Assembly: GCF_900109665.1 (NCBI RefSeq)
Contig: NZ_FOAO01000018.1
Coordinates: 37,562-101,561 of the forward strand
Origin: Blastococcus sp. DSM 46786
GTDB taxonomy: Bacteria > Actinomycetota > Actinomycetes > Mycobacteriales > Geodermatophilaceae
Reading direction: 5' to 3'
Length of the DNA: 64,000 nucleotides
The stretch's first letter is position 1, and each line of letters starts with the position of its first letter. Made by a program: the position numbers and the translations under genes. Positions 1 through 64,000 of the stretch are shown here, piece by piece. Under the pieces are notes generated by a model. That model was not told where the DNA came from. It did not search any database and saw only the letters and a list, made by a program, of their open reading frames with translations.

Positions 1-1134
1 GCCGACCGTCTCGACGTCGTCGTCCTCGGTGAGCTCCACGCCCGGGAACAGCTCGGCGAGGTCCTGCACGGGGAGCCGGGCGATGACCCGCACCGAGCCG
101 TCCTCGAGCTGCTCGATCTCCGGGCGCTGGAACCTGTCGTGCTCGTCGGCGATCTCGCCGACGATCTCCTCGAGGATGTCCTCGATGGTCACCAGGCCGG
201 CGAAGCCGCCGTACTCGTCGACCACGATCGCGATGTGGATGCGCTGCGCCTGCATGTCCCGCAGCAGCTCGTCGACCGGCTTGGACTCCGGGACGAACGT
301 CGGCGGGCGCATCAGCTCCTCGACCTTGGGCCCGCTGCGGTCCTGGGCGTTCTGCGAGCGGCGGACCAGGTCCTTGAGGTAGACGACGCCGACGACGTCG
401 TCCACGTTCTCGCCGATCACCGGGATCCGGCTGAAACCGCTGCGCAGCGCCAGGGCCAGCGCCTGCCGCACCGTCTTGCCGCGCTCGATCCAGACGACGT
501 CGGTGCGCGGGACCATGACCTCGCGGGCGATCGTGTCGCCCAGCTCGAACACCGAGTGGATCATGTTGCGCTCGCCGGACTCGACCACGCCGCGCTCCTC
601 GGCCATGTCGACCAGCTCGCGCAGCTCGACCTCGGAGGAGAAGGGGCCGTCGCGGAAGCCGCGGCCGGGGGTGATCGCGTTGCCGACGAGGATCAGCAGG
701 CTCGCCACCGGGCCGAGCACCCGGCCCAGCAGCCGGATGATCCCCGCCGTGGCCAGCGCCGTGCCGTACGCGTGCTGGCGGCCCAGGGTGCGCGGGCCGA
801 CGCCGACCAGCACGTAGCTGACCACGGTCATGACCCCCGCCGCCGCCAGCACCGCCTGCAGGGTGCTGTCCCACAGGTCGAAGAAGAGCAGCGCGACGAT
901 CACCGCGGCGACCATCTCGCAGAGGATGCGCAGCAGCAGGAGCAGCGCGACGTGCCGCGCCCGCTCGGCGACGACCTCCTCCAGACCCGCGGCCCGCTTC
1001 ACGCCGTCGCGGCGCAGCTCCTCCACGCGCGCCTTCGAGACCCGCTGGAGGGCCGCTTCCATCGCGCCGAACAGGCCGGCGAGGGGGATGAGGCAGATGG
1101 CGACCACCAGGCTTGTGATCGCGCCGGTAGTCAT
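1..1134 (-). CDS. CNNM/CorC-HlyC family membrane protein with CBS pair (C-terminus cut by window edge)
   Basis: The gene runs off the left edge; 378 codons are visible from the ATG at 1134. The N-terminal part is hydrophobic with several predicted membrane helices, as in the CNNM/DUF21 domain. It is followed by a CBS-domain pair that includes [20 protein letters not shown] near residue 310 and the start of a CorC/HlyC C-terminal domain. Family members are membrane proteins linked to divalent cation (Mg/Co) homeostasis; the substrate here is inferred. Its ATG overlaps the TGA of ybeY by 4 bp, which indicates translational coupling. The order phoH-ybeY-CBS protein is conserved in actinobacteria, usually with era downstream, which would lie outside the window. 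Confidence 0.9.
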
Positions 1135-1634
1135 CGGGGACCGGTCTCCTTGGCCACCGGTGCACCGGTCACCGGCTCGCGCGGAGCCGCCCGCCAGGCG
1201 TCGATCAGCTTGCCCTGGAGGCCGAACATCTCCTTCTCCTCCTCGGGCTCCATGTGGTCGTAGCCCAGCAGGTGGAGGACGCCGTGGGTGGCCAGCAGCA
1301 CCAGCTCGTCGTCCATCGAGTGCCCGGCGGCGCGGGCCTGCCGGACGGCGACGGCGGGGCAGAGCACGATGTCGCCGAGCAGGGCGGGCCCGGGCTCGGG
1401 GTCGTCGGGCCGGCCGCTGTCGAACTCGTCCATGGGGAAGGCCAGCACGTCGGTCGGGCCCTTCTCGCCCATCCACCGCTCGTGCAGGCTGCTCATGTAG
1501 TCGGGGTCGACGCAGAGCACGGACAGCTCGGCCATCGGGTTGATCTTCATCTCGCCGAGCACGAAGCGGCAGACGCCGGCCAGCTCGGCCTCGTCCACCG
1601 CGATCTCGGACTCGTTGGACACCTCGACGGGCAC
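1131..1634 (-). CDS. ybeY: Endoribonuclease YbeY (rRNA maturation factor)
   Basis: This 167-residue protein has the YbeY zinc-binding motif [11 protein letters not shown] at about residues 117-127 (H-x3-H-x5-H) and the conserved TDVLAFPMD segment near residue 61. YbeY is a single-strand-specific metallo-endoribonuclease that takes part in 16S rRNA 3'-end maturation and ribosome quality control. The length is normal for the family. It lies 5 bp downstream of phoH and overlaps the following CBS protein gene by 4 bp, so the three are probably one operon. Confidence 0.96.
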
Positions 1635-1639
1635 GGTGG

Positions 1640-3850
<2,211 letters not shown>

Positions 3851-3959
3851 GAACCCTCGACCCTGCCTTCCTGCGACGGCGAAGTGCGGACATCCGCACT
3901 GGTGACCCGCTCGACTCTACCCGCGCGGGGCTTCCCGGAACCCGCGTCGCCCGAAGGGG

Positions 3960-4781
3960 TCAGCGCCCGGTGTAGGTGGCCTTGCCCGGCCCGTCCGCGA
4001 GAAAGGAGGCGACGGCGCCGCGGAGGTCGTCGGTGGCGAAGAGCGGCCCGGAGATCTCCGGCACCAGCGCGTCGGCCGCGCGGGCGCCCTCGCGGACGGC
4101 GACGGTCGCCAGCCGCTTGGTGGCCGCGTGCGCCACGGTGGGCCCGGCCGCGACCCGGCGCGCGTACTCCCGCGCCGCCTCGGCGAAGCCCTCGTCGGGG
4201 AGTACCCGGTTCACGACGTTCCACCGCTCCAGGACGGCGGCCGGGTAGCGCCCGCCGGTGTAGACCAGCTCCTTTGCGCGGGCGGGGCCGGCCCGCTCGG
4301 CCAGCCGCTGGGGCCCGCCCATCGAGGGGGTGAGGCCGACGACGATCTCCACGAGGCCGAAGGAGGCCTTCTCGGCGGCCAGCAGGATGTCGCAGGACAA
4401 CGCGAGCTCGAAGGCGGCGGTGAGGCAGAGCCCGTGCGCGGCGAAGACGGTGGGCACCGGGAGGTCCTCGAAGGCGTTGGCCACGCGCAGCAGCCGGGCC
4501 CACAGCTCCGCGCCGCGCTGGGCCGGCTCCGGCCCCTCGGCGATGTCGCGGAAGTACGTGACGTCCACCCCGCCGGAGACCACCTTGCCGCGCGCCTCGA
4601 CCAGCACGGCTCGGGCGCGGTCAGCCCTGGCCGGATCGGTGAGCTGCACCAGCTCGGCGGCCACCGCTTCCATCGCGTCGAACGTCGCGGCGTCGAAGAG
4701 GTTCAGCGGCGGGTTGTCCAGGACGACGACGGCGACGTCGCCGTCCCGCTCGATCCGGAGGGGGGCTGCGGCGTCGGTCAT
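3960..4781 (-). CDS. Enoyl-CoA hydratase/isomerase (crotonase) family protein
   Basis: This 273-residue crotonase-fold protein has the N-terminal VAVVVLDNPPLNLF strand and an oxyanion-hole region around FAAHGLCLTAAFELALSCDI (about 114-133). SFGLVEIVVGLTPSMGG follows. In typical hydratases the two catalytic Glu lie in the regions around FELALSCD and LVEIVVG; a Glu is visible in each, but with non-classical spacing, so substrate and reaction cannot be fixed. It probably acts on acyl-CoA thioesters in fatty-acid or amino-acid breakdown. The gene precedes phoH on the same strand with a 109-bp gap and is downstream of the HIT gene. Confidence 0.85.
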   Translation of the reverse strand: MTDAAAPLRIERDGDVAVVVLDNPPLNLFDAATFDAMEAVAAELVQLTDPARADRARAVLVEARGKVVSGGVDVTYFRDIAEGPEPAQRGAELWARLLRVANAFEDLPVPTVFAAHGLCLTAAFELALSCDILLAAEKASFGLVEIVVGLTPSMGGPQRLAERAGPARAKELVYTGGRYPAAVLERWNVVNRVLPDEGFAEAAREYARRVAAGPTVAHAATKRLATVAVREGARAADALVPEISGPLFATDDLRGAVASFLADGPGKATYTGR

Positions 4782-4830
4782 GCGCCCACCTTCTCAAGCC
4801 GCACCGGGCCGGGCAGCACGACCCCGTCGA

Positions 4831-5190
4831 TCAGCCGGGCGGCCAGCCGAGGCTGCGGCCGCCGAGCACGTGCAGGTGGAGGTGGTCCACCGACTGGCCG
4901 GCCTGCGGGCCGGTGTTGGTGACGACCCGGTAGCCCGGCTCGTTGCCGTCGCCGGCGACGAGGCCCTCGCCGACCGCCACCGCGTGCGCCCCGGACACGA
5001 CCTCGCCGAGCAGCCCCGGGTCCGCGGCCGCCAGCGCACCGACGTTGCGGTGGTGCTCCTTCGGGATCACCAGCACGTGCGTCGGCGCCTGGGGGTTGAT
5101 GTCGCGGAAGGCGAGCACCCGGTCGGTCTCGTGGACGACGTCGGCGGGGATCTCACCGGCGACCATGCGGCAGAACAGGCAGTCGGTCAC
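4831..5190 (-). CDS. HIT family protein (histidine triad nucleotide hydrolase)
   Basis: This is a 119-residue HIT-domain protein. The histidine triad is HLHLH preceded by VD (residues 103-107), the HIT signature for hydrolysis of nucleoside phosphoramidates or dinucleoside polyphosphates. CLFC near the N-terminus (Cys4, Cys7) is the zinc half-site seen in the HINT/HinT branch. The PTHVLVIPKEHHRN segment is also typical. Translation starts at a GTG. A TATAGG sequence about 10 nt upstream (5199-5204) may be a -10 element, which would make the transcript nearly leaderless; this is only a guess. Confidence 0.92.
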   Translation of the reverse strand: MTDCLFCRMVAGEIPADVVHETDRVLAFRDINPQAPTHVLVIPKEHHRNVGALAAADPGLLGEVVSGAHAVAVGEGLVAGDGNEPGYRVVTNTGPQAGQSVDHLHLHVLGGRSLGWPPG

Positions 5191-5209
5191 CCTGTCGACC
5201 CTATAAGGA

Positions 5210-5258
5210 CCCCGTCCCCCTCACCGTTCGCAAGCTCACGGCGAGCCTCTGGACGGGG
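5210..5258. terminator. Hairpin between the liv operon end and the HIT gene
   Basis: CCCCGTCC at 5210-5217 is complementary to GGACGGGG at 5251-5258, with further partial pairing inside. It lies 9 bp beyond the livF stop, in the right place for a rho-independent-like terminator of the minus-strand liv operon. There is no U-tract, as is common in actinobacteria. Confidence 0.45.
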
Positions 5259-5266
5259 CCGGGCCG

Positions 5267-5985
5267 TCAGGTGCCGCTCTCGACCCCCAGGTAGGCCTGC
5301 ACGATGCGCTCGTCGGCGAGCAGGTCGGCCGCCGGGCCGGAGTGCACCACCTCGCCGCTCTGCAGCACGTACCCGTGGTCGGCGGCGCGCAGGGCGCGGC
5401 GGGCGTTCTGCTCCACCAGCACCACCGTGGTGCCCGACGCGCGGATCTCCTCGATGACCCGGAACACCTCGTCGACGATCTTGGGCGCCAGCCCCATCGA
5501 CGGCTCGTCCATGAGCATCACCGTCGGCCCGGCGACCAGGGCGCGGGCGATGGCGAGCATCTGCTGCTCCCCGCCGGAGAGCGCCCCCGCCGGCAGCGCC
5601 CGCCGCTCGGCGAGCACCGGGAACCGGTCGTACATCGCGTCGACGCGGCGCGCGCCGCCGGTGCCCGAGTGCCACGTGCCCATCTGGAGGTTCTCCTCGA
5701 TGGTGAGCGTCGCGAGGATCTGCCGCCCCTCGGGCACCTGCACCAGCCCCCGTCCGACCAGCTTGTGGGCGGGGGTCCGGGTGATGTCCTGGCCCTCGAA
5801 GGTGATCCGGCCGCCGGCCGGCCGCAGCATCCCGGAGACGGCGTTGATGACCGAGGACTTCCCTGCCCCGTTCGCCCCGACCAGCGTCACCAGCGAGCCC
5901 TGCTCGGCCCGGAAGGAGACGTCCCGCACCGCCTCGACCCGGCCGTAGGTCACCCGCAGGCCCTCCACGGTGAGGATCGGGTCGC

Positions 5986-5989
<4 letters not shown>
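5267..5989 (-). CDS. livF: Branched-chain amino acid-type ABC transporter ATP-binding protein LivF
   Basis: This 240-residue ABC ATPase has Walker A GANGAGKSS near residue 36, signature LSGGEQQMLAIARAL near 139 and Walker B VMLMDEPSMGLAP near 160, followed by the H-loop. The DEPSMGLAPKIVDEVF segment is characteristic of LivF. It would pair with the LivG half of the preceding fused gene to energise uptake through LivH/LivM. The start ATG overlaps the TGA of the livM-livG gene by 4 bp. It is the last gene of the operon. Confidence 0.93.
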
Positions 5990-7796
<1,807 letters not shown>

Positions 7797-7797
<1 letters not shown>

Positions 7798-8672
7798 CAG
7801 ACCTCCCGGACCTTCCGCGCGCCGAGCAGCCCCTGCGGGCGCAGCAGCAGGATCACGAACAGCAGGCCGAAGGCGATGACGTTCACCCACGACGAGCCGA
7901 TGTACTGGACGGCGAACACCTCGGCCAGGCCCAGCAGCAGCCCGCCGATGAGCGCGCCGGGCAGCGAGCCCATGCCGCCGACGATGATGACCGCCAGGCC
8001 CTTGAGCTCGATCGCCGCGCCCATGCCCAGCTGGGCGGTGTTCACGTTGATCGCGAACAGCACGCCGGCGACCGCGCCGAGCGCCGAGGAGATCGCGAAG
8101 GTGACCGCGGTGACCCGGTCGACGTTCACGCCGAGCACCCGCGCCGCGGTCGGGTTCTCCGCGACCGCGCGCATCCCCCGGCCCAGCCGTGTCCGCGTGA
8201 CCATGTAGGTCAGGCCCACCATCAGGGCGAGCGAGACCACGAGGATGACCACCTGCACGAGGGTCACCTGGGCGCCGAACACCTCGAAGCGGGTGTCGGG
8301 GAAGGAGCCCGGCGGGAAGCGGCGGGTGTCGGGGCCGTAGCGCCACTGCAGCAGCGCGATGAGCATGCCCGCGAGCGCGATCGAGGAGATCAGCCCGGCG
8401 AAGTGGGCATCGGCCCGGTTCTTGAGCGGCCGGAACGCCACCCGCTCGATGACCAGGCCGACGACGGCGCCGAAGACGAACACGATCGGCAGCGCGGCCC
8501 AGAGGGACAGCCCGCCCCGCTCGACCAGCTCGATGCCGACGAAGGCGGAGGCGGCGAAGACCGCGGGGTGCGCGAGGTTCAGCCGGTCGAGGATGCCGAA
8601 GACCAGCGTGAACCCGATGGCGAACAACGCGTAGATCGAGCCGATGAAGATGCCGTTGAGGAGCTGCTGCAC
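7797..8672 (-). CDS. livH: Branched-chain amino acid-type ABC transporter permease LivH
   Basis: This 291-residue inner-membrane permease has the LivH N-terminus MQQLLNGIFIGSIYALFAIG and about eight hydrophobic segments. GRGMRAVAENPTAARVLGV is the cytoplasmic coupling loop that contacts the ATPase. Starts at GTG 8672. It would form the translocation pore with the LivM domain of the next gene. The final codons share one base with the start of livMG (TGATG), so the subunits are translationally coupled. Confidence 0.94.
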
Positions 8673-8722
8673 AGCGTTGCCTGTTCTCGTCGTGGGTGCC
8701 CGGGCACGGTAGCCGACGCACG

Positions 8723-8757
8723 GCCGGGGGCCCGGTCGCCAGGACCGGGCCCCCGGC
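8723..8757 (-). terminator. Perfect 15-bp hairpin between livK and livH (attenuator candidate)
   Basis: GCCGGGGGCCCGGTC (8723-8737) and its exact reverse complement (8743-8757) are separated by 5 nt. The hairpin sits about 48 nt after the livK stop and 50 nt before the livH start, inside what is otherwise one operon. It has no T-run. A partial terminator or 3'-end stabiliser here would favour the binding protein over the membrane subunits. Confidence 0.6.
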
Positions 8758-8804
8758 GGGGTCGCAGCGCGGCGCCGGCCGGTCAGCCAACCCCGCGGAG
8801 CGGG

Positions 8805-9983
8805 TCACTCCAGGACGGTGAACTCGCCGTTCTCGACGACCTGGACGACGGCCGGGTGGTCGGCGTCGCGGTTCTCGTCGATGGAGAACTCGCCGAGGAC
8901 GGTGGGCACGTCCTCGATCTGCCCGAGCGCCTCCTGGATGCTGTCGCGCTCGGCCGAGCAGTTGGCGCGTACGGCCTGGTCGACCAGCTTCAGCCCGGTG
9001 TAGGCCTGGGCGGCGAACTGGTCGGGCTGGGCGCCGTACTCGGCCTCGTAGGCCTCGAGGAACGCCTGGTTCTCCGGGTTGTCGGAGGAGGAGTTCCAGG
9101 CGGCGCCGACGACGACGCCCTCGGCTGCCTCACCGGCGTCGGCCATCAGCGTCGGGTTGTTGAACCCGTTGCCGCCGATGATCGGCACGTCGATGCCGAG
9201 CTCGCGGGCCTGGGTCACCAGCGGCACCGCCGCCTCGATCAGCGCCGAGACCACCAGCGCGTCGGGGTCGCTCTCCTGGGCCTGCGTCAGCAGGGCGCGG
9301 AAGTCGGTGTCGGACTTGGAGAAGGTGATCGTCTCGCTGATCTCCACGCCCTCCTCCTCCAGCGCGGCGGCGAACGCCTCGTAGCCGGACTCGGTGAAGG
9401 CGTCGTCGTTGCTGTACATGACGACCACGTTCTCGAGCCCGAACTGCTCGGTCGCCTGGGCGATCGTCTGCGGGATCACCGCCTGCTCGGTGAGCGAGTC
9501 GCGGAAGATGTAGTCGCCGATCTCGGTGACGCCCGCGGCGGTGTTGGAGATGCCCAGCACCGGGACGCCGGCATCCTGGGCGATCGGGTCGGCCTGGACG
9601 GCGGCGTTGGACAGGGTGGGCCCGATGATCAGGCTCACGCCGTCGTTGACGAACTCGTCGAAGAGCGTGATCGCCTGGCGGGGATCGGTCTGGTCGTCCT
9701 CGATCGTGAGGTCGTAGGTGACGCCGCCCTGCTCGGCCAGCTCCGCGGCGGCGAGCTCCAGGCCGCGCTGCTGCGACTCGCCGTAGCTGGCCGCGGCGCC
9801 GGTGAGGCTGAGCACCGCGCCGAGGGGCACCTCGCCCTCGATGGTGCAGGACTCCCCGCTGCCCTCGCCGGTGAGCGCCCCCGAGGCGGCGGACTCACCG
9901 CCGCCGGACTCACCGGAGCCGCAGGAGGCGAGGAGGAGGGCCGCGGCGCCGGCCGCGGCGACGGTGTGGAGCTTGGTGCGCAT
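8805..9983 (-). CDS. livK: ABC transporter substrate-binding lipoprotein, LivK/leucine-binding family
   Basis: The 392-residue protein starts with a lipoprotein signal peptide: Arg/Lys at positions 2 and 4, a hydrophobic core and the lipobox LLASC with Cys21, then a Gly/Ser/Glu linker. The mature part is a type I periplasmic-binding fold of the amino-acid (LivK-like) class, with GAVLSLTGAAASYGESQQRG at its N-terminus and LIIGPTLSNAAVQADPIAQD further on. It should capture the substrate outside the membrane and deliver it to LivH/LivMG/LivF. Leucine/isoleucine/valine are the family default, but amides and urea are also carried by such systems and the sequence does not decide. Confidence 0.92.
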   Translation of the reverse strand: MRTKLHTVAAAGAAALLLASCGSGESGGGESAASGALTGEGSGESCTIEGEVPLGAVLSLTGAAASYGESQQRGLELAAAELAEQGGVTYDLTIEDDQTDPRQAITLFDEFVNDGVSLIIGPTLSNAAVQADPIAQDAGVPVLGISNTAAGVTEIGDYIFRDSLTEQAVIPQTIAQATEQFGLENVVVMYSNDDAFTESGYEAFAAALEEEGVEISETITFSKSDTDFRALLTQAQESDPDALVVSALIEAAVPLVTQARELGIDVPIIGGNGFNNPTLMADAGEAAEGVVVGAAWNSSSDNPENQAFLEAYEAEYGAQPDQFAAQAYTGLKLVDQAVRANCSAERDSIQEALGQIEDVPTVLGEFSIDENRDADHPAVVQVVENGEFTVLE

Positions 9984-10308
9984 GTCTCTCCCTTGTCGAG
10001 CACGACGACCGCGCCGGCCGCGACGAGGCGGCCGCGCGTCACTGGCGGACGGGCCGGTCCGAGGCGCCCGGGCGTCGTGGGCCGACCGGAGCCGGTCGGC
10101 TGGTTACGGGAGTCACAGTAGGCACCCTGCGCCGCGCCTTCGGCAGGGGCGTGGCAAGCGTGCCCAGAACGTGACCGTCCGGAAATCGGCGGGTGCGCGT
10201 CGACGGCACGGGGCGCCGGGCCGACGACGCCGGGTGCAGGATGGGTCGTCCCGTCGCCCCCTCCCGGAGGTCCGCCGTGCCCGTCCCCCTCCCCCCCGCG
10301 AGGACGTA
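9984..10308. other. Divergent intergenic region between livK and the phosphonate-type transporter genes
   Basis: A 325-bp gap between genes transcribed in opposite directions must contain both promoters. I see no convincing -35/-10 pair, operator palindrome or RNA element in it. A GAGGA (10300-10304) just before GTG 10309 is the likely ribosome-binding site for the plus-strand gene. Confidence 0.5.
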
Positions 10309-11268
10309 GTGCGTCCCGCTCGCGCCGCCCGGTCGGGTGGCTTCGTCCCCGGTTCCGACCCCCTCCCCACCTTCTCCCGCCGCACCCTGCTCACCGGCAC
10401 GGGCGCCCTCCTCGCCGCCACGCTCGCCGGCTGCGGCACCGGCTCCGCCGCCGCACCGGGCGACCCGGGGCCGCTGCGCATCGGCGCGATCCCCGACCAG
10501 GACCCCGAGGTCCTGCAGCGGCTCTTCGGCACCGTGGCCGGCTCCCTCTCCGCGGACCTCGACCTCGACGTCGAGTACCGGCCGGTGACCGACTACGCCG
10601 CCGCCGTCTCGCTCTTCCGCACCGGCGACCTGGACCTGGTCTGGTTCGGCGGGCTCACCGGCGTCCAGGCCCGGCTGCAGGCCCGCGGCGCCGTCCCGAT
10701 CGCCCAGCGCGACATCGACGAGGAGTTCCACTCGGTCTTCGTCGTCAACACCGCCACCGGGCTCGCGCCGGCCGACGACCTCGCCTCGCTGGCGGACCTC
10801 CGGTTCACCTACGGCAGCGAGACCTCCACCTCCGGCCGGCTGATGCCCGCCTACTACCTGCGCGAGGCCGGCGTCGACCCCGAGGGCTTCCCCGGCGGCC
10901 CAGGCTTCTCCGGCTCGCACGACGCGACGATCGCCCTCGTCGCCTCCGGCACGTACCAGGCCGGGGTGCTCAACGAGCAGGTGTGGCGGTCCCGGACGGA
11001 GAGCGGCGAGGTGGACCCGGCGGTGGTCGCCTACGCCCGCACCCCGGCATACCACGACTACCACTGGCTGCTCGGCCCCGGCGCCGTCGCGCGCTTCGGC
11101 GGCGGCCTGGGCGGCCGGCTCACCGGCTGGTTCACCGGGCTGTCCGCCGGTGACCCGGACGACGCGGCGGTGCTCGAGCTCTTCGGCGCGGGCTCCTTCC
11201 TCCCGACCGAGGCGGCGAACTACCGGCAGATCGAGGAGATCGGCCGCGACCTGGGGCTGGTCAGCTGA
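10309..11268 (+). CDS. Phosphonate/phosphite-type ABC transporter substrate-binding lipoprotein (PhnD-like), Tat signal
   Basis: About 319 residues from GTG 10309, which has GAGGA 4 nt upstream. The N-terminus has a twin-arginine motif FSRRTLL, a hydrophobic stretch and a lipobox ATLAGC, so it is probably a Tat-exported lipoprotein. Mature features typical of PhnD are RIGAIPDQDPEVLQRLF, the Tyr/Ala-rich DYAAAVSLFRTGDLDLVWFGGLTG and FTYGSETSTSGRLMPAYYL. This family binds phosphonates, phosphite or related oxyanions. No C-P lyase or phosphonate-catabolic gene is in the window. phnC follows after 8 bp. Confidence 0.88.
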   Translation: MRPARAARSGGFVPGSDPLPTFSRRTLLTGTGALLAATLAGCGTGSAAAPGDPGPLRIGAIPDQDPEVLQRLFGTVAGSLSADLDLDVEYRPVTDYAAAVSLFRTGDLDLVWFGGLTGVQARLQARGAVPIAQRDIDEEFHSVFVVNTATGLAPADDLASLADLRFTYGSETSTSGRLMPAYYLREAGVDPEGFPGGPGFSGSHDATIALVASGTYQAGVLNEQVWRSRTESGEVDPAVVAYARTPAYHDYHWLLGPGAVARFGGGLGGRLTGWFTGLSAGDPDDAAVLELFGAGSFLPTEAANYRQIEEIGRDLGLVS

Positions 11269-11276
11269 GCGAGGTC

Positions 11277-12011
11277 GTGCGGCTCACCGGCATCGAGGTC
11301 CGCTTCGGCGGCACGCCCGCCCTCGCCGGGGTGGACCTCGCGGTGGCCGCGGGCGAGCGCGTCGCCGTCGTCGGTGCCTCCGGTGCGGGCAAGTCGACGC
11401 TGCTCGGGGTGCTCAACGGCGCGGTGCCGCCGACGGCCGGCTCGGTGCGCGTGCTCGGGCAGGACCCGGCGGCCCTGCGCGGGCGGGAGCTGCGCCGGCT
11501 GCGGGCACGCACCGGCACGGTGCACCAGCACCTGGAGCTCGCCGGGCAGCTGCGGGTGGTGCACAACGTGAACGCCGGGCGGCTGGGCGCCTGGTCGGCC
11601 GCCCGGGCCGCGTGGTCGCTGGTCCACCCCCAGGGCGCCGACGACGTGCTGGCCGCGCTGAGCCGCGTGGGGCTCGCCGACCGGGCGTACGAGCGCACCG
11701 ACCGGCTCTCCGGGGGTCAGCGGCAGCGGGTGGCGCTGGCCCGGCTGCTGGTGCAGCGGCCCGAGCTCGTGCTCGCCGACGAGCCGGCGTCGGCGCTGGA
11801 CCCGGCGCTGGCCGACCAGGCGCTCGGGCTGCTCGGCGAGCTCGCGACCGGGCGCGGCGGCGCGCTGCTCGCCTGCCTGCACGACCCCGCGCTGGCGCTG
11901 CGGCACTGCGACCGCGTCGTCGGGCTGGCGGCCGGCCGGGTCGTGCTCGACGCCCCCGCCCACACCCTGACGGTCGCGGCGCTGGAGGGGTTCTACGGGG
12001 TCAGCCGGTGA
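11277..12011 (+). CDS. Phosphonate-type ABC transporter ATP-binding protein (PhnC-like)
   Basis: This 244-residue ABC ATPase has Walker A GASGAGKST near residue 34, signature RLSGGQRQRVALARLL near 144 and Walker B LVLADEPASALDPA, followed by the switch His in CLHDPALAL. GAWSAARAAWSLV in the middle resembles the helical insertion seen in PhnC proteins. It starts at GTG 11277, and its TGA overlaps the GTG of the permease gene by 4 bp. It would energise the fused permease. Confidence 0.9.
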   Translation: MRLTGIEVRFGGTPALAGVDLAVAAGERVAVVGASGAGKSTLLGVLNGAVPPTAGSVRVLGQDPAALRGRELRRLRARTGTVHQHLELAGQLRVVHNVNAGRLGAWSAARAAWSLVHPQGADDVLAALSRVGLADRAYERTDRLSGGQRQRVALARLLVQRPELVLADEPASALDPALADQALGLLGELATGRGGALLACLHDPALALRHCDRVVGLAAGRVVLDAPAHTLTVAALEGFYGVSR

Positions 12012-13618
12012 CCGCCGTCCTGCAGCGGGCCGCGCCGCCGGCCCCGCGGCTGCGCCGGGACCGGCGGCGGTGGGTTTGGGGGCTCGGCGGCCTCGCCCTG
12101 CTCGGCTGGGCGCTGGCCGGCAGCGGGCTGCTCTCCGGGCCGGTGCTCAACCCGGCCGGCACCGGACAGGTGGGCCGGTTCCTCGCCGCCGCCGTCCGGC
12201 CGGAGCTGGGCGCGGAGTTCCTCCGCGTGGTGGCGGGCTCCACGCTGGTGACCGTCGCGTACGCGGTGCTGGGCGCCGGGCTGGCCGTGCTGATCGGGGC
12301 GCTGGGTGCGATCCCGGCGTCGCGCACGACCTGGGGACGGCGGCGCAGCGGCTGGCTGCTCACCCGCGGCGGGCTGGCGCTGCCCCGCGGCCTGCACGAG
12401 GCGGTGTGGGGCCTGCTGCTGGTGAACGTGCTCGGCCTGGACCCGTGGGTGGGGGTGCTGGCGATCGCCGTGCCCTACGGCGCGATCACCGCCAAGGTCT
12501 TCGCCGACCTGCTCGACGAGGTGCCGCGCGGCGGGTACCGGGCGTTGCTCGCCGCGGGGGCCGGACGCGGGGCGGCGACCCTGTACGGCCTGCTCCCCCC
12601 GGCCGCCGGCGGGCTGCTCTCCTACTCGTTCTACCGGCTGGAGTGCGCGGTGCGGTCGGCCGTCGTCCTCGGCCTGATCGGCGCCGGCGGGTTGGGCTAC
12701 CAGCTGGCCCTCTCGTTCACCTCGCTGCGCTGGGAGCAGGTCTGGACGACGGTCTACGCCTTGGCGCTGCTGTGCCTGCTGGCCGACGTCGCCGGCCGGG
12801 CCGTGCGCCGCCGCGTCGCCGCGCCGCGGCCCGGGTCGCGGCGCGACCCCCTCCTCACCGGCGCCGTGCTCGCGGTCCTGGCGCTGGCCGGCTGGGCGGT
12901 CGGGTACCTGGCGCTCTCCCCCGCGGCGCTGGTCTCCGCCCGCACCCGCGAGCAGGTCGCCTACGTCGCCTCGGCCGCCTGGCCCCCGGCGACCGACGGC
13001 GACCTGCTGGCGGCGGTGTGGTCGGCGTCGGTGGAGACGGTGCGGATGTCGGTGCTGGCGGTGGCGTTCGCGACCGCGGGGGCGGTGGCGCTGGCGGGGC
13101 TGGTGGCCCGTCCCGGCGGCCCGACCGGTCCGGGGCGCCGTGCGCTCGGGGTGCTCACCCGCCTCGCCCTGCTGCTGCTGCGCGCGGTCCCGCCGCCGGT
13201 GTGGGCGCTGGTGCTGCTGTTCGTGCTCCTGCCGGGCGTGCTGCCCGGGGCGCTCGCGCTCGGCGTCTACACGCTGGGTGTGCTGGGGCGGCTGGTCGGC
13301 GAGGCGGTCGAGGAGGCCGACCGGCGCCCCGGGGATGCGCTGCGGGCGTCGGGGGCGTCACCGGTGGGCGCGTGGCTGTACGGCAGCGTGCCGGCGCTGG
13401 CCGGGCCGGTGCTCGCGCTGGCGCTCTACCGCTGGGAGGTGGTCGTGCGGGACACCGTCTTCGTCGGCCTGCTCGGCGCCGGCGGGATCGGCGTGCTGCT
13501 GTCGGCGGCGACGTCCTCGTTCGACTGGCCGGCGGTCACCACGGTGCTGATCGCCATCGTGCTGCTGACCGTGGTCGTCGACCTGGTGGGTGCCCGCGCC
13601 CGCACCGCCCTGCGCTGA
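12008..13618 (+). CDS. Double-length phosphonate-type ABC permease (PhnE-PhnE fusion)
   Basis: At 536 residues this is twice the length of a usual PhnE. Two homologous membrane halves are visible. Each carries an EAA-type coupling loop followed by a gly-rich LGLIGAGGLGYQL or VGLLGAGGIGVLLS motif (around residues 225 and 485). The first half contains LPRGLHEAVWGLLL and DEVPRGGYRALLAAGAGRGAA; the second contains EEADRRPGDALRASGASP. A fused permease would supply both halves of the channel from one gene. It starts at GTG 12008, overlapping phnC. A hairpin before convergent rsmE may end the operon. Confidence 0.9.
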   Translation: MTAVLQRAAPPAPRLRRDRRRWVWGLGGLALLGWALAGSGLLSGPVLNPAGTGQVGRFLAAAVRPELGAEFLRVVAGSTLVTVAYAVLGAGLAVLIGALGAIPASRTTWGRRRSGWLLTRGGLALPRGLHEAVWGLLLVNVLGLDPWVGVLAIAVPYGAITAKVFADLLDEVPRGGYRALLAAGAGRGAATLYGLLPPAAGGLLSYSFYRLECAVRSAVVLGLIGAGGLGYQLALSFTSLRWEQVWTTVYALALLCLLADVAGRAVRRRVAAPRPGSRRDPLLTGAVLAVLALAGWAVGYLALSPAALVSARTREQVAYVASAAWPPATDGDLLAAVWSASVETVRMSVLAVAFATAGAVALAGLVARPGGPTGPGRRALGVLTRLALLLLRAVPPPVWALVLLFVLLPGVLPGALALGVYTLGVLGRLVGEAVEEADRRPGDALRASGASPVGAWLYGSVPALAGPVLALALYRWEVVVRDTVFVGLLGAGGIGVLLSAATSSFDWPAVTTVLIAIVLLTVVVDLVGARARTALR

Positions 13619-13690
13619 CGCGATGACACTGCGGTCCTCCGGACCGCACCACGGCCAGGTGCCGTCCCCGCCTGCGACGAGTGCGTCCGC

Positions 13691-13730
13691 GTTCCCTGCC
13701 GGGAGCCCTCCGGGCCCCGCAGCAGGGAAC
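13691..13730. terminator. Inverted repeat between convergent phnE-like gene and rsmE
   Basis: GTTCCCTGC (13691-13699) is the exact reverse complement of GCAGGGAAC (13722-13730), and the loop region has additional GC pairing potential. It lies between two converging genes and abuts the rsmE stop, so it could terminate both. Confidence 0.5.
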
Positions 13731-13733
13731 GCC

Positions 13734-14483
13734 CTACCGCCAGCGGGTGCCCGCCGACAGGGCGGCGAGCGCGGCGGCACCCGCCGTGGAGGTCCGCAGC
13801 ACCTCGGGGCCCAGCCGCACCGGCTCCGCCCCGGCCGCGCGGAAGGCGACGACCTCGCCGTCGGAGAGCCCGCCCTCGGGGCCGACGACGAGCACCACCG
13901 TCCCGGACGCCGGCACCGCCAGCCCGGCCAGCGGACGCCGGGCCTGCTCGTGCAGGACGACGGCGAGGTCGGCCTCGGCGAGCATGCCGGCGACCTCGCG
14001 CGTGCTCATCGGCGCGGTGACCTCGGGCAGCCGCGGGCGTCGGGACTGCTTGCTCGCCGACCGGGCCGCGGCCCGCCACTTGGCGACGCCCTTCTCGACC
14101 CGGTCGTCGCGCCAGCGGGTCACGCAGCGGGCGGCCTGCCACGGCACGATCCGGTCGACGCCGAGCTCGGTGGCCAGGTCGACCGCCAGCGGGCCCCGGT
14201 CGCCCTTGGGCAGCGCCTGCACGAGCACGAACTCCGGGTCGGGCGCGGGCACCTCGAAGCGGTCGCGCACGGCGACCCGCAGGCCCTCCGGCCCGGCGGC
14301 GACGACCTCGCCCTCCGCGACGGTCCCCGCGCCGTCCCCGACGTGCACCCGCTCGCCGGCCTGCAGCCGCAGCACGTCGACGGCGTGCCGCCCCTCCTGG
14401 CCCGCGACGAGCAGCTCCGGGACGTCGGGCAGCTCGTCGAGCAGGAACAGCGGGGCGCCGTCGAGCTCGGGGGCCTCGCTCAC
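13734..14483 (-). CDS. rsmE: 16S rRNA (uracil1498-N3)-methyltransferase RsmE
   Basis: The 249-residue SPOUT-class methyltransferase has an N-terminal PUA-like part followed by VQALPKGDRGPLAVDLATELGVDRI, KWRAAARSASKQSRRPRLP and the SAM-binding knot VVLVVGPEGGLSDGEVVAF near residues 192-210, ending with LGPEVLRTSTAGAAALAAL. It methylates U1498 of 16S rRNA. The start is GTG at 14483, 4 bp after the dnaJ stop. The stop is TAG, notable because the genome encodes a UAG-reading tRNA-Sec. The order hrcA-dnaJ-rsmE is conserved in actinobacteria. Confidence 0.95.
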   Translation of the reverse strand: MSEAPELDGAPLFLLDELPDVPELLVAGQEGRHAVDVLRLQAGERVHVGDGAGTVAEGEVVAAGPEGLRVAVRDRFEVPAPDPEFVLVQALPKGDRGPLAVDLATELGVDRIVPWQAARCVTRWRDDRVEKGVAKWRAAARSASKQSRRPRLPEVTAPMSTREVAGMLAEADLAVVLHEQARRPLAGLAVPASGTVVLVVGPEGGLSDGEVVAFRAAGAEPVRLGPEVLRTSTAGAAALAALSAGTRWR

Positions 14484-14487
14484 CGGG

Positions 14488-15618
14488 TCAGCGCCCGTGG
14501 AACGCGTCGCGGACCCGGGAGAACAGGCCGCCCTGCGCCTCGCGGTCGGCGCCGGGCTGGTCCTCGCCCCGCAGCGCGGCGAGCTCGCGCAGCAGCTTCT
14601 CCTGCTCGACGTCGAGCCGCGTCGGCGTCTGCACCTCGACGTGCACGAGCATGTCCCCGCGCCCGGTGGCCCGCAGCCGCGGCGCACCGTGCGCGCGCAG
14701 GGTGAGCACGCTGCCCGACTGGGTGCCCGGGCGGATGTCGAGCTCCTCCTCGCCGTCGAGCGTCTTGAGGTTCAGCGTGGTGCCCAGGGCCGCGGTCGTC
14801 ATCGGGAGGGTCACCCGGCAGTGCAGGTCCTCGCCGTCGCGGGTGAACACCTCGTGCGGGCGCTCGTGCACCTCCACGTAGAGGTCGCCGGCCGGCCCGC
14901 CGCCGGGGCCGACCTCGCCCTGGCCGGTGAGCCGGATGCGCATCCCGTCCTCCACACCGGCCGGCACCTTCACCGACAGGGTGCGGCGGGCCCGCACCCG
15001 GCCGTCGCCGCCGCACTTCGGGCACGGCTGCGGGATGACCTGGCCGGTGCCCGCGCAGGTCGGGCAGGTGCGGCTGGAGACCACCTGGCCGAGGAAGCCG
15101 CGCTGCACGCTCTGCACCTCGCCGCGACCGGAGCAGGTCCCGCAGGTGGCCGGGTGGGTGCCCGGTGCGGTCCCGGCGCCGGTGCAGGCGTCGCAGAGGA
15201 CGGCGGTGTCGACGGTGATGTCCTTGGTGGTGCCGAAGACGCTCTCGTCGAGCTCCAGCTCGACCGGGATCAGGGCGTCGCGACCGGCCCGGGTGCGGCT
15301 GCGCGGCCCGCGGGTCGTCGCGCCGCCGAAGAAGGCGTCCATGATGTCGCCCAGCCCGCCGAACCCGGGGCCGCCGAACCCGCCGGCGCCCCCGGACCCC
15401 GCGTCGAACGGGTCACCGCCCAGGTCCACGATCCGGCGCTTCTCCGGGTCGGTCAGCGCCTCGTAGGCGCGGGTGACCTCCTGGAAGCGCTCCTTGGCCT
15501 CCGGATCCGGGTTGACATCGGGGTGCAGGTCCCGGGCCAGCCGCCGGTAGGCGCGCTTGATGTCCTGGTCGGTCGCGCCCTGGGCCAGGCCCAGCACGCC
15601 GTAGTAGTCGGTCGCCAT
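14488..15618 (-). CDS. dnaJ: Chaperone protein DnaJ
   Basis: The 376-residue type I DnaJ begins with a J domain ([20 protein letters not shown]) that has the HPD motif in DLHPDVNPD near residue 33. A Gly/Phe-rich linker follows ([20 protein letters not shown]). The central zinc domain has four CxxCxGxG-type repeats ([32 protein letters not shown]), then the C-terminal substrate-binding domain. It stimulates DnaK ATPase and delivers unfolded clients. It lies 15 bp after hrcA and is therefore under the CIRCE/HrcA heat-shock operator; this is the DnaJ2 position of actinobacteria. Confidence 0.97.
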
Positions 15619-15633
15619 CGAAGAGTCTCGTCC

Positions 15634-16656
15634 TCAGCTCTCGGCCAGCAGGTGGCCGACGTAGCGGGCCACGGCTCGCACCGCGGCCATGTTTCCTGGG
15701 TAGTCCATGCGCGTCGGCCCGACGACGCCGAGGCCGCCGAGCGCGCGGTCGCCCGAGCCGTACCCGACGGTGACCAGCGAGGCCCCCGTCAGCGCCTCGT
15801 GGGCGTTCTCCTCGCCGATGCGCACCAGCACGGTGCCGGCGTCGACCTCGCTCATCAGGCGCAGGACGACGACCTGCTCCTCGAGGGCCTCCAACAGCGG
15901 CCGGAGCGTGCCGGAGAAGTCGGTGCCGCTGCCACGGGCGAGGTTCGCCGTCCCGCCGATGACCAGCCGGTCCTCGCTGGGCTCGACGAGGGTCTCGACC
16001 AGGGTGGCGCTGACGGCGGCGACCAGCCCCCGCAGGTGCGACGGCGCGGTCTCCAGCAGGCCGGGCACCTTGTCGCCGGCCTCGCCGAGCTTCACCCCGG
16101 CGAAGGCGGAGTTCAGCAGGGCGCGCAGCTCGGGGACGGCGGCGGCGTCGACGTCGGGCGGGCAGTCGACGACCCGCTGCTCCACCCGCCCGGTGTCGGT
16201 GATCAGGACCAGCAGCAGCCGGCCGACCGCCACCTGCACCACCTCGAGGTGGCGGACGGCGCTGCGGGACAGCGTCGGGTACTGGACGACCGCCACCTGG
16301 CGGGTGAGCTGCGCCAGCAGCCGCACGGTGCGGCCCAGCACGTCGTGCAGGTCGACGGCGCCGTCGAGGAAGCGCTCGATCGCCCGGCGCTCCGCGGACG
16401 ACAGCGGCTTGACCGCCGAGAGCCGGTCGACGAAGAGCCGGTAGCCCTTGTCGGTGGGCACCCGGCCGGCGCTGGTGTGCGGCTGGGCGATGTAGCCCTG
16501 CTCCTCCAGCACCGCCATGTCGTTGCGGATGGTCGCCGGGGAGACCCCGAGGTCGTGCCGCTCGGCGAGAGCCTTGCTGCCCACCGGGTCGTTGGTGGAG
16601 ACGAAGTCCTGGACGATGGCCCGGAGGACCTCCAGGCGGCGTTCGTCGTGCGCCAC
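15634..16656 (-). CDS. hrcA: Heat-inducible transcription repressor HrcA
   Basis: About 340 residues from GTG 16656, chosen because GGAGG stands 7 nt upstream and homologues begin at this point. The N-terminal winged helix includes [34 protein letters not shown] and is followed by [21 protein letters not shown], the HrcA signature. It represses heat-shock genes by binding CIRCE, and folding of HrcA itself depends on GroEL. A perfect CIRCE is 82 bp upstream of its start, so it should be autoregulated together with dnaJ and rsmE. Confidence 0.96.
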
Positions 16657-16738
16657 GGTGACACCTCCCCGTACCGGTCGACGTGCCGTGCCGCACCCCC
16701 GGGTGCGGGGCCGCCGCCGGCCCCGGGACACGCCCGGT

Positions 16739-16765
16739 CTGGCACTCGCACGGACAGAGTGCCAG
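16739..16765. promoter_or_regulatory. CIRCE operator (HrcA binding site)
   Basis: CTGGCACTC - 9 nt - GAGTGCCAG is a perfect 9-9-9 inverted repeat that fits the CIRCE consensus TTAGCACTC-N9-GAGTGCTAA. It is upstream of hrcA and should mediate HrcA repression of hrcA-dnaJ. It also lies upstream of the divergent gene at 16902. Confidence 0.95.
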
Positions 16766-16901
16766 GCCAGCATACGTCCGCCCGCGCCCGCCGTCGCGTG
16801 GCTCGCTGCCCGCCCGCGCGCGAGGACGGCGGCTGCCCGCGGCGGCTAGGGTGGTGGCGGTCGGTGCCCCTGGCCGGGGGCGGAGAGCGGAGGTCGGTCC
16901 C

Positions 16902-17279
16902 CTGATCTTCAAAGGCGTGCGGAACGGGCGCCCCTATCCCGACCACGGGCTGTCCACCCGCGACTGGGCGATGATCCCGCCCCGGCAGGTCCGGCTGGAC
17001 ACGCTGACCACCACCAAGCGGGAGCTGGCCCTCGACGCGCTGCTCGCCGACGACTCCACCTTCTACGGCGACCTCTTCCCGCACGCGGTGCAGTGGCAGG
17101 GGGAGCTGTACCTGGAGGACGGGCTGCACCGGGCGCTGCGCGCGGCGCTGCAGCAGCGCAACGTCATCCACGTGCGGGTCCTCGACCTCGACGCGCTCAC
17201 CCCGGTGCAGGCGCCCGAGGGCCCGAGCACCGCCTCCCTGCCCGCGCAGCCCCCGGTCCCCGGCCCGCGCGGCCGCTGA
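16902..17279 (+). CDS. Conserved actinobacterial protein of unknown function
   Basis: About 125 residues beginning IFKGVRNGRPYPDHGLS. From memory, very similar short proteins starting MIFK are widespread in actinobacteria at the hrcA locus. The body has DWAMIPPRQVRLDTLTTTKRELALDALLA and YGDLFPHAVQWQGELYLEDG, and resembles ParB/Srx-like small domains, though I cannot assign a function. No ATG, GTG or TTG fits the conserved start; the codon is CTG at 16902, with a strong GGAGG at 16889-16893 eight nt upstream. In-frame GTG codons further upstream lack conservation. The last 25 residues are Pro-rich. It is divergent from hrcA across the CIRCE region. Confidence 0.8.
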   Translation: MIFKGVRNGRPYPDHGLSTRDWAMIPPRQVRLDTLTTTKRELALDALLADDSTFYGDLFPHAVQWQGELYLEDGLHRALRAALQQRNVIHVRVLDLDALTPVQAPEGPSTASLPAQPPVPGPRGR

Positions 17280-17559
17280 TCCGGGTCGGTCCCCTCCCAG
17301 GGTCCGTCGAAAGCCCGCGAGCCGTGGCCGGTACGGCGACACGTGGGCGGGAATCCACATTCGGCGCTGTCGACGGGGTCTCGGTGACCGGTGCGTCCAC
17401 CCAGCGCAGACGGTCTGGGGCTTCCCGTGTGCGACGGCCGGCGGTGGTAGCGACACGCAGCTCTGCGCATGGCACTCGCCCCCGGAGGCGTGCCGCCACC
17501 GCCTCCCCTGCGCCACGCCTGGGTGGCCCTGCTGGACGGCGGGGTCACTGGGCCGCACG

Positions 17560-18180
17560 ATGCGAGCTGTGGACGTACCCCGGCCGGCATGGCCCCTGCT
17601 GCCGGTGGCGGCGCTGCTGGCCGCAATGCCTGCGCTCGCCGCCTGCGGGGCCGGCGGCGGTGGGGCCGACCCCCTGCCCTACGTCGCGGAGTTCCGCCTC
17701 GGTGAGAACACGCCCGCGGCGCGGGAGTTCGTGCTCGCGCCGGTCCCCGGCCCACGGGTGCAGGTGCTCCCCGCGCCGTCCCCTGCGCCGCGCATCACGC
17801 CGGCACCCGAGGTCGATGGGGAGGTTCCTCTCGAGCTGTCGTACACGCCTTCCCCCGCGCCGGCACCTGACTCCGGTGGGAAGTCACCTCTCGAGTCGGC
17901 CTTCCAGCCCTCGGTCGCGTGGGTGAACGACGGTCAGTACCTCGGGGTGGTCACCTACGGCAGTTCGAGCTGCCCCACCGGTCCGCTCGGGATCGAGGTG
18001 GTCGGCGGCCAGGAGATCGAGATCCGCCTCGGCTCGCTGTTCCCCGACCGGGGCGTCTGCTCCGCGGACATGAGCGGGCACGTCACCGTGGTGGAGCTGC
18101 CGCCGGGGATCACGCCGACGAAGCCGCTGGTGGCCCGCCTGGGAAACCACGAGGTCACCATCGAGGCCGTGGGTCGCTGA
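17560..18180 (+). CDS. Predicted lipoprotein of unknown function
   Basis: The 206-residue protein has an N-terminal hydrophobic segment (WPLLPVAALLAAMPALAAC) with a lipobox ending at Cys29, so it is probably exported and lipid-anchored. A Pro/Ala-rich low-complexity stretch follows (about 68-105), then a compact C-terminal domain with two Cys (SSCPTGP and GVCSADM) that might form a disulfide and the VTVVELPPGITPTKPL segment. No family was recognised. No clear Shine-Dalgarno precedes the ATG at 17560. The 280 bp before it hold no feature I can name. Confidence 0.65.
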   Translation: MRAVDVPRPAWPLLPVAALLAAMPALAACGAGGGGADPLPYVAEFRLGENTPAAREFVLAPVPGPRVQVLPAPSPAPRITPAPEVDGEVPLELSYTPSPAPAPDSGGKSPLESAFQPSVAWVNDGQYLGVVTYGSSSCPTGPLGIEVVGGQEIEIRLGSLFPDRGVCSADMSGHVTVVELPPGITPTKPLVARLGNHEVTIEAVGR

Positions 18181-18210
18181 CCCGAGCCGCCGGGCTGCAG
18201 AGGCGGCGGG

Positions 18211-18675
18211 TCAGCGTCGTCCGTGCGAGCGTGCCAACTGCTCGGTCGGACGGCTCCTGCGAGATGCGGCACCACGCCCGAGACGCACGAGGCCCACGGT
18301 GGTGATCCACACCGAGCCGAGACCGAGGCTGGCACCGGCCACGATCGTGGGCGTCCATGACGGCTCCTGGCGGACGACGTCGCCGGCGGTCGGGGCGGTC
18401 CACGTGCAGGAGATCCCCAGTGGCAGCCACGAGGTGTCCGCCTCCGCGTACCAGTCCTCGTAGGGCGGGGTGTAGGGCACTCCGCGGTCGCGGCAGACCT
18501 GGCTTCGCCCGTCCCCGATCGACGGCGCCCATGCCGTCGCGAGCGTGCCGATGGCGATCACGATCGCCAGCACCAGCAGCGCCACGCCGGGGATCACGCG
18601 CACAGGCGCCGGCTGCGCGCCCGGTTCCGTCCCGTCGCCGCGGCGCTCCGCCAGCGGTCCGTCCGCCGTCGCCAC
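18211..18675 (-). CDS. Small membrane protein of unknown function
   Basis: About 154 residues from GTG 18675 (AGGGG lies very close upstream, so the start is uncertain). Two hydrophobic segments are visible: VIPGVALLVLAIVIAIGTLA near residue 30 and PTIVAGASLGLGSVWITTVGLV near residue 110. Between them is an extracytoplasmic-looking loop containing two Cys (SQVCRDRG and GISCTWTAP), followed by a basic tail. No family was recognised. It converges with the lipoprotein gene at 17560-18180, the two stops being 30 bp apart. Confidence 0.55.
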   Translation of the reverse strand: MATADGPLAERRGDGTEPGAQPAPVRVIPGVALLVLAIVIAIGTLATAWAPSIGDGRSQVCRDRGVPYTPPYEDWYAEADTSWLPLGISCTWTAPTAGDVVRQEPSWTPTIVAGASLGLGSVWITTVGLVRLGRGAASRRSRPTEQLARSHGRR

Positions 18676-18818
18676 ACCCCTGATGATCCCGGGCGGACAG
18701 GCTGCCCTACTGCACGAACACGCCGGCCGAGCGGGCCCGCCCCGGGTCGACGGAACGTCGTCGAGGTCAGCAAGGACCGCGCAGCGTCGAACCCGGCCCG
18801 CGCAGATCGCGCGCCCTC

Positions 18819-19424
18819 CTACAGCCAGCCCTTCTCCTCCGCGACGCGGGCCGCCTCCACGCGCGTGCGGGCGCCGGTCTTGCCGATCGCCGAGGACAGG
18901 TAGTTGCGCACGGTCCCCTCGGACAGGAACAGCCGGCCGGCGATGTCGGCGACGGTCGCCCCGTCCGCGGCGGCGCGCAGCACGTCGGCCTCCCGCGCCG
19001 ACAGCGGCGTCGCCCCGATCGCCAGCGCCGCCGCGGCGAGGTCGCGGTCGATGACCCGCTCCCCGGCCATGACCGCCCGGATGCCCTGGGCGAGCTCGCT
19101 CACGGGGGCGTCCTTCACCAGGAACCCGGCGGCCCCGACCTCCATGGCCCGGCGCAGGAAGCCCGGCCGGCCGAAGGTGGTGAGGATGACCGCACGGCAC
19201 GCCGGCAGCGCCGCCGCGAGCTCCCGTGCGGCGGTCAGCCCGTCGGCGCCGGGCATCTCGATGTCGAGCAGCGCGACGTCGGGGCGGTGCTCGGCGGCCG
19301 CCGCCGCGACGGCGTCGCCCCGGCCGACCTCGGCCACCACCTCGATGTCGTCCTCGAGCTCCAGCAGCGCGCGCAGCGCCCCACGGACCATCGTCTGGTC
19401 CTCGGCGATGAGCACCCGGATCAC
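18819..19424 (-). CDS. LuxR/NarL-type response regulator (DesR-like)
   Basis: The 201-residue regulator has a receiver domain (VIRVLIAEDQTMVRGALRAL; phospho-acceptor Asp in DVALLDIEMPG near residue 54; conserved Lys in FLVKDAPVSEL near 104) and a LuxR-type helix-turn-helix (LSAREADVLRAAADGATVADIAGRLFLSEGTVRNYLS, about 138-175). It starts at GTG 19424, overlapping the kinase stop by 4 bp, and ends in TAG. With the adjacent kinase and ABC exporter genes it probably forms a DesKR-like unit controlling the exporter in response to a membrane or drug signal. Confidence 0.92.
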   Translation of the reverse strand: MIRVLIAEDQTMVRGALRALLELEDDIEVVAEVGRGDAVAAAAAEHRPDVALLDIEMPGADGLTAARELAAALPACRAVILTTFGRPGFLRRAMEVGAAGFLVKDAPVSELAQGIRAVMAGERVIDRDLAAAALAIGATPLSAREADVLRAAADGATVADIAGRLFLSEGTVRNYLSSAIGKTGARTRVEAARVAEEKGWL

Positions 19425-20542
19425 GACGCCGCCACCGGCGAGGCCGCGACCGGGCTGCTCAGCGGCACCGACGCGGTGAGCCGGAACCCGGCGCCCTCCC
19501 CCGGCCCGTGGTCCAGCCGGCCCCCGACCGCGGCAACGCGCTCGGCGAGCCCGCACAGCCCGGCGCCGGCCGGGGCATCCCCACCGCGGCCGTCGTCGGC
19601 GACGGTCAGCTGCACGTCGTCGTCCCCAGGCCGGAGGGTCACCGTGACCGACCGCGCCCCGCTGTGCCGCAGCACGTTGGTGGTGGCCTCGCGCACGACC
19701 CAGCCGAGCACCGCGTCGACCGGGCCGGGCAGCGGCCGTCCCGGCGCCGGCGCCCGCAGCGAGATGCCGGCCGCCGACAGCGCCGAGCGGGCCTCGGCCA
19801 ACGCCTGGGCGAGGCTCACCTGGCGGTAGCCGCTGACCGCGTCGCGCACCTCGGCGAGGGCCCGCCGCGCTGCCGCCTCGACGTCGGCCATCTCCTGGCG
19901 GGCGCGGGCCGGGTCGCGCTCGGCCAGCCGGCCGGCCAGCTCGCTCTTGAGCGCGATCAGCGACAGGCTGTGCCCGAGCAGGTCGTGCAGGTCGCGGGCG
20001 AAACGCAACCGCTCCTCGGCCACGGCGTTGCGGGCCAGCTCCTCCCGGGCCTCCACCAGCTCGGAGTTCACCGAGATCAGCTGCCGCATCCCGCGGAGCG
20101 CGAACGCGGTGAGCACGCACATCACCGGCAGGATGAAGACCTCGCCCAGGACGCCGTGGGCGGCCAGCACCCCGGCGCACACGCCGGCCGCGCCCACGAC
20201 CGCCGGCCACACCCACCGCTGAGGCAGGCCCACGGAGGCCGCGGCCGAGACGTAGATCATCAGCCCGGCCCACGCGGGGCCCAGCCAGACGGCGAGCCCG
20301 ACGCCGAGGACGGCGACGACCGCCAGCTGCACGCGCGGCCAGTCGCGGCGCTCACCGAAGACCTGACCGAAGATGCCGAGGTAGACGACGGTGAAGGCGA
20401 TCAGGCCCGCAGCCGCGGCCACCTGGACGAGCGCCGGCCGGGGCGTGCTGACGAGGTCGGCGACCGGGAAGACCTGGAACAGCAGCCAGGGCACGGCCCA
20501 GCCCAGGCGCTGCCAGCGGTTCCGGGGATCCACGAGCGGCAC
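19421..20542 (-). CDS. Sensor histidine kinase, DesK/HPK7 family
   Basis: About 373 residues from GTG 20542 (GTG 20533 also possible; the frame stays open further upstream but only inside the permease gene). Five or six hydrophobic segments fill the N-terminal half. The dimerisation/phosphoacceptor motif is RFARDLHDLLGHSLSLIALK, the N-box EATTNVLRHSGA and the G-box DDGRGGDAPAGAGLCGLAERV, the HPK7 arrangement of DesK/NarX relatives. It lies 11 bp after the ABC permease gene and overlaps the response-regulator gene by 4 bp. Confidence 0.9.
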   Translation of the reverse strand: MPLVDPRNRWQRLGWAVPWLLFQVFPVADLVSTPRPALVQVAAAAGLIAFTVVYLGIFGQVFGERRDWPRVQLAVVAVLGVGLAVWLGPAWAGLMIYVSAAASVGLPQRWVWPAVVGAAGVCAGVLAAHGVLGEVFILPVMCVLTAFALRGMRQLISVNSELVEAREELARNAVAEERLRFARDLHDLLGHSLSLIALKSELAGRLAERDPARARQEMADVEAAARRALAEVRDAVSGYRQVSLAQALAEARSALSAAGISLRAPAPGRPLPGPVDAVLGWVVREATTNVLRHSGARSVTVTLRPGDDDVQLTVADDGRGGDAPAGAGLCGLAERVAAVGGRLDHGPGEGAGFRLTASVPLSSPVAASPVAAS

Positions 20543-20553
20543 CGTAGCCGGGC

Positions 20554-21300
20554 TCAGCCCGCGACCGCGTGCAGCGGCCGCCTCCGTGCGACGGACACCG
20601 CGATGAGCCCGAAGGCCGCCGTGAACCCGGCCATCGCCAGGACCGCCCCCGCTGCCGGCCAGCCCCCGGCGGCCACGCCGCGCCCCAGCTCGGCGTACCA
20701 GTACGAGGGCAGCGTGTACGCCAGCCCGCGCATGGCCTCCGGCAGCATCTCCACCGGCCACCACAGCCCGCCGAGCGCGGCCAGCACCACACCCAGGATG
20801 CCGATGGCGCCCCCGGCGGCCTTCTCGTCCAGCGACAGCCCGACCAGCAGCCCCAGCGCCACGAACGCCGCCGACCCGGCCCACAGGACCGCCAGCAGCG
20901 CCAGCCAGGTGCCGACCGGCAGCTGGACCCCGTTGACGAACCGGCCGACCAGCGCGACCACCAGGAGGCTCGGCAGGGCCAGCAGCACGCCGACGGCGAC
21001 GTCGACGGCGAACACCTGCGTCTGCGGCACGGGCGTGACCCGGAGCTGGCGCAGCCAGCCCGAGGCGCGGTCGAAGGAGATGCGGATGGTCGCGCCCAGG
21101 GACGCGCCGATGGCACCGTAGGCCATCATCGAGACCATGATCGACGCCGAGACCTCCTGACGCTCGGCCACGCCCGGCATCTGCCCGCCGATGATCTTCG
21201 TGAGGAAGATCGTGAACAGCGCCGGTAGCAGCACGGTGAAGAAGACGAACTGCTTGTTGCGCGCCACCCGGCGCAGCTGGAAGCCGAAGAGCGGGTTCAC
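20554..21300 (-). CDS. ABC-2 type transporter permease
   Basis: About 248 residues from GTG 21300, whose first bases overlap the ATPase stop. It has six hydrophobic segments starting with FVFFTVLLPALFTIFLTKII and ending with AAGAVLAMAGFTAAFGLIAVSV. The ABC-2 membrane domain is typical of drug, lipid or antibiotic exporters (DrrB-like). It functions with the upstream ATPase, and the two-component genes downstream probably control it. Confidence 0.88.
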   Translation of the reverse strand: MNPLFGFQLRRVARNKQFVFFTVLLPALFTIFLTKIIGGQMPGVAERQEVSASIMVSMMAYGAIGASLGATIRISFDRASGWLRQLRVTPVPQTQVFAVDVAVGVLLALPSLLVVALVGRFVNGVQLPVGTWLALLAVLWAGSAAFVALGLLVGLSLDEKAAGGAIGILGVVLAALGGLWWPVEMLPEAMRGLAYTLPSYWYAELGRGVAAGGWPAAGAVLAMAGFTAAFGLIAVSVARRRPLHAVAG

Positions 21301-22220
21301 CGGGTCGCTCCGATCGTGGTCTGCCGGCGGGTGGGGATGAGGGAGAGGACGGCGTCCTCGAGGGAGGCGCCGCGCACCTCGAGATCGGGCAGCCCGCCGT
21401 CGGCGAGCAGGGCGCGCAGGGTGGCGTCGGCGTCGATGGTCGCCAGCCGGACGGTGCTCCCCTGCCAGGTCACCCCGGTGACCCCGGGCACGTCGTCGAA
21501 CCGGCGCTCGGGCGCGGCCGTGAAGGAGACCGTGCGCCCACCGACGCCGGCCTTGATCTCGGCCGCGGTGCCGTCGGCGACGACGCGGCCACCGGCGACG
21601 ACCACCACCCGGTCGGCGACCGCGTCGGCCTCGTCGAGGTGGTGGGTGGCGAAGACGACGGTGTGCCCGCGGCCGGCCAGGCCGCGCATCGTCGTCCAGA
21701 AGGCCCGGCGCGCCTCGACGTCCATGGCGGAGGTCGGCTCGTCCAGGAGCAGCAGCGGCGGGGCGCCGACGAGGGCCAGGGCCAGCAGGACGCGCTGGCG
21801 CTGGCCGCCGGAGAGCGCGTCCACCGGCCGGTCGAGCAGGCCGGCGATGCCGGCGGTGGCCACCAGGTCCGCGAGCGGCCACGTGCCGTCTCCCCCGGCC
21901 CGCCCGAAGCTGCGCCGCACCAGGTGCAGCACCTCACCGACCCGGGCCTCGCTGGGCAGGCCGCCGTGCTGCAGCATCGCGCCGACGCTGCCGGCGCGGA
22001 CGGCGGCGCGCGGGTCGCGGCCCAGCACGCGCATCTCCCCCGCGGCCGGGGTCAGCAGCCCGAGGACGGCGTTCACCGTCGTCGACTTGCCGGCCCCGTT
22101 GGGTCCGAGGAGGGCGACGGTCTGGCCGCGCGGGATGGTGAGGTCGAGGTCGTCGACGGCGACCGCGTCGCCGTAGCGGACGGTCAGCCCGCGGATCTCG
22201 AGGGCGGGTGCGGAATGCAT
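21297..22220 (-). CDS. ABC exporter ATP-binding protein (DrrA/CcmA-like)
   Basis: About 307 residues from ATG 22220, where the ABC domain begins (PALEIRGLTVRYGD). An upstream in-frame ATG at 22286 would add 22 residues without similarity. Walker A is GPNGAGKST near residue 38, the signature DALSGGQRQRVLLALALV near 133 and Walker B LLLLDEPTSAMD near 155, with ATHHLDEADAVADRVVV as the H-loop. The C-terminal domain of about 90 residues is typical of ABC-2 drug-exporter ATPases. It is the first gene of a four-gene unit with the permease, kinase and regulator. Confidence 0.9.
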   Translation of the reverse strand: MHSAPALEIRGLTVRYGDAVAVDDLDLTIPRGQTVALLGPNGAGKSTTVNAVLGLLTPAAGEMRVLGRDPRAAVRAGSVGAMLQHGGLPSEARVGEVLHLVRRSFGRAGGDGTWPLADLVATAGIAGLLDRPVDALSGGQRQRVLLALALVGAPPLLLLDEPTSAMDVEARRAFWTTMRGLAGRGHTVVFATHHLDEADAVADRVVVVAGGRVVADGTAAEIKAGVGGRTVSFTAAPERRFDDVPGVTGVTWQGSTVRLATIDADATLRALLADGGLPDLEVRGASLEDAVLSLIPTRRQTTIGATR

Positions 22221-22312
22221 GCGCCGAGCCTGCCCCGAGGGCCGGGCACGCGAGTAGTGCCGGACGTCGCCGGCCGCGTCTGACATCCGTCAGCTGCGGC
22301 CGGCGACCGGGC

Positions 22313-22627
22313 TCAGGCCGCCGGGGTGCAGGCGACGCAGGTGCGGGCGAACGGGCGGAGCTCCAGCCGCTCCTCCGGGATGGCGGCGCCGCACCCGGTG
22401 CAGTGGCCGTAGCTGCCGTCGTCGATGCGGGCGAGGGCGGCGTCGATCTCCTCGATGGTGCGCTGCAGGTCGGCGCTGCGGCGCTGGGCGACCGGGTCGG
22501 GCACCGAGGTGGCGCACTCGGCGAGCGCCTCCTCCCGCTGCTGCACGGCGTCGGCGCGCTGCTCCTCCAGCAGGCGGCGGAAGCGGTCGGCCGAGGCGGC
22601 GGTCGAGCTGTCGAGGCTGGCGGACAT
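22313..22627 (-). CDS. DksA/TraR family C4 zinc-finger protein
   Basis: This 104-residue protein has an N-terminal helical coiled-coil region (ERFRRLLEEQRADAVQQREE-like) and a C4 zinc finger with Cys76, Cys79, Cys97 and Cys100 in GHCTGCGAAIPEERLE and TCVACTP. DksA/TraR proteins bind the RNA polymerase secondary channel; short actinobacterial members are mostly uncharacterised and some respond to redox or carbon. It is a single gene; GGAGATC near the start may be the ribosome-binding site. Confidence 0.88.
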   Translation of the reverse strand: MSASLDSSTAASADRFRRLLEEQRADAVQQREEALAECATSVPDPVAQRRSADLQRTIEEIDAALARIDDGSYGHCTGCGAAIPEERLELRPFARTCVACTPAA

Positions 22628-22711
22628 GCGGGGATCTCCTTCGGGCGAACGCGGGAGGACGCGGTCACCGGTCGGTGGCGCGTCGGGGTGGACGTGGGAC
22701 CCCGGTAGGGG

Positions 22712-22867
22712 TCAGAAGCGACGCGGCGGGGCCCGGTCCTGGCTGCGGCGGAGGACGTCGAGGCCGCGCAGGCCGCGGGCGCGGCGGTTCATGGCGAGGG
22801 CGAGCCGTGCACCGCCGGACAGGGCGAACGGCGGGGTCGCGGACGGGCACGCTGCTGGTGCGATCAC
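22712..22867 (-). CDS. Possible small gene (51 codons) of unknown function
   Basis: A short frame from GTG 22867 to TGA at 22712 lies between the DksA-like gene and hemW in an otherwise empty 340-bp gap. A strong GGAGGGGG stands about 6 nt upstream of the GTG. The peptide begins MIAPAACPSATPPFALSGG and ends with a very basic stretch rich in Arg (RRARGLRGLDVLRRSQ). It has no recognisable domain. Support is the ribosome-binding site and position only. Confidence 0.4.
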   Translation of the reverse strand: MIAPAACPSATPPFALSGGARLALAMNRRARGLRGLDVLRRSQDRAPPRRF

Positions 22868-22966
22868 CGACGACCCCCTCCGTGCACCCCGGCCTCGTTG
22901 CCGGAACGGGCACCATAACCGCTGCCGCTCCCGACAACCCCGCTCGTTCGGGTGATGTTCCCGGCG

Positions 22967-24205
22967 TCAGTCGGTGAGGTCGCGGACCACGGCGTCGGCG
23001 AGCAGGCGCCCCCGGTCGGTGAGGACGGCGCGGCCCGCGGCGTGCGCCCCGGGCTCGAGCAGCCCGTCGGCGACGGCCGCGGCGGCCCGGGTCCGGCCGG
23101 TGGGGGTGAGCGCGGTCAGCGGCAGCCCGTCGCGCAGGCGCAGGCCCAGCATGACCGCCTCCAGCGCCCGATCGGCATCGTCGAGCACCTCGGCGTCCTG
23201 CGCCGGGCTCTCCCCGCGGGCCAGCCGCTCGGCGTAGGCCGCGGGGTGCTTGACGTTCCACCAGCGGACGCCGCCGACGTGGCTGTGCGCGCCCGGGCCG
23301 ACCCCCCACCAGTTGGCGTTGGCCCAGTACAGCTCGTTGTGCCGGCAGCGGGCCGCCTCGGAGGTCGCCCAGTTCGACACCTCGTACCACTCGAAACCGG
23401 CCCGGCGCAGGGTCGCGTCGGCCTGCTCGTAGCGGTCGGCCAGCACGTCGTCGTCGGGCATGGGCAGCTCCCCGCGTCGGACCCGGCGGGCGAGCTTCGT
23501 GCCCTCCTCGACGATGAGGGCGTAGGCGCTGACGTGGTCGACCGGCGAGGCGAGGACGGCGTCGAGGGAGGCCGCCCAGTCCGCGTCGGTCTCCCCCGGC
23601 GTGCCGTAGATGAGGTCGAGGTTGACGTGCTCGAACCCCGCGGCCCGGGCCTCGTGCGCCGCGTCGACGGCACGGCCGGGCGTGTGCCGCCGGTCGAGCG
23701 CGGCGAGCACGTGCGGTGCGGCCGACTGCATGCCGAGGCTGACCCGGGTGAAGCCGCCCTCGCGCAGCCGGGCCAGCGACGCCGGGGACACCGTCTCCGG
23801 GTTGGCCTCGGTGGTCACCTCGACGTCGTCGGCGACGGGGAAGAGCTCCCGGACGGCGGCGAGCACCGCGGCGAGGTCGTCCGCGGGCAGCAGGGTGGGC
23901 GTGCCCCCGCCGACGAACACGGTGGAGACCGTCGGGAGGTCCGGGCCGAGGGTGCGGGCGGCGCGCTCGAGCTCGGCGATCGCGGTGCCGGCGTACTCGC
24001 TGCGGTTCGCACCGGGCCCTAGCTCCTCGGAGGTGTAGGTGTTGAAGTCGCAGTAGCCGCAGCGGGTCGCGCAGAACGGCACGTGCACGTAGAGCCCGAA
24101 CGGGGTGGTCGCGAGCCCCTCGCGGGCACCGGCGGGGAGCCGGTCGGGGCCGGGCGAGCCGGGCGCCGGGCCGGCGTCGTTCAGCAGCGGCAGGACGGTG
24201 TTCAT
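22967..24205 (-). CDS. hemW: Radical SAM heme chaperone HemW
   Basis: The 412-residue protein has the radical-SAM Cys motif CATRCGYC (Cys45, Cys49, Cys52) in the HemN/HemW-type context YVHVPFCATRCGYCDFNTY. The GGGTPT loop and the C-terminal HemN-type domain (SNWATSEAARCRHNELYW) follow. HemW, formerly annotated as oxygen-independent coproporphyrinogen III oxidase, is a heme-trafficking protein for respiratory enzymes. The extra Cys before Phe in the NTY motif, used by true HemN, is absent here as in HemW. A divergent crotonase gene starts 40 bp away. In mycobacteria hemW lies upstream of lepA, also on the complementary strand. Confidence 0.93.
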   Translation of the reverse strand: MNTVLPLLNDAGPAPGSPGPDRLPAGAREGLATTPFGLYVHVPFCATRCGYCDFNTYTSEELGPGANRSEYAGTAIAELERAARTLGPDLPTVSTVFVGGGTPTLLPADDLAAVLAAVRELFPVADDVEVTTEANPETVSPASLARLREGGFTRVSLGMQSAAPHVLAALDRRHTPGRAVDAAHEARAAGFEHVNLDLIYGTPGETDADWAASLDAVLASPVDHVSAYALIVEEGTKLARRVRRGELPMPDDDVLADRYEQADATLRRAGFEWYEVSNWATSEAARCRHNELYWANANWWGVGPGAHSHVGGVRWWNVKHPAAYAERLARGESPAQDAEVLDDADRALEAVMLGLRLRDGLPLTALTPTGRTRAAAAVADGLLEPGAHAAGRAVLTDRGRLLADAVVRDLTD

Positions 24206-24245
24206 CTGCTCCCAGTGTGCCGCGCCGGCCCGCGGGGGCGGCAGG

Positions 24246-25040
24246 ATGCCGGGCGTGACCTCCGACCGAGTGCTGCAGGTGTCCCTCTCGCGCGGCGTCG
24301 CCACCCTGACGCTGGACTCCCCCGCCAACCGCAACGCGCTCTCGCGGGCGATGCGCGCCCAGCTGCGCGATGCGCTGACCGATGCCCTCGCCGACGACGC
24401 GGTGCGGGTGGTCGCGCTCGACCACACCGGCCGGGTGTTCTGCTCGGGCATGGACCTGTCCGAGGCCGCCGGCGGTTCTTCGGAGGACCAGGGGGTGCGC
24501 GAGTTCCCCGAACTGCTGCAGCTGCTGTGGTCCGCGCCCAAGCCGGTCGTGGCGGTGGTGCGCGGACCGGCGCGCGCCGGCGGCGTGGGGCTGCTGGCCG
24601 CCTGCGACGTCGTCGTCGCGGCGTCGTCGGCCACCTTCGCCTTCTCCGAGGTGCGGCTGGGGCTGGTGCCGGCGGTGATCTCCGCCGTCGTCCTGCCCCG
24701 GATGACGACGCACGTGGCGCACCGGCTGATGCTCAGCGGCGAGGTCTTCGACGCCGCGACCGCCGCCTCCGGCGGGCTGGTCGACCTGGTCGCCGCCGAC
24801 GACGACCTCGACGCCGCGCTGGCCGGGCAGCTCACCGCCCTGGCCGCGGGCGCACCCGCCGCCCTGGCCGAGACCAAGCGGCTGTTGCGGGCGCGCCGGC
24901 CGGAGCTCTCGTTCGAGCCGCTGCTCGACCTCTCGGCGCGGTTCTTCGCCGGCGAGGAGGGCCAGGAGGGCATCGCGGCGTTCCGCGAGAAGCGCCCCGC
25001 GCGCTGGGTGCCGGCCGCCGACGACCCGACCTCCGGGTGA
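24246..25040 (+). CDS. Enoyl-CoA hydratase/isomerase family protein
   Basis: A 264-residue crotonase-fold protein from ATG 24246 (GTG 24255 is an alternative). The typical N-terminal VATLTLDSPANRNALSRAMR strand, the oxyanion-hole segment GRVFCSGMDLSEA near residue 64 and VRGPARAGGVGLLAACDVVVAA near 100 are visible. The second Glu region reads FAFSEVRLGLVPAVIS. Members hydrate or isomerise acyl-CoAs; the substrate is unknown. The gene is divergent from hemW and is followed at once by a strong hairpin. Confidence 0.88.
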   Translation: MPGVTSDRVLQVSLSRGVATLTLDSPANRNALSRAMRAQLRDALTDALADDAVRVVALDHTGRVFCSGMDLSEAAGGSSEDQGVREFPELLQLLWSAPKPVVAVVRGPARAGGVGLLAACDVVVAASSATFAFSEVRLGLVPAVISAVVLPRMTTHVAHRLMLSGEVFDAATAASGGLVDLVAADDDLDAALAGQLTALAAGAPAALAETKRLLRARRPELSFEPLLDLSARFFAGEEGQEGIAAFREKRPARWVPAADDPTSG

Positions 25041-25078
25041 GTCGCGCGCTGCCCACCCGTGGTGGGCCGAGCGCGACT
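25040..25078 (+). terminator. Hairpin directly after the crotonase gene
   Basis: AGTCGCGC (25040-25047) pairs with GCGCGACT (25071-25078), and inside it GCCCACC (25051-25057) pairs with GGTGGGC (25061-25067) around a 3-nt loop. The structure overlaps the last base of the TGA and is a good transcription-terminator candidate. Confidence 0.7.
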
Positions 25079-25120
25079 GCGCGCGGAACACCTACCGCGG
25101 GCTCGGCTGGCCCTCCCCCG

Positions 25121-25199
25121 GGAGCTCTGCCTCTGCTCCCGGGAGCAGGAGGAACCAGGGGCAGAGCGCTCCGCGAGGTGCTTCCGAGGCGGCGGGTGT
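25121..25199. repeat. Dispersed repeat copy A, next to the HtrA-like gene stop
   Basis: This segment shares GGAGCTCTGCCTCTG at its left end and CGAGGTGC plus AGGCGGCGGGTGT at its right end with copy B at 26734-26809. It carries its own inverted repeats, GCTCTGCC (25124-25131) with GGCAGAGC (25160-25167), enclosing the 12-bp palindrome at 25135-25146. Both copies lie immediately downstream of a minus-strand stop codon, so they may act as 3'-end elements. Confidence 0.7.
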
Positions 25200-25201
25200 G
25201 C

Positions 25202-26446
25202 TCAGTCCCCGGCGGGGCCGGCCGGCACGCGCAACTCGACCCGCCAGGGGTCGTAGACCTGGGCCGTCTGGGTGGGTTCCATGAAGAAGCCGTCCACCAC
25301 GATCGCGTCGCCGGGATTGGTGGAGGTGAGCACGCCACACATCTCGGCGAAGGACGACACCGGCTGCCCGGCCATCCTCGTGATGACGTCCCGGAGCAGG
25401 ATGCCGGCCGCTTCCGCCGGTGAGCCGCTCTCGACGGTGGTGACGACGAGCGCAGGGATGCCCGCCTCCGCGAAGGCCTCGGGGTGGCCCGCACCGCCTG
25501 CCCAGATCGCCCCCGCCTCCTCGGGCGTCAGCGTGCTCAGGTCGAACCCGGTGAGACCGACGTCGCCGTAGCTCACTCCCTGCCTCAGCTGCTCGATGAC
25601 GGGGACGGCGTGCTCCGTCGAGATCGCGTAGTACTGCCCCTGGATGGTCCGTCCGCCCTGCTCGGTGTTGCCGAGGGAGTTCACCCCCACGACCTCACCG
25701 CGGTCGTTGAACAGCGGCCCGCCGCTGTTGCCGGGATTGATGACGGCGTCGTGCTGGATCGCGGCGACGTAGAGCGGCAGGCTGGAGTGCGGCGCCGCGT
25801 CCAACCTCGGAACCTGGACGTGCCCGGAGGTCGGGACCGCGGTGCGGTCGCCGGCCTGGGCGGCGTCGAAGCTGGCGGGGAAGCCGATCGCCGTGACCTC
25901 GTCCTGCGCCTGCAGCGGGGTGGAGTCACCCATGGTGACCTCGGTCAGGTCCCGGGGAACCGTGTTCATCTGGAGGACCGCGAGGTCCTCGCACGGCGAG
26001 ACCCCCAGCCGCCGGGCCGGGATGCGGTCGCCCCGGGAGGTGACCACGCTGAGCGAGCCGACCCCACCGGTGACGTGCGCGTTGGAGACGACGATGCCTT
26101 CCGCCGCATCGATCACGAACCCGCTCCCGGTGCCCTCCGCAGCGAGGACCTGGACGGTCGCGTCCACGTTCTGCGCGAAGATCTCCTTGGGGCTGAGTGC
26201 CTCCTCCGCCGCCGGCGCACCTGCTGCCGTCCCGACGTCCCCGACAGGCTCATCCTGGAGCAGGGGCGCGCTCGGGGACGGGGTCGGGCTCGGAGGTGCC
26301 ACCGGGCTCGGGGGTGCGGCCGTGGTCGTGCTCGGGGGCGGCGGTGGGGTCGCGGCCGGGGTCGAGCCCTCGGTGCCGCAGCCGGTCAGGACCGCGGCCA
26401 CCAGCGCCCCGCTCGCGAGCAACGTCGTCGTTCTCCTGTGCGTCAT
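25202..26446 (-). CDS. HtrA-like serine protease lipoprotein with PDZ domain
   Basis: The 414-residue protein starts at ATG 26446 with GGGGGAGG just upstream. A lipoprotein signal ends in the lipobox VLTGC (Cys22), followed by a Thr/Pro/Ser-rich linker of about 45 residues. The trypsin-like domain shows the catalytic triad: His in VVSNAHVTGG, Asp in CEDLAVLQM and Ser in NPGNSGGPLF. A PDZ-like domain covers the C-terminus (SPAEAAGILLRDVITRMAGQPVSS). It probably performs extracytoplasmic protein quality control. A strongly palindromic region separates it from selB upstream. Confidence 0.9.
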   Translation of the reverse strand: MTHRRTTTLLASGALVAAVLTGCGTEGSTPAATPPPPPSTTTAAPPSPVAPPSPTPSPSAPLLQDEPVGDVGTAAGAPAAEEALSPKEIFAQNVDATVQVLAAEGTGSGFVIDAAEGIVVSNAHVTGGVGSLSVVTSRGDRIPARRLGVSPCEDLAVLQMNTVPRDLTEVTMGDSTPLQAQDEVTAIGFPASFDAAQAGDRTAVPTSGHVQVPRLDAAPHSSLPLYVAAIQHDAVINPGNSGGPLFNDRGEVVGVNSLGNTEQGGRTIQGQYYAISTEHAVPVIEQLRQGVSYGDVGLTGFDLSTLTPEEAGAIWAGGAGHPEAFAEAGIPALVVTTVESGSPAEAAGILLRDVITRMAGQPVSSFAEMCGVLTSTNPGDAIVVDGFFMEPTQTAQVYDPWRVELRVPAGPAGD

Positions 26447-26682
26447 GGCCTCCCCCTCGCTGCCGTCACCCGGTACGGGCCGGACACCCCCTCGACTGGC
26501 CGCGCGCGTGGGTGCGGGTGCCATGCGAGGCACGGATGGTAGGTAGGGAGGGTCTGGCCGAGGGGCCTTCGGGCACTCGTCCGCTCGACGTGGACGGCGC
26601 CACGCCCTGGTGCCTCCACGTGTGTCACCGCCGCGTTGCAGCGCGCCACCGGACGTGGAGATCCGCGGCACAGCGCTCCTCG

Positions 26683-26733
26683 GTCGGCAGTAGATCTCTG
26701 CCCTCCCCGGGTGGGCAGAGATCTACTGCCGAC
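26683..26733. terminator. Perfect 21-bp inverted repeat downstream of selB
   Basis: GTCGGCAGTAGATCTCTGCC plus C (26683-26703) and its exact reverse complement (26713-26733) flank a 9-nt loop. With the adjacent hairpin at 26739-26772 it forms a tandem palindromic block between selB and the protease gene. It may terminate selB transcription or mark a mobile or REP-like element. Confidence 0.65.
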
Positions 26734-26809
26734 GGAGCTCTGCCTCTGAGTGCCCTGGCACTCAGAGGCAGACTCCGCCCGAGGTGCACCTACCGGAGGC
26801 GGCGGGTGT
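26734..26809. repeat. Dispersed repeat copy B, overlapping the selB stop
   Basis: This is the second copy of the element at 25121-25199, sharing its ends (GGAGCTCTGCCTCTG and GAGGTGC...AGGCGGCGGGTGT). The central part forms a perfect 15-bp hairpin, TCTGCCTCTGAGTGC (26739-26753) with GCACTCAGAGGCAGA (26758-26772). The right end includes the last codons and TAG stop of selB. Confidence 0.7.
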
Positions 26810-28535
26810 TGTCCGGCAGCCGCTGGGTCACGCCCCGGCCGTCCAGCCATTCCATGAGCGGGACGGCGACCCGCCGGCTGGTCCCCCACGCCTGCCTGGC
26901 CTGGCTGAGGCTGAACGGCTGCGGCACCGCGGCGAGCCGCTCCCGTGCGACCGCCTCGATGCCGGGCGCCAGGTAGACCCCCTCCCCGACGCGCACGAGC
27001 TGCCCGCTCCGCACGGCGGCGGCGAGCTCGCGGCCACCCAGCCCGGCGGCCACCAGGTCCGGGGCCTCCGGGGCGGCGAAGGGATCGGCGGCCAGCCGGG
27101 CACGGACGGCGTCGACCGCCCGCTGCACCTCCGGCGGCAGCTCGGGCGCGCCGTCGACGACCCGCCCCTCACGCAGCACCAGCGGCTCGCGGACGAGCGC
27201 GGGGACCAACTCGGCGTCGGGCAGCTCCAGCGCCCGGCGCACCACCTCCGACGGCGGCCCGGGCTCCAGCGGCCGCAGGCGCCGGTAGCGCGCGACGATC
27301 TCGGGCAGCCGGGCGGCGAGGTCGTCGGCGAGCCCGGCGGCCAGCAGCCACGGCCCGTTCCTCGTCGCCCCGGCGGGCAGCGGCCAGCCCATCGCAGCGA
27401 AGTCGGCGGCGCGGACGATGCGGCGGCGGGCCAGGGCGGCGGACGCGCCGTCCGCCCCGTCCGGCTGGGCGACCAGCTCGGCGGCCCGCTGGCGCGCGGC
27501 GCCGCGGCGCCGCAGCTCGGGCGGGTCGACGTCGCGCACGTCGGCACCGAGCACCCTGCGGGCACCGGGGTCGCGCAGCAGCAGCCGGTCGCCGATCCGC
27601 AGCGGCAGCGGCGAGGCCAGGCGCAGGCGCACCGCCGCGCCGTCGAGCGGGCGCAGCCGGGCGCCCACGGTCGCGGAGCCGACGTGCACCACCGGGCCGG
27701 CCGGCAACCGCTCGTCGGGCACCCCGGTCAGCGTCACGTCGACGACGTCGGTCAGCCGGAACGCCTCGGGCGTGAGCAGCGCGTCGCCCCGGGTGAGCTC
27801 CTCGACCGCGACGCCGCGCAGGTTGAGCGCCACCCGCGCGGTGGCCGCGGCCCGCTCGACGGGCTCGCCGAGGGACTGCACGCCCCGCACGGTCACCTCC
27901 CGGTCGCCCAGGACGAACCGGTCGCCGGCCGCGACGGCCCCGGCGGCGAGCGTGCCGGTGACGACCGTGCCGGCGCCCCTGATGGTGAAGGCGCGGTCGA
28001 TCCACAGCCGCACCGGCGCGTCGGGGTCCGGGGCCGGCAGCGCGCCGAGCAGGCGTTCCAGCGCCGCCGTCAGCTCCGGCACGCCCTGCCCGGTGATCGA
28101 GCTGACCGCGAACCCGGGCACCTCGCCCATCGACGTCGTGGCGAGCCGCTCGCGCACGTCGGCGAGCACCGGTGCCGGGTCGGCGAGATCGGACTTGGTG
28201 ACGGCGAGGAGCGCGTGCCGCACCCCCAGCGCGTCGAGGACGCCGACGTGCTCGGCGGTCTGCGCCGACCAGCCGTCGTCGGCCGCGACGACGACGAGCG
28301 CGGCCGGCACCGGGCCGACGCCGGCGAGCATGTTGCCGACGAAGCGCTCGTGGCCGGGGACGTCGACGACCGCGAGCCGGCGTCCCGAGGGCAGCGTGGT
28401 CCACGCGAAGCCCAGGTCGATGGTGAGCCCGCGGCGGCGCTCCTCGGCCCATCGGTCGGGCTCCATCCCGGTGAGCGCCCGCACGAGCGCCGACTTGCCG
28501 TGGTCGACGTGGCCTGCCGTCGCGATGACGTCCAT
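26790..28535 (-). CDS. selB: Selenocysteine-specific elongation factor SelB
   Basis: About 581 residues from ATG 28535, which gives the canonical SelB start (DVIATAGHVDHGKS, G1 motif residues 8-15). A GTG at 28565 overlapping selA is possible. G-domain motifs RRGLTIDLGFAW, DVPGHERFVGNM and TKSDL are present, then EF-Tu-like domains 2 and 3 and C-terminal winged helices that bind the SECIS RNA hairpin. SelB delivers Sec-tRNA-Sec to the recoded stop codon. In this genome the partner tRNA has a CUA anticodon, so SelB should act at UAG. The gene itself ends with TAG, followed 18 nt later by a hairpin. Confidence 0.95.
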   Translation of the reverse strand: MDVIATAGHVDHGKSALVRALTGMEPDRWAEERRRGLTIDLGFAWTTLPSGRRLAVVDVPGHERFVGNMLAGVGPVPAALVVVAADDGWSAQTAEHVGVLDALGVRHALLAVTKSDLADPAPVLADVRERLATTSMGEVPGFAVSSITGQGVPELTAALERLLGALPAPDPDAPVRLWIDRAFTIRGAGTVVTGTLAAGAVAAGDRFVLGDREVTVRGVQSLGEPVERAAATARVALNLRGVAVEELTRGDALLTPEAFRLTDVVDVTLTGVPDERLPAGPVVHVGSATVGARLRPLDGAAVRLRLASPLPLRIGDRLLLRDPGARRVLGADVRDVDPPELRRRGAARQRAAELVAQPDGADGASAALARRRIVRAADFAAMGWPLPAGATRNGPWLLAAGLADDLAARLPEIVARYRRLRPLEPGPPSEVVRRALELPDAELVPALVREPLVLREGRVVDGAPELPPEVQRAVDAVRARLAADPFAAPEAPDLVAAGLGGRELAAAVRSGQLVRVGEGVYLAPGIEAVARERLAAVPQPFSLSQARQAWGTSRRVAVPLMEWLDGRGVTQRLPDNTRRLR

Positions 28536-28555
28536 ACCGGCGGGACGGGGCGCGG

Positions 28556-29872
28556 TCACGTCCACCGGCGGGCCACCTCCAGCACGACGTCGGCGAGGGC
28601 GCCGTCGGCCCCCGGCGGGACGCTGCGCAGGTTGAGCAGCGTGCGGCCGTCCTCGACGTAGCCGACGACCGGGGTCGCGCCCAGGCGCAGCGGCTCGGCG
28701 AACTCCGGCGGCAGCGAGACGGCGGCGCCGGGCAGCGGGTGCTCGGGCGCCCCTCCCCCGCCGACCCGCGAGTCGGCGTCCACCGCGTCGGCGGCCACGC
28801 CCCCGGCCACGAGGCGGTCGGCCAGCGCGTGCGCCCGCTCCCGCAGGTCGGCGACGTCGGCGGCGAGCATCTGCTGCACCGGCGGCAGCGGGCCGCGCAG
28901 CGTCGCCTCGAGGGCGGCCAGCGTGGTCTTGTCGACCCTGAACGCCCGGTAGAGCGGGTGGCGGCGCAGGCGCTGCACGAGCTCCGCCCGGCCGAGCACG
29001 AGCCCCGCCTGGGGCCCGCCGAGCAGCTTGTCACCGCTGGCCAGCACGAGGTCGGCGCCGGCGGCGAGCGTCGTCTGCAGGTCCGGCTCGTCCGGGAGCA
29101 CCGGGTGCGGCCGGAGCAGGCCGGAGCCGACGTCGGCGACCAGCGGCACCCCGGTGCCCTGGAGCGCCGCCGCGAGCTCACCGACCTCCACCGCCCGGGT
29201 GAAGCCGCGCACGACGAAGTTCGACGGGTGCACCTTGAGCACCGCGCCGGTGCCGGGCCCCAGGGCGTCGCGGTAGTCGGCGAGCGCGACCCGGTTGGTG
29301 GTGCCGACCTCGCGCAGCCGGGCGCCGGTGCTCTCGAGCAGCTCGGGGATGCGGAAGCCGTCGCCGATCTCCACCAGCTCCCCGCGGGCGAGCACCAGCT
29401 CGCGGCCCTGCCCCAGGGCGGTGGCCACCAGCGCGAGCGCAGCGGCGCAGTTGTTCACCACCAGCGCGGCCTCCGCGGCCGGGACCGCCTCCAGCAGCGC
29501 CGCGATCGCCGCCTCCCCGCGCGGGCCGCGGCGGCCGGTGCGCAGGTCGAGCTCGACGTCGGTGGTGCCGCTCGCCGCGACCACCGCCTCGACCGCGGCC
29601 GCCGAGAGCGGCGCGCGGCCGAGGTTGGTGTGCACGACGACGCCGGTCGCGTTGAGCACCGGGCGCAGGCTGCCGGCCACGGGCGGGAGGTCGGCGAGGA
29701 CGGCGTCGACGGCGGCGTCGGGCGCGACCTCGCCCGCCCGGATCCGCTGCTGGACGCGCTGCACGGCGCTCTTGACCAGGACGCGCCCCAGCCGCTCCCC
29801 GGCCCCGGCCAGTCGGGGGTCGGCGAGCAGCGTGTCGGTGCGGGGCACCTGGCGGCGCGGGTCGGTCGTCAT
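28556..29872 (-). CDS. selA: L-seryl-tRNA(Sec) selenium transferase SelA
   Basis: The 438-residue PLP enzyme has the SelA signature NATGVVVHTNLGRAPLS near residue 75 and the PLP-binding Lys in LASGDKLLGGPQAG at about residue 282. RGELVEIGDGFRIPELLE and VHPSNFVVRGFT are also characteristic. SelA converts Ser-tRNA-Sec to Sec-tRNA-Sec using selenophosphate, as a ring-shaped decamer in bacteria. It lies 30 bp downstream of the tRNA-Sec gene and 20 bp upstream of the chosen selB start, so selC-selA-selB are probably co-transcribed. Confidence 0.96.
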   Translation of the reverse strand: MTTDPRRQVPRTDTLLADPRLAGAGERLGRVLVKSAVQRVQQRIRAGEVAPDAAVDAVLADLPPVAGSLRPVLNATGVVVHTNLGRAPLSAAAVEAVVAASGTTDVELDLRTGRRGPRGEAAIAALLEAVPAAEAALVVNNCAAALALVATALGQGRELVLARGELVEIGDGFRIPELLESTGARLREVGTTNRVALADYRDALGPGTGAVLKVHPSNFVVRGFTRAVEVGELAAALQGTGVPLVADVGSGLLRPHPVLPDEPDLQTTLAAGADLVLASGDKLLGGPQAGLVLGRAELVQRLRRHPLYRAFRVDKTTLAALEATLRGPLPPVQQMLAADVADLRERAHALADRLVAGGVAADAVDADSRVGGGGAPEHPLPGAAVSLPPEFAEPLRLGATPVVGYVEDGRTLLNLRSVPPGADGALADVVLEVARRWT

Positions 29873-29902
29873 CGCCCCGCAGCGTAGGTGCGGGGCGGGA
29901 GC

Positions 29903-29998
29903 TGGCGGAGGCGGACGGGAATCGAACCCGCCTGGCCGAGATGCTCGGCCACGTCGGCTTTAGAGGCCGCGGGGGCCACCAGACACCCTGACGCCTCC
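29903..29998 (-). tRNA. selC: tRNA-Sec with CUA anticodon (reads UAG)
   Basis: Read on the minus strand from GGAGGCGT at 29998, this is a selenocysteine tRNA: 8-position acceptor arm, a long variable arm (TGGCCGAG/CTCGGCCA, perfect 8 bp, 3-nt loop), the T arm GCGGG-TTCGATT-CCCGT and a discriminator G with encoded CCA (29903-29905). The anticodon loop is CTCTAAA closed by CGGC/GCCG, so positions 34-36 are C-T-A, not the normal TCA. It should decode UAG. Imperfections are a T-C mismatch at the last acceptor pair, one T-C mismatch in the six-pair D stem and a G-A pair at 27/43. It is 30 bp upstream of selA. A UAG-reading tRNA-Sec is known from Geodermatophilus and Blastococcus. Confidence 0.93.
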
Positions 29999-30015
29999 GC
30001 CCGGCAGCCTACGGG

Positions 30016-30633
30016 GTGGAACTGTCGGAGGTCGGTGCCGGCATCCGCGGCGTGAACCGCACCGAGCCCCGCACCCCCGCCACGCTGCCGCCGGTCGCTC
30101 TCACGCCCGAGGAAGCGGCCGCCGTCGCCGCCGCGCTGGCCGCCCGGCCCGAGGGCCCCTACGCGGAGGCGGGCCGGACCGCGCTGGAGAAGGTGCTGAC
30201 GGCGCTGGAGCCGGACCCGGCCCAGCGCGCGCGGCTGCTGGCGAGCAGCCGCCGGCTGGCCGCCGAGGCCGCGCGCGACGCCGAGGTGCGCCGCCGCGTG
30301 GAGCAGGGGCTCACCGAACGGCGGGTGCTCGTGCTGGGGTACCGCGACCGCGAGGGCCGCTGGTCGGAGCGGGCCGTGGAGCCGCAGCTGCTGGTCCGCG
30401 CCGGCACCCACGAGTTCCTGCTGGCCTGGTGCCGGGAGCGCCAGGAGCTGCGCTGGTTCCGGGAGGACCGCATCGGCGCCGCCGAGGTCACCGGCGAGCC
30501 CGCGCCCCGGCGCGACCTGGCCGGCGTCGGCGCGCCGCCCTCGGCCGGGCACCCGGCCGGGCGGAAGCTGCCCCGCACCCCGCCGCCCCCGGCGCCACCC
30601 CGGCTCCGGGTGCTCCCCGGCGGCCGGGCCTAG
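30016..30633 (+). CDS. WYL-domain protein next to selD
   Basis: About 205 residues from GTG 30016; GTG 30052 is an alternative and no clear Shine-Dalgarno decides. The middle contains a WYL-type segment (RRVLVLGYRDREGRWSERAVEPQLLVRAGTHEFLLAWCRE, about 105-145, quoted in part: LGYRDREGRW). WYL domains sense ligands or nucleic acids in bacterial regulators. There is no visible DNA-binding domain in the Ala/Glu-rich N-terminus, and the C-terminal 45 residues are Pro/Arg-rich. It starts 18 bp from the tRNA-Sec gene on the other strand and ends in TAG 10 bp before selD, so a link to selenium metabolism is possible from context only. Confidence 0.7.
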   Translation: MELSEVGAGIRGVNRTEPRTPATLPPVALTPEEAAAVAAALAARPEGPYAEAGRTALEKVLTALEPDPAQRARLLASSRRLAAEAARDAEVRRRVEQGLTERRVLVLGYRDREGRWSERAVEPQLLVRAGTHEFLLAWCRERQELRWFREDRIGAAEVTGEPAPRRDLAGVGAPPSAGHPAGRKLPRTPPPPAPPRLRVLPGGRA

Positions 30634-30643
30634 ATTCGGGCCC

Positions 30644-31638
<995 letters not shown>

Positions 31639-31651
<13 letters not shown>

Positions 31652-31730
31652 CAGCCCCGGGAGCATGCAGCGAGGCGCGAACCGGGGCGCGGAAGCGGAT
31701 CCGAGCCGTCGTCCGCTGACAGCCCCGGGA
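31639..31730. repeat. 24-bp direct repeat spanning the selD stop
   Basis: The 24 bases at 31639-31662, which include the selD stop and end in ACAGCCCCGGGA, are repeated exactly at 31707-31730, 68 bp later. The gap before the next gene (31652-31869) otherwise shows nothing recognisable. Confidence 0.75.
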
Positions 31731-31869
31731 CGGCGTGTCGCGGACGGCACGCCGGAGAGCGGTGCGGCACCGCGCGAGAACCGCTCCCACGGGCCGCCGG
31801 GGTCGTGCCACCGTCCCGCCAGGTCGGACGCGACGGAGCGCCCGACGGCGACCCGGCAGGGAGGACGAC

Positions 31870-32445
31870 GTGGCGGTGCGGACGGCGGCACGGACGGCAC
31901 TGGCGGCAGGAATGGCGGCCACGGCCGTGTGGGGCGGGGCAGGAGTGGCCGTGGCGGCCGCTCCCGGTGGAGCCGTGGGCGACCCCACCTGGCGGGCCAA
32001 CGCCATCTTCGTGGACGACGGCTCGGTCGTCGACCTGACCGTCGCGGAGGCCGCGGCCGCCAGGGCCACGGTAACCGTGGGCCTGTACCTCGACGGGTGG
32101 GAGTGCACCGTGGACGGCCAGCCGGCGGTCGCCGACGTCGTCCGCCTGGAGTCGGCCCGTGTCGTGGGGACGGTCGGCTACGCCTGCTCGGAGGCGACGG
32201 GCGGTGGCGAGGGGCTGATGCCCGCCACGCTGGAGGGCACGGTGGCCCTCGACGTGACCTGGACCGGAGTCGGTGACCCGGCCGCGCAGCCGCTGTTCGA
32301 CGGCGCCGTCGGTCGCTACGTCGTCCGGGACGCCGAGGTCGCCGCGACGGTGTCGGTGACCGGTGGCCTGTCGGCCGCCCCGGAGGGGAACTTCGGCCAC
32401 CTGGCCCGCGAGTCGACCGTCATCCCTCCCGGCCGCCTCCGCTGA
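31870..32445 (+). CDS. Secreted protein of unknown function
   Basis: About 191 residues from GTG 31870, preceded by GGGAGGAC. An N-terminal signal peptide (RTAARTALAAGMAATAVWGG ... AVAAA) suggests Sec export without a lipobox. The mature part is a compact, beta-rich-looking domain with two Cys (WECTVDG and GYACSEAT) that may form a disulfide. No family was recognised. Similar small exported proteins are common in actinobacteria. It is followed by an oxidoreductase gene 57 bp away. Confidence 0.6.
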   Translation: MAVRTAARTALAAGMAATAVWGGAGVAVAAAPGGAVGDPTWRANAIFVDDGSVVDLTVAEAAAARATVTVGLYLDGWECTVDGQPAVADVVRLESARVVGTVGYACSEATGGGEGLMPATLEGTVALDVTWTGVGDPAAQPLFDGAVGRYVVRDAEVAATVSVTGGLSAAPEGNFGHLARESTVIPPGRLR

Positions 32446-32502
32446 CCGCGGTGGAACCGGCCCGGAGGACACCGGCACGCGTCCTCGGCTAGGTTCGCCG
32501 TC

Positions 32503-33468
32503 ATGCTGGCTGCCTTCGTCTCCACCCCCGCCCCGAAGGACCCGCTCTCCGTGCTGGAGATCGGTGAGCGCCCCGAGCCCGAGGTCCCCGACGGCTGGAC
32601 GACGATCCAGGTCAAGGCGGTGTCGCTGAACCACCACGACCTGTTCAGCCTGCAGGGCATCGGCCTGCCCGCCGAGCGGATGCCGATGATCCTCGGCACC
32701 GACGCCGCCGGCATCGACGAGGACGGCAACGAGGTCGTCGTCCACGGCGTCATCTCCACGCCCGACTGGATGGGCGACGAGACGCTCGACCCCAAGCGGT
32801 CGCTGCTGTCGGAGGTGCACCAGGGCTCGATGGCGGAGAAGGTCGCCGTCCCCCGGCGCAACCTGCTGCCCAAGCCGGCCGAGCTCTCCTTCGCCGAGGC
32901 CGCCTGCCTGCCCACCGCGTGGCTGACCGCCTACCGGATGCTGTTCGTGAAGTCCGGGCTGCGCCCGGGTCAGACCGTCCTCGTGCAGGGCGCCAGCGGC
33001 GGGGTGGCGACGGCGCTCATCGTGCTCGGCCGCGCCGCCGGCTACCGCATGTGGGTGACCGGCCGCAGCGAGGAGAAGCGGGCCGCCGCCCTCGCGCTGG
33101 GCGCCGAGCAGGCGTTCGAGAGCGGCGCCCGGCTGCCCGAACGGGTCGACGGGGTCATGGAGACCGTCGGCGAGGCCACCTGGAGCCACAGCATCAAGTC
33201 GCTGAAGCCCGGCGGCGTGCTCGTCACCTCCGGCGCCACCACCGGCTTCAACCCCGGCGCGGAGCTCAACCGCGTCTTCTTCACCCAGCTGTCGGTCATC
33301 GGGTCGACCATGGGCACGAAGTCCGAGCTCGAGGCGCTGATCCGGATGTGCGCCGTCACCGGCGTCCGCCCGCAGATCGACGTCGAGCTGCCGCTGGCGG
33401 AGGCCCGCGAGGGCTTCGCGCGGATGCTCGAGGGCCGCACCAACGGGAAGATCGTCTTCACGCTCTGA
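32503..33468 (+). CDS. Zinc-binding-type alcohol dehydrogenase / quinone oxidoreductase family protein
   Basis: The 321-residue medium-chain dehydrogenase/reductase has a GroES-like N-terminal domain (VKAVSLNHHDLFSLQGIG near residue 45) and a Rossmann domain with GQTVLVQGASGGVATALIVLG (about 160-180) for NAD(P)H binding. LGTDAAGIDEDGNEVV is also typical. The structural-zinc Cys cluster is not evident, so it probably belongs to the zinc-free quinone oxidoreductase branch. Substrate unknown. It is followed by a long palindrome and the convergent gdx gene. Confidence 0.85.
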   Translation: MLAAFVSTPAPKDPLSVLEIGERPEPEVPDGWTTIQVKAVSLNHHDLFSLQGIGLPAERMPMILGTDAAGIDEDGNEVVVHGVISTPDWMGDETLDPKRSLLSEVHQGSMAEKVAVPRRNLLPKPAELSFAEAACLPTAWLTAYRMLFVKSGLRPGQTVLVQGASGGVATALIVLGRAAGYRMWVTGRSEEKRAAALALGAEQAFESGARLPERVDGVMETVGEATWSHSIKSLKPGGVLVTSGATTGFNPGAELNRVFFTQLSVIGSTMGTKSELEALIRMCAVTGVRPQIDVELPLAEAREGFARMLEGRTNGKIVFTL

Positions 33469-33477
33469 GGCGAGCAA

Positions 33478-33532
33478 CGGTGTGCGCGAACGCGCAGTTC
33501 TCGGTGGAGGAACGGCGCGTTCGCGCACACCG
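33478..33532. terminator. 17-bp perfect hairpin between convergent oxidoreductase and gdx genes
   Basis: CGGTGTGCGCGAACGCG (33478-33494) is the exact reverse complement of 33516-33532. Inside the 21-nt loop GTTC (33497-33500) can pair with GAAC (33510-33513). It fills the entire 64-bp convergent junction and is a good bidirectional terminator candidate. Confidence 0.75.
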
Positions 33533-33847
33533 TCAGCTCACGACCTTGAGCCCGACGACGCAGCCGACGATGCCGGCCAGCAGCAGCACCCGCACCAGCG
33601 AGACCGGCTCCGCGCCGGTGACCATCGCGTAGACGACCGTGAGCACGGCGCCGATGCCCACCCACACGGCGTAGGCGGTGCCCAGCGGCAGCTCCCGCAT
33701 GGCGAAGGCGAGCCCGCCCATGCTCAGGACCAGCGCGACGCCGAAGACCACCGAGGGCACCAGCCGGGTGAAGCCGTGGGAACGGTCGAGCGCCGCCGCC
33801 CACACCGCTTCCAGCACCCCGGACAGCACCAGCACCAACCACGACAT
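33533..33847 (-). CDS. gdx: SMR-family guanidinium exporter Gdx (SugE-type)
   Basis: The 104-residue four-helix SMR transporter begins MSWLVLVLSGVLEAVWAAAL, with the membrane-embedded Glu of helix 1, and continues DRSHGFTRLVPS, the SugE/Gdx signature rather than EmrE. Gdx proteins are guanidinium/proton antiporters. The assignment is supported by the guanidine-III riboswitch ending 14 nt upstream of the ATG at 33847. AGAGGAG directly after the riboswitch is the ribosome-binding site, so control is probably at translation initiation. Confidence 0.93.
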   Translation of the reverse strand: MSWLVLVLSGVLEAVWAAALDRSHGFTRLVPSVVFGVALVLSMGGLAFAMRELPLGTAYAVWVGIGAVLTVVYAMVTGAEPVSLVRVLLLAGIVGCVVGLKVVS

Positions 33848-33860
33848 CGCGGGCTCCTCT

Positions 33861-33904
33861 GGCGCCGTCTTGTCGCACACCGGGTACGGCACCGCTCGTC
33901 CGGG
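33861..33904 (-). ncRNA. Guanidine-III riboswitch (ykkC-III) upstream of gdx
   Basis: On the minus strand the element begins CCCGGACGAGCGGTGCCGTA, followed by CCCGG and then GACAAGACGGCGCC. This matches the conserved guanidine-III core: CCGGACGAG, GCCGTACCCGG and GACAAGACGGCGC. The CCGG/CCGG and GCCGT/ACGGC pairings form the pseudoknotted fold. It ends next to the AGAGGAG ribosome-binding site of gdx. Free guanidinium should switch on expression. Confidence 0.93.
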
Positions 33905-33937
33905 AGCCGGAAGGGCTCCCCTCCACCATGGCACATG

Positions 33938-35686
33938 TCAGCGGACGTGCGCCGTGCCCCTCACCGGAGCACCGCGCAGGAGGACCAGGGCCGCCACCGC
34001 GGCCAGCCCGGCCGCGACCGCGGCACCGGCGAACACGGTGTGCAGCTGGGTGAGCACCGCCGCCTCGGTGGCGGCGTCGTAGGCCGCACAGTCGGCCGGG
34101 CTCGTGGGGCACAGCTCCATGGGGGTGCCGATCGCCGCCACCTCGGCGGTGAACCGGCGCAGCGCGACGGCGGTGAGCAGCGACAACCCGGCCAGCATGC
34201 CGACGGTGCGCGCCACGACGGCCAGCGAGCTCGCGCTCCCGTGCACCCGCGGCGGCGTGACCGCCAGCAGCACCGCGTTCACCGGCGCGATGGCGAGCCC
34301 GAAACCGAGGCCCGCGGCGACCAGGACGACGGTGGACCACGCGCCGTCCAGGGCCCGCTCGTCCCACCCGGTCATCGCGACGAAGGCGGCCGCCGACACG
34401 GCCATCCCGGCGCCGGCGACGACCCGGGGGGCGACCACCCGGCACAGCCAGCCCCCGGCCACCGCACCCACCGGCACGGCGACCAGCAGCCGCAGGAGCA
34501 CCAGCGCCGCCCCCAGCTGGTCGCCCGGCGTCGTGGTCGCCCGGGCGAACAGCGGGACGTCGACGAGCGCGGCGACCAGCGCGGCACCCACGAACAGGCT
34601 GACCAGCAGCGCCCCCCACGCCCCGACCGGCCGGAGCGCCGCGAGCGGCAGCACCGGCTCCGCGGTGCGCCGCTCGTGCAGCACGAAGAGGGCCCCGGCG
34701 ACGACGGCCAGCGGCACGAGCACCCACCCGTGCGCGACCACCTCGCGGGCCGGGTCGGCGGCGGCGAAGGCCCACACCAGGGCGCCCAGCGAGACGACGG
34801 CCAGCAGCGAGCCGACGACGTCCACCTCCCGTGCCAGCCGGCCGAATCCGCGCAGCGGCAGCACCGCGCCCGCGGGGTGCTGCAGGCTGCGTGCGACCAG
34901 GAGCACCGCCAGCAGGACGGTGGCCAGCAGCAGAGGCGCCGTCCACGCCGCGCCGTCGAGCAGCGGTACGTAGAGCAGGCCGAGGGTGACGTCCTCGGCG
35001 AGCGCGGGCGGCTCGGCGAGCAGCAGCCCCAGCGCGGTGGCGGCCAGCGCGGCGAGCACCAGCGCGGCCGAATCCGGTCGCCGGACCTGCCCGGTGACGA
35101 CGACGCCGGCGGCCAGTGCCACCCCGAGCAGCAGGTTGAGCCAGAAGATCGCGCGCCAGTCGGCGACGGCGAGCACCGCCGCGCCGGCCAGCGGGCCGAG
35201 GACCGCACCCGCCTCCTGCACGGCGCCCACGACGCCGAGCGGGACCGCCCGGCGCTCGGGTGGCCACCGGTCGGCGACCAGCGCGAGCGTGGCGGGCACC
35301 AGGCCACCCGCGCCGATCCCCTGCAGCCCGCGGCCGGCCACGGCGGGGCCCAGCGTCTCCGCCGTCGCCGTCAGCAGCGAGCCGAGGGCGAACAGCAGCA
35401 GGCAGCCGATGAGCACCGGTGCCCGCCCGCGCAGGTCGGCGAGCCGGCCCAGCAGCGGCAGTGTCGCGGTGTAGCCGAGCAGGAAGCCGCCAACGATGGG
35501 GGTCGCCTTCTGCAGCTCGTCCAGCCCCACCCCGACCCCGGTGAGGATGTCGGGCAGGGCCAGGACGACGACGTAGGTGTCGGCGGCCGTGACCAGCACG
35601 GCGAGGGTGGCGAGGACGATCGCGGCGGCCCCGGGGACCGCCCCGGCGCCGGCCTCAGCCGGTGGCCGGTGCGGTGATCTCGACAT
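33938..35686 (-). CDS. MFS drug/lipid exporter, DHA2-like 14-TM (P55-like)
   Basis: The 582-residue major-facilitator protein has about 14 hydrophobic segments. MFS motif A is seen in GRLADLRGRAPVLIG near residue 80 and the antiporter motif C region in GAVQEAGAVLGPLAGA near 155. The start ATG 35686 overlaps the end of the LprG-like gene by 32 bp. The pair lipoprotein + DHA2 MFS corresponds to lprG-Rv1410c (P55) in mycobacteria, which moves triacylglycerides and some drugs to the cell surface. That role is inferred from the pairing. Confidence 0.88.
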   Translation of the reverse strand: MSRSPHRPPAEAGAGAVPGAAAIVLATLAVLVTAADTYVVVLALPDILTGVGVGLDELQKATPIVGGFLLGYTATLPLLGRLADLRGRAPVLIGCLLLFALGSLLTATAETLGPAVAGRGLQGIGAGGLVPATLALVADRWPPERRAVPLGVVGAVQEAGAVLGPLAGAAVLAVADWRAIFWLNLLLGVALAAGVVVTGQVRRPDSAALVLAALAATALGLLLAEPPALAEDVTLGLLYVPLLDGAAWTAPLLLATVLLAVLLVARSLQHPAGAVLPLRGFGRLAREVDVVGSLLAVVSLGALVWAFAAADPAREVVAHGWVLVPLAVVAGALFVLHERRTAEPVLPLAALRPVGAWGALLVSLFVGAALVAALVDVPLFARATTTPGDQLGAALVLLRLLVAVPVGAVAGGWLCRVVAPRVVAGAGMAVSAAAFVAMTGWDERALDGAWSTVVLVAAGLGFGLAIAPVNAVLLAVTPPRVHGSASSLAVVARTVGMLAGLSLLTAVALRRFTAEVAAIGTPMELCPTSPADCAAYDAATEAAVLTQLHTVFAGAAVAAGLAAVAALVLLRGAPVRGTAHVR

Positions 35687-36359
35687 CGGCCCCGAAGTCG
35701 CTGAGCTCGAGGGTGTAGGTGGCGTCGGTGCCGGCCTCGAAGAAGGGGCCGGTCAGCTCGGCGCGGCGCAGCTCACCGCCGTCGGTGGCGATGGAGAACC
35801 TGGCCTGCACGGGCTGGGACGGGTCCTGGCTGGTGAGGATCTGCTGCACCAGGTCGCCGGGCAGCTCGGCGGTCACCTCGCGGACGACCGTGCCGTCCAC
35901 CCGCCGCTCCTCCCCCAGCTCGGCCGACTCCGCCTCGACGAGCAGCTGCGAGATGCCGGTCTCTGGGTCGAGCAGCGCACCGGGGTCACCGATGCCGAAC
36001 TGCGCGGGGTCGATGACGCTGAAGCCGCTGGTGAAGGGCAGCTGGGCGTAGACGGTGCCGTCGACCGAGACGACCTCGAGGTCGAGGCTCGACCCGAGCG
36101 CCAGCACCTGCAGCGTCCCGTCGAAGGACGCCGGCCGGGCGATGTCGCCTTCCCCGCCGACCAGCACGGTGCCGCTGCTCGGCGCCCCCTCGCTGCCCAG
36201 CACGAAGTGCGCGCTCTCCGCCTCGTCGAGGGTCCGCTTGGCCCGCTCGAGCAGGGCGTCCGCCGACTCGGCGGGCTCGTCGGAGCCGCAGGCGGCGAGC
36301 ACCGGGCCGGCGAGCAGCGCCAGCGCGAGCAGCGGCACGGCCGTCCGGCGCAGCAGCAT
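35655..36359 (-). CDS. lprG: LppX/LprAFG family lipoprotein (LprG-like)
   Basis: The 234-residue lipoprotein starts at ATG 36359 with GGGAGGAC upstream. Its signal peptide ends in VLAAC (Cys24). The rest matches the LppX_LprAFG beta-sandwich family, with SADALLERAKRTLDEAESAHF at the start and a C-terminal ELSDFGADVEITAP. Family members carry lipids in a hydrophobic cavity; LprG transfers triacylated glycolipids. It directly precedes and overlaps the MFS exporter gene, as in lprG-P55. Confidence 0.88.
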   Translation of the reverse strand: MLLRRTAVPLLALALLAGPVLAACGSDEPAESADALLERAKRTLDEAESAHFVLGSEGAPSSGTVLVGGEGDIARPASFDGTLQVLALGSSLDLEVVSVDGTVYAQLPFTSGFSVIDPAQFGIGDPGALLDPETGISQLLVEAESAELGEERRVDGTVVREVTAELPGDLVQQILTSQDPSQPVQARFSIATDGGELRRAELTGPFFEAGTDATYTLELSDFGADVEITAPATG

Positions 36360-36498
36360 GACGTCCTCCCGTCGCGGCGGGACTCCCCCGGCCGTCGCGG
36401 CGGACACTAGCGCGCCGATCTCCTCAGCCGGCGATGGCGCGGGCCTCGGTGCTCGCAGCGGCCACCGGCCTGCTACTGGACGTCGCCGTCCACGCCGC

Positions 36499-38349
36499 TC
36501 ACTTCGGCTTGGCCGACGCGGTGGACTCGTTGGTGGAGAGCGCGGCGACGAAGGCCTCCTGGGGGACCTCGACGCGGCCGACCATCTTCATCCGCTTCTT
36601 GCCCTCCTTCTGCTTCTCCAGCAGCTTCCGCTTGCGGGTGATGTCACCGCCGTAGCACTTGGCGAGGACGTCCTTGCGGATGGCGCGCACCGTCTCGCGG
36701 GCGATGACCCGGGAACCGACGGCGGCCTGGATCGGCACCTCGAACTGCTGCCGCGGGATCAGCTCGCGGAGCTTGCCGGCCATCATCACGCCGTAGCTGT
36801 AGGCCTTGTCCTTGTGCACGATCGCGCTGAACGCGTCGACGGCCTCGCCCTGCAGCAGGATGTCCACCTTGACCAGCGAGGACTCCTGCTCACCGGCCTC
36901 CTGGTAGTCCAGCGAGGCGTAGCCGCGGGTGCGGGACTTCAGCGCGTCGAAGAAGTCGAAGATGATCTCGCCGAGCGGCAGCGTGTAGCGCAGCTCGACC
37001 CGGGACTCGCTCAGGTAGTCCATCCCGCCGAGCTGGCCGCGCCGGCCCTGGCAGAGCTCCATGATCGCGCCGGTGTAGTCGCTGGGCGCGATGATGGTGG
37101 CGTTGACGATCGGCTCGAAGACCTTGTCGATCTTGCCTTCGGGCCAGTCGCTGGGGTTGGTCACCGTGTGCTCGGTGCCGTCTTCCATGATCACGCGGTA
37201 GACGACGTTGGGCGCCGTCGAGATCAGGCTGATGCCCGCCTCGCGCTCCAGCCGCTCGCGCACGATCTCCAGGTGCAGCAGGCCCAGGAAGCCGACGCGG
37301 AAGCCGAAGCCCAGGGCCGCCGAGGTCTCGGGCTCGTAGGTGAGGGCGGCGTCGTTGAGCAGCAGCTTGTCCAGCGCCTCGCGCAGCAGCGGGTACTCGC
37401 TGCCGTCGATCGGGTAGAGGCCGGAGTAGACCATCGGGCGGGGGTCGCGGTAGCCACCGATCGACTCCGTCGCGGGCTTGTGCTGCAGCGTGACGGTGTC
37501 GCCGACGCGAGACTGGCGGACGTCCTTCACACCGGTGATGAAGTAGCCGACCTCGCCGACACCGAGCGAGTCCACCGGCTTGGGCTCGGGCGAGATGACG
37601 CCGATCTCCAGCAGCTCGTGCGTGGCGCCGGTGGACATCATCTTGATCCGCTCGCGGGCGGCGATGCGGCCGTCGACGACGCGGACGTAGGTGATGACGC
37701 CGCGGTAGATGTCGTAGACCGAGTCGAAGATCATCGCCCGCGCCGGCCCCTCGGCGACGCCGGTCGGTGCCGGGATGTCGGTGACGATGCGGTCCAGCAG
37801 CTCCGGGACGCCGACGCCGGTCTTGCCGCTGACCCGCAGGACGTCGTCGGGGTCGCAGCCGATGATGTGCGCGATCTCCGCGGCGTACTTCTCCGGCTGG
37901 GCGGCGGGCAGGTCGATCTTGTTCAGGACCGGGATGATCGTGAGGTCGTTCTCCAGCGCCAGGTACAGGTTGGCCAGCGTCTGGGCCTCGATCCCCTGCG
38001 CGGCGTCGACCAGCAGCACCGCGCCCTCGCAGGCGGCCAGCGACCGGGACACCTCGTAGGTGAAGTCGACGTGGCCCGGGGTGTCGATCATGTCCAGCAC
38101 GAACTCGGTGCTGGTGTCCGCGCCGCTGCGCGGGGTCCAGGGCAGCCGGACGTTCTGCGCCTTGATGGTGATGCCGCGCTCGCGCTCGATGTCCATGCGG
38201 TCCAGGTACTGGGCGCGCATGTTGCGGCCCTCGACGATTCCGGTGACTTCCAGCATCCGGTCGGCCAGCGTCGACTTGCCGTGGTCGATGTGGGCGATGA
38301 TGCAGAAGTTCCGGATGCGGGCCGGATCGGTGGCAGCAGGAGTCGTCAC
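36499..38349 (-). CDS. lepA: Elongation factor 4 (LepA)
   Basis: About 616 residues from GTG 38349 ([20 protein letters not shown]). The GTPase G1 motif is AHIDHGKST, then [30 protein letters not shown] and NKIDLPAA. The LepA-specific C-terminal domain is present near the end ([22 protein letters not shown]). LepA is a ribosome-associated GTPase that helps initiation and 30S biogenesis and can back-translocate ribosomes. It is divergent from rpsT across 210 bp, an arrangement shared with other actinobacteria. Confidence 0.97.
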
Positions 38350-38442
38350 AGTGCCGCCATCGTCCCACGTCCGCGCCCCGGGTCGTAGGCGGGCGCGGTC
38401 GCCGGGTCGCGCGAGGTGTGCGGGACGTCGCCGGACGGCGGG

Positions 38443-38472
38443 TTGGGGTGGCCGACGGGACGCTGGTATCTT
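38443..38472 (+). promoter_or_regulatory. Candidate sigma-70-type promoter for rpsT
   Basis: TTGGGG (38443-38448) and TATCTT (38467-38472) are separated by 18 nt, about 90 bp upstream of the rpsT start. This is the only AT-containing -10-like hexamer in the lepA-rpsT divergent gap. Confidence 0.4.
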
Positions 38473-38559
38473 TGCAGGCCGGTCCTGTGGCGCACACCGC
38501 CCGGACGCACGAACGACTGTCAGAAGTACTCCCTCCTGTCGAGACACCGAGGCTCACGC

Positions 38560-38820
38560 GTGGCGAACATCAAGTCCCAGATGAAGCGGATCAAGACCAA
38601 CGAGAAGGCGCGCCAGCGCAACGTTGCCGTCAAGTCCGCCCTGAAGACGGCCGTCCGGCGGGTGCGCACCGCCGCCGAGTCGGGGGACGCCGCGGCTGCG
38701 ACCGCTGCCTACCAGGCCGCCGCCAAGCAGCTGGACAAGGCCGCCAGCAAGGGCGTCATCCACAAGAACCAGGCCGCCAACCGCAAGTCGGGTCTGGCGA
38801 AGCTCACCACCGGCCTCTGA
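38560..38820 (+). CDS. rpsT: 30S ribosomal protein S20
   Basis: The 86-residue basic protein starts at GTG 38560 with GAGG seven nt upstream. It shows the S20 sequence [20 protein letters not shown] at the N-terminus and [20 protein letters not shown] at the C-terminus. S20 binds 16S rRNA in the 30S body. It is one of the few plus-strand genes in this stretch and is followed by a strong terminator hairpin. Confidence 0.98.
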
Positions 38821-38849
38821 CCGGCCCGCGTCCACCCGGGCGCGCTCGA

Positions 38850-38887
38850 CGACGAGCCCCCTCCCCTCGTGGGACGGGGGCTCGTCG
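38850..38887 (+). terminator. Terminator hairpin after rpsT
   Basis: CGACGAGCCCCC (38850-38861) pairs perfectly with GGGGGCTCGTCG (38876-38887) around a 14-nt loop, 30 bp after the rpsT stop. It is followed by CGTTCC, with no U-run. Confidence 0.8.
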
Positions 38888-39003
38888 CGTTCCTGCCCGT
38901 CACAGCGCCGTCCCGCTGCCCTGAAGGAGTGCCCGTGGCCTCCCCAGGGACGCCGCTTCCTCGTCCTGCACGGGGGCGCTCAGCCGGACGCGGCCGTGCC
39001 GGA

Positions 39004-40005
39004 TCAGCGCCCGGCGCGCACCCGCCCGCGACCGGTCTCCGCCCGGATGGTGACGATGCGCCGGATGGCCCGCTCGAGCGCGTAGTCGGCGCTGGCCGCG
39101 ACACCCTTGACGTCGGCGTTGAGGTCGGCGGCCACGCCGAGGGCCTGCTGCAGCCCCTCGATGCTCCAGCCGCGCGCCTGCGCCTGGGCCTTCTTGACCT
39201 TCCAGGGCGGCATCTTGAGCGTGCGGGCGAGGTCGCCGGGGTTGGTGGAGCTCAGCGAGGCCACCCGTGCGGCGGTGCGGACGCCGTCGGCGATCGCGTC
39301 GGCGATGAGCACGTGCGCGACCCCGCGCTCCAGCGCCCAGCGCAGCATCTCGATGGAGCCGGCGCGGTCACCGGTCAGCACGCGCTCGGCCACGGTGAAC
39401 CCGGTGACCTCGGCCTGGCCGCGGTGGAACCGGGCGACGTCGTCGGCGTCGATGCTGCCGCCGAAGTCGGAGACCAGCTGCCCGGCCGCGGCCGAGAGCG
39501 ACCGCAGGTCCGCGCCGATCGCGTCGACGAGCGCCGTGACGGCGTCGGGGGTGATGCGGCCGCCCAGCTGGCGCACCTCGTTGCGCACGAAGGCGATGCG
39601 GTCGCCGACGGAGGAGACCTTGGGGCACTCGTCGACCGCGGCACCGGCGGCCTTGAACGCCTTGACCAGCGCCTCGTTCCGCTTGCCGCCGGAGTGCACG
39701 ACGACCAGCGTCAGATCGGGGTCGGGTTCCTTGGCGTAGCCGGTGAGCGCGTCGGCCAGCGCGGTGGCCGCCTCCTGCACCCCGGTGACGACGACGAGCC
39801 GGTGGCCGCCGAACAGGGACGGCGCCAGCACGTCGGCCAGCTCGCCCACCGGCAGGCCCATCGCGGCCAGCTCGTGCACCTCGCCGTCGGGGTGGCGGGC
39901 GAGCACCGCCCGGCGCACGGCCGCGACCGCGCGCGAGCGCAGCAGCTCCTCCTCGCCGATCACCACCCGGATTCGCGACGTGGGCTCGACGGGGGCGGCA
40001 GGCAC
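39004..40005 (-). CDS. holA: DNA polymerase III subunit delta (HolA)
   Basis: The 333-residue clamp-loader subunit starts MPAAPVEPTSRIRVVIGEEE. It has the delta-type N-terminal region (SLFGGHRLVVVTGVQEA near residue 64) and the conserved LSAAAGQLVSDFGG and ALERGVAHVLIADAIADGVR segments. The C-terminal part has PWKVKKAQAQARGWS, typical of HolA. Delta opens the beta clamp. The ATG at 40005 lies inside the long comEC frame, which continues in another frame over the first 638 bp of holA. Confidence 0.94.
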   Translation of the reverse strand: MPAAPVEPTSRIRVVIGEEELLRSRAVAAVRRAVLARHPDGEVHELAAMGLPVGELADVLAPSLFGGHRLVVVTGVQEAATALADALTGYAKEPDPDLTLVVVHSGGKRNEALVKAFKAAGAAVDECPKVSSVGDRIAFVRNEVRQLGGRITPDAVTALVDAIGADLRSLSAAAGQLVSDFGGSIDADDVARFHRGQAEVTGFTVAERVLTGDRAGSIEMLRWALERGVAHVLIADAIADGVRTAARVASLSSTNPGDLARTLKMPPWKVKKAQAQARGWSIEGLQQALGVAADLNADVKGVAASADYALERAIRRIVTIRAETGRGRVRAGR

Positions 40006-42454
40006 CTCCGCATGGTGCCACGCGGCACCGACGGTCCGTGGCGACCGCCCGGGCTGACGGGAGCGCGTCCGGGAGTGCGTCCGGGCGTGCGTCCGGGAGC
40101 CTGGAGCCGGGCGGTGCGGCCTGGCCGCCGGGGTCCGCGCCGCGCGCGGCGATCCCCCAGTCGCCGGCCGTGCCGACCACCGCGAGGTCGCCGTCCCGGT
40201 CGGTGCGGTGCACCCGGGTGCCGGCGTCGGCCAGCCAGTCGAGCAGCCGCGGTGCCGGGTGCCCGTAACCGTTGCCGGCCCCGACGGAGATCAGCGCGCT
40301 GCGGGCCCCGGTGGCCGCCAGGAAGTCCGGGTCGGCGTCACCGCTGCCGTGGTGCGGCACCTTGAGCACGTCGGCCCGCAGGTCGGCGCCGGTGCGCAGC
40401 AGGGCGGCCTCCTCGTCGGCGCCGATGTCGCCGGTGAGCAGCAGCCGGAGCCCACCGACGGTCACCCGGGCGACCAGGGAGATCCCGTTGGGGTCGGCCG
40501 CCGCGGTGGCCCGGCGCGGGTCCGGTGCGAGCACCTCCACGCCTACCCCGGCCACGCTGCGGCGGTTCCCCGGGACGAGGACCTCGCGCGTGCCGCCGGC
40601 CCGCAGGACGAGGGCGTCGACGCCCGGGGCGCGGTCGTCGGCCGCGGACAGGGTGCCGGTGGCCACCACGCCCACCGTGCGGCCGTCGAGCGCGCCGGCG
40701 AGCCCGCCGACGTGGTCGGCGTCCAGGTGCGACAGCAGCACGAGGGGCAGCCCGTCGATGCCCAGCCGGTCGAGACAGTGGTCGATCGGTGCCGGGTCCG
40801 GGCCGGCGTCGACGAGCACCCCCTGCCCGTCGCCGAGGGGGAGCACCAGCCCGTCGCCCTGCCCGACGTCGCAGGCCACGACCAGCGCCCCGTCCGGTGG
40901 CCAGCCGTCGAGGCCCTGGCGCAGCGGCCAGCCCACCACCACCAGCGCGACCAGGGCTGCCAGCGCGAGCGGCCGCACCCGCGGGAAGCGCCACAGCAGG
41001 CAACCGGCTCCCAGCAGGAGCACGGCCAGCAGCAGCGCCCCGACCGTGCCGGCCGGCCAGCCGGCAACGGCGTCCGGCGCCGCGGCGGCCCGCTGCGCCA
41101 CGAGCACGATCCAGCGCACCGGCCACCCGGCGAGCCCGACCAGCGCATCCCCGGCCCAGGGCAGCACCAGGCCGACCGGGGCGGCGAGCAGCCCGAGGAC
41201 CGTCGCCGCGGGCACCGCCGGGGCCGCCAGCAGGTTGGCCGGCAGCGACACCAGGCTCACCGTGCCGGTCAGCCCGGCGAGCACCGGGGCGGTCGCCAGC
41301 CCGGCGGCCGCGCTCACAGCGAGGGCGTCGGCCGGCCACGCGGGCCAGCCGTGGCCGCGGAGCCGGCGTGCCCACGGCGGGGCCAGCAGCACGATGGCCG
41401 CCGTCGCCACCACGGACAACGTGAACCCCGGGTCCCTCGCCAGCCCGGGCTCGACCAGGAGCAGCACGGTCACCGCCGCACCGAGCGCCGGCAGCGCCGC
41501 ACGCGACCGACCGGAGGCGAGCGCGAGCAGCGTGACCGCGCCCATGGCGGCCGCCCGGAGCACGCTCGCACTCGGCCGGGCCAGCACCACGAAGCCGACC
41601 AGCGCCAGCCCGCCCACCAGGGCCTGGACCCGCCGGTCGACGGCGCGGCGCCGCAGCGGGCGGAGCACCCCGGCGACCACGATCGCCACGTTGGCGCCGG
41701 AGACGGCGGTCAGGTGGGCCAGGCCGGCCCGCTGGAACTCCTCGTCCAGCACCGGGTCCATCCGGCTGGTGTCGCCGACCACCAACCCCGGCAGCAGTCC
41801 ACCCGCCCGGTCGTCGAGCACCCGCTCCGAGGCGGCACCCAGGGAGTGCCGGAGGTCGCCCGCCACGCGCTGGACCGTCCCCGGTCCGCCGGCCGGTTCC
41901 GGCGGGCCGCGCGCCGACAGCACCGCCACCACGTCGTCGCCGGCCCGGGGCAGCCCGAGGCCGGCGCGCACCCGCAGCTGCTGCCCGGGCAGCTGACCGG
42001 CCCAGCCCTCGGCGGCCGCGAACACCAGGACCGCGTCGTCCAGGTGGTGCACGGTGCCGCCGTCGAGGAGCTCCGTGACGTCGGCCTCGAGGAGCACGCG
42101 CGGCCCACCGGCGCCGCCCGCCAGCACCCGGGGATCGCCGCGCACGGTGAGGACGACCTCCGCCTCCCGGCCCGCCTCGGCCGCCGCCCGCAGCGGGGAG
42201 GCCTCCCGGACGGCTCCCCGCACGGCCGCGGTGCCGGAGCCGACCGCGACCCCGGCCAGGACGACGAGCGCGACGGTCGCCGCCGGGCCCCGGGTGCGCG
42301 CGAGGAGCGCCGCCGCACCGAGCGCGGCCCCCGCGATCAGCGCCAGCGCGGACCACTGCAGCTGGGGCGCCACCAGACCCGTTCCCCAGACCGCCGCAGC
42401 GAGCGGCCAGAGCCGCAGGTCCAGCACCCGCCGGCGGTCCGGCCCGGTGCTCAC
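39368..42454 (-). CDS. comEC: ComEC/Rec2 DNA-uptake channel; frame runs on into holA
   Basis: From GTG 42454, about 770 codons give a standard ComEC: N-terminal OB-like region, the competence membrane domain (FQRAGLAHLTAVSGANVAIV near residue 240, many helices), and a metallo-beta-lactamase-like C-domain with LSHLDADHVGG and VPHHGS. ComEC conducts single-stranded DNA through the membrane. After GDWGIAARG (about 40140) there is no stop in this frame until 39368, adding about 257 residues, of which 212 overlap holA in another frame. The real 3' end is therefore unclear: true overlap, a missing stop or an indel. It overlaps comEA by 4 bp. Confidence 0.85.
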   Translation of the reverse strand: MSTGPDRRRVLDLRLWPLAAAVWGTGLVAPQLQWSALALIAGAALGAAALLARTRGPAATVALVVLAGVAVGSGTAAVRGAVREASPLRAAAEAGREAEVVLTVRGDPRVLAGGAGGPRVLLEADVTELLDGGTVHHLDDAVLVFAAAEGWAGQLPGQQLRVRAGLGLPRAGDDVVAVLSARGPPEPAGGPGTVQRVAGDLRHSLGAASERVLDDRAGGLLPGLVVGDTSRMDPVLDEEFQRAGLAHLTAVSGANVAIVVAGVLRPLRRRAVDRRVQALVGGLALVGFVVLARPSASVLRAAAMGAVTLLALASGRSRAALPALGAAVTVLLLVEPGLARDPGFTLSVVATAAIVLLAPPWARRLRGHGWPAWPADALAVSAAAGLATAPVLAGLTGTVSLVSLPANLLAAPAVPAATVLGLLAAPVGLVLPWAGDALVGLAGWPVRWIVLVAQRAAAAPDAVAGWPAGTVGALLLAVLLLGAGCLLWRFPRVRPLALAALVALVVVGWPLRQGLDGWPPDGALVVACDVGQGDGLVLPLGDGQGVLVDAGPDPAPIDHCLDRLGIDGLPLVLLSHLDADHVGGLAGALDGRTVGVVATGTLSAADDRAPGVDALVLRAGGTREVLVPGNRRSVAGVGVEVLAPDPRRATAAADPNGISLVARVTVGGLRLLLTGDIGADEEAALLRTGADLRADVLKVPHHGSGDADPDFLAATGARSALISVGAGNGYGHPAPRLLDWLADAGTRVHRTDRDGDLAVVGTAGDWGIAARGADPGGQAAPPGSRLPDARPDALPDALPSARAVATDRRCRVAPCGGACRPRRAHVANPGGDRRGGAAALARGRGRAPGGARPPPRRRGARAGRDGPAGGRAGRRAGAVPVRRPPARRRHRGAGGGHRAGRRAHRLRQGTRPRSDAGRRALRRQAERGAGQGVQGRRCRGRRVPQGLLRRRPHRLRAQRGAPAGRPHHPRRRHGARRRDRRGPAVALGRGRAAGLRLRRQHRRRRRRPVPPRPGRGHRVHRGRARADR
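40065..40100. repeat. Three tandem 12-bp repeats in the comEC 3' extension
   Basis: GCGTCCGGGAGT, GCGTCCGGGCGT and GCGTCCGGGAGC follow each other exactly. In the comEC frame they encode a PDAx repeat (PDARPDALPDAL). They lie between the end of recognisable ComEC homology and the holA start. Confidence 0.85.
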
Positions 42455-43296
42455 ACCCGCACCAGCTCGGCGAGCTCCGCGGCCTTGGCCGGGCCGATGC
42501 CCGGCACCTGGTCGAGCTCCTCGATGCTGCTGAAGGCCCCGGTGCGCGTGCGGTGGTCGACGATCCGCTGGGCCAGCACCGGGCCGATGCCCGGGAGCGC
42601 GTCGAGCTCCGCGACGCCGGCGGTGTTCAGGTCCACGCGGCCCCCGGCACCCGCGGCACCGGGGGCCGCCGCCGTGGGTGGTCCGCCGGCCACCGCACCG
42701 GGCACCCCGACCGCGATCTGCTGCCCGTCGGAGAGGGGCGCGGCCAGGTTCACCGAGGCGGGATCGGCGTCGGGCAGCAGCCCGCCGACGGCTGCGATCG
42801 CGTCCGCGACCCGCGCGCCGGCGGGCAACGTCACCAGACCGGGCCGCGCCACCTGCCCGACCACGGCGACCACCACCGGCGAGGTCGTACCGGCCGGCTC
42901 CCCCGCCGGCGGCCCGGCGGGGGCGGGGGTGCCCGGCGCGGCCGTCACGGGTGCGGGCGCCGCCGCCGGTTCCACCCGCGGCCGGTCCGCCCACGTCCAG
43001 GCCAGCAGGAGCAGGACCGCCACGACGGCAGCCGCCCAGACGGCCCGGCCGCCCATGCGGCCCGCGTCCCAGCGCGCCGTCGAGCCCGGTGCGCGGTGCC
43101 GCCCTCCCCCGGCCGGCCGGTCCCGCGGGAGATCGGGGTCCACCGGCACGGTGATCCGGTCGTCGGCCGGCCATCCGGGCCCGTCCTCGTCGTCGGGCAG
43201 CCAGCCGCCCGGGGCCGGCCGGGGCTCGGCCAGGACGGCGCGCAGCCGGGCGCGGATGACGTCGGCGTCGTCGTCGCGGCGGGCAAGCAGGCGCAC
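42451..43296 (-). CDS. comEA: ComEA family DNA-binding protein
   Basis: The 281-residue protein has a cytoplasmic N-terminal part, one membrane helix (AVWAAAVVAVLLLLAWTWA near residue 88), a Pro/Ala linker and a SLBB-type domain (VVVAVVGQVARPGLVTLPAG near 145). The C-terminal helix-hairpin-helix pair is VDLNTAGVAELDALPGIGP ... FSSIEELDQVPGIGPAKAAEL. ComEA binds incoming double-stranded DNA outside the membrane and passes it to ComEC, whose gene overlaps by 4 bp. The gap upstream (43297-43433) shows nothing recognisable. Confidence 0.94.
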   Translation of the reverse strand: MRLLARRDDDADVIRARLRAVLAEPRPAPGGWLPDDEDGPGWPADDRITVPVDPDLPRDRPAGGGRHRAPGSTARWDAGRMGGRAVWAAAVVAVLLLLAWTWADRPRVEPAAAPAPVTAAPGTPAPAGPPAGEPAGTTSPVVVAVVGQVARPGLVTLPAGARVADAIAAVGGLLPDADPASVNLAAPLSDGQQIAVGVPGAVAGGPPTAAAPGAAGAGGRVDLNTAGVAELDALPGIGPVLAQRIVDHRTRTGAFSSIEELDQVPGIGPAKAAELAELVRV

Positions 43297-43433
43297 CCCG
43301 GCGACGCTAGGGAGCCCGGCCCCCGCCGCACCCGGTCACGGCGGACCTGTGGACGAGCGGCCCGGCTGTGGACGGACCGGGGCCCGATCCGCGGGCGGTT
43401 CGGCACCCTGTGCCGGTGCTGCCCCGCTCGCGA

Positions 43434-44327
43434 TCAGCCCGCGCTCTCGTCCGCGTCGCCGGCCGGTGGCTCCGCCGGCTCGGGACCCGTGGAGACGACC
43501 ACCCCGACAGCTCCGGGCCCCACGTGCGCGCCGATCGCGGCGCCGAGCTCGCTCACGTGCAGCTCGCGCAGCCGGGGCACGCGCGCCCGCAGCTCGGCCA
43601 CCAGCCGGTCGGCGCGCTCGGCGGCGGCGAGGTGGTGCACGGCGAGGCGCACCTCCCGCTCCCCCGCGTGCTCGACGACGTGCTGCACGAGGCGGGCCAG
43701 CGCCCGCGCCGAGGTGCGCACCTTCTCCAGCGGCACCACCCGGCCGTCGACCACGTGCAGCACCGGCTTGACCGCCAGCGCCGAACCGAGGACGGCGGCC
43801 GCCGAACCGATCCGCCCGCCGCGGCGCAGGTGCTCCAGCGTGTCGACCACGAACAGGGTGCGGGTGCGCGCGGCGGCGTCCACCGCGATCCGCTGCACCG
43901 TGTCGCCATCGGCGCCCCCGGCGGCCGCCCGGGCTGCTTCCAGCACCGCGAAGCCGGTGCCCATGGCCGCCGAGCGGGAGTCGACGACGGAGACGATGTG
44001 CTCCCCCACCTGCGAGGCGGCGACGCGGGCGGCGTCCCAGGTGCCGGAGAGCTCGGCGGACAGGTGTACCGACACGATCCGGTCGGCTCCCCCGTCCAGC
44101 GCGGCGCGGTAGGCGGCGACGAAGTCCCCGGGCGTGGGCCGCGACGTCGACACCCGCTGGCCCCGCGTCGACAGCGCCTTCGCCACGTCCTCGGAGCTGA
44201 CGTCCTCGCCCTCGCGCCCCGACCGGCCGGCCAGGACGACGTAGAGCGGGACGACCCGGACGCCGAGCTCGTCCGCGAGCGCGCGCGGCAGGTAGGCCGT
44301 CGAATCGGCGAGGACGGCGACGGGCAT
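43434..44327 (-). CDS. DegV family fatty-acid-binding protein
   Basis: The 297-residue protein starts MPVAVLADSTAYLPRALADE and has the DegV fold hallmarks: STSRPTPGDFVAAYRAAL near residue 80, VHLSAELSGTWDAARVA near 106 and VVDSRSAAMGTGF near 133. DegV/FakB proteins bind one fatty acid and present it to a fatty-acid kinase; which lipid is bound here is unknown. The position after comEA matches the mycobacterial order. Confidence 0.93.
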   Translation of the reverse strand: MPVAVLADSTAYLPRALADELGVRVVPLYVVLAGRSGREGEDVSSEDVAKALSTRGQRVSTSRPTPGDFVAAYRAALDGGADRIVSVHLSAELSGTWDAARVAASQVGEHIVSVVDSRSAAMGTGFAVLEAARAAAGGADGDTVQRIAVDAAARTRTLFVVDTLEHLRRGGRIGSAAAVLGSALAVKPVLHVVDGRVVPLEKVRTSARALARLVQHVVEHAGEREVRLAVHHLAAAERADRLVAELRARVPRLRELHVSELGAAIGAHVGPGAVGVVVSTGPEPAEPPAGDADESAG

Positions 44328-44382
44328 TCGGCGAGGCTAACCGCCGCCGCGCCCCGGGGCCCTGCGCGGTGGTGCCGGCCGG

Positions 44383-45144
44383 TCAGCCGACCGCGTCGGC
44401 GTCCTGGGCCGGACCGTCGCCCGGCCGGTCACCGGCCGCGCCGGGAGCGCCCTGTTCGGGGTCGGCGCGGAGCCGCTCCGGGCCGGGTGCGGCCAGCCCC
44501 TCGGGGAGCGGACCGGCCGATACGTTGTGCCGCAGCAGCCGCCACCGGTCGCTCTGCCGGGCCAGCTCGCTCCACGCGCAGTTGCCCAGGGGCCCGAACA
44601 CCCGCCGGTGGTCGGGGCCCAGCTCCAGCAGCGTCTCGATCATCCGGCCGCTGGTACCACCGTGGGTCACCACCACGGCCACGTCGGCCTGCGGCAGGTC
44701 AGCGAGCGCGGCCAGCACCCGGGCGACGACCGCCGGGGCCTCCTCACCGCCGCGGCCGCGCACCGGGCGCCCGGCCAGCCAGTCCGCGTACTGGTCGGGG
44801 TACCGGTCGGCGACCTCGTCCCTGGTCAGGCCCTGCCAGGAGCCCATGTCGTGCTCGCGCAGTCGGGGGTCCAGCTGCAGCGGCACGTCCAGCAGCGAGG
44901 TCAGGGCCCGGGCAGTGTCCGCCGCCCGACCGAGGTCGCTGGCGACCACCGCGGTGGACCGCTTCCCCAGCCCGGCGGCCGTCACGAGGTGCGGCGCGGC
45001 GTGAGCCGCCTGGGCCCGCCCGACCTCGTCCAGCGGCGGGTCGAGCTGCCCTTGGAACCGTCCGGCCGCGTTCCACCCGGTCCGCCCGTGCCGCCAGACG
45101 ACCAGTCGGGTCACCGGCAGCTCGGGCAGGGCCGGGGCCGTCAC
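44383..45144 (-). CDS. Histidine phosphatase family protein (GpgP-like by position)
   Basis: The 253-residue protein has the phosphoglycerate-mutase-type motif VVWRHGRTGWN (catalytic RHG near residue 19), the partner Glu in RLREHDMGSWQG and the second His in VVVTHGGTSG near 160. Members dephosphorylate small phosphorylated substrates. The same position between degV and rsfS is held in mycobacteria by GpgP, glucosyl-3-phosphoglycerate phosphatase, which makes that function plausible. The C-terminal 45 residues are low complexity. GTG 45144 overlaps the rsfS stop by 4 bp. Confidence 0.9.
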   Translation of the reverse strand: MTAPALPELPVTRLVVWRHGRTGWNAAGRFQGQLDPPLDEVGRAQAAHAAPHLVTAAGLGKRSTAVVASDLGRAADTARALTSLLDVPLQLDPRLREHDMGSWQGLTRDEVADRYPDQYADWLAGRPVRGRGGEEAPAVVARVLAALADLPQADVAVVVTHGGTSGRMIETLLELGPDHRRVFGPLGNCAWSELARQSDRWRLLRHNVSAGPLPEGLAAPGPERLRADPEQGAPGAAGDRPGDGPAQDADAVG

Positions 45145-45572
45145 TGGCCGGCCGTCTCCGCGACGGACGGGGAGCCGGGGTCTGCCGCGTCACCCGTGCC
45201 GGCCGCGGGACGGGCAGCATCGGTGAAGGGGATGGCGGGGCAGTCCTTCCACAACCGCTCGAGGGCGTAGTAGGCCCGCTCCTCGGCGTGCTGCACGTGC
45301 ACCACCACGTCGACGAAGTCCAGCAGCACCCAGCGGGCCTCGGCGACGCCCTCGCGGCGGACCGGCTTGACGCCGTGCTCCCGGAGCCGCTCCTCGACCT
45401 CGTCGACGATGGCATGGACCTGCCGCTCGTTGGGTGCGGAGGCGAGGACGAACGCGTCGGTGATGGCGAGTCGATCGCTGACGTCGACGATGGTGACGTC
45501 GGTGGCCAGCTTGTCCGCGGCTGCCTGGGCGGCGCGCAGCGCGGTCTCCCGGGCCTCGGGCGAGGCGGTCAT
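45141..45572 (-). CDS. rsfS: Ribosomal silencing factor RsfS
   Basis: The 143-residue protein has the RsfS/DUF143 core [40 protein letters not shown] and [29 protein letters not shown]. It binds L14 on the 50S subunit and blocks subunit joining under starvation. The C-terminus has a 25-residue Ala/Pro/Gly tail. ATG 45572 overlaps the nadD stop by 4 bp, and the stop overlaps the phosphatase start, so the three genes are coupled. Confidence 0.95.
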
Positions 45573-46312
45573 TCGGGCACCTCCTGGAGGTGGGACGTCG
45601 TGGGCGGGGTGCGCGCGCCGGACGGTCCGGGGGTGGTCCCCGGCCCGGCCGGCGGGCGGTCGTAGGTGGGGCGGTCGCCCGCCGGGCGGCCGTCGCGGGC
45701 GGGCCCTGCGGCCGGACGCCGCGTGGTGCTCCGGTAGAGGCCGCGCTTCTCGATGTACTGGACGACGCCGTCGGGCACGAGGTACCAGACCGGCATCCCG
45801 CGGCCCACGCGATCGCGGCAATCGCTGGAGCTGATCGCGAGCGCGGGGATCTCCACGAGGCTGACCCCGCCCTCGGGCAGGTGGCTGTCGGCCAGCGTGT
45901 ACCCCGGCCGCGTCACGCCGATGAAGTGGGCCAGGTCGAAGCACCGGGCGCCGTCGCGCCACGTCATGATCTGGGCCAGGGCGTCGGCGCCGGTGATGAA
46001 GAACAGCTCCGCCCCCGGGCGCTGGGCCTGGAGGTCGGTGAGGGTGTCGAAGGTGTACGTGGGACCGCCCCGGTCGATGTCGACCCGGCTCACGGAGAAC
46101 CGCGGGTTGGACGCGGTCGCGATCACGGTCATGAGGTAGCGGTCCTCGGCCGGGCTGACCTGCTGGTCGCTCTTCTGCCACGGCTCGCCGGTGGGCACGA
46201 ACACGACCTCGTCGAGCCCGAACAGCCCGGCCACCTCGCTGGCGGCGACCAGGTGCCCGTGGTGGATGGGATCGAAGGTCCCACCCATCACGCCGACTCG
46301 TCGCCCCGCCAC
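45569..46312 (-). CDS. nadD: Nicotinate-nucleotide adenylyltransferase NadD
   Basis: About 247 residues from GTG 46312, giving [20 protein letters not shown] with the nucleotidyltransferase motif [17 protein letters not shown]-type [13 protein letters not shown] is the second ATP-binding motif (SSxxxR) near residue 160. NadD adenylates nicotinate mononucleotide in NAD synthesis. The protein has an extra Pro/Arg/Thr-rich tail of about 50 residues beyond the usual end (YIEKRGLYR). An octamer repeat array lies directly upstream. Confidence 0.94.
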
Positions 46313-46384
46313 CGGCCGAGCGTATCCGTGCCTCGCCGGGCGGCGCTGGGAGGACCGGCCCCGCGCGGACCGGCCGGCTGCCGC

Positions 46385-46536
46385 CACGTCGACACGTCGA
46401 CACGTCGACACGGCGACACGGCGACAGGTCGCCCGTTCGGCCCGGCGACACGTCGGCACGTCGGCACGTCGGCACGTCGGCGCGGTGACAGGTCGCTCTC
46501 GCGATCTCTCGACGTGCCGGCACGTCGAGAGATCAG
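46385..46536. repeat. 8-bp tandem repeat array (about 19 units) between the VWA gene and nadD
   Basis: Exact units are CACGTCGA x3, CACGGCGA x2 and CAGGTCGC (46385-46432), two degenerate units, CACGTCGG x4 (46449-46480), CGCGGTGA and CAGGTCGC. Octamer phase is kept through the terminal palindrome to 46536. The two sub-arrays each end in GACAGGTCGC or a close form. It overlaps the VWA gene stop. The unit length of 8 is not a multiple of 3 and no protein is implied. Confidence 0.9.
46503..46534. terminator. 32-bp perfect palindrome at the VWA gene stop
   Basis: GATCTCTCGACGTGCC is followed immediately by its reverse complement with no spacer. The last two bases belong to the VWA stop codon (46533-46535). 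It is in the right place to end moxR-VWA transcription and is built from the same CGACGTG/CACGTCG core as the octamer array. Confidence 0.7.
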
Positions 46537-47960
46537 AGCGTGGTGACGAAGTCGGCAAGCTGCGCGGCGTTGCGGCACTCGACCATGTCGATGACCTCGC
46601 CGTACCGCTCGGCCGCGGAATCGCCGCTGCCCCACAGCCGGCGCGGCTCGGGGTTCAGCCAGTGCGCCGAGCGGGCCTTGCCCACCAGGCCCGCCAGCAC
46701 CGGGACCCCGGGCTGCCGGTAGTTGGTGCGCCCGTCGCCGAGCACCAGCAGCGACGTCTTCGGCCCCACCGCCGACGCCCAGCGGTCGGCGAACACGTCG
46801 AACGCGGTGCCGTAGTCGCTGTGCCCGTCGAAGCCCACGACCTGCGCCTCCCGGCCGATCCGCGCGATCGCGTCGGCGACGTCGACCCCCGGGCTGAAGA
46901 ACCGGGTCACCTCGTCGGTGGAGTCGACGAAGGCGAACGCCCGCACGCCGGTGAAGTGCTCGCGCAGCGCCTGGGTGAGCATCAGCGTGAAGTGGCTGAA
47001 GCCGGCCACCGAGCCGCTGACGTCGCAGAGCACGACCAGCTCGGGCTTGTGCACCTTCCGCGGCCGGTGGTGGGTGACGACGGGGACGCCCCCGGTGCCC
47101 AGCGAGGCGCGCACGGTCTTGCGGAAGTCCAGCCGGCCCTGGCGCCCCATCTTCCGGCGGGCCGAGAGCCGGACGGCGAGCCGGCGGGCCAGCGGGGCCA
47201 CCGACCGCCGCAGCTCGGCGAGGTCGGCCGACTGGGCGCGCAGGAAGTCCACCTGGTCGGCGAGCGGGCGGACGGCGTTCTTCGCCACGCGGTCGCGCCC
47301 CTTCTCCGCCGCCGTGCGCCGGCGAACCTCGGCCTCGACCGCCGTCCGGAAGGCCGCCAGCCGGTCGCGCACCGTCTGCCGCGCGACCTGCTCGGCCAGC
47401 CCGCCGCGCCCGCCGTCGCCGAGCAGCCCGGCGAGCAGCTGGGCCACGAGGGTGTCCGGCGAGAGCGCCCGCATCACCCGGTAGCTGAAGTAGGACTGCC
47501 CCGAGGGCGTCGGCTGCCCCTGGCCCAGCTGGTCCACGGCGTCCCGCGCGAACCGGCGCAGGGCCTCGGGATCGCCGTCGGTCAGCAGCCGCAGCAGCTC
47601 GGCGCGCATGAGCCCGGCCAGCGCGGCGTCGTCCGGCACGTCGAGCGTGGACTCCCCCGCCTCGCCCGGCTCCTCGCCGTCCGCGGCGTCGGGCGCCGGC
47701 CGGTCGCCCAGCGGCCACCACAGGTCGAACAGGACGTCGTAGGTGGGGCGCTGGGCCGCCCGCTGGAGCAGCACGGCGGCCAGCCCGTGGCGCAGCTGCT
47801 CGCGGTCGAGGAGGTCCACGACGGTGAGGATCTCCGCGGCGTCGACGGCCTGGCTGATGCCGACCGGGATGCCGGCCTCGCGGACCGCCCGCACGAAGCC
47901 GTCCAGGTGCCCGGCGAGCCCGCCTGTCTCCGTCCGGTTCCCCTGCGGAGCAGGGGCCAT
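46533..47960 (-). CDS. VWA domain-containing protein (CoxE-like)
   Basis: The 475-residue protein starts at ATG 47960 ([19 protein letters not shown]). The C-terminal half is a von Willebrand A domain with the MIDAS motif [10 protein letters not shown] near residue 320 and a distal Thr/Asp in [10 protein letters not shown] and [10 protein letters not shown]. The N-terminal half is helical and resembles CoxE. MoxR ATPase plus VWA pairs act as chaperone systems for metal-enzyme maturation or membrane-complex assembly. The stop lies in a palindrome. Its start is coupled to a micro-ORF by TGATG. Confidence 0.88.
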
Positions 47961-48003
47961 CAGAACACACACCGGAGGTGTGTCCGGTTCCCCTGCGGAG
48001 CAG
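47932..48003. repeat. 22-bp direct repeat (50-bp period) around the VWA start
   Basis: The 22 bases at 47932-47953 (starting GTCCGGTTCCCC) recur exactly at 47982-48003. Including flanks, the VWA start region was evidently duplicated, which created the micro-ORF. A 7-bp hairpin (ACACACC/GGTGTGT, 47967-47983) lies between the copies. Confidence 0.85.
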
Positions 48004-48009
48004 CGTCCA

Positions 48010-48010
<1 letters not shown>
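47960..48010 (-). CDS. 16-codon micro-ORF linking moxR and the VWA gene
   Basis: ATG 48010 overlaps the moxR stop (TGATG) and the micro-ORF stop overlaps the VWA ATG (TGATG again). The peptide is MDAAPQGNRTHLRCVF. Its first ten residues closely resemble the VWA N-terminus [10 protein letters not shown], because both start regions arose by duplication. It could couple translation of the two genes. There is no evidence that the peptide itself is functional. Confidence 0.45.
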
Positions 48011-48897
<887 letters not shown>

Positions 48898-48921
48898 GCG
48901 GCTCCTCGAGAGGGGACGGGG

Positions 48922-50175
48922 TCAGCGCGTGTGGCCGGACCCCGTGACGACGTAGGTGGTGGAGGTCAGCTCCGGGAGCCCGAGCGGGCCGCGGGCGTGC
49001 AGCTTCTGGGTGGAGATGCCGATCTCGGCGCCGAAGCCGAACTCGCCGCCGTCGGTGAACCGGGTGGAGGCGTTGACCAGCACGGCGGCGGCGTCCACGC
49101 CGGCGGTGAACTCGGCGATGGCGCGGGCGGAGTCGGCGACGATCGCCTCGGTGTGGCCGGTGCTCCACCGCGCGATGTGGTCGAGGGCCTGGGGCAGGTC
49201 GTCGACGACCCGCACCGCCATGTCCATCGACAGGTACTCGGTGCCCCAGTCCTCGTCGGTGGCCGGGACGACGCCGTCGTGGGCCGAGCGGGCGGCGTCG
49301 TCGCCGTGCAGCGCGACCCCGGCGTCGGCGAGCGCGGCCAGCAGCCGCGGTAGGAACGGCACGTCCCGGTGCACCAGCAGCGTCTCGGCGCTGTTGCAGA
49401 CGCTCACCCGGTGGGTCTTGGAGTTGAGCACGACCGCCTCGGCGATCTCCGGGTCGGCCGAGGCGTCGACGTAGACGTGGCAGTTGCCCTCGCCGGTCTC
49501 GATCACCGGCACCCGCGACTCCCGGACGACCCGCTGGATCAGCGAGGCGCCGCCGCGCGGGATCACCACGTCGACGAGGCCGCGCGCGTTCAGCAACTCC
49601 CCCACCGATGCGCGGTCGGCCGGGAGGAGCTCGACGAAGCCGGCGGGCAGACCCGCCTTCTCCCCCGCCTCGGCGAGGACGGCGAGCAGCGCGGTGTTGG
49701 TGCCGAACGCCGAGGCCGAGCCGCGCAGCAGCGCCGCGTTGCCGCTCTTCAGGCACAGCCCCGCGGCGTCGACGGTGACGTTGGGGCGGGCCTCGTAGAC
49801 GATCCCCACCACGCCCAGCGGCACGCGGACCTGCTTCAGCTCCAGCCCGTTCGGCAGCCGGGAGCCGCGGACGACGTCGCCCACCGGGTCGGGCAGCGCG
49901 ACCAGCTGGTGCAGCGCCTCGGCGACCCCGGCGACCCGGCCGGCGTCCAGCCGCAGCCGGTCGACGATCGCCTCGGGCGTGCCGTCGGCCCGCGCCGCGG
50001 CGACGTCGGCCGCGTTGGCGGTCAGGATCTCGTCGGTGCGCTCCACCAGCGCCTCGGCCATCGCCGTCAGCGCGGCATCCTTGGTGTCCGTCGGCAGGGT
50101 GCGGAGCACCCGGGAGGCATCCTTCGCGCGCAGCGCGGCGGCACCGATCAGCGGCAGGCCGGAGACGTCGGACAC
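48922..50175 (-). CDS. proA: Gamma-glutamyl phosphate reductase ProA
   Basis: The 417-residue aldehyde-dehydrogenase-fold enzyme starts at GTG 50175. Family segments include [32 protein letters not shown] near residue 115 (shown in part) and [18 protein letters not shown] near 217. The catalytic Cys lies in [19 protein letters not shown] near 252. It reduces gamma-glutamyl phosphate to glutamate semialdehyde in proline synthesis, the step after ProB (encoded at 54034-55158). The znu-zur operon separates the two genes here. Confidence 0.96.
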
Positions 50176-50247
50176 ACCGAGATCTTACGCGCGCGCCGGG
50201 ACGGGTCCTCCGGCGCGACCCGGGACCGGCCCAGCCGACCGCTGTGC

Positions 50248-50260
50248 GAGAATGATTCTC
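50248..50260. promoter_or_regulatory. Zur box upstream of znuA
   Basis: GAGAATGATTCTC is a perfect 6-1-6 palindrome that fits the Fur/Zur-type consensus (TGAAAATGATTTTCA class). It ends one base before the znuA ATG at 50261, in the proA-znuA divergent gap. zur is encoded in the same operon, so zinc-bound Zur probably represses transcription from here. The position implies a leaderless or nearly leaderless transcript. Confidence 0.88.
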
Positions 50261-51214
50261 ATGCACATGACGTCGATCCGCCGCAGCGCGGTCGTGCTCG
50301 GTTCGGCCATCTGCCTGCTGCTCACCGGGTGCGGGGACGCGGGGACCGGCGGCGGAGCGGGCGAGGGACAGCTGTCCGTGCTCGCCGGCTTCTACCCGCT
50401 GCAGTGGGCCGCCGAGCGCGTCGGCGGCGAGCGCGTGTCGGTCACCTCGGCCACCCCGCCCGGCGCCGAGCCGCACGACCTCGAGCTCACGCCGCAGGAC
50501 GTCGCCGCGATCTCCGAGGCCGACCTGGTCGTCCACGTCGAGGGCTTCCAGCCCGGCCTGGACGAGGCGGTCGCCTCCGAGGCCGCCGATGCCGCCTGGG
50601 ACGCGGGGCAGGCGGCCGACCTGTCGCTGACCACCGCCGGGGAGGACGACCACGCCCACGAGGGCGAGGAGGAGCACGCGGAGGAGGGCGCGTCGGTCGA
50701 CCCGCACTTCTGGCTGGACCCCACCCGCCTGGCCGACGTCGTCGACGCGCTCGCCGAGCGGCTCACCGAACTGGACCCGGACGGTGCGGACACCTACGCG
50801 GGCAACGCCGCGGCGCTGCGCGCCGACCTGGAGGCCCTCGACACCGAGATGCAGGAGGCGCTCTCGGGGTGCGCGGTGGGCACCCTGGTGACGGGCCACG
50901 ACGCCTTCGGCTACCTCGGCGACCGCTACGGTCTGGACGTGGTCGGGATCAACGGTCTCAGCCCGACGCAGGAGCCCAGCGCCGCCCAGCTCGCCGCGAT
51001 CACCGAGCTGGTGGCCGACCGCGGCATCACCACCGTGTACACCGAGACGCTCGTCGACCCGGCGGTGGCCGAGACCGTGGCCGCGGAGGCCGGCGTGCAG
51101 ACCGCCGTCCTCGACCCGCTCGAGGGCCTGACCGACGAGTCGGCCGGCGGGGACTACCTCGAGGTCATGCGCGCCAACCTGGTCACCCTGCAGGAGGGTC
51201 AGAACTGCTCGTGA
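50261..51214 (+). CDS. znuA: Zinc ABC transporter substrate-binding lipoprotein ZnuA
   Basis: The 317-residue protein starts at ATG 50261 (ATG 50267 is an alternative). The signal peptide ends in the lipobox LLLTGC. It belongs to the cluster A-I metal-binding family, with PHDLELTPQDVAAISEADLVV near residue 68 and DPHFWLDPTRLADVV near 147. A His/Glu-rich loop, EDDHAHEGEEEHAEEG (about 128-143), is typical of ZnuA-type zinc binders. The Zur box at its start supports zinc. It overlaps znuC by 4 bp. Confidence 0.93.
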   Translation: MHMTSIRRSAVVLGSAICLLLTGCGDAGTGGGAGEGQLSVLAGFYPLQWAAERVGGERVSVTSATPPGAEPHDLELTPQDVAAISEADLVVHVEGFQPGLDEAVASEAADAAWDAGQAADLSLTTAGEDDHAHEGEEEHAEEGASVDPHFWLDPTRLADVVDALAERLTELDPDGADTYAGNAAALRADLEALDTEMQEALSGCAVGTLVTGHDAFGYLGDRYGLDVVGINGLSPTQEPSAAQLAAITELVADRGITTVYTETLVDPAVAETVAAEAGVQTAVLDPLEGLTDESAGGDYLEVMRANLVTLQEGQNCS

Positions 51215-52062
51215 CCGGCCGCACCCTCGCCGGGCAGCACCCGGCGGAGCCCGGTCGCGATCTCGCGATCGGGCTCCGCGGCGCCAGCATCGGCTACGGC
51301 GACGTCCCCGTGGTCCAGGGCGTCGATCTCACCGTGCATCACGGCGAGGCGATCGCCGTCCTGGGGTCCAACGGATCGGGGAAGACCACCCTCGCGCGCG
51401 GCCTGCTGGGCCTGGCCTCCGTGCTCGGCGGGGAGGTGACGGTGCTCGGCGCGCCCGTGGGGCGGCTGCGCGAGCGGGGCCGGGTCGGCTACGTGCCGCA
51501 GCGGCACACGGTGAGCGGCGCCGTGCCGGCCACCGTCCGCGAGGTGGTCGGCGTCGGCCGGCTCGCCCGGCGCGGGCTGCTCGGCCGGCCGACGGCAGCC
51601 GACCGGGCGGCGGTGGCCGACGCCATTGATGCGGTGGGGCTCGGCGACCGCGCGTGCGATCCGGTGGCCTCCCTGTCGGGCGGCCAGCAGCGCCGCGTGC
51701 TCGTGGCCCGGGCGCTGGCCGCCGAGCCGGAGCTGCTGATCATGGACGAGCCGACCGCCGGGGTCGACGCCGCCAGCCAGCAGACCCTCGCCCGGGTGCT
51801 GGCCGAGGTGTCCGCGCGCGGGACGACCCTGCTGGTGGTCACGCACGAGGCGGGTCCGCTCGCCGGCGTCCTGACCCGCGCCGTCGTCGTCGACCACGGG
51901 CGGATCCGCTACGACGGGGCCCTCGCCGGGGCCGGCCCCCTCGCCGGCGACGCCGGGCACCACCACCCGGGCGACGCGGAGGAGCACCAGGGGACCGCCT
52001 ACCGACAGCACCAGCCGTGGACGTCGTCCCGCCCGGTGCGCGCCCGCGACGGGGAGCAGTGA
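51211..52062 (+). CDS. znuC: Zinc ABC transporter ATP-binding protein ZnuC
   Basis: The 283-residue ATPase from GTG 51211 has Walker A GSNGSGKTT near residue 50, signature SLSGGQQRRVLVARAL near 152 and Walker B LLIMDEPTAGVD near 173, followed by TLLVVTHEAGP. The last 45 residues are a hydrophilic tail with GHHHPGDAEEHQG, another His-rich patch. It powers zinc uptake with ZnuB and lies in the znuA-znuC-znuB-zur operon. Confidence 0.92.
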   Translation: MTGRTLAGQHPAEPGRDLAIGLRGASIGYGDVPVVQGVDLTVHHGEAIAVLGSNGSGKTTLARGLLGLASVLGGEVTVLGAPVGRLRERGRVGYVPQRHTVSGAVPATVREVVGVGRLARRGLLGRPTAADRAAVADAIDAVGLGDRACDPVASLSGGQQRRVLVARALAAEPELLIMDEPTAGVDAASQQTLARVLAEVSARGTTLLVVTHEAGPLAGVLTRAVVVDHGRIRYDGALAGAGPLAGDAGHHHPGDAEEHQGTAYRQHQPWTSSRPVRARDGEQ

Positions 52063-52063
52063 C

Positions 52064-53092
52064 GTGGAGATCCTCCAGTACGAGTTCATGCAGCGGGCGC
52101 TGCTGGCCAGCCTGATGGTGGGGCTGGCCGCGCCGGCGGTCGGCATCTTCCTGGTGCAGCGCCGGCTGTCGCTGCTGGGCGACGGGCTCGGGCACGTGGC
52201 GCTCGTCGGCGTGGGCGTCGGCGTCCTCACCTCGAGCGCGCCGGTGGGTGCTGCGCTCGTGGCCGCGATCGCGGGGGCGGTGCTCATCGAGCTCGTCCGC
52301 GCCCGCGGCCGGACCAGCGGCGACGTGGCGCTCGCCGTCCTCTTCTACGGGGGCATCGCCGGCGGCGTGGTGCTGCTCAGCCTGGCGCCCCCCGGCCAGG
52401 CGACCAACCTCGACGCCTACCTGTTCGGGGCGATCACGACGACGAGCGCCGGCGACCTGGTGGCGTTCGGCGTCATCACCGTGGTGATCCTCTCGGTCGT
52501 GTGGCTGCTCGGGCAGCGGCTGTACGCGGTGAGCGACGACGAGGAGTACGCCCGCGCGGTGGGCCTGCCGGTGCTGGCGCTCAACGTGGTGCTCGCCGCG
52601 CTCGTGGCCTCGACGGTCGTGCTGTCGATGCGGGTGGTCGGCCTGCTGCTGATCAGCGCGCTGATGATCCTGCCCAGCGCCGTGGCCCAGCTGCTGGCCG
52701 GCAGCTTCCGGCAGGCGCTGCTGCTGGCCTGCGGCATCGGCCTGGTGGTCAGCGTCGCCGGCACCACGGCCTCGTACTACACGGGCACGCCGTCGGGCGG
52801 CACGATCGTGCTGCTGGCGATCGCGCTGTTCCTGCTCGTCACGCTGGCCGTCGCCGTCTGGGAGGCCACGGGCCGGCGGCGGCACCGGCGTAGGGTCGGC
52901 CTGCACGCCGCCCACCCCCACGAGCACGGGGAGGGCTGCGGCCATCGGCCGGTCCCGCACGACGACCACGTGGACTACGACCACGACGGCCACCTGCACG
53001 CGCCGCACCGGACCGGCACGGGCGTGCACTACGACGAGCACGGCGAGCACCCGGTGCCGACACGGGTGGAGGGAAAGGCAGGCCGATCGTGA
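52064..53092 (+). CDS. znuB: Zinc ABC transporter permease ZnuB with His-rich C-terminal tail
   Basis: The 342-residue protein from GTG 52064 has an ABC-3 permease domain of about 275 residues with eight hydrophobic segments (LLGDGLGHVALVGVGVGVL, SMRVVGLLLISALMILPSA). After the last helix and a basic stretch (GRRRHRRR), a tail of about 55 residues contains 14 His plus many Asp/Glu (for example HPHEHGEGCGH, DDHVDYDHDGHLH). Such a tail is unusual for ZnuB and may bind zinc in the cytoplasm. Its stop overlaps the zur start by 4 bp. Confidence 0.93.
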   Translation: MEILQYEFMQRALLASLMVGLAAPAVGIFLVQRRLSLLGDGLGHVALVGVGVGVLTSSAPVGAALVAAIAGAVLIELVRARGRTSGDVALAVLFYGGIAGGVVLLSLAPPGQATNLDAYLFGAITTTSAGDLVAFGVITVVILSVVWLLGQRLYAVSDDEEYARAVGLPVLALNVVLAALVASTVVLSMRVVGLLLISALMILPSAVAQLLAGSFRQALLLACGIGLVVSVAGTTASYYTGTPSGGTIVLLAIALFLLVTLAVAVWEATGRRRHRRRVGLHAAHPHEHGEGCGHRPVPHDDHVDYDHDGHLHAPHRTGTGVHYDEHGEHPVPTRVEGKAGRS

Positions 53093-53502
53093 GCTCCCCC
53101 GACACCGCTCCCCCCGTCCGCCGGCAGACCCGCCAGCGCACCGCCGTCCTGGAGCTGCTCGACGAGCTCGACGGCTTCCGGAGCGCCCAGGACCTGCACG
53201 CCCTGCTGCGCGAGCGCGGCGACTCGGTGGGCCTGGCGACCGTCTACCGGGCACTGCAGGCGCTGGTCGACGACGGCCTGGTCGACGTCCTGCGCAGCGG
53301 CGAGGGCGAGGCCGCCTACCGGCGCTGCTCGCCGGTGCACCACCACCACCTGGTGTGCCGCTCCTGCGGGCGCACCGTGGAGGTCGCCGACCCCCCGGTG
53401 GAGCGGTGGGCGGCCAGGATCGCGGCCGAGCACGGCTTCGCCGACGTGCAGCACGAGCTCGAGGTCTTCGGCACCTGCGGGAGCTGCGCCGCCGCCCGCT
53501 GA
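53089..53502 (+). CDS. zur: Zinc uptake regulator Zur (Fur family)
   Basis: The 137-residue Fur-family repressor has a winged helix (RQRTAVLELLDELDGFRSAQ, LATVYRALQALVDDGL) and the metal-binding HHHHLVCRSCG motif near residue 85. A second CxxC is CGSC at the C-terminus; the two CxxC pairs form the structural zinc site. Location at the end of the zinc importer operon behind a Zur box identifies it as Zur rather than Fur. The operon is therefore autoregulated. Confidence 0.94.
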   Translation: MSSPDTAPPVRRQTRQRTAVLELLDELDGFRSAQDLHALLRERGDSVGLATVYRALQALVDDGLVDVLRSGEGEAAYRRCSPVHHHHLVCRSCGRTVEVADPPVERWAARIAAEHGFADVQHELEVFGTCGSCAAAR

Positions 53503-53520
53503 CGAACGCCGCGGGACGCG

Positions 53521-54003
53521 TCAGCGCTCGCGCAGCGCCCGCAGGGCACCCTTCCGGGCGTCACCGGTGAGCCGGTCCAGGAACACCTTGCCGTCGAGGT
53601 GGTCGACCTCGTGCTGCAGGCAGCGGGCCATGAGCCCCTCCCCCTCCAGCCGCAGCGGCTTGCCGTCGACGTCGAAGCCCTCCGCGACGCAGCGCAGCGC
53701 GCGCACGGTCGGCGCCCAGATCCCCGGCACCGACAGGCAGCCCTCGTCGCCGTCCTGGACCTCCTCCGAGCGCTCGACGATCACCGGGTTGACCATGTGC
53801 CCGATGACGCCGTCGATGTTGTAGGAGAAGGCGCGCACGTTGACGCCGATCTGCGGTGCCGCGACCCCGGCCCGGCCGGGGTGGTCGACGGTCTCCTCCA
53901 GGTCGCGGACCAGCGCGGCCAGCCAGCCGTCGAAGGCCCGGACCGGGTCCGAGGGGGTGCGCAGCACCGGGTCGCCGAGTTCGCGGATGGGGCGGATCGT
54001 CAC
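53521..54003 (-). CDS. def: Peptide deformylase
   Basis: The 160-residue metalloenzyme shows all three deformylase motifs: GVAAPQIG (46-53), EGCLS (87-91, metal-ligand Cys) and QHEVDH (130-135, with two His ligands and the catalytic Glu). It removes the N-formyl group from nascent proteins. The length is slightly short, as in actinobacterial forms. It is convergent with zur, the stops being 18 bp apart, and is downstream of proB on the same strand. Confidence 0.96.
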   Translation of the reverse strand: MTIRPIRELGDPVLRTPSDPVRAFDGWLAALVRDLEETVDHPGRAGVAAPQIGVNVRAFSYNIDGVIGHMVNPVIVERSEEVQDGDEGCLSVPGIWAPTVRALRCVAEGFDVDGKPLRLEGEGLMARCLQHEVDHLDGKVFLDRLTGDARKGALRALRER

Positions 54004-54033
54004 CGGGTCAGTCTCTCAGCCGGGCCGGGGCGC

Positions 54034-55158
54034 TCAGCGCAGGCGTCCGACCAGCACCATCTCGTCGCGGTGCACCACCTCGCGGCGGTACTCGGCCGGG
54101 AGGTCGCCGGTCTTGCGGCCGAGCAGCCGGGGCATCTCCCGCGCGTCGTAGGCGACCAGCCCGCGGGCGACCACCACGCCGTCCGGCCCGACCAGCTCCA
54201 CCGGGTCGTCGGCGAGGAACTCCCCCGCCACCCCGGTGATGCCGGCCGCCAGCAGGGAGGCGTGCCGCTCTCGGAGCGCGGCGACCGCGCCGTCGTCCAG
54301 GAGCAGCCGGCCCCGGGGGCGGCTGGCGTAGCGCAGCCAGAACTGGCGGGCGCTCGGCCGCTTGCCCATCGGCGCGAACAGGGTGCCCACGCGGTCGCCG
54401 TCCAGCGCGCCCGCCGCCTGCGGGGTGGAGGTGACCACGACCGGCACCCCGGCGTGCGCGGCGATGAACGCCGCCTCGACCTTGGTCGCCATCCCACCGG
54501 TGCCCACGCCGTTGCGGCTGGCCGAGCCGAGGACGACCGAGGCCAGGTCCGCGGGGTCGCGCACGGTGTCGACCAGCTGCGCCGGCCCGGTGCGCGGGTC
54601 GCCGTCGTACACCCCGTCGACGTCGGAGAGCAGCACCAGGGCCTCGGCCTGCGAGACGTGGGCCACCAGGGCGGCGAGGCGGTCGTTGTCGCCGAAGCGG
54701 ATCTCCTCGGTGGCGACCGTGTCGTTCTCGTTGACGACCGGCAGCACCCCGAGGTCCAGCAGCCGCTCCACCGTCCGGCGGGCGTTGCGGTAGTGGCTGC
54801 GGCGGGTGAGGTCGTCGGCGGTGAGCAGCACCTGGCCGACGGTGATCCCGTGCCGGGCGAACGCGTCGGCGTAGGTCTGCACCAGGCGCAGCTGCCCGAC
54901 GCTGGCCGCGGCCTGCGCGGTCGCCAGGTCGCGGGGGCGCCCGTCGAGGCCGAGCGGTGCCAGCCCCGCGGCGATCGCCCCCGAGGAGACGAGCACGACC
55001 TGCCGGCCCGACGCCCGGACGGCGGCGAGGGCGTCGACCAGCGCGGTGAGGCGGTCGACGTCCAGGCCACCCGGCAGGGTGGTCAGCGAGGAGGAGCCGA
55101 CCTTGACCACGACCCGGCCCGCCCCGGCGATCGCGGGGCGGGCGGCGGCCGGGGTCAC
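54034..55158 (-). CDS. proB: Glutamate 5-kinase ProB
   Basis: The 374-residue kinase has an amino-acid-kinase domain ([12 protein letters not shown] near residue 15, [16 protein letters not shown] near 55, [19 protein letters not shown] near 138) and a C-terminal PUA domain (from about 280). The first step of proline synthesis phosphorylates glutamate. Its start overlaps the obgE stop by 4 bp, the usual obgE-proB arrangement. Confidence 0.96.
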
Positions 55159-56705
55159 CGGGAGCCCTCGCCGGCCCCACCGGGCAGGTCGTCGGCCAGC
55201 TCCTCGAGCTCCTCGTCGGTCCAGCCGTCCTCGGTGGCCTCGAAGGGCACCCGGCGGGCGCGCTTGGCCGCCAGCCGCTCGGACGCCCCGATGCGCTCGT
55301 TGCTCTCCAGCCGGTTGTCGGTGCCGCGCCCGCCGAGGCCCGCGGACTCCTCGGCGGTGAGGGTGCCGGCGGGCAGCGTCGGTGCCCAGTCGAAGGTGAC
55401 GTCGCCGATGGTGACGGCGTCGCCCTCACGGGCACCGGCCTTGGCCAGCTCCTCCTCGACGCCGAGCCGGTTGAGCCGGTCGGCGAGGTAGCCGACGGCC
55501 TCGTCGTTGCTGAAGTCGGTCTGCCGCACCCACCGCTCGGGCTTCACGCCGCGGACCACGAAGGCTGCACCGTCGCCCCCACCCACCCCGTCGGGGTCGC
55601 GCTCCACGGTGAAGCCGGTGTCGTCGACGGCCCGCGGGGTCAGCGTCACCCGCACCGGCTCGGGCGCCGGCAGCGCGGCCCGGTGCTCCTCGACGGCGGC
55701 CGCCAGCGCGTACCCGAAGGCGGCGAGCCCCTCCCCGGTGACGGCGCTGATCGGGAACACCTGCAGACCGCGTGCCTCCAGGGTGCCGCGGACCAGGTCG
55801 ACCAGCTCCCGGCCGTCGGGGACGTCGATCTTGTTGAGCACGGCGATGCGGAGCCGGCCGACGAGGTCCAGCTCGTCGCCGCCGATCGCCGCACTCGAGT
55901 ACAGGGCGAGTTCGTGCTCCAGCGCGTCGATGTCGGTCTCGGGGTCGCGGCCGGGCTCCATGGTGGCCATGTCGATGACGTGCACCAGGACGGCGCAGCG
56001 CTCGACGTGCCGCAGGAACTGCAGGCCCAGGCCCTTGCCGGCCGAGGCCCCGGGGATCAGGCCCGGCACGTCGGCCATCGTGTAGACGGTGTCGCCGGAG
56101 CGGACCACGCCGAGGTTGGGCACCAGCGTGGTGAACGGGTAGTCGGCGATCTTCGGCCGGGCGGCCGACATCGCGGCGACCAGCGAGGACTTGCCGGCCG
56201 ACGGATACCCGACCAGGCCGACGTCGGCGATGCTCTTGAGCTCCAGCACCGCGTCGAACGTCTCGCCCGGCTCACCCAGCAGCGCGAATCCGGGCGCCTT
56301 GCGGCGGTTGTTGGCGAGCGCGGCGTTGCCCAGCCCGCCCTTGCCGCCGTGGGCCAGCACCACGCGGGTGCCGGCGCCGACCAGGTCGGCGATCTGCCGG
56401 CCGTCGGGCGTGCTCACGACCGTGCCCTCGGGGACGCGGAGCACCCGCTCCTCGCCGCGCGCGCCGTGCCGGTTGCTGCCCGCGCCGGGACGACCGTTGG
56501 CCGCCTTCTGGTGGGGGCGGTGGTGGAAGTCCAGCAGCGTGTGCACGCTGGGATCGACCTCGAGGACGACGTCGCCGCCGTCCCCGCCGTTGCCCCCGTC
56601 GGGCCCGCCGAGCGGCTTGAACTTCTCGCGGTGCACCGACGACACGCCGTGCCCACCGTTGCCGGCGGCGACGTGGATCGTCACCCGGTCGACGAAAGCG
56701 GCCAT
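55155..56705 (-). CDS. obgE: GTPase ObgE
   Basis: The 516-residue protein has the glycine-rich Obg fold at the N-terminus ([40 protein letters not shown]), then a GTPase domain with G1 GYPSAGKSS near residue 168 and NKIDVPD, and the Obg C-terminal (OCT) domain. An acidic tail of about 70 residues follows. Obg acts in ribosome assembly and stress control. It lies downstream of rplU-rpmA, the conserved order. Confidence 0.97.
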
Positions 56706-56851
56706 GCCCGCCGCCTCCTAGCTAGCTGACAAGCGCCACGAGCGCACGGACCGGTCGGCCCGTGCGCTCGTCGCGAAAGGAACGTGATGGAACGGCCCCG
56801 TCCCGGGTCCCGCCCTGAGCGTGCGAAGGGTGGGGAGGACGGGGTCCTTCT

Positions 56852-57109
56852 TCAGGCCTCGACCGCGGTGATGGAGACGGTCTTGCGTCCCCGCCGCGTG
56901 CCGAAGGTGACCGCGCCCGGCGCGAGCGCGAACAGCGTGTCGTCGCCGCCGCGGCCGACACCCAGGCCCGGGTGGAAGTGGGTGCCGCGCTGGCGGACGA
57001 TGATCTCGCCGGCCTTGACGACCTGGCCGCCGAAGCGCTTCACGCCGAGGCGCTGGGCGTTCGAGTCGCGGCCGTTCCGGGAGGACGAGGCGCCCTTCTT
57101 GTGTGCCAT
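56852..57109 (-). CDS. rpmA: 50S ribosomal protein L27
   Basis: The 85-residue protein starts [20 protein letters not shown] and ends with a short C-terminal extension. The N-terminus reaches the peptidyl-transferase centre. It lies 7 bp downstream of rplU. The 146 bp to obgE hold no further gene; an inverted repeat of CGTGCGCTC-like sequence is possible but weak. Confidence 0.98.
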
Positions 57110-57116
57110 GTCGGCG

Positions 57117-57428
57117 TCAGCCCTTCGTGATGTCGCGGACCACGACGTCGGTGAGGCGCTGACGGTGCCCCTGACGCTTGTGGTAGCCGGTCTTGTTCTT
57201 GAACTTGTGGATGTGGATCTTGGGACCCTTGCCGTGGGCGAGGATCTCACCCGTCACGGTCACCTTCGCCAGGACCGTCGCGTCGCTGGTGACGGTGTCG
57301 CCGTCGACCAGGAGGATGGCCGGCAGGGTGACGGTGTCGCCAGCCTCACCGGCGAGACGGTTGATCGTGAACGTGTCGCCCACGGCCACCTTGTGCTGGC
57401 TCCCGCCAGCCTTCACCACTGCGTACAC
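57117..57428 (-). CDS. rplU: 50S ribosomal protein L21
   Basis: 103 residues from GTG 57428 ([20 protein letters not shown]), chosen because AGGAG lies 6 nt upstream and the length matches the family; GTG 57431 is too close to the AGGAG. The C-terminal [16 protein letters not shown] is the L21 signature. L21 binds 23S rRNA. The upstream 260 bp separate it from rne and carry the rne terminator and presumably the rplU promoter. Confidence 0.97.
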
Positions 57429-57634
57429 CACTGACTCCTGTTCGCGTTTCTCACGTCGAGCTCTGTGTCCGGCGCGCACGACCGGGGGGCGCCGGGTGCT
57501 TGGACGGGCTGCGCACGCCGTCCCGGCGGCGCCCGGAGGCGCCTGCGCGGTGGCGCAGCAACCCGTCCAGCGTACCCGAGCCGTCCCGGGGCGGTCGACG
57601 CACCCTGGTTGTGGCCCTGCTGACCCCGTTCCCC

Positions 57635-57669
57635 CGGATCGGCGCCCCCGCTCGGGGGCCGCCGATCCG
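57635..57669 (-). terminator. Terminator hairpin after rne
   Basis: CGGATCGGC-GCCCCCG (57635-57650) pairs with CGGGGGC and GCCGATCCG (57653-57659, 57661-57669) around a 2-nt loop with one bulged C. It begins 20 nt after the rne TAG. Confidence 0.75.
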
Positions 57670-57688
57670 CGGGATGCCGGTCCGGGAC

Positions 57689-60600
57689 CTAGCTGACCGG
57701 GGGGCCGGCCGGCCGGCTGGCCGCCCGGCGGCGCCGCGGCCGGGGAGCCGCGGCAGGTGCCTCGCCGTTCCCGGAGGCCTGCGTCTCCGAGGCCGGCGGG
57801 GCGTCACGCGTCTGCGGGACGTCGTGGGCCGGCGGGGCGTCCTTCACCTGCGCACCGGCGTCGGCGGCGTGCGCCACCCCGCCGGGGACGACGTCGGCGG
57901 CCGTCGTGGCCGGGGTGATCGGCACCGCGTCCTGCTCCGGGGCCTCCACGGCGGCGACCTCACCGGCCGGGAGGACGTCGTCGGCTCCCGTCGCCGCCTC
58001 GGCGGCGGGCACCGCCACGGGGGCCGTCCCCGGCATCGGCGGGATCGTCGTCACCGGGGCGTCGGCCGCCTCGGGCGCGGGCGCCACGGGGTCGACCTCC
58101 TCGACCGTCTCGGCGGAGCCGTCGGCGACGGGCTCGCCGGCCGGCGTCCCGTCGTCGGCACTGGTGCCGGCGAGCACGGCGGCGTCCTCGGCCGCGCGTT
58201 CCTCCCCCGACTGCCCGCGGTTGCGGCGGCCCCGACTGCGGCGGCCGCCGCTGCGGCCGCCCTCGGCCGCCTCGCCGTCACCGGCGGGCGTCTCGGCGGC
58301 GACCGGCTGAGCAGTCTCCTCGACCTCCTTGGCGGCGGGGACCTCCTTGGCGGGCGTCTCCTTGCCCGAGGTCTCCTTGCCGCCACCGCCGTTGCCGCGG
58401 TTGCGCCCGCCACCGGAGTCCTTGCCGCCGCCGGAGTCCTTCGCGGCGTCCTTCCCGCCGGAGCCGTTGCCGCCCGAGCCGCCGCCCCGGCGCCTCTCGT
58501 CCACCGGATCGGTGCTGACGACGATCCCGCGGCCGCGGCAGTGCTCGCACGCCTCGGAGAAGACCTCCAGCAGCCCCTGGCCCACCCGCTTGCGGGTCAT
58601 CTGGACCAGGCCCAGGGAGGTCACCTCGGCGACCTGGTGCTTGGTGCGGTCGCGACCGAGGCACTCGGTCAGCCGCCGCAGCACGAGGTCGCGGTTGCTC
58701 TCGAGCACCATGTCGATGAAGTCGATGACGATGATGCCGCCGATGTCGCGCAGCCGGAGCTGGCGGACGATCTCCTCGGCCGCCTCCATGTTGTTGCGCG
58801 TCACCGTCTGCTCGAGGTTGCCGCCCGAGCCGGTGAACTTCCCGGTGTTGACGTCGACGACGGTCATCGCCTCGGTCCGGTCGATCACCAGCGAGCCGCC
58901 CGACGGCAGCCAGACCTTGCGGTCCAGCGCCTTGGTGAGCTGCTCGTCGATCCGCAGGTCGCGGAAGACGTCGCCCTCGCCGGTGTAGCGGGTGAGCCGC
59001 TCGGTGAGCTCGGGCGAGACGTGCGCGACGTAGGCCTCGACGGTGTCCCAGGCGTCGTCGCCCTGGACCACGAGCTCCTTGAAGTCCTCGTTGAAGACGT
59101 CGCGGATGACCCGGATCGCGAGGTCCGGCTCGCCGTAGAGCAGCGTCGGCGCGTTCGACGTCGACTCCGACTTCTGCTTGATGACGTCCCACTGCGCCTT
59201 GAGCCGGTTGACGTCGCGGGTGAGCTCCTCCTCCGAGGCACCCTCCGCGGCGGTCCGGATGATGACGCCGGCGTCCTCGGGGACGATCTTCTTCAGGATG
59301 TCCTTCAGCCGCTGCCGCTCGGTGTCGGGCAGCTTGCGGCTGATGCCGGTCATCGAGCCACCGGGCACGTAGACCAGGAACCGGCCGGGCAGGTTGATCT
59401 GCTGGGTCAGCCGGGCGCCCTTGTGCCCGATCGGGTCCTTGGTGACCTGGACCAGGATCTTGTCGCCGGACTTGAACGCCTGCTCGATCGAGCGCTGCTT
59501 GCCCGAGAGCCCGGCGGCGTCCCAGTTGACCTCACCGGCGTAGACGACGGCGTTGCGGCCCTTGCCGATGTCGACGAACGCCGCCTCCATGCTGGAGAGC
59601 ACGTTCTGCACCCGGCCCAGGTAGACGTTGCCCGCGAACGACGTCGCCGAGGCCTGGGTGACGTAGTGCTCGACCAGCACGTCGTCCTCGAGGACGGCGA
59701 TCTGCGTCCGCTCGCCGCGCTGGCGGATGACCATCGTGCGGTCGACCGCCTCGCGCCGGGCCAGGAACTCGGCCTCGGTGAGGATCGGCTGGCGGCGGCG
59801 GCCGGTGTCGCGGCCGTCCCGGCGGCGCTGGCGCTTGGCCTCCAGCCGGGTGGAGCCGGTGATGCCGCGGACGTCGTCGTCGCTCGTCGTGCGGCCGTTG
59901 CGGCCGGCCCGCTCGGGGCGGTCGTCGTCGTCGTCGGTGTCCTCGCCGCTGTCGTCGGCGCCGGAACTGCTGCCCCGACGGCGGCGACGGCGCCGCCGGC
60001 GGGTACCCGAGCCGGTCGAGCCCTCGTCGTCGTTGTCGTCCTCGTCGCCTTCGCCCGCGTCGCCGGACGTGTCCTCGTCCTCGGCGTCGTCGGTCTGCGG
60101 GCGCTCGTCGGCGGTGTCGTCGTCGGAGTCCGCGGAGTCCTCACCGCTGCGGCCGCGGCCGCGGCCGCGTCGGCCACGCCGGCGTCGACGGCTCGCCGCC
60201 GAGCCACCCTCGTCGCGGTCCTCGCCGGAGTCGTCGCGGTCGTCGGCGTCCCCGGCCTGCTCGTCGTCGGTCTCGGCCTCGGCCCGCTCCGGCTGCTCCT
60301 CGGCGGCGCGGCGGCGCGAACGGCTGCGGCGGGAGCGCGGCGCCTCCTCGGCGGGTGCCTCGTCGCGGTCCCGCTCCTCGGCGGTGCCCTCGGAGACGTC
60401 GGGCTCGGGCGACTCGGCGGGGCGGCGGCTACGCCGGCGGGGCGCCGGGGGCGCGTCGTCGGGCGGCGCCACGAAGCTCACGAACGCCGGGATCGCCGCC
60501 GCGGCGACCGGGCGCGCGGGCTCGACCGGCTCGGGGTCGGGTGCGGCCGCACCGGCCGGGCGGGTGGCCCGGCGGCGGGGGCGGGCGACGACCGCGGTCG

Positions 60601-60844
60601 GCTCCGGGGAGCTGAACTGGGCGCCGAACCGCGGGCCGGCCGGCTCGGGCTCGGGTTCCTCGGCCGCGTCCTCGGCCTCCGGCGTCGCCTCGTCGTCCTC
60701 GTCGGCGTCGGTCTCCGCCGCCCCCTCCTCGGGGGCCGCCGGGACGCCGGTGGCCTCGGCCTCGGCGGGCTGCGGTGTGCCCGGCGGGACGGCGGCGTCC
60801 GTGGTCTCGTCGGTGTCGGTGGTCGGGTGGTCGGTGTCAGCCAC
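57689..60844 (-). CDS. rne: Ribonuclease E/G family protein
   Basis: The 1051-residue endoribonuclease has three parts. Residues 1 to about 350 are an acidic/basic low-complexity arm (Asp/Glu/Arg/Ser-rich). The catalytic core (about 370-790) has the S1 segment [20 protein letters not shown], the DNase I-like [20 protein letters not shown] and the zinc-link CEHCRGRG near residue 765. The last 260 residues are another disordered Gly/Lys/Ala-rich arm, probably a scaffold for degradosome partners. It performs mRNA decay and rRNA/tRNA processing. The gene ends in TAG. It sits upstream of rplU, as in other actinobacteria. Confidence 0.95.
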
Positions 60845-61165
60845 GAGGGCTCTCGCCTCCTGTGCTGCTCCCGGGCGCCGATCGGTGAGGACTGGCGGCC
60901 GCGCAGGAGCACGGGGTTGGGCGGGGCGGGCCGCCGCGGGGGTGTGGCGGACGAACTCGCCCTGCGAAGTCTGTGGGCGGCTCCCGCGCGACGGTTGCCG
61001 CGGCAGGGAGCCGGTGTGCGGTGGTGCCCGTCCCGCGGTGACGCCGGGGGCGGTGGTGCAGGTCCTGCGGTGGTCTGGGCGTCCGGGCCGGGCTGGCCCG
61101 GGACGGGCGCGTCACGTCTGGCAGCCGTGCCGCTCGACAGCGCGCGGTCTCCGGGCGTCCGCCGG
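60845..61165. other. Upstream region of rne
   Basis: 321 bp between the DUF2344-type gene and rne. It is very GC-rich with several weak inverted repeats, such as GGGCC/GGCCC around 61083-61100. RNase E mRNA often has a long autoregulatory 5' leader, which could lie here, but I see no clear promoter or element. Confidence 0.4.
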
Positions 61166-61933
61166 TCAGACCGTCGCGTGCTCCCCCTGGCAGCGGGTGC
61201 GCGCCGCACGGTCAGGACCGAGCGGATCGGCCACGGTCCCGGTGTCGTCGAGCCGGCCCTGCGCCTCACGCACGGCCCGGGGGGGCAACGGCGGGCGCAG
61301 GTCGGCGACGGCAGCCAGGGCGGCCAACACGTCGTCGGGTCGTACAGCGGGCGTCACCTGCCGGACGACCATGTGCAGTATGGCACAACCTGCCTCCTCC
61401 GCCGCCGAAGCGCTGGCGACGGCGGGGCGGGCGTCGACGTCCTTGAGGCCGTTCTTGGTCCGCTTGGCGACGGTGACCACGTCGGCCGCCAGGAACTTCT
61501 CCACCGCCGGGGCGAGCTCCTCCAGCCGCACGCCGGGCAGCTCCACCCGCCAGACGGAGGTGTCGATCCGGTCGGCCAGCGAGCCGGTCCCCTGCACCGC
61601 CTCCACGCATTCCAGGACGGCGATGTCCTCGGGCAGCGCGGCGTCCAGCGCGGCCCGCACCGCCTCGGGGTCGCACCGCTCGGCGAGCCCGATCTCCACG
61701 TACTCCGCCTCGCTGGCCGAGCCCGTGGGCGCGGCACCGAGGTAGGAGATCTTCGGGTGCGGGCTGAAACCGGCGGAGAACGCCATCGGCACCCGCGCCC
61801 GGCGCAGCGCCCGCTCGAGGGCACGGGCCAGGTCGCGGTGCGAGGCGAAGCGGAGCCGGCCCCGCTTGGCGTAGCGGATGCGGAGCTTCTGGACGGTCGG
61901 CGGCGGCGGTGGGCCGTCGGGCTGGCGGGCCAT
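61166..61933 (-). CDS. TIGR03936/DUF2344 radical-SAM-associated protein
   Basis: The 255-residue protein starts at ATG 61933 with GGGGAGA upstream. VQKLRIRYAKRGRLRFASHRDLARALERAL and AFSAGFSPHPKISYLGAAPTG are the family hallmarks (quoted in part: RLRFASHRDL). It is nearly always encoded next to, or fused with, a TIGR03960 radical SAM protein, as here (13 bp apart). The role of the pair is unknown; an RNA-modification role has been suggested because the gene is usually near rne/rng. Confidence 0.92.
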   Translation of the reverse strand: MARQPDGPPPPPTVQKLRIRYAKRGRLRFASHRDLARALERALRRARVPMAFSAGFSPHPKISYLGAAPTGSASEAEYVEIGLAERCDPEAVRAALDAALPEDIAVLECVEAVQGTGSLADRIDTSVWRVELPGVRLEELAPAVEKFLAADVVTVAKRTKNGLKDVDARPAVASASAAEEAGCAILHMVVRQVTPAVRPDDVLAALAAVADLRPPLPPRAVREAQGRLDDTGTVADPLGPDRAARTRCQGEHATV

Positions 61934-61946
61934 GTCGTCTCCCCGC

Positions 61947-63869
61947 TCAGACGACGGTGAGCGGCAGCAGGCTGCGCCCCGTCGGCCCGATCTGGATATC
62001 GGTGCCCATGGTGGGGCAGACGCCGCAGTCGTAGCAGGGAGTCCACCGGCAGTCGGCGACCTCCTCCTCGGAGAGCGCCTCCTGCCAGTCCTCCCAGAGC
62101 CACTCCTTGTCCAGACCGGAGTCCAGGTGGTCCCAGGGCAGGATCTCCTGCTCGGTCCGCTCGCGCGTGGTGAACCAGTCCAGGTCCACGCCGAACGCCG
62201 GGAGCTCCTCGGCCGCGGCCTGCGTCCAACGCTCGAAGGAGAAGTGCTCGCTCCAGCCGTCGAACTTCCCGCCCTCGCGCCACACCCGCTCGATGACGCG
62301 GCCGACCCGGCGGTCACCGCGGGAGAGCAGGCCCTCGATCACGCCGGGCTTGCCGTCGTGGTAGCGCAGGCCGATGGAGCGGCCGATGCGGCGATCGCTG
62401 TTGATGGCCTGCCGGAGGAGCCTGAGCCGGGAGTCGATGGTGTCGGCGCTGGCCTGGGCCGCCCACTGGAAGGGCGTGTGCGGCTTGGGCACGAAGCCAC
62501 CGATGGAGACGGTGCAGCGGATGTCCTTGCGCCCGCTGGCCTCCCGGCCGGCGCGGATGACCTCGACCGCGAGCTCGGCGATCTCGAGCACGTCCTCGTC
62601 GGTCTCGGTCGGCAGCCCGCACATGAAGTAGAGCTTCACCTGCGTCCAGCCGTTGGCGTACGCCGTCGTCACCGTGCGGACGAGGTCCTCCTTGGACACC
62701 GTCTTGTTGATGACCCGGCGGATGCGCTCGCTGCCGCCCTCGGGGGCGAACGTCAGCCCGCTGCGCCGCCCGTTGCGGGAGAGCTCGTTGGCCAGGGTGA
62801 CGTTGAAGGCGTCGACCCGGGTGCTGGGCAGGCTGAGGCTGGTGTTGGTGCCCTCGTAGCGGTCGGCGAGCTGCTTGGCGACCTGGCCGATCTCGGAGTG
62901 GTCGGCGCTGGAGAGGCTGAGGAGCCCGACCTCCTCGTACCCGGTCGCCTTCAGCCCCTGCTCGACCATCGAGCCGATGCCGGTGATCGTCCGCTCGCGC
63001 ACCGGGCGGGTGATCATCCCGGCCTGGCAGAAGCGGCAACCGCGGGTGCAGCCGCGGAAGATCTCCACGCTCATCCGCTCGTGCACGCTCTCGGCCAGCG
63101 GCACCAGCGGCTGCTTCGGGTAAGGCCACTCGTCGAGGTCCATGACGGTGCGCTTGCCGACCTTGGCGGGCACGTCGTCACGGGTGCGGGTGACGGCGGC
63201 GATGGTGCCGTCGGGCCCGTAGGAGAAGGCGTAGAAGCGCGGCACGTAGACGCCGTCGACCCGGGAGAGCCGGGCGAGCAGCTCCTCGCGGCCACCGGGG
63301 CGCCCCTGCGCCTTCCACGCCTTGACGACGTCGGTGATGTCGCCGACGGCCTGCTCGCCGTCGCCGAGGACCGCGCAGTCGACGAAGTCCGCGACCGGCT
63401 CGGGGTTGAAGGCGGCGTGCCCGCCGGCGACGACGACCGGGTGGGTCTCGTCGCGGTCCACCGCATGCAGCGGGACCCCGGCGAGGTCGAGCGCCTCGAG
63501 CAGGTTGGTGTAGCCGAGCTCCGTCGCGAAGCTGACCCCCAGCAGGTCGAAGTCGCGCACCGAGCGGTGGCCGTCGACGGTGAACTGCGGGACGCCGTGC
63601 TCGCGCATGAGGGCGGCGAGGTCGGGCCAGACGGCGTAGGTGCGCTCGGCCAGGGCGTCGGGGCGCTCGTTGAGCACCTCGTACAGGATCATCAGGCCCT
63701 GGTTCGGCAGCCCCACCTCGTAGGCGTCGGGGTACATGAGCGCCCAGTGCACGGCCGCGGACTCCCACGGCTTGGTCTGGGCGTTGAGCTCGCCGCCGAC
63801 GTACTGGATCGGCTTCTGGATCTGGGCCAGCAGCGGCTCGAGGCGGGGGTAGAGGGTCTCACCAGTCAT
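61947..63869 (-). CDS. TIGR03960 family B12-binding-type radical SAM protein
   Basis: The 640-residue protein has an N-terminal Rossmann-like (B12-binding-type) region and a radical SAM domain with Cys274, Cys278 and Cys281 in RGCTRGCRFCQAG. A SAM-site GGSERIRRVINKTVSKEDLV region follows. The C-terminus has four Cys in CRWTPCYDCGVC, probably a second iron-sulfur site. Family function is not established. It is the upstream partner of the DUF2344-type gene and lies two genes before rne, the conserved neighbourhood. Confidence 0.93.
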   Translation of the reverse strand: MTGETLYPRLEPLLAQIQKPIQYVGGELNAQTKPWESAAVHWALMYPDAYEVGLPNQGLMILYEVLNERPDALAERTYAVWPDLAALMREHGVPQFTVDGHRSVRDFDLLGVSFATELGYTNLLEALDLAGVPLHAVDRDETHPVVVAGGHAAFNPEPVADFVDCAVLGDGEQAVGDITDVVKAWKAQGRPGGREELLARLSRVDGVYVPRFYAFSYGPDGTIAAVTRTRDDVPAKVGKRTVMDLDEWPYPKQPLVPLAESVHERMSVEIFRGCTRGCRFCQAGMITRPVRERTITGIGSMVEQGLKATGYEEVGLLSLSSADHSEIGQVAKQLADRYEGTNTSLSLPSTRVDAFNVTLANELSRNGRRSGLTFAPEGGSERIRRVINKTVSKEDLVRTVTTAYANGWTQVKLYFMCGLPTETDEDVLEIAELAVEVIRAGREASGRKDIRCTVSIGGFVPKPHTPFQWAAQASADTIDSRLRLLRQAINSDRRIGRSIGLRYHDGKPGVIEGLLSRGDRRVGRVIERVWREGGKFDGWSEHFSFERWTQAAAEELPAFGVDLDWFTTRERTEQEILPWDHLDSGLDKEWLWEDWQEALSEEEVADCRWTPCYDCGVCPTMGTDIQIGPTGRSLLPLTVV

Positions 63870-63932
63870 GACCCGTCCAGGGTAGCCGCCGCGGCGTCCC
63901 GCCCATGGTGATCAGGATGCTCCTATGGATCG

Positions 63933-64000
63933 TCAAGCGGCCGAGGCGATGTTTTCGGGCGACTGGGTGGGGCGTAGGACGTAGTAGAGCTCGCGGGCGA
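63933..64000 (-). CDS. C-terminal end of an unidentified protein (cut by window edge)
   Basis: Only the last 21 codons are inside the window, ending ELYYVLRPTQSPENIASAA. No gene can be named from this. The Tyr/Arg-rich end is reminiscent of transposase C-termini, but the evidence is thin. Confidence 0.35.
   Translation of the reverse strand, partial: ARELYYVLRPTQSPENIASAA

Follow-up and report, generated by a model that had tools for sequence, protein, structure and literature searches.

A tRNA gene with the anticodon CUA, which reads UAG, lies at 29903..29998 on the minus strand of the window (the whole 64,000-nucleotide stretch of DNA that was analysed), and it raises the question of which amino acid it delivers and to which UAG codons. 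It is the one tRNA that ARAGORN finds in the window. The anticodon occupies 29961..29963(-), within the loop CUCUAAA, and the claim of the sequence-only reading that this loop (CTCTAAA on the minus strand) holds CUA is borne out by the letters themselves, by ARAGORN (anticodon cta, at position 36) and by the Rfam alignment. ARAGORN labels the gene tRNA-Pyl, and tRNA-Pyl, too, is a dedicated tRNA that reads UAG, so the label and the anticodon would both suit insertion of pyrrolysine at this codon. However, tRNA-Pyl and tRNA-Sec differ in tRNA fold, charging route and proteins, and Rfam scores the gene as tRNA-Sec (RF01852; 67.7 bits against a gathering score of 47, E 2.2e-12) over the full model (1-91 of 91), which is not the tRNA-Pyl fold. 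The neighbours are selA, selB and selD, and UAG codons stand at the Sec positions of Sec-type enzymes; against this evidence the pyrrolysine reading is scarcely credible, and the earlier identification of the gene, hereafter selC, as tRNA-Sec holds.

The Rfam alignment and a table of base pairs give selC the long variable arm, long acceptor helix and six-pair D stem of RF01852, and its 3' end, GCCA, is encoded. The usual tRNA-Sec anticodon, UCA, is absent, and selC still counts as tRNA-Sec because CUA is an already known variant. The structure rests on the covariance model, since folding the sequence alone for minimum energy does not give a cloverleaf. A search of the window for the motif GGTG-N11-CTCTAAA-N20-48-GGTTCGANTCC gives a single match, and 100 shuffles give none. 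Mismatches interrupt several stems (acceptor U8/C, D-stem U/C, the first anticodon-stem pair C/C and the next pair G/A). The sequence-only reading had named three of these as unusual and had not listed the G/A pair; all three are present, but they are not peculiar to this gene. Among 118 loci that passed a length and end filter there are 33 distinct CUA and six distinct UCA sequences from the family, and both sets have the mismatches with small variation, so the mismatches are unlinked to the codon change. The anticodon arms of the two sets differ in the anticodon and in the pair that closes the loop, which is C-G with CUA and T-A with UCA.

The genes beside selC provide the rest of a selenocysteine system. 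selA (L-seryl-tRNA(Sec) selenium transferase; 28556..29872(-); TIGR00474, 421 bits, cut-off 267.9) and selB (selenocysteine-specific elongation factor, with TAG as its own stop; 26790..28565(-); TIGR00475, 289 bits, cut-off 242.25) share the strand of selC, and selD (selenide water dikinase; 30644..31651(+); TIGR00476, 390 bits, cut-off 125) is divergent on the opposite strand; all three exceed their NCBIfam cut-offs. We infer by homology that SerRS would charge tRNA-Sec(CUA) with serine, that SelA would turn the serine into selenocysteine with selenophosphate from SelD, and that SelB would bring the charged tRNA to the ribosome while bound to a hairpin in the message; the competitor at UAG would presumably be release factor 1, not release factor 2. 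The four components, the gene cluster and the position of the hairpin are those of the standard UGA-Sec system (SelA, SelB, SelD, tRNA-Sec with UCA, bSECIS), whereas here the codon is UAG and the anticodon is CUA.

Candidate targets occur in the same genome (4.59 Mb in 47 contigs), which kinship places, in all likelihood, in Geodermatophilaceae and probably in Blastococcus. Five in-frame UAGs stand at Sec-type positions, two in FdhA, two in UGSC and one in a weaker AhpC-like frame. PF00384 has six matches, of which two plus two tail pieces make up the FdhA genes, each with one in-frame TAG, and the remaining two have none. The FdhA Sec site reads ARI-TAG-HS, with the TAG at 56975-56977 of contig C6 and at 126177-126179 of contig C21; the C6 gene is formate_DH_Act (NF041513, 1881 bits). 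PF24696 matches two UGSC genes (contigs C16 and C14), each with one TAG before GSC. Ten matches to PF00578 include one with TAG, the AhpC-like frame on contig C26 (L310 793-1449(-)), which reads GDW-TAG-PYC; it is the weakest candidate, with 41.9 bits to Pfam and no NCBIfam match. Four queries (FdhA PF00384, UGSC PF24696, AhpD-like and AhpC-like PF00578) found no TGA-type selenoprotein gene in the genome; the candidates from these families all have TAG. Gene callers that treat TAG as a stop only would truncate such genes. The UGSC candidate on contig C14 (L263 2-1597(+)) is fused in one frame with a thioredoxin-reductase-like domain.

All five TAGs are followed by a stem-loop in predicted single-sequence folds, with the upper stem starting 12-15 nt past the TAG and the loop lying within +19 to +24. 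Both FdhA genes thus combine an in-frame TAG with a predicted SECIS hairpin, which is what the sequence-only reading had proposed to look for. Across the CUA clade, six of the seven pairs of the FdhA stem are intact in 65/65 sites, the outermost is intact in 63, both sides vary at three pairs, and the loop is GGUCU in 64 of the 65; among 30 sites from relatives, the outermost pair is intact in 12 and the other six in no fewer than 29. A compensated pair distinguishes the stems of the two UGSC genes of the source genome, GUCGUGCA/UGCACGAC and GUCGUGGA/UCCACGAC. The hairpins expected of a UAG-Sec system are therefore present both as predicted folds and as paired changes, and we infer from these models that they would bind SelB and tell Sec-UAG from stop-UAG. 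Taken on sequence evidence, tRNA-Sec(CUA) very probably delivers selenocysteine to in-frame UAG codons that stand just before a predicted SECIS hairpin.

An alternative is that this lineage has given UAG over entirely to selenocysteine and that no SECIS is needed, and the in-frame stops inside UGSC matches and the FdhA Sec sites read in the clade, all of them TAG, would fit it. Stop-codon counts point the other way. Among ORFs chosen by GC-frame selection, with Sec codons taken out of the ends, TGA ends 42/46 and TAG 4/46 in the source genome, selB being among the latter, and CUA-clade loci end in TGA in 316/365, TAG in 47/365 and TAA in 2/365. TAG still terminates ordinary genes such as selB, which means that UAG is recoded and not reassigned; moreover, hairpins with paired changes come after the Sec codons, and the AhpC-like frame of the source genome has a Sec-type TAG with TAG again as its next stop. 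Full reassignment is accordingly extremely unlikely. The sequence-only reading had also held that the switch frees UGA to become the dominant stop, and this part must be given up: UCA relatives, too, use UGA as their main stop (13/19 ORFs at their loci, with TAG at 6/19), and around FdhA of relatives it ends 10/13 ORFs, with TAG at 3/13, so its dominance is not caused by the switch. In the UCA genera of Geodermatophilaceae TAG ends 1/5 ORFs. It is possible that TAG is rarer as a stop in the CUA clade, with samples that are small.

Recoding of this kind has precedents. Mukai et al. 2016 reportedly described UAG-directed selenium in Geodermatophilus and Blastococcus. Santesmasses et al. 2017 (PMC5330540), which cites Mukai et al. 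2016, gives three Geodermatophilaceae genomes with tRNA-Sec CUA and with FDH, UGSC and AhpC selenoproteins, and another paper mentions bacteria in which Sec is encoded by UAG or UGC/UGU (PMC8124441). UAG-Sec in Geodermatophilaceae is therefore already in print, as the sequence-only reading had stated, and the present genome is a further case: it has tRNA-Sec(CUA) beside selA, selB and selD and genes with TAG at the Sec position, in the same family and with the same anticodon and kinds of selenoprotein (FDH, UGSC, AhpC) as in PMC5330540. The genome itself is a different one, in which there are two genes each for FdhA and UGSC, and one of the UGSC genes is the thioredoxin-reductase-like fusion. 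In E. coli, tRNA-Sec engineered to carry CUA yields a selenoprotein at UAG whose specific activity is about that obtained with the native pair (PMC3834832); there, too, the anticodon and codon are changed to match and SECIS and SelB are kept, but that system is a laboratory construct, whereas the present one is natural and clade-wide. The comparisons below add three points to the published family case: some genera have UCA, relatives have TGA at the corresponding FdhA site, and TAG is common to FdhA genes with different ancestries.

Anticodon and codon are closely linked across the family and the order. The CUA motif occurs in 101/112 family genomes, and the 11 without it are all nine genomes of three genera (g5-g7) plus two incomplete MAGs (G097 and G098); UCA is seen in 7/9 genomes of g5-g7 (L103-L108, L111), covering all three genera. 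FdhA gives 121 listed matches in 100/112 family genomes, and 118/118 that reach across the Sec residue hold one TAG, which is their sole stop; among 65 of these that were read, the Sec codon appears as ATA-TAG in 65/65. The stem mismatches of selC could suggest that it suppresses amber codons in general, or that it is a tRNA-Sec in decay, with TAG truncating FdhA and the TAG-bearing FdhA genes broken. However, the mismatches recur in UCA relatives, the motif is kept in 101/112 family genomes, and FdhA keeps a single TAG and no other stop in all 118 matches across the site, with the TAG as the Sec codon in each of the 65 read; suppression or decay is thus very unlikely, and a working tRNA-Sec(CUA) is the reading that we retain. 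UGSC gives 95 listed matches, 72 with one TAG, 23 without a stop and none with TGA. Three FdhA matches start beyond the Sec residue, one in G033 and two in G079, of which one has TGA. In G079 (Klenkia group) both FdhA matches (L264, L305) have frame breaks and are without the stretch around the Sec codon; that stretch may have been lost, or misassembled at the hairpin.

A control set of 49 chosen genomes, seven of them UCA members of Geodermatophilaceae and 42 belonging to further families in the order, gives the reverse pattern. Among 43 FdhA matches listed, 35/35 orthologues (68-77% identity) hold one TGA, six distant matches have no stop, and two distant matches, in the family UCA members G072 and G074, have one TGA each and read NRT-TGA-HAPS. 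Among the tRNA matches listed, the UCA anticodon itself is seen for the genomes of 27/35 TGA orthologues. In the order outside the family, the anticodon among the pattern matches listed is UCA, bar four short CGA matches and one contig of bin G230. The CGA matches look like tRNA-Ser. The G230 contig (L029; 4.8 kb, labelled Jatrophihabitans) is most likely contamination and was rejected as a CUA case outside the family, because its tRNA is of the Geodermatophilaceae type and the bin contains a UCA tRNA as well.

The change at the FdhA site is narrowly confined. When 65 TAG and 30 TGA sequences are compared over the 153 nt that surround the codon, fixed differences are limited to three positions, namely the base before the codon and the second and third bases of the codon itself. 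The preceding isoleucine is ATA-TAG in 65/65 sites of the CUA clade (L134-L163, L272-L304, L265, L008) and ATT-TGA in 30/30 of relatives (L232-L261), and it is never ATC among the FdhA sites read; ATC elsewhere makes up 845/870 and 758/794 isoleucine codons in frames counted at 31 and 29 loci, respectively. A rule that A before the codon goes with UAG is contradicted by ATA-TGA in Tsukamurella and Thermomicrobium and was rejected. Ten FdhA genes from a plasmid collection include seven with a stop (two ATA-TGA, Arthrobacter ATT-TGA and four GTC-TGA) and three with Cys, and a distant DNA search of E. coli for FdhA found none. In UGSC, the codon before TAG is GAT or GAC in 21/21 sites found.

Gene trees indicate how this linkage arose. 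For SelA, 98 of 111 input loci gave a match, and 91 of these were of sufficient length; the result is a gene tree in which g5 has no usable SelA, one genome enters the CUA rows twice (L133, L023) and two rows come from Blastococcus endophyticus. The 76 family CUA rows form one group at 100/100, and four family UCA rows (g6, g7) lie outside it. Anticodon and codon are therefore likely to have moved together, once, inside Geodermatophilaceae, with three genera keeping UCA. The FdhA tree (95 rows) is different: its 65 TAG rows need five changes, three of them forced by well-supported branches. Judged from these sequences, FdhA genes of separate descent appear all to carry TAG in CUA genomes, and it is likely that they came in with TGA and then changed to TAG; alternatively, TAG could have spread among FdhA genes by short gene conversion. 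A change from UCA to CUA needs two steps, via UUA or CCA, and no such anticodon occurs among those read. The before and after of a Sec codon change are thus visible in one family, as UCA genera and then a CUA/UAG clade, and how a codon moves becomes directly testable with matched FdhA genes that have three fixed base differences in 153. Two cases among the loci deserve separate mention. Blastococcus endophyticus has two sel loci on one contig (L088, L101), about 56 kb apart, each with tRNA-Sec(CUA) and selA. A record named "Bacillus sp. AZ43" (L020; UNVERIFIED_ORG) has a Geodermatophilaceae sel locus that falls among Blastococcus in the SelA tree, and the name Bacillus looks wrong.

A scan for the exact CUA motif in one genome per species (about 85,000 species) suggests that the move is not confined to this family. 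It returned 93 stretches, of which L046, L071 and L078 are not tRNA-Sec and were rejected; the other 90 are tRNA-Sec by inspection, three of them having been run against Rfam or being close to the window's sequence. All of the 90 are Geodermatophilaceae-type except L093, from a Coriobacteriia MAG (JAUNNF010000009.1), with a tRNA-Sec(CUA) that scores 64.2 bits in Rfam. The features of this case lie at 2319-2795, 4293-7612 and 7597-7689 of L093 and in L227 and L228. The contig has selA, selB, the tRNA, a selD-like gene (selD and other grd genes were named by eye), a grdB (PF07355) that reads ILTST-TAG-GTCTRCG and a grdA (NF040748, 275 bits) that reads ECFV-TAG-TSAGAM. Identity to the window's proteins is 33% for its SelA and 27% for its SelB, and with L093 included the SelA tree forces two changes, on an L093 branch that is very long. 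Among 138 genomes of the MAG's family there is one other match to the tRNA motif, with the anticodon UCA. On 40 kb, 37 ORFs end in TAA (27), TAG (8, one of which is the grdB Sec codon) and TGA (2), and the 61 nt after the grdA Sec codon fold no better than shuffles (z 0.99). Sequence comparison suggests that this MAG carries a second, unrelated UAG-Sec system and that at least two such moves took place. Because they would include an AT-rich glycine-reductase genome besides the GC-rich ones, a high GC content would not by itself account for them.

One family genome raises a further possibility, that two Sec codons coexist. Geodermatophilus sp. LHW52908 has a native tRNA-Sec(CUA) with selA, selB and a selD-like gene (L133) and has TAG in FdhA and UGSC. 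On its contig C17 it also has a second tRNA-Sec with the anticodon UCA (L132 1173-1263(-), 81.8 bits), about 0.3 kb from a divergent AhpD-like frame (1579-2160(+)) that reads CFY-TGA-MESH. This frame matches TIGR01926 above the cut-off and NF041238 (AhpD-related (seleno)protein) below it; PMC13188914 lists TIGR01926 as a CxxU selenoprotein. Thirteen of 231 homologues were aligned at the Sec site, where seven have Cys, five Trp and one Leu; the Trp (P0001, P0002, P0004, P0005, P0006) is possibly UGA-Sec misread by a code-4 gene caller. A seven-pair stem stands at the right distance after the TGA, and the 61-nt stretch folds no better than shuffles (z 0.15). From about 20 to 69 kb contig C17 is Geodermatophilus chromosome-like, and its left part has lower GC and transposase-type genes. 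The contig surroundings of the island tRNA have no selA or selB. AhpD-like proteins are matched in 47/112 family genomes, with TGA in this genome only; its best match in the protein database has 59% identity, and as to a donor, no AhpD-like match is listed in 394 genomes of the class at E 1e-40 and none in plasmids at E 1e-20.

There is about an even chance that this Geodermatophilus runs UAG (its own CUA tRNA, with FdhA and UGSC) and UGA (the UCA tRNA, which would have come in with the AhpD-like gene on a transposase-rich island) with one SelA/SelB set, and that, together with the Coriobacteriia case, the Sec codon is a tradable trait. If true, a tRNA travelling with its gene can re-open a codon that its host had given up. 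This reading would fall if the end of the contig were misassembled or the island were dead. The literature searched, which leaves most subscription papers outside, showed no mention of the UCA genera, the Coriobacteriia MAG or a bacterial genome with two Sec codons, and any of these may be in print. The Coriobacteriia case, the tRNA pair of Geodermatophilus sp. LHW52908 and the UAG of FdhA genes of separate descent look newer than the family case.

Farther along the window from the sel genes, a Guanidine-III riboswitch (33859-33923(-), 63.3 bits) stands ahead of a small exporter-like gene (33533-33934), which we take to be of SMR type.
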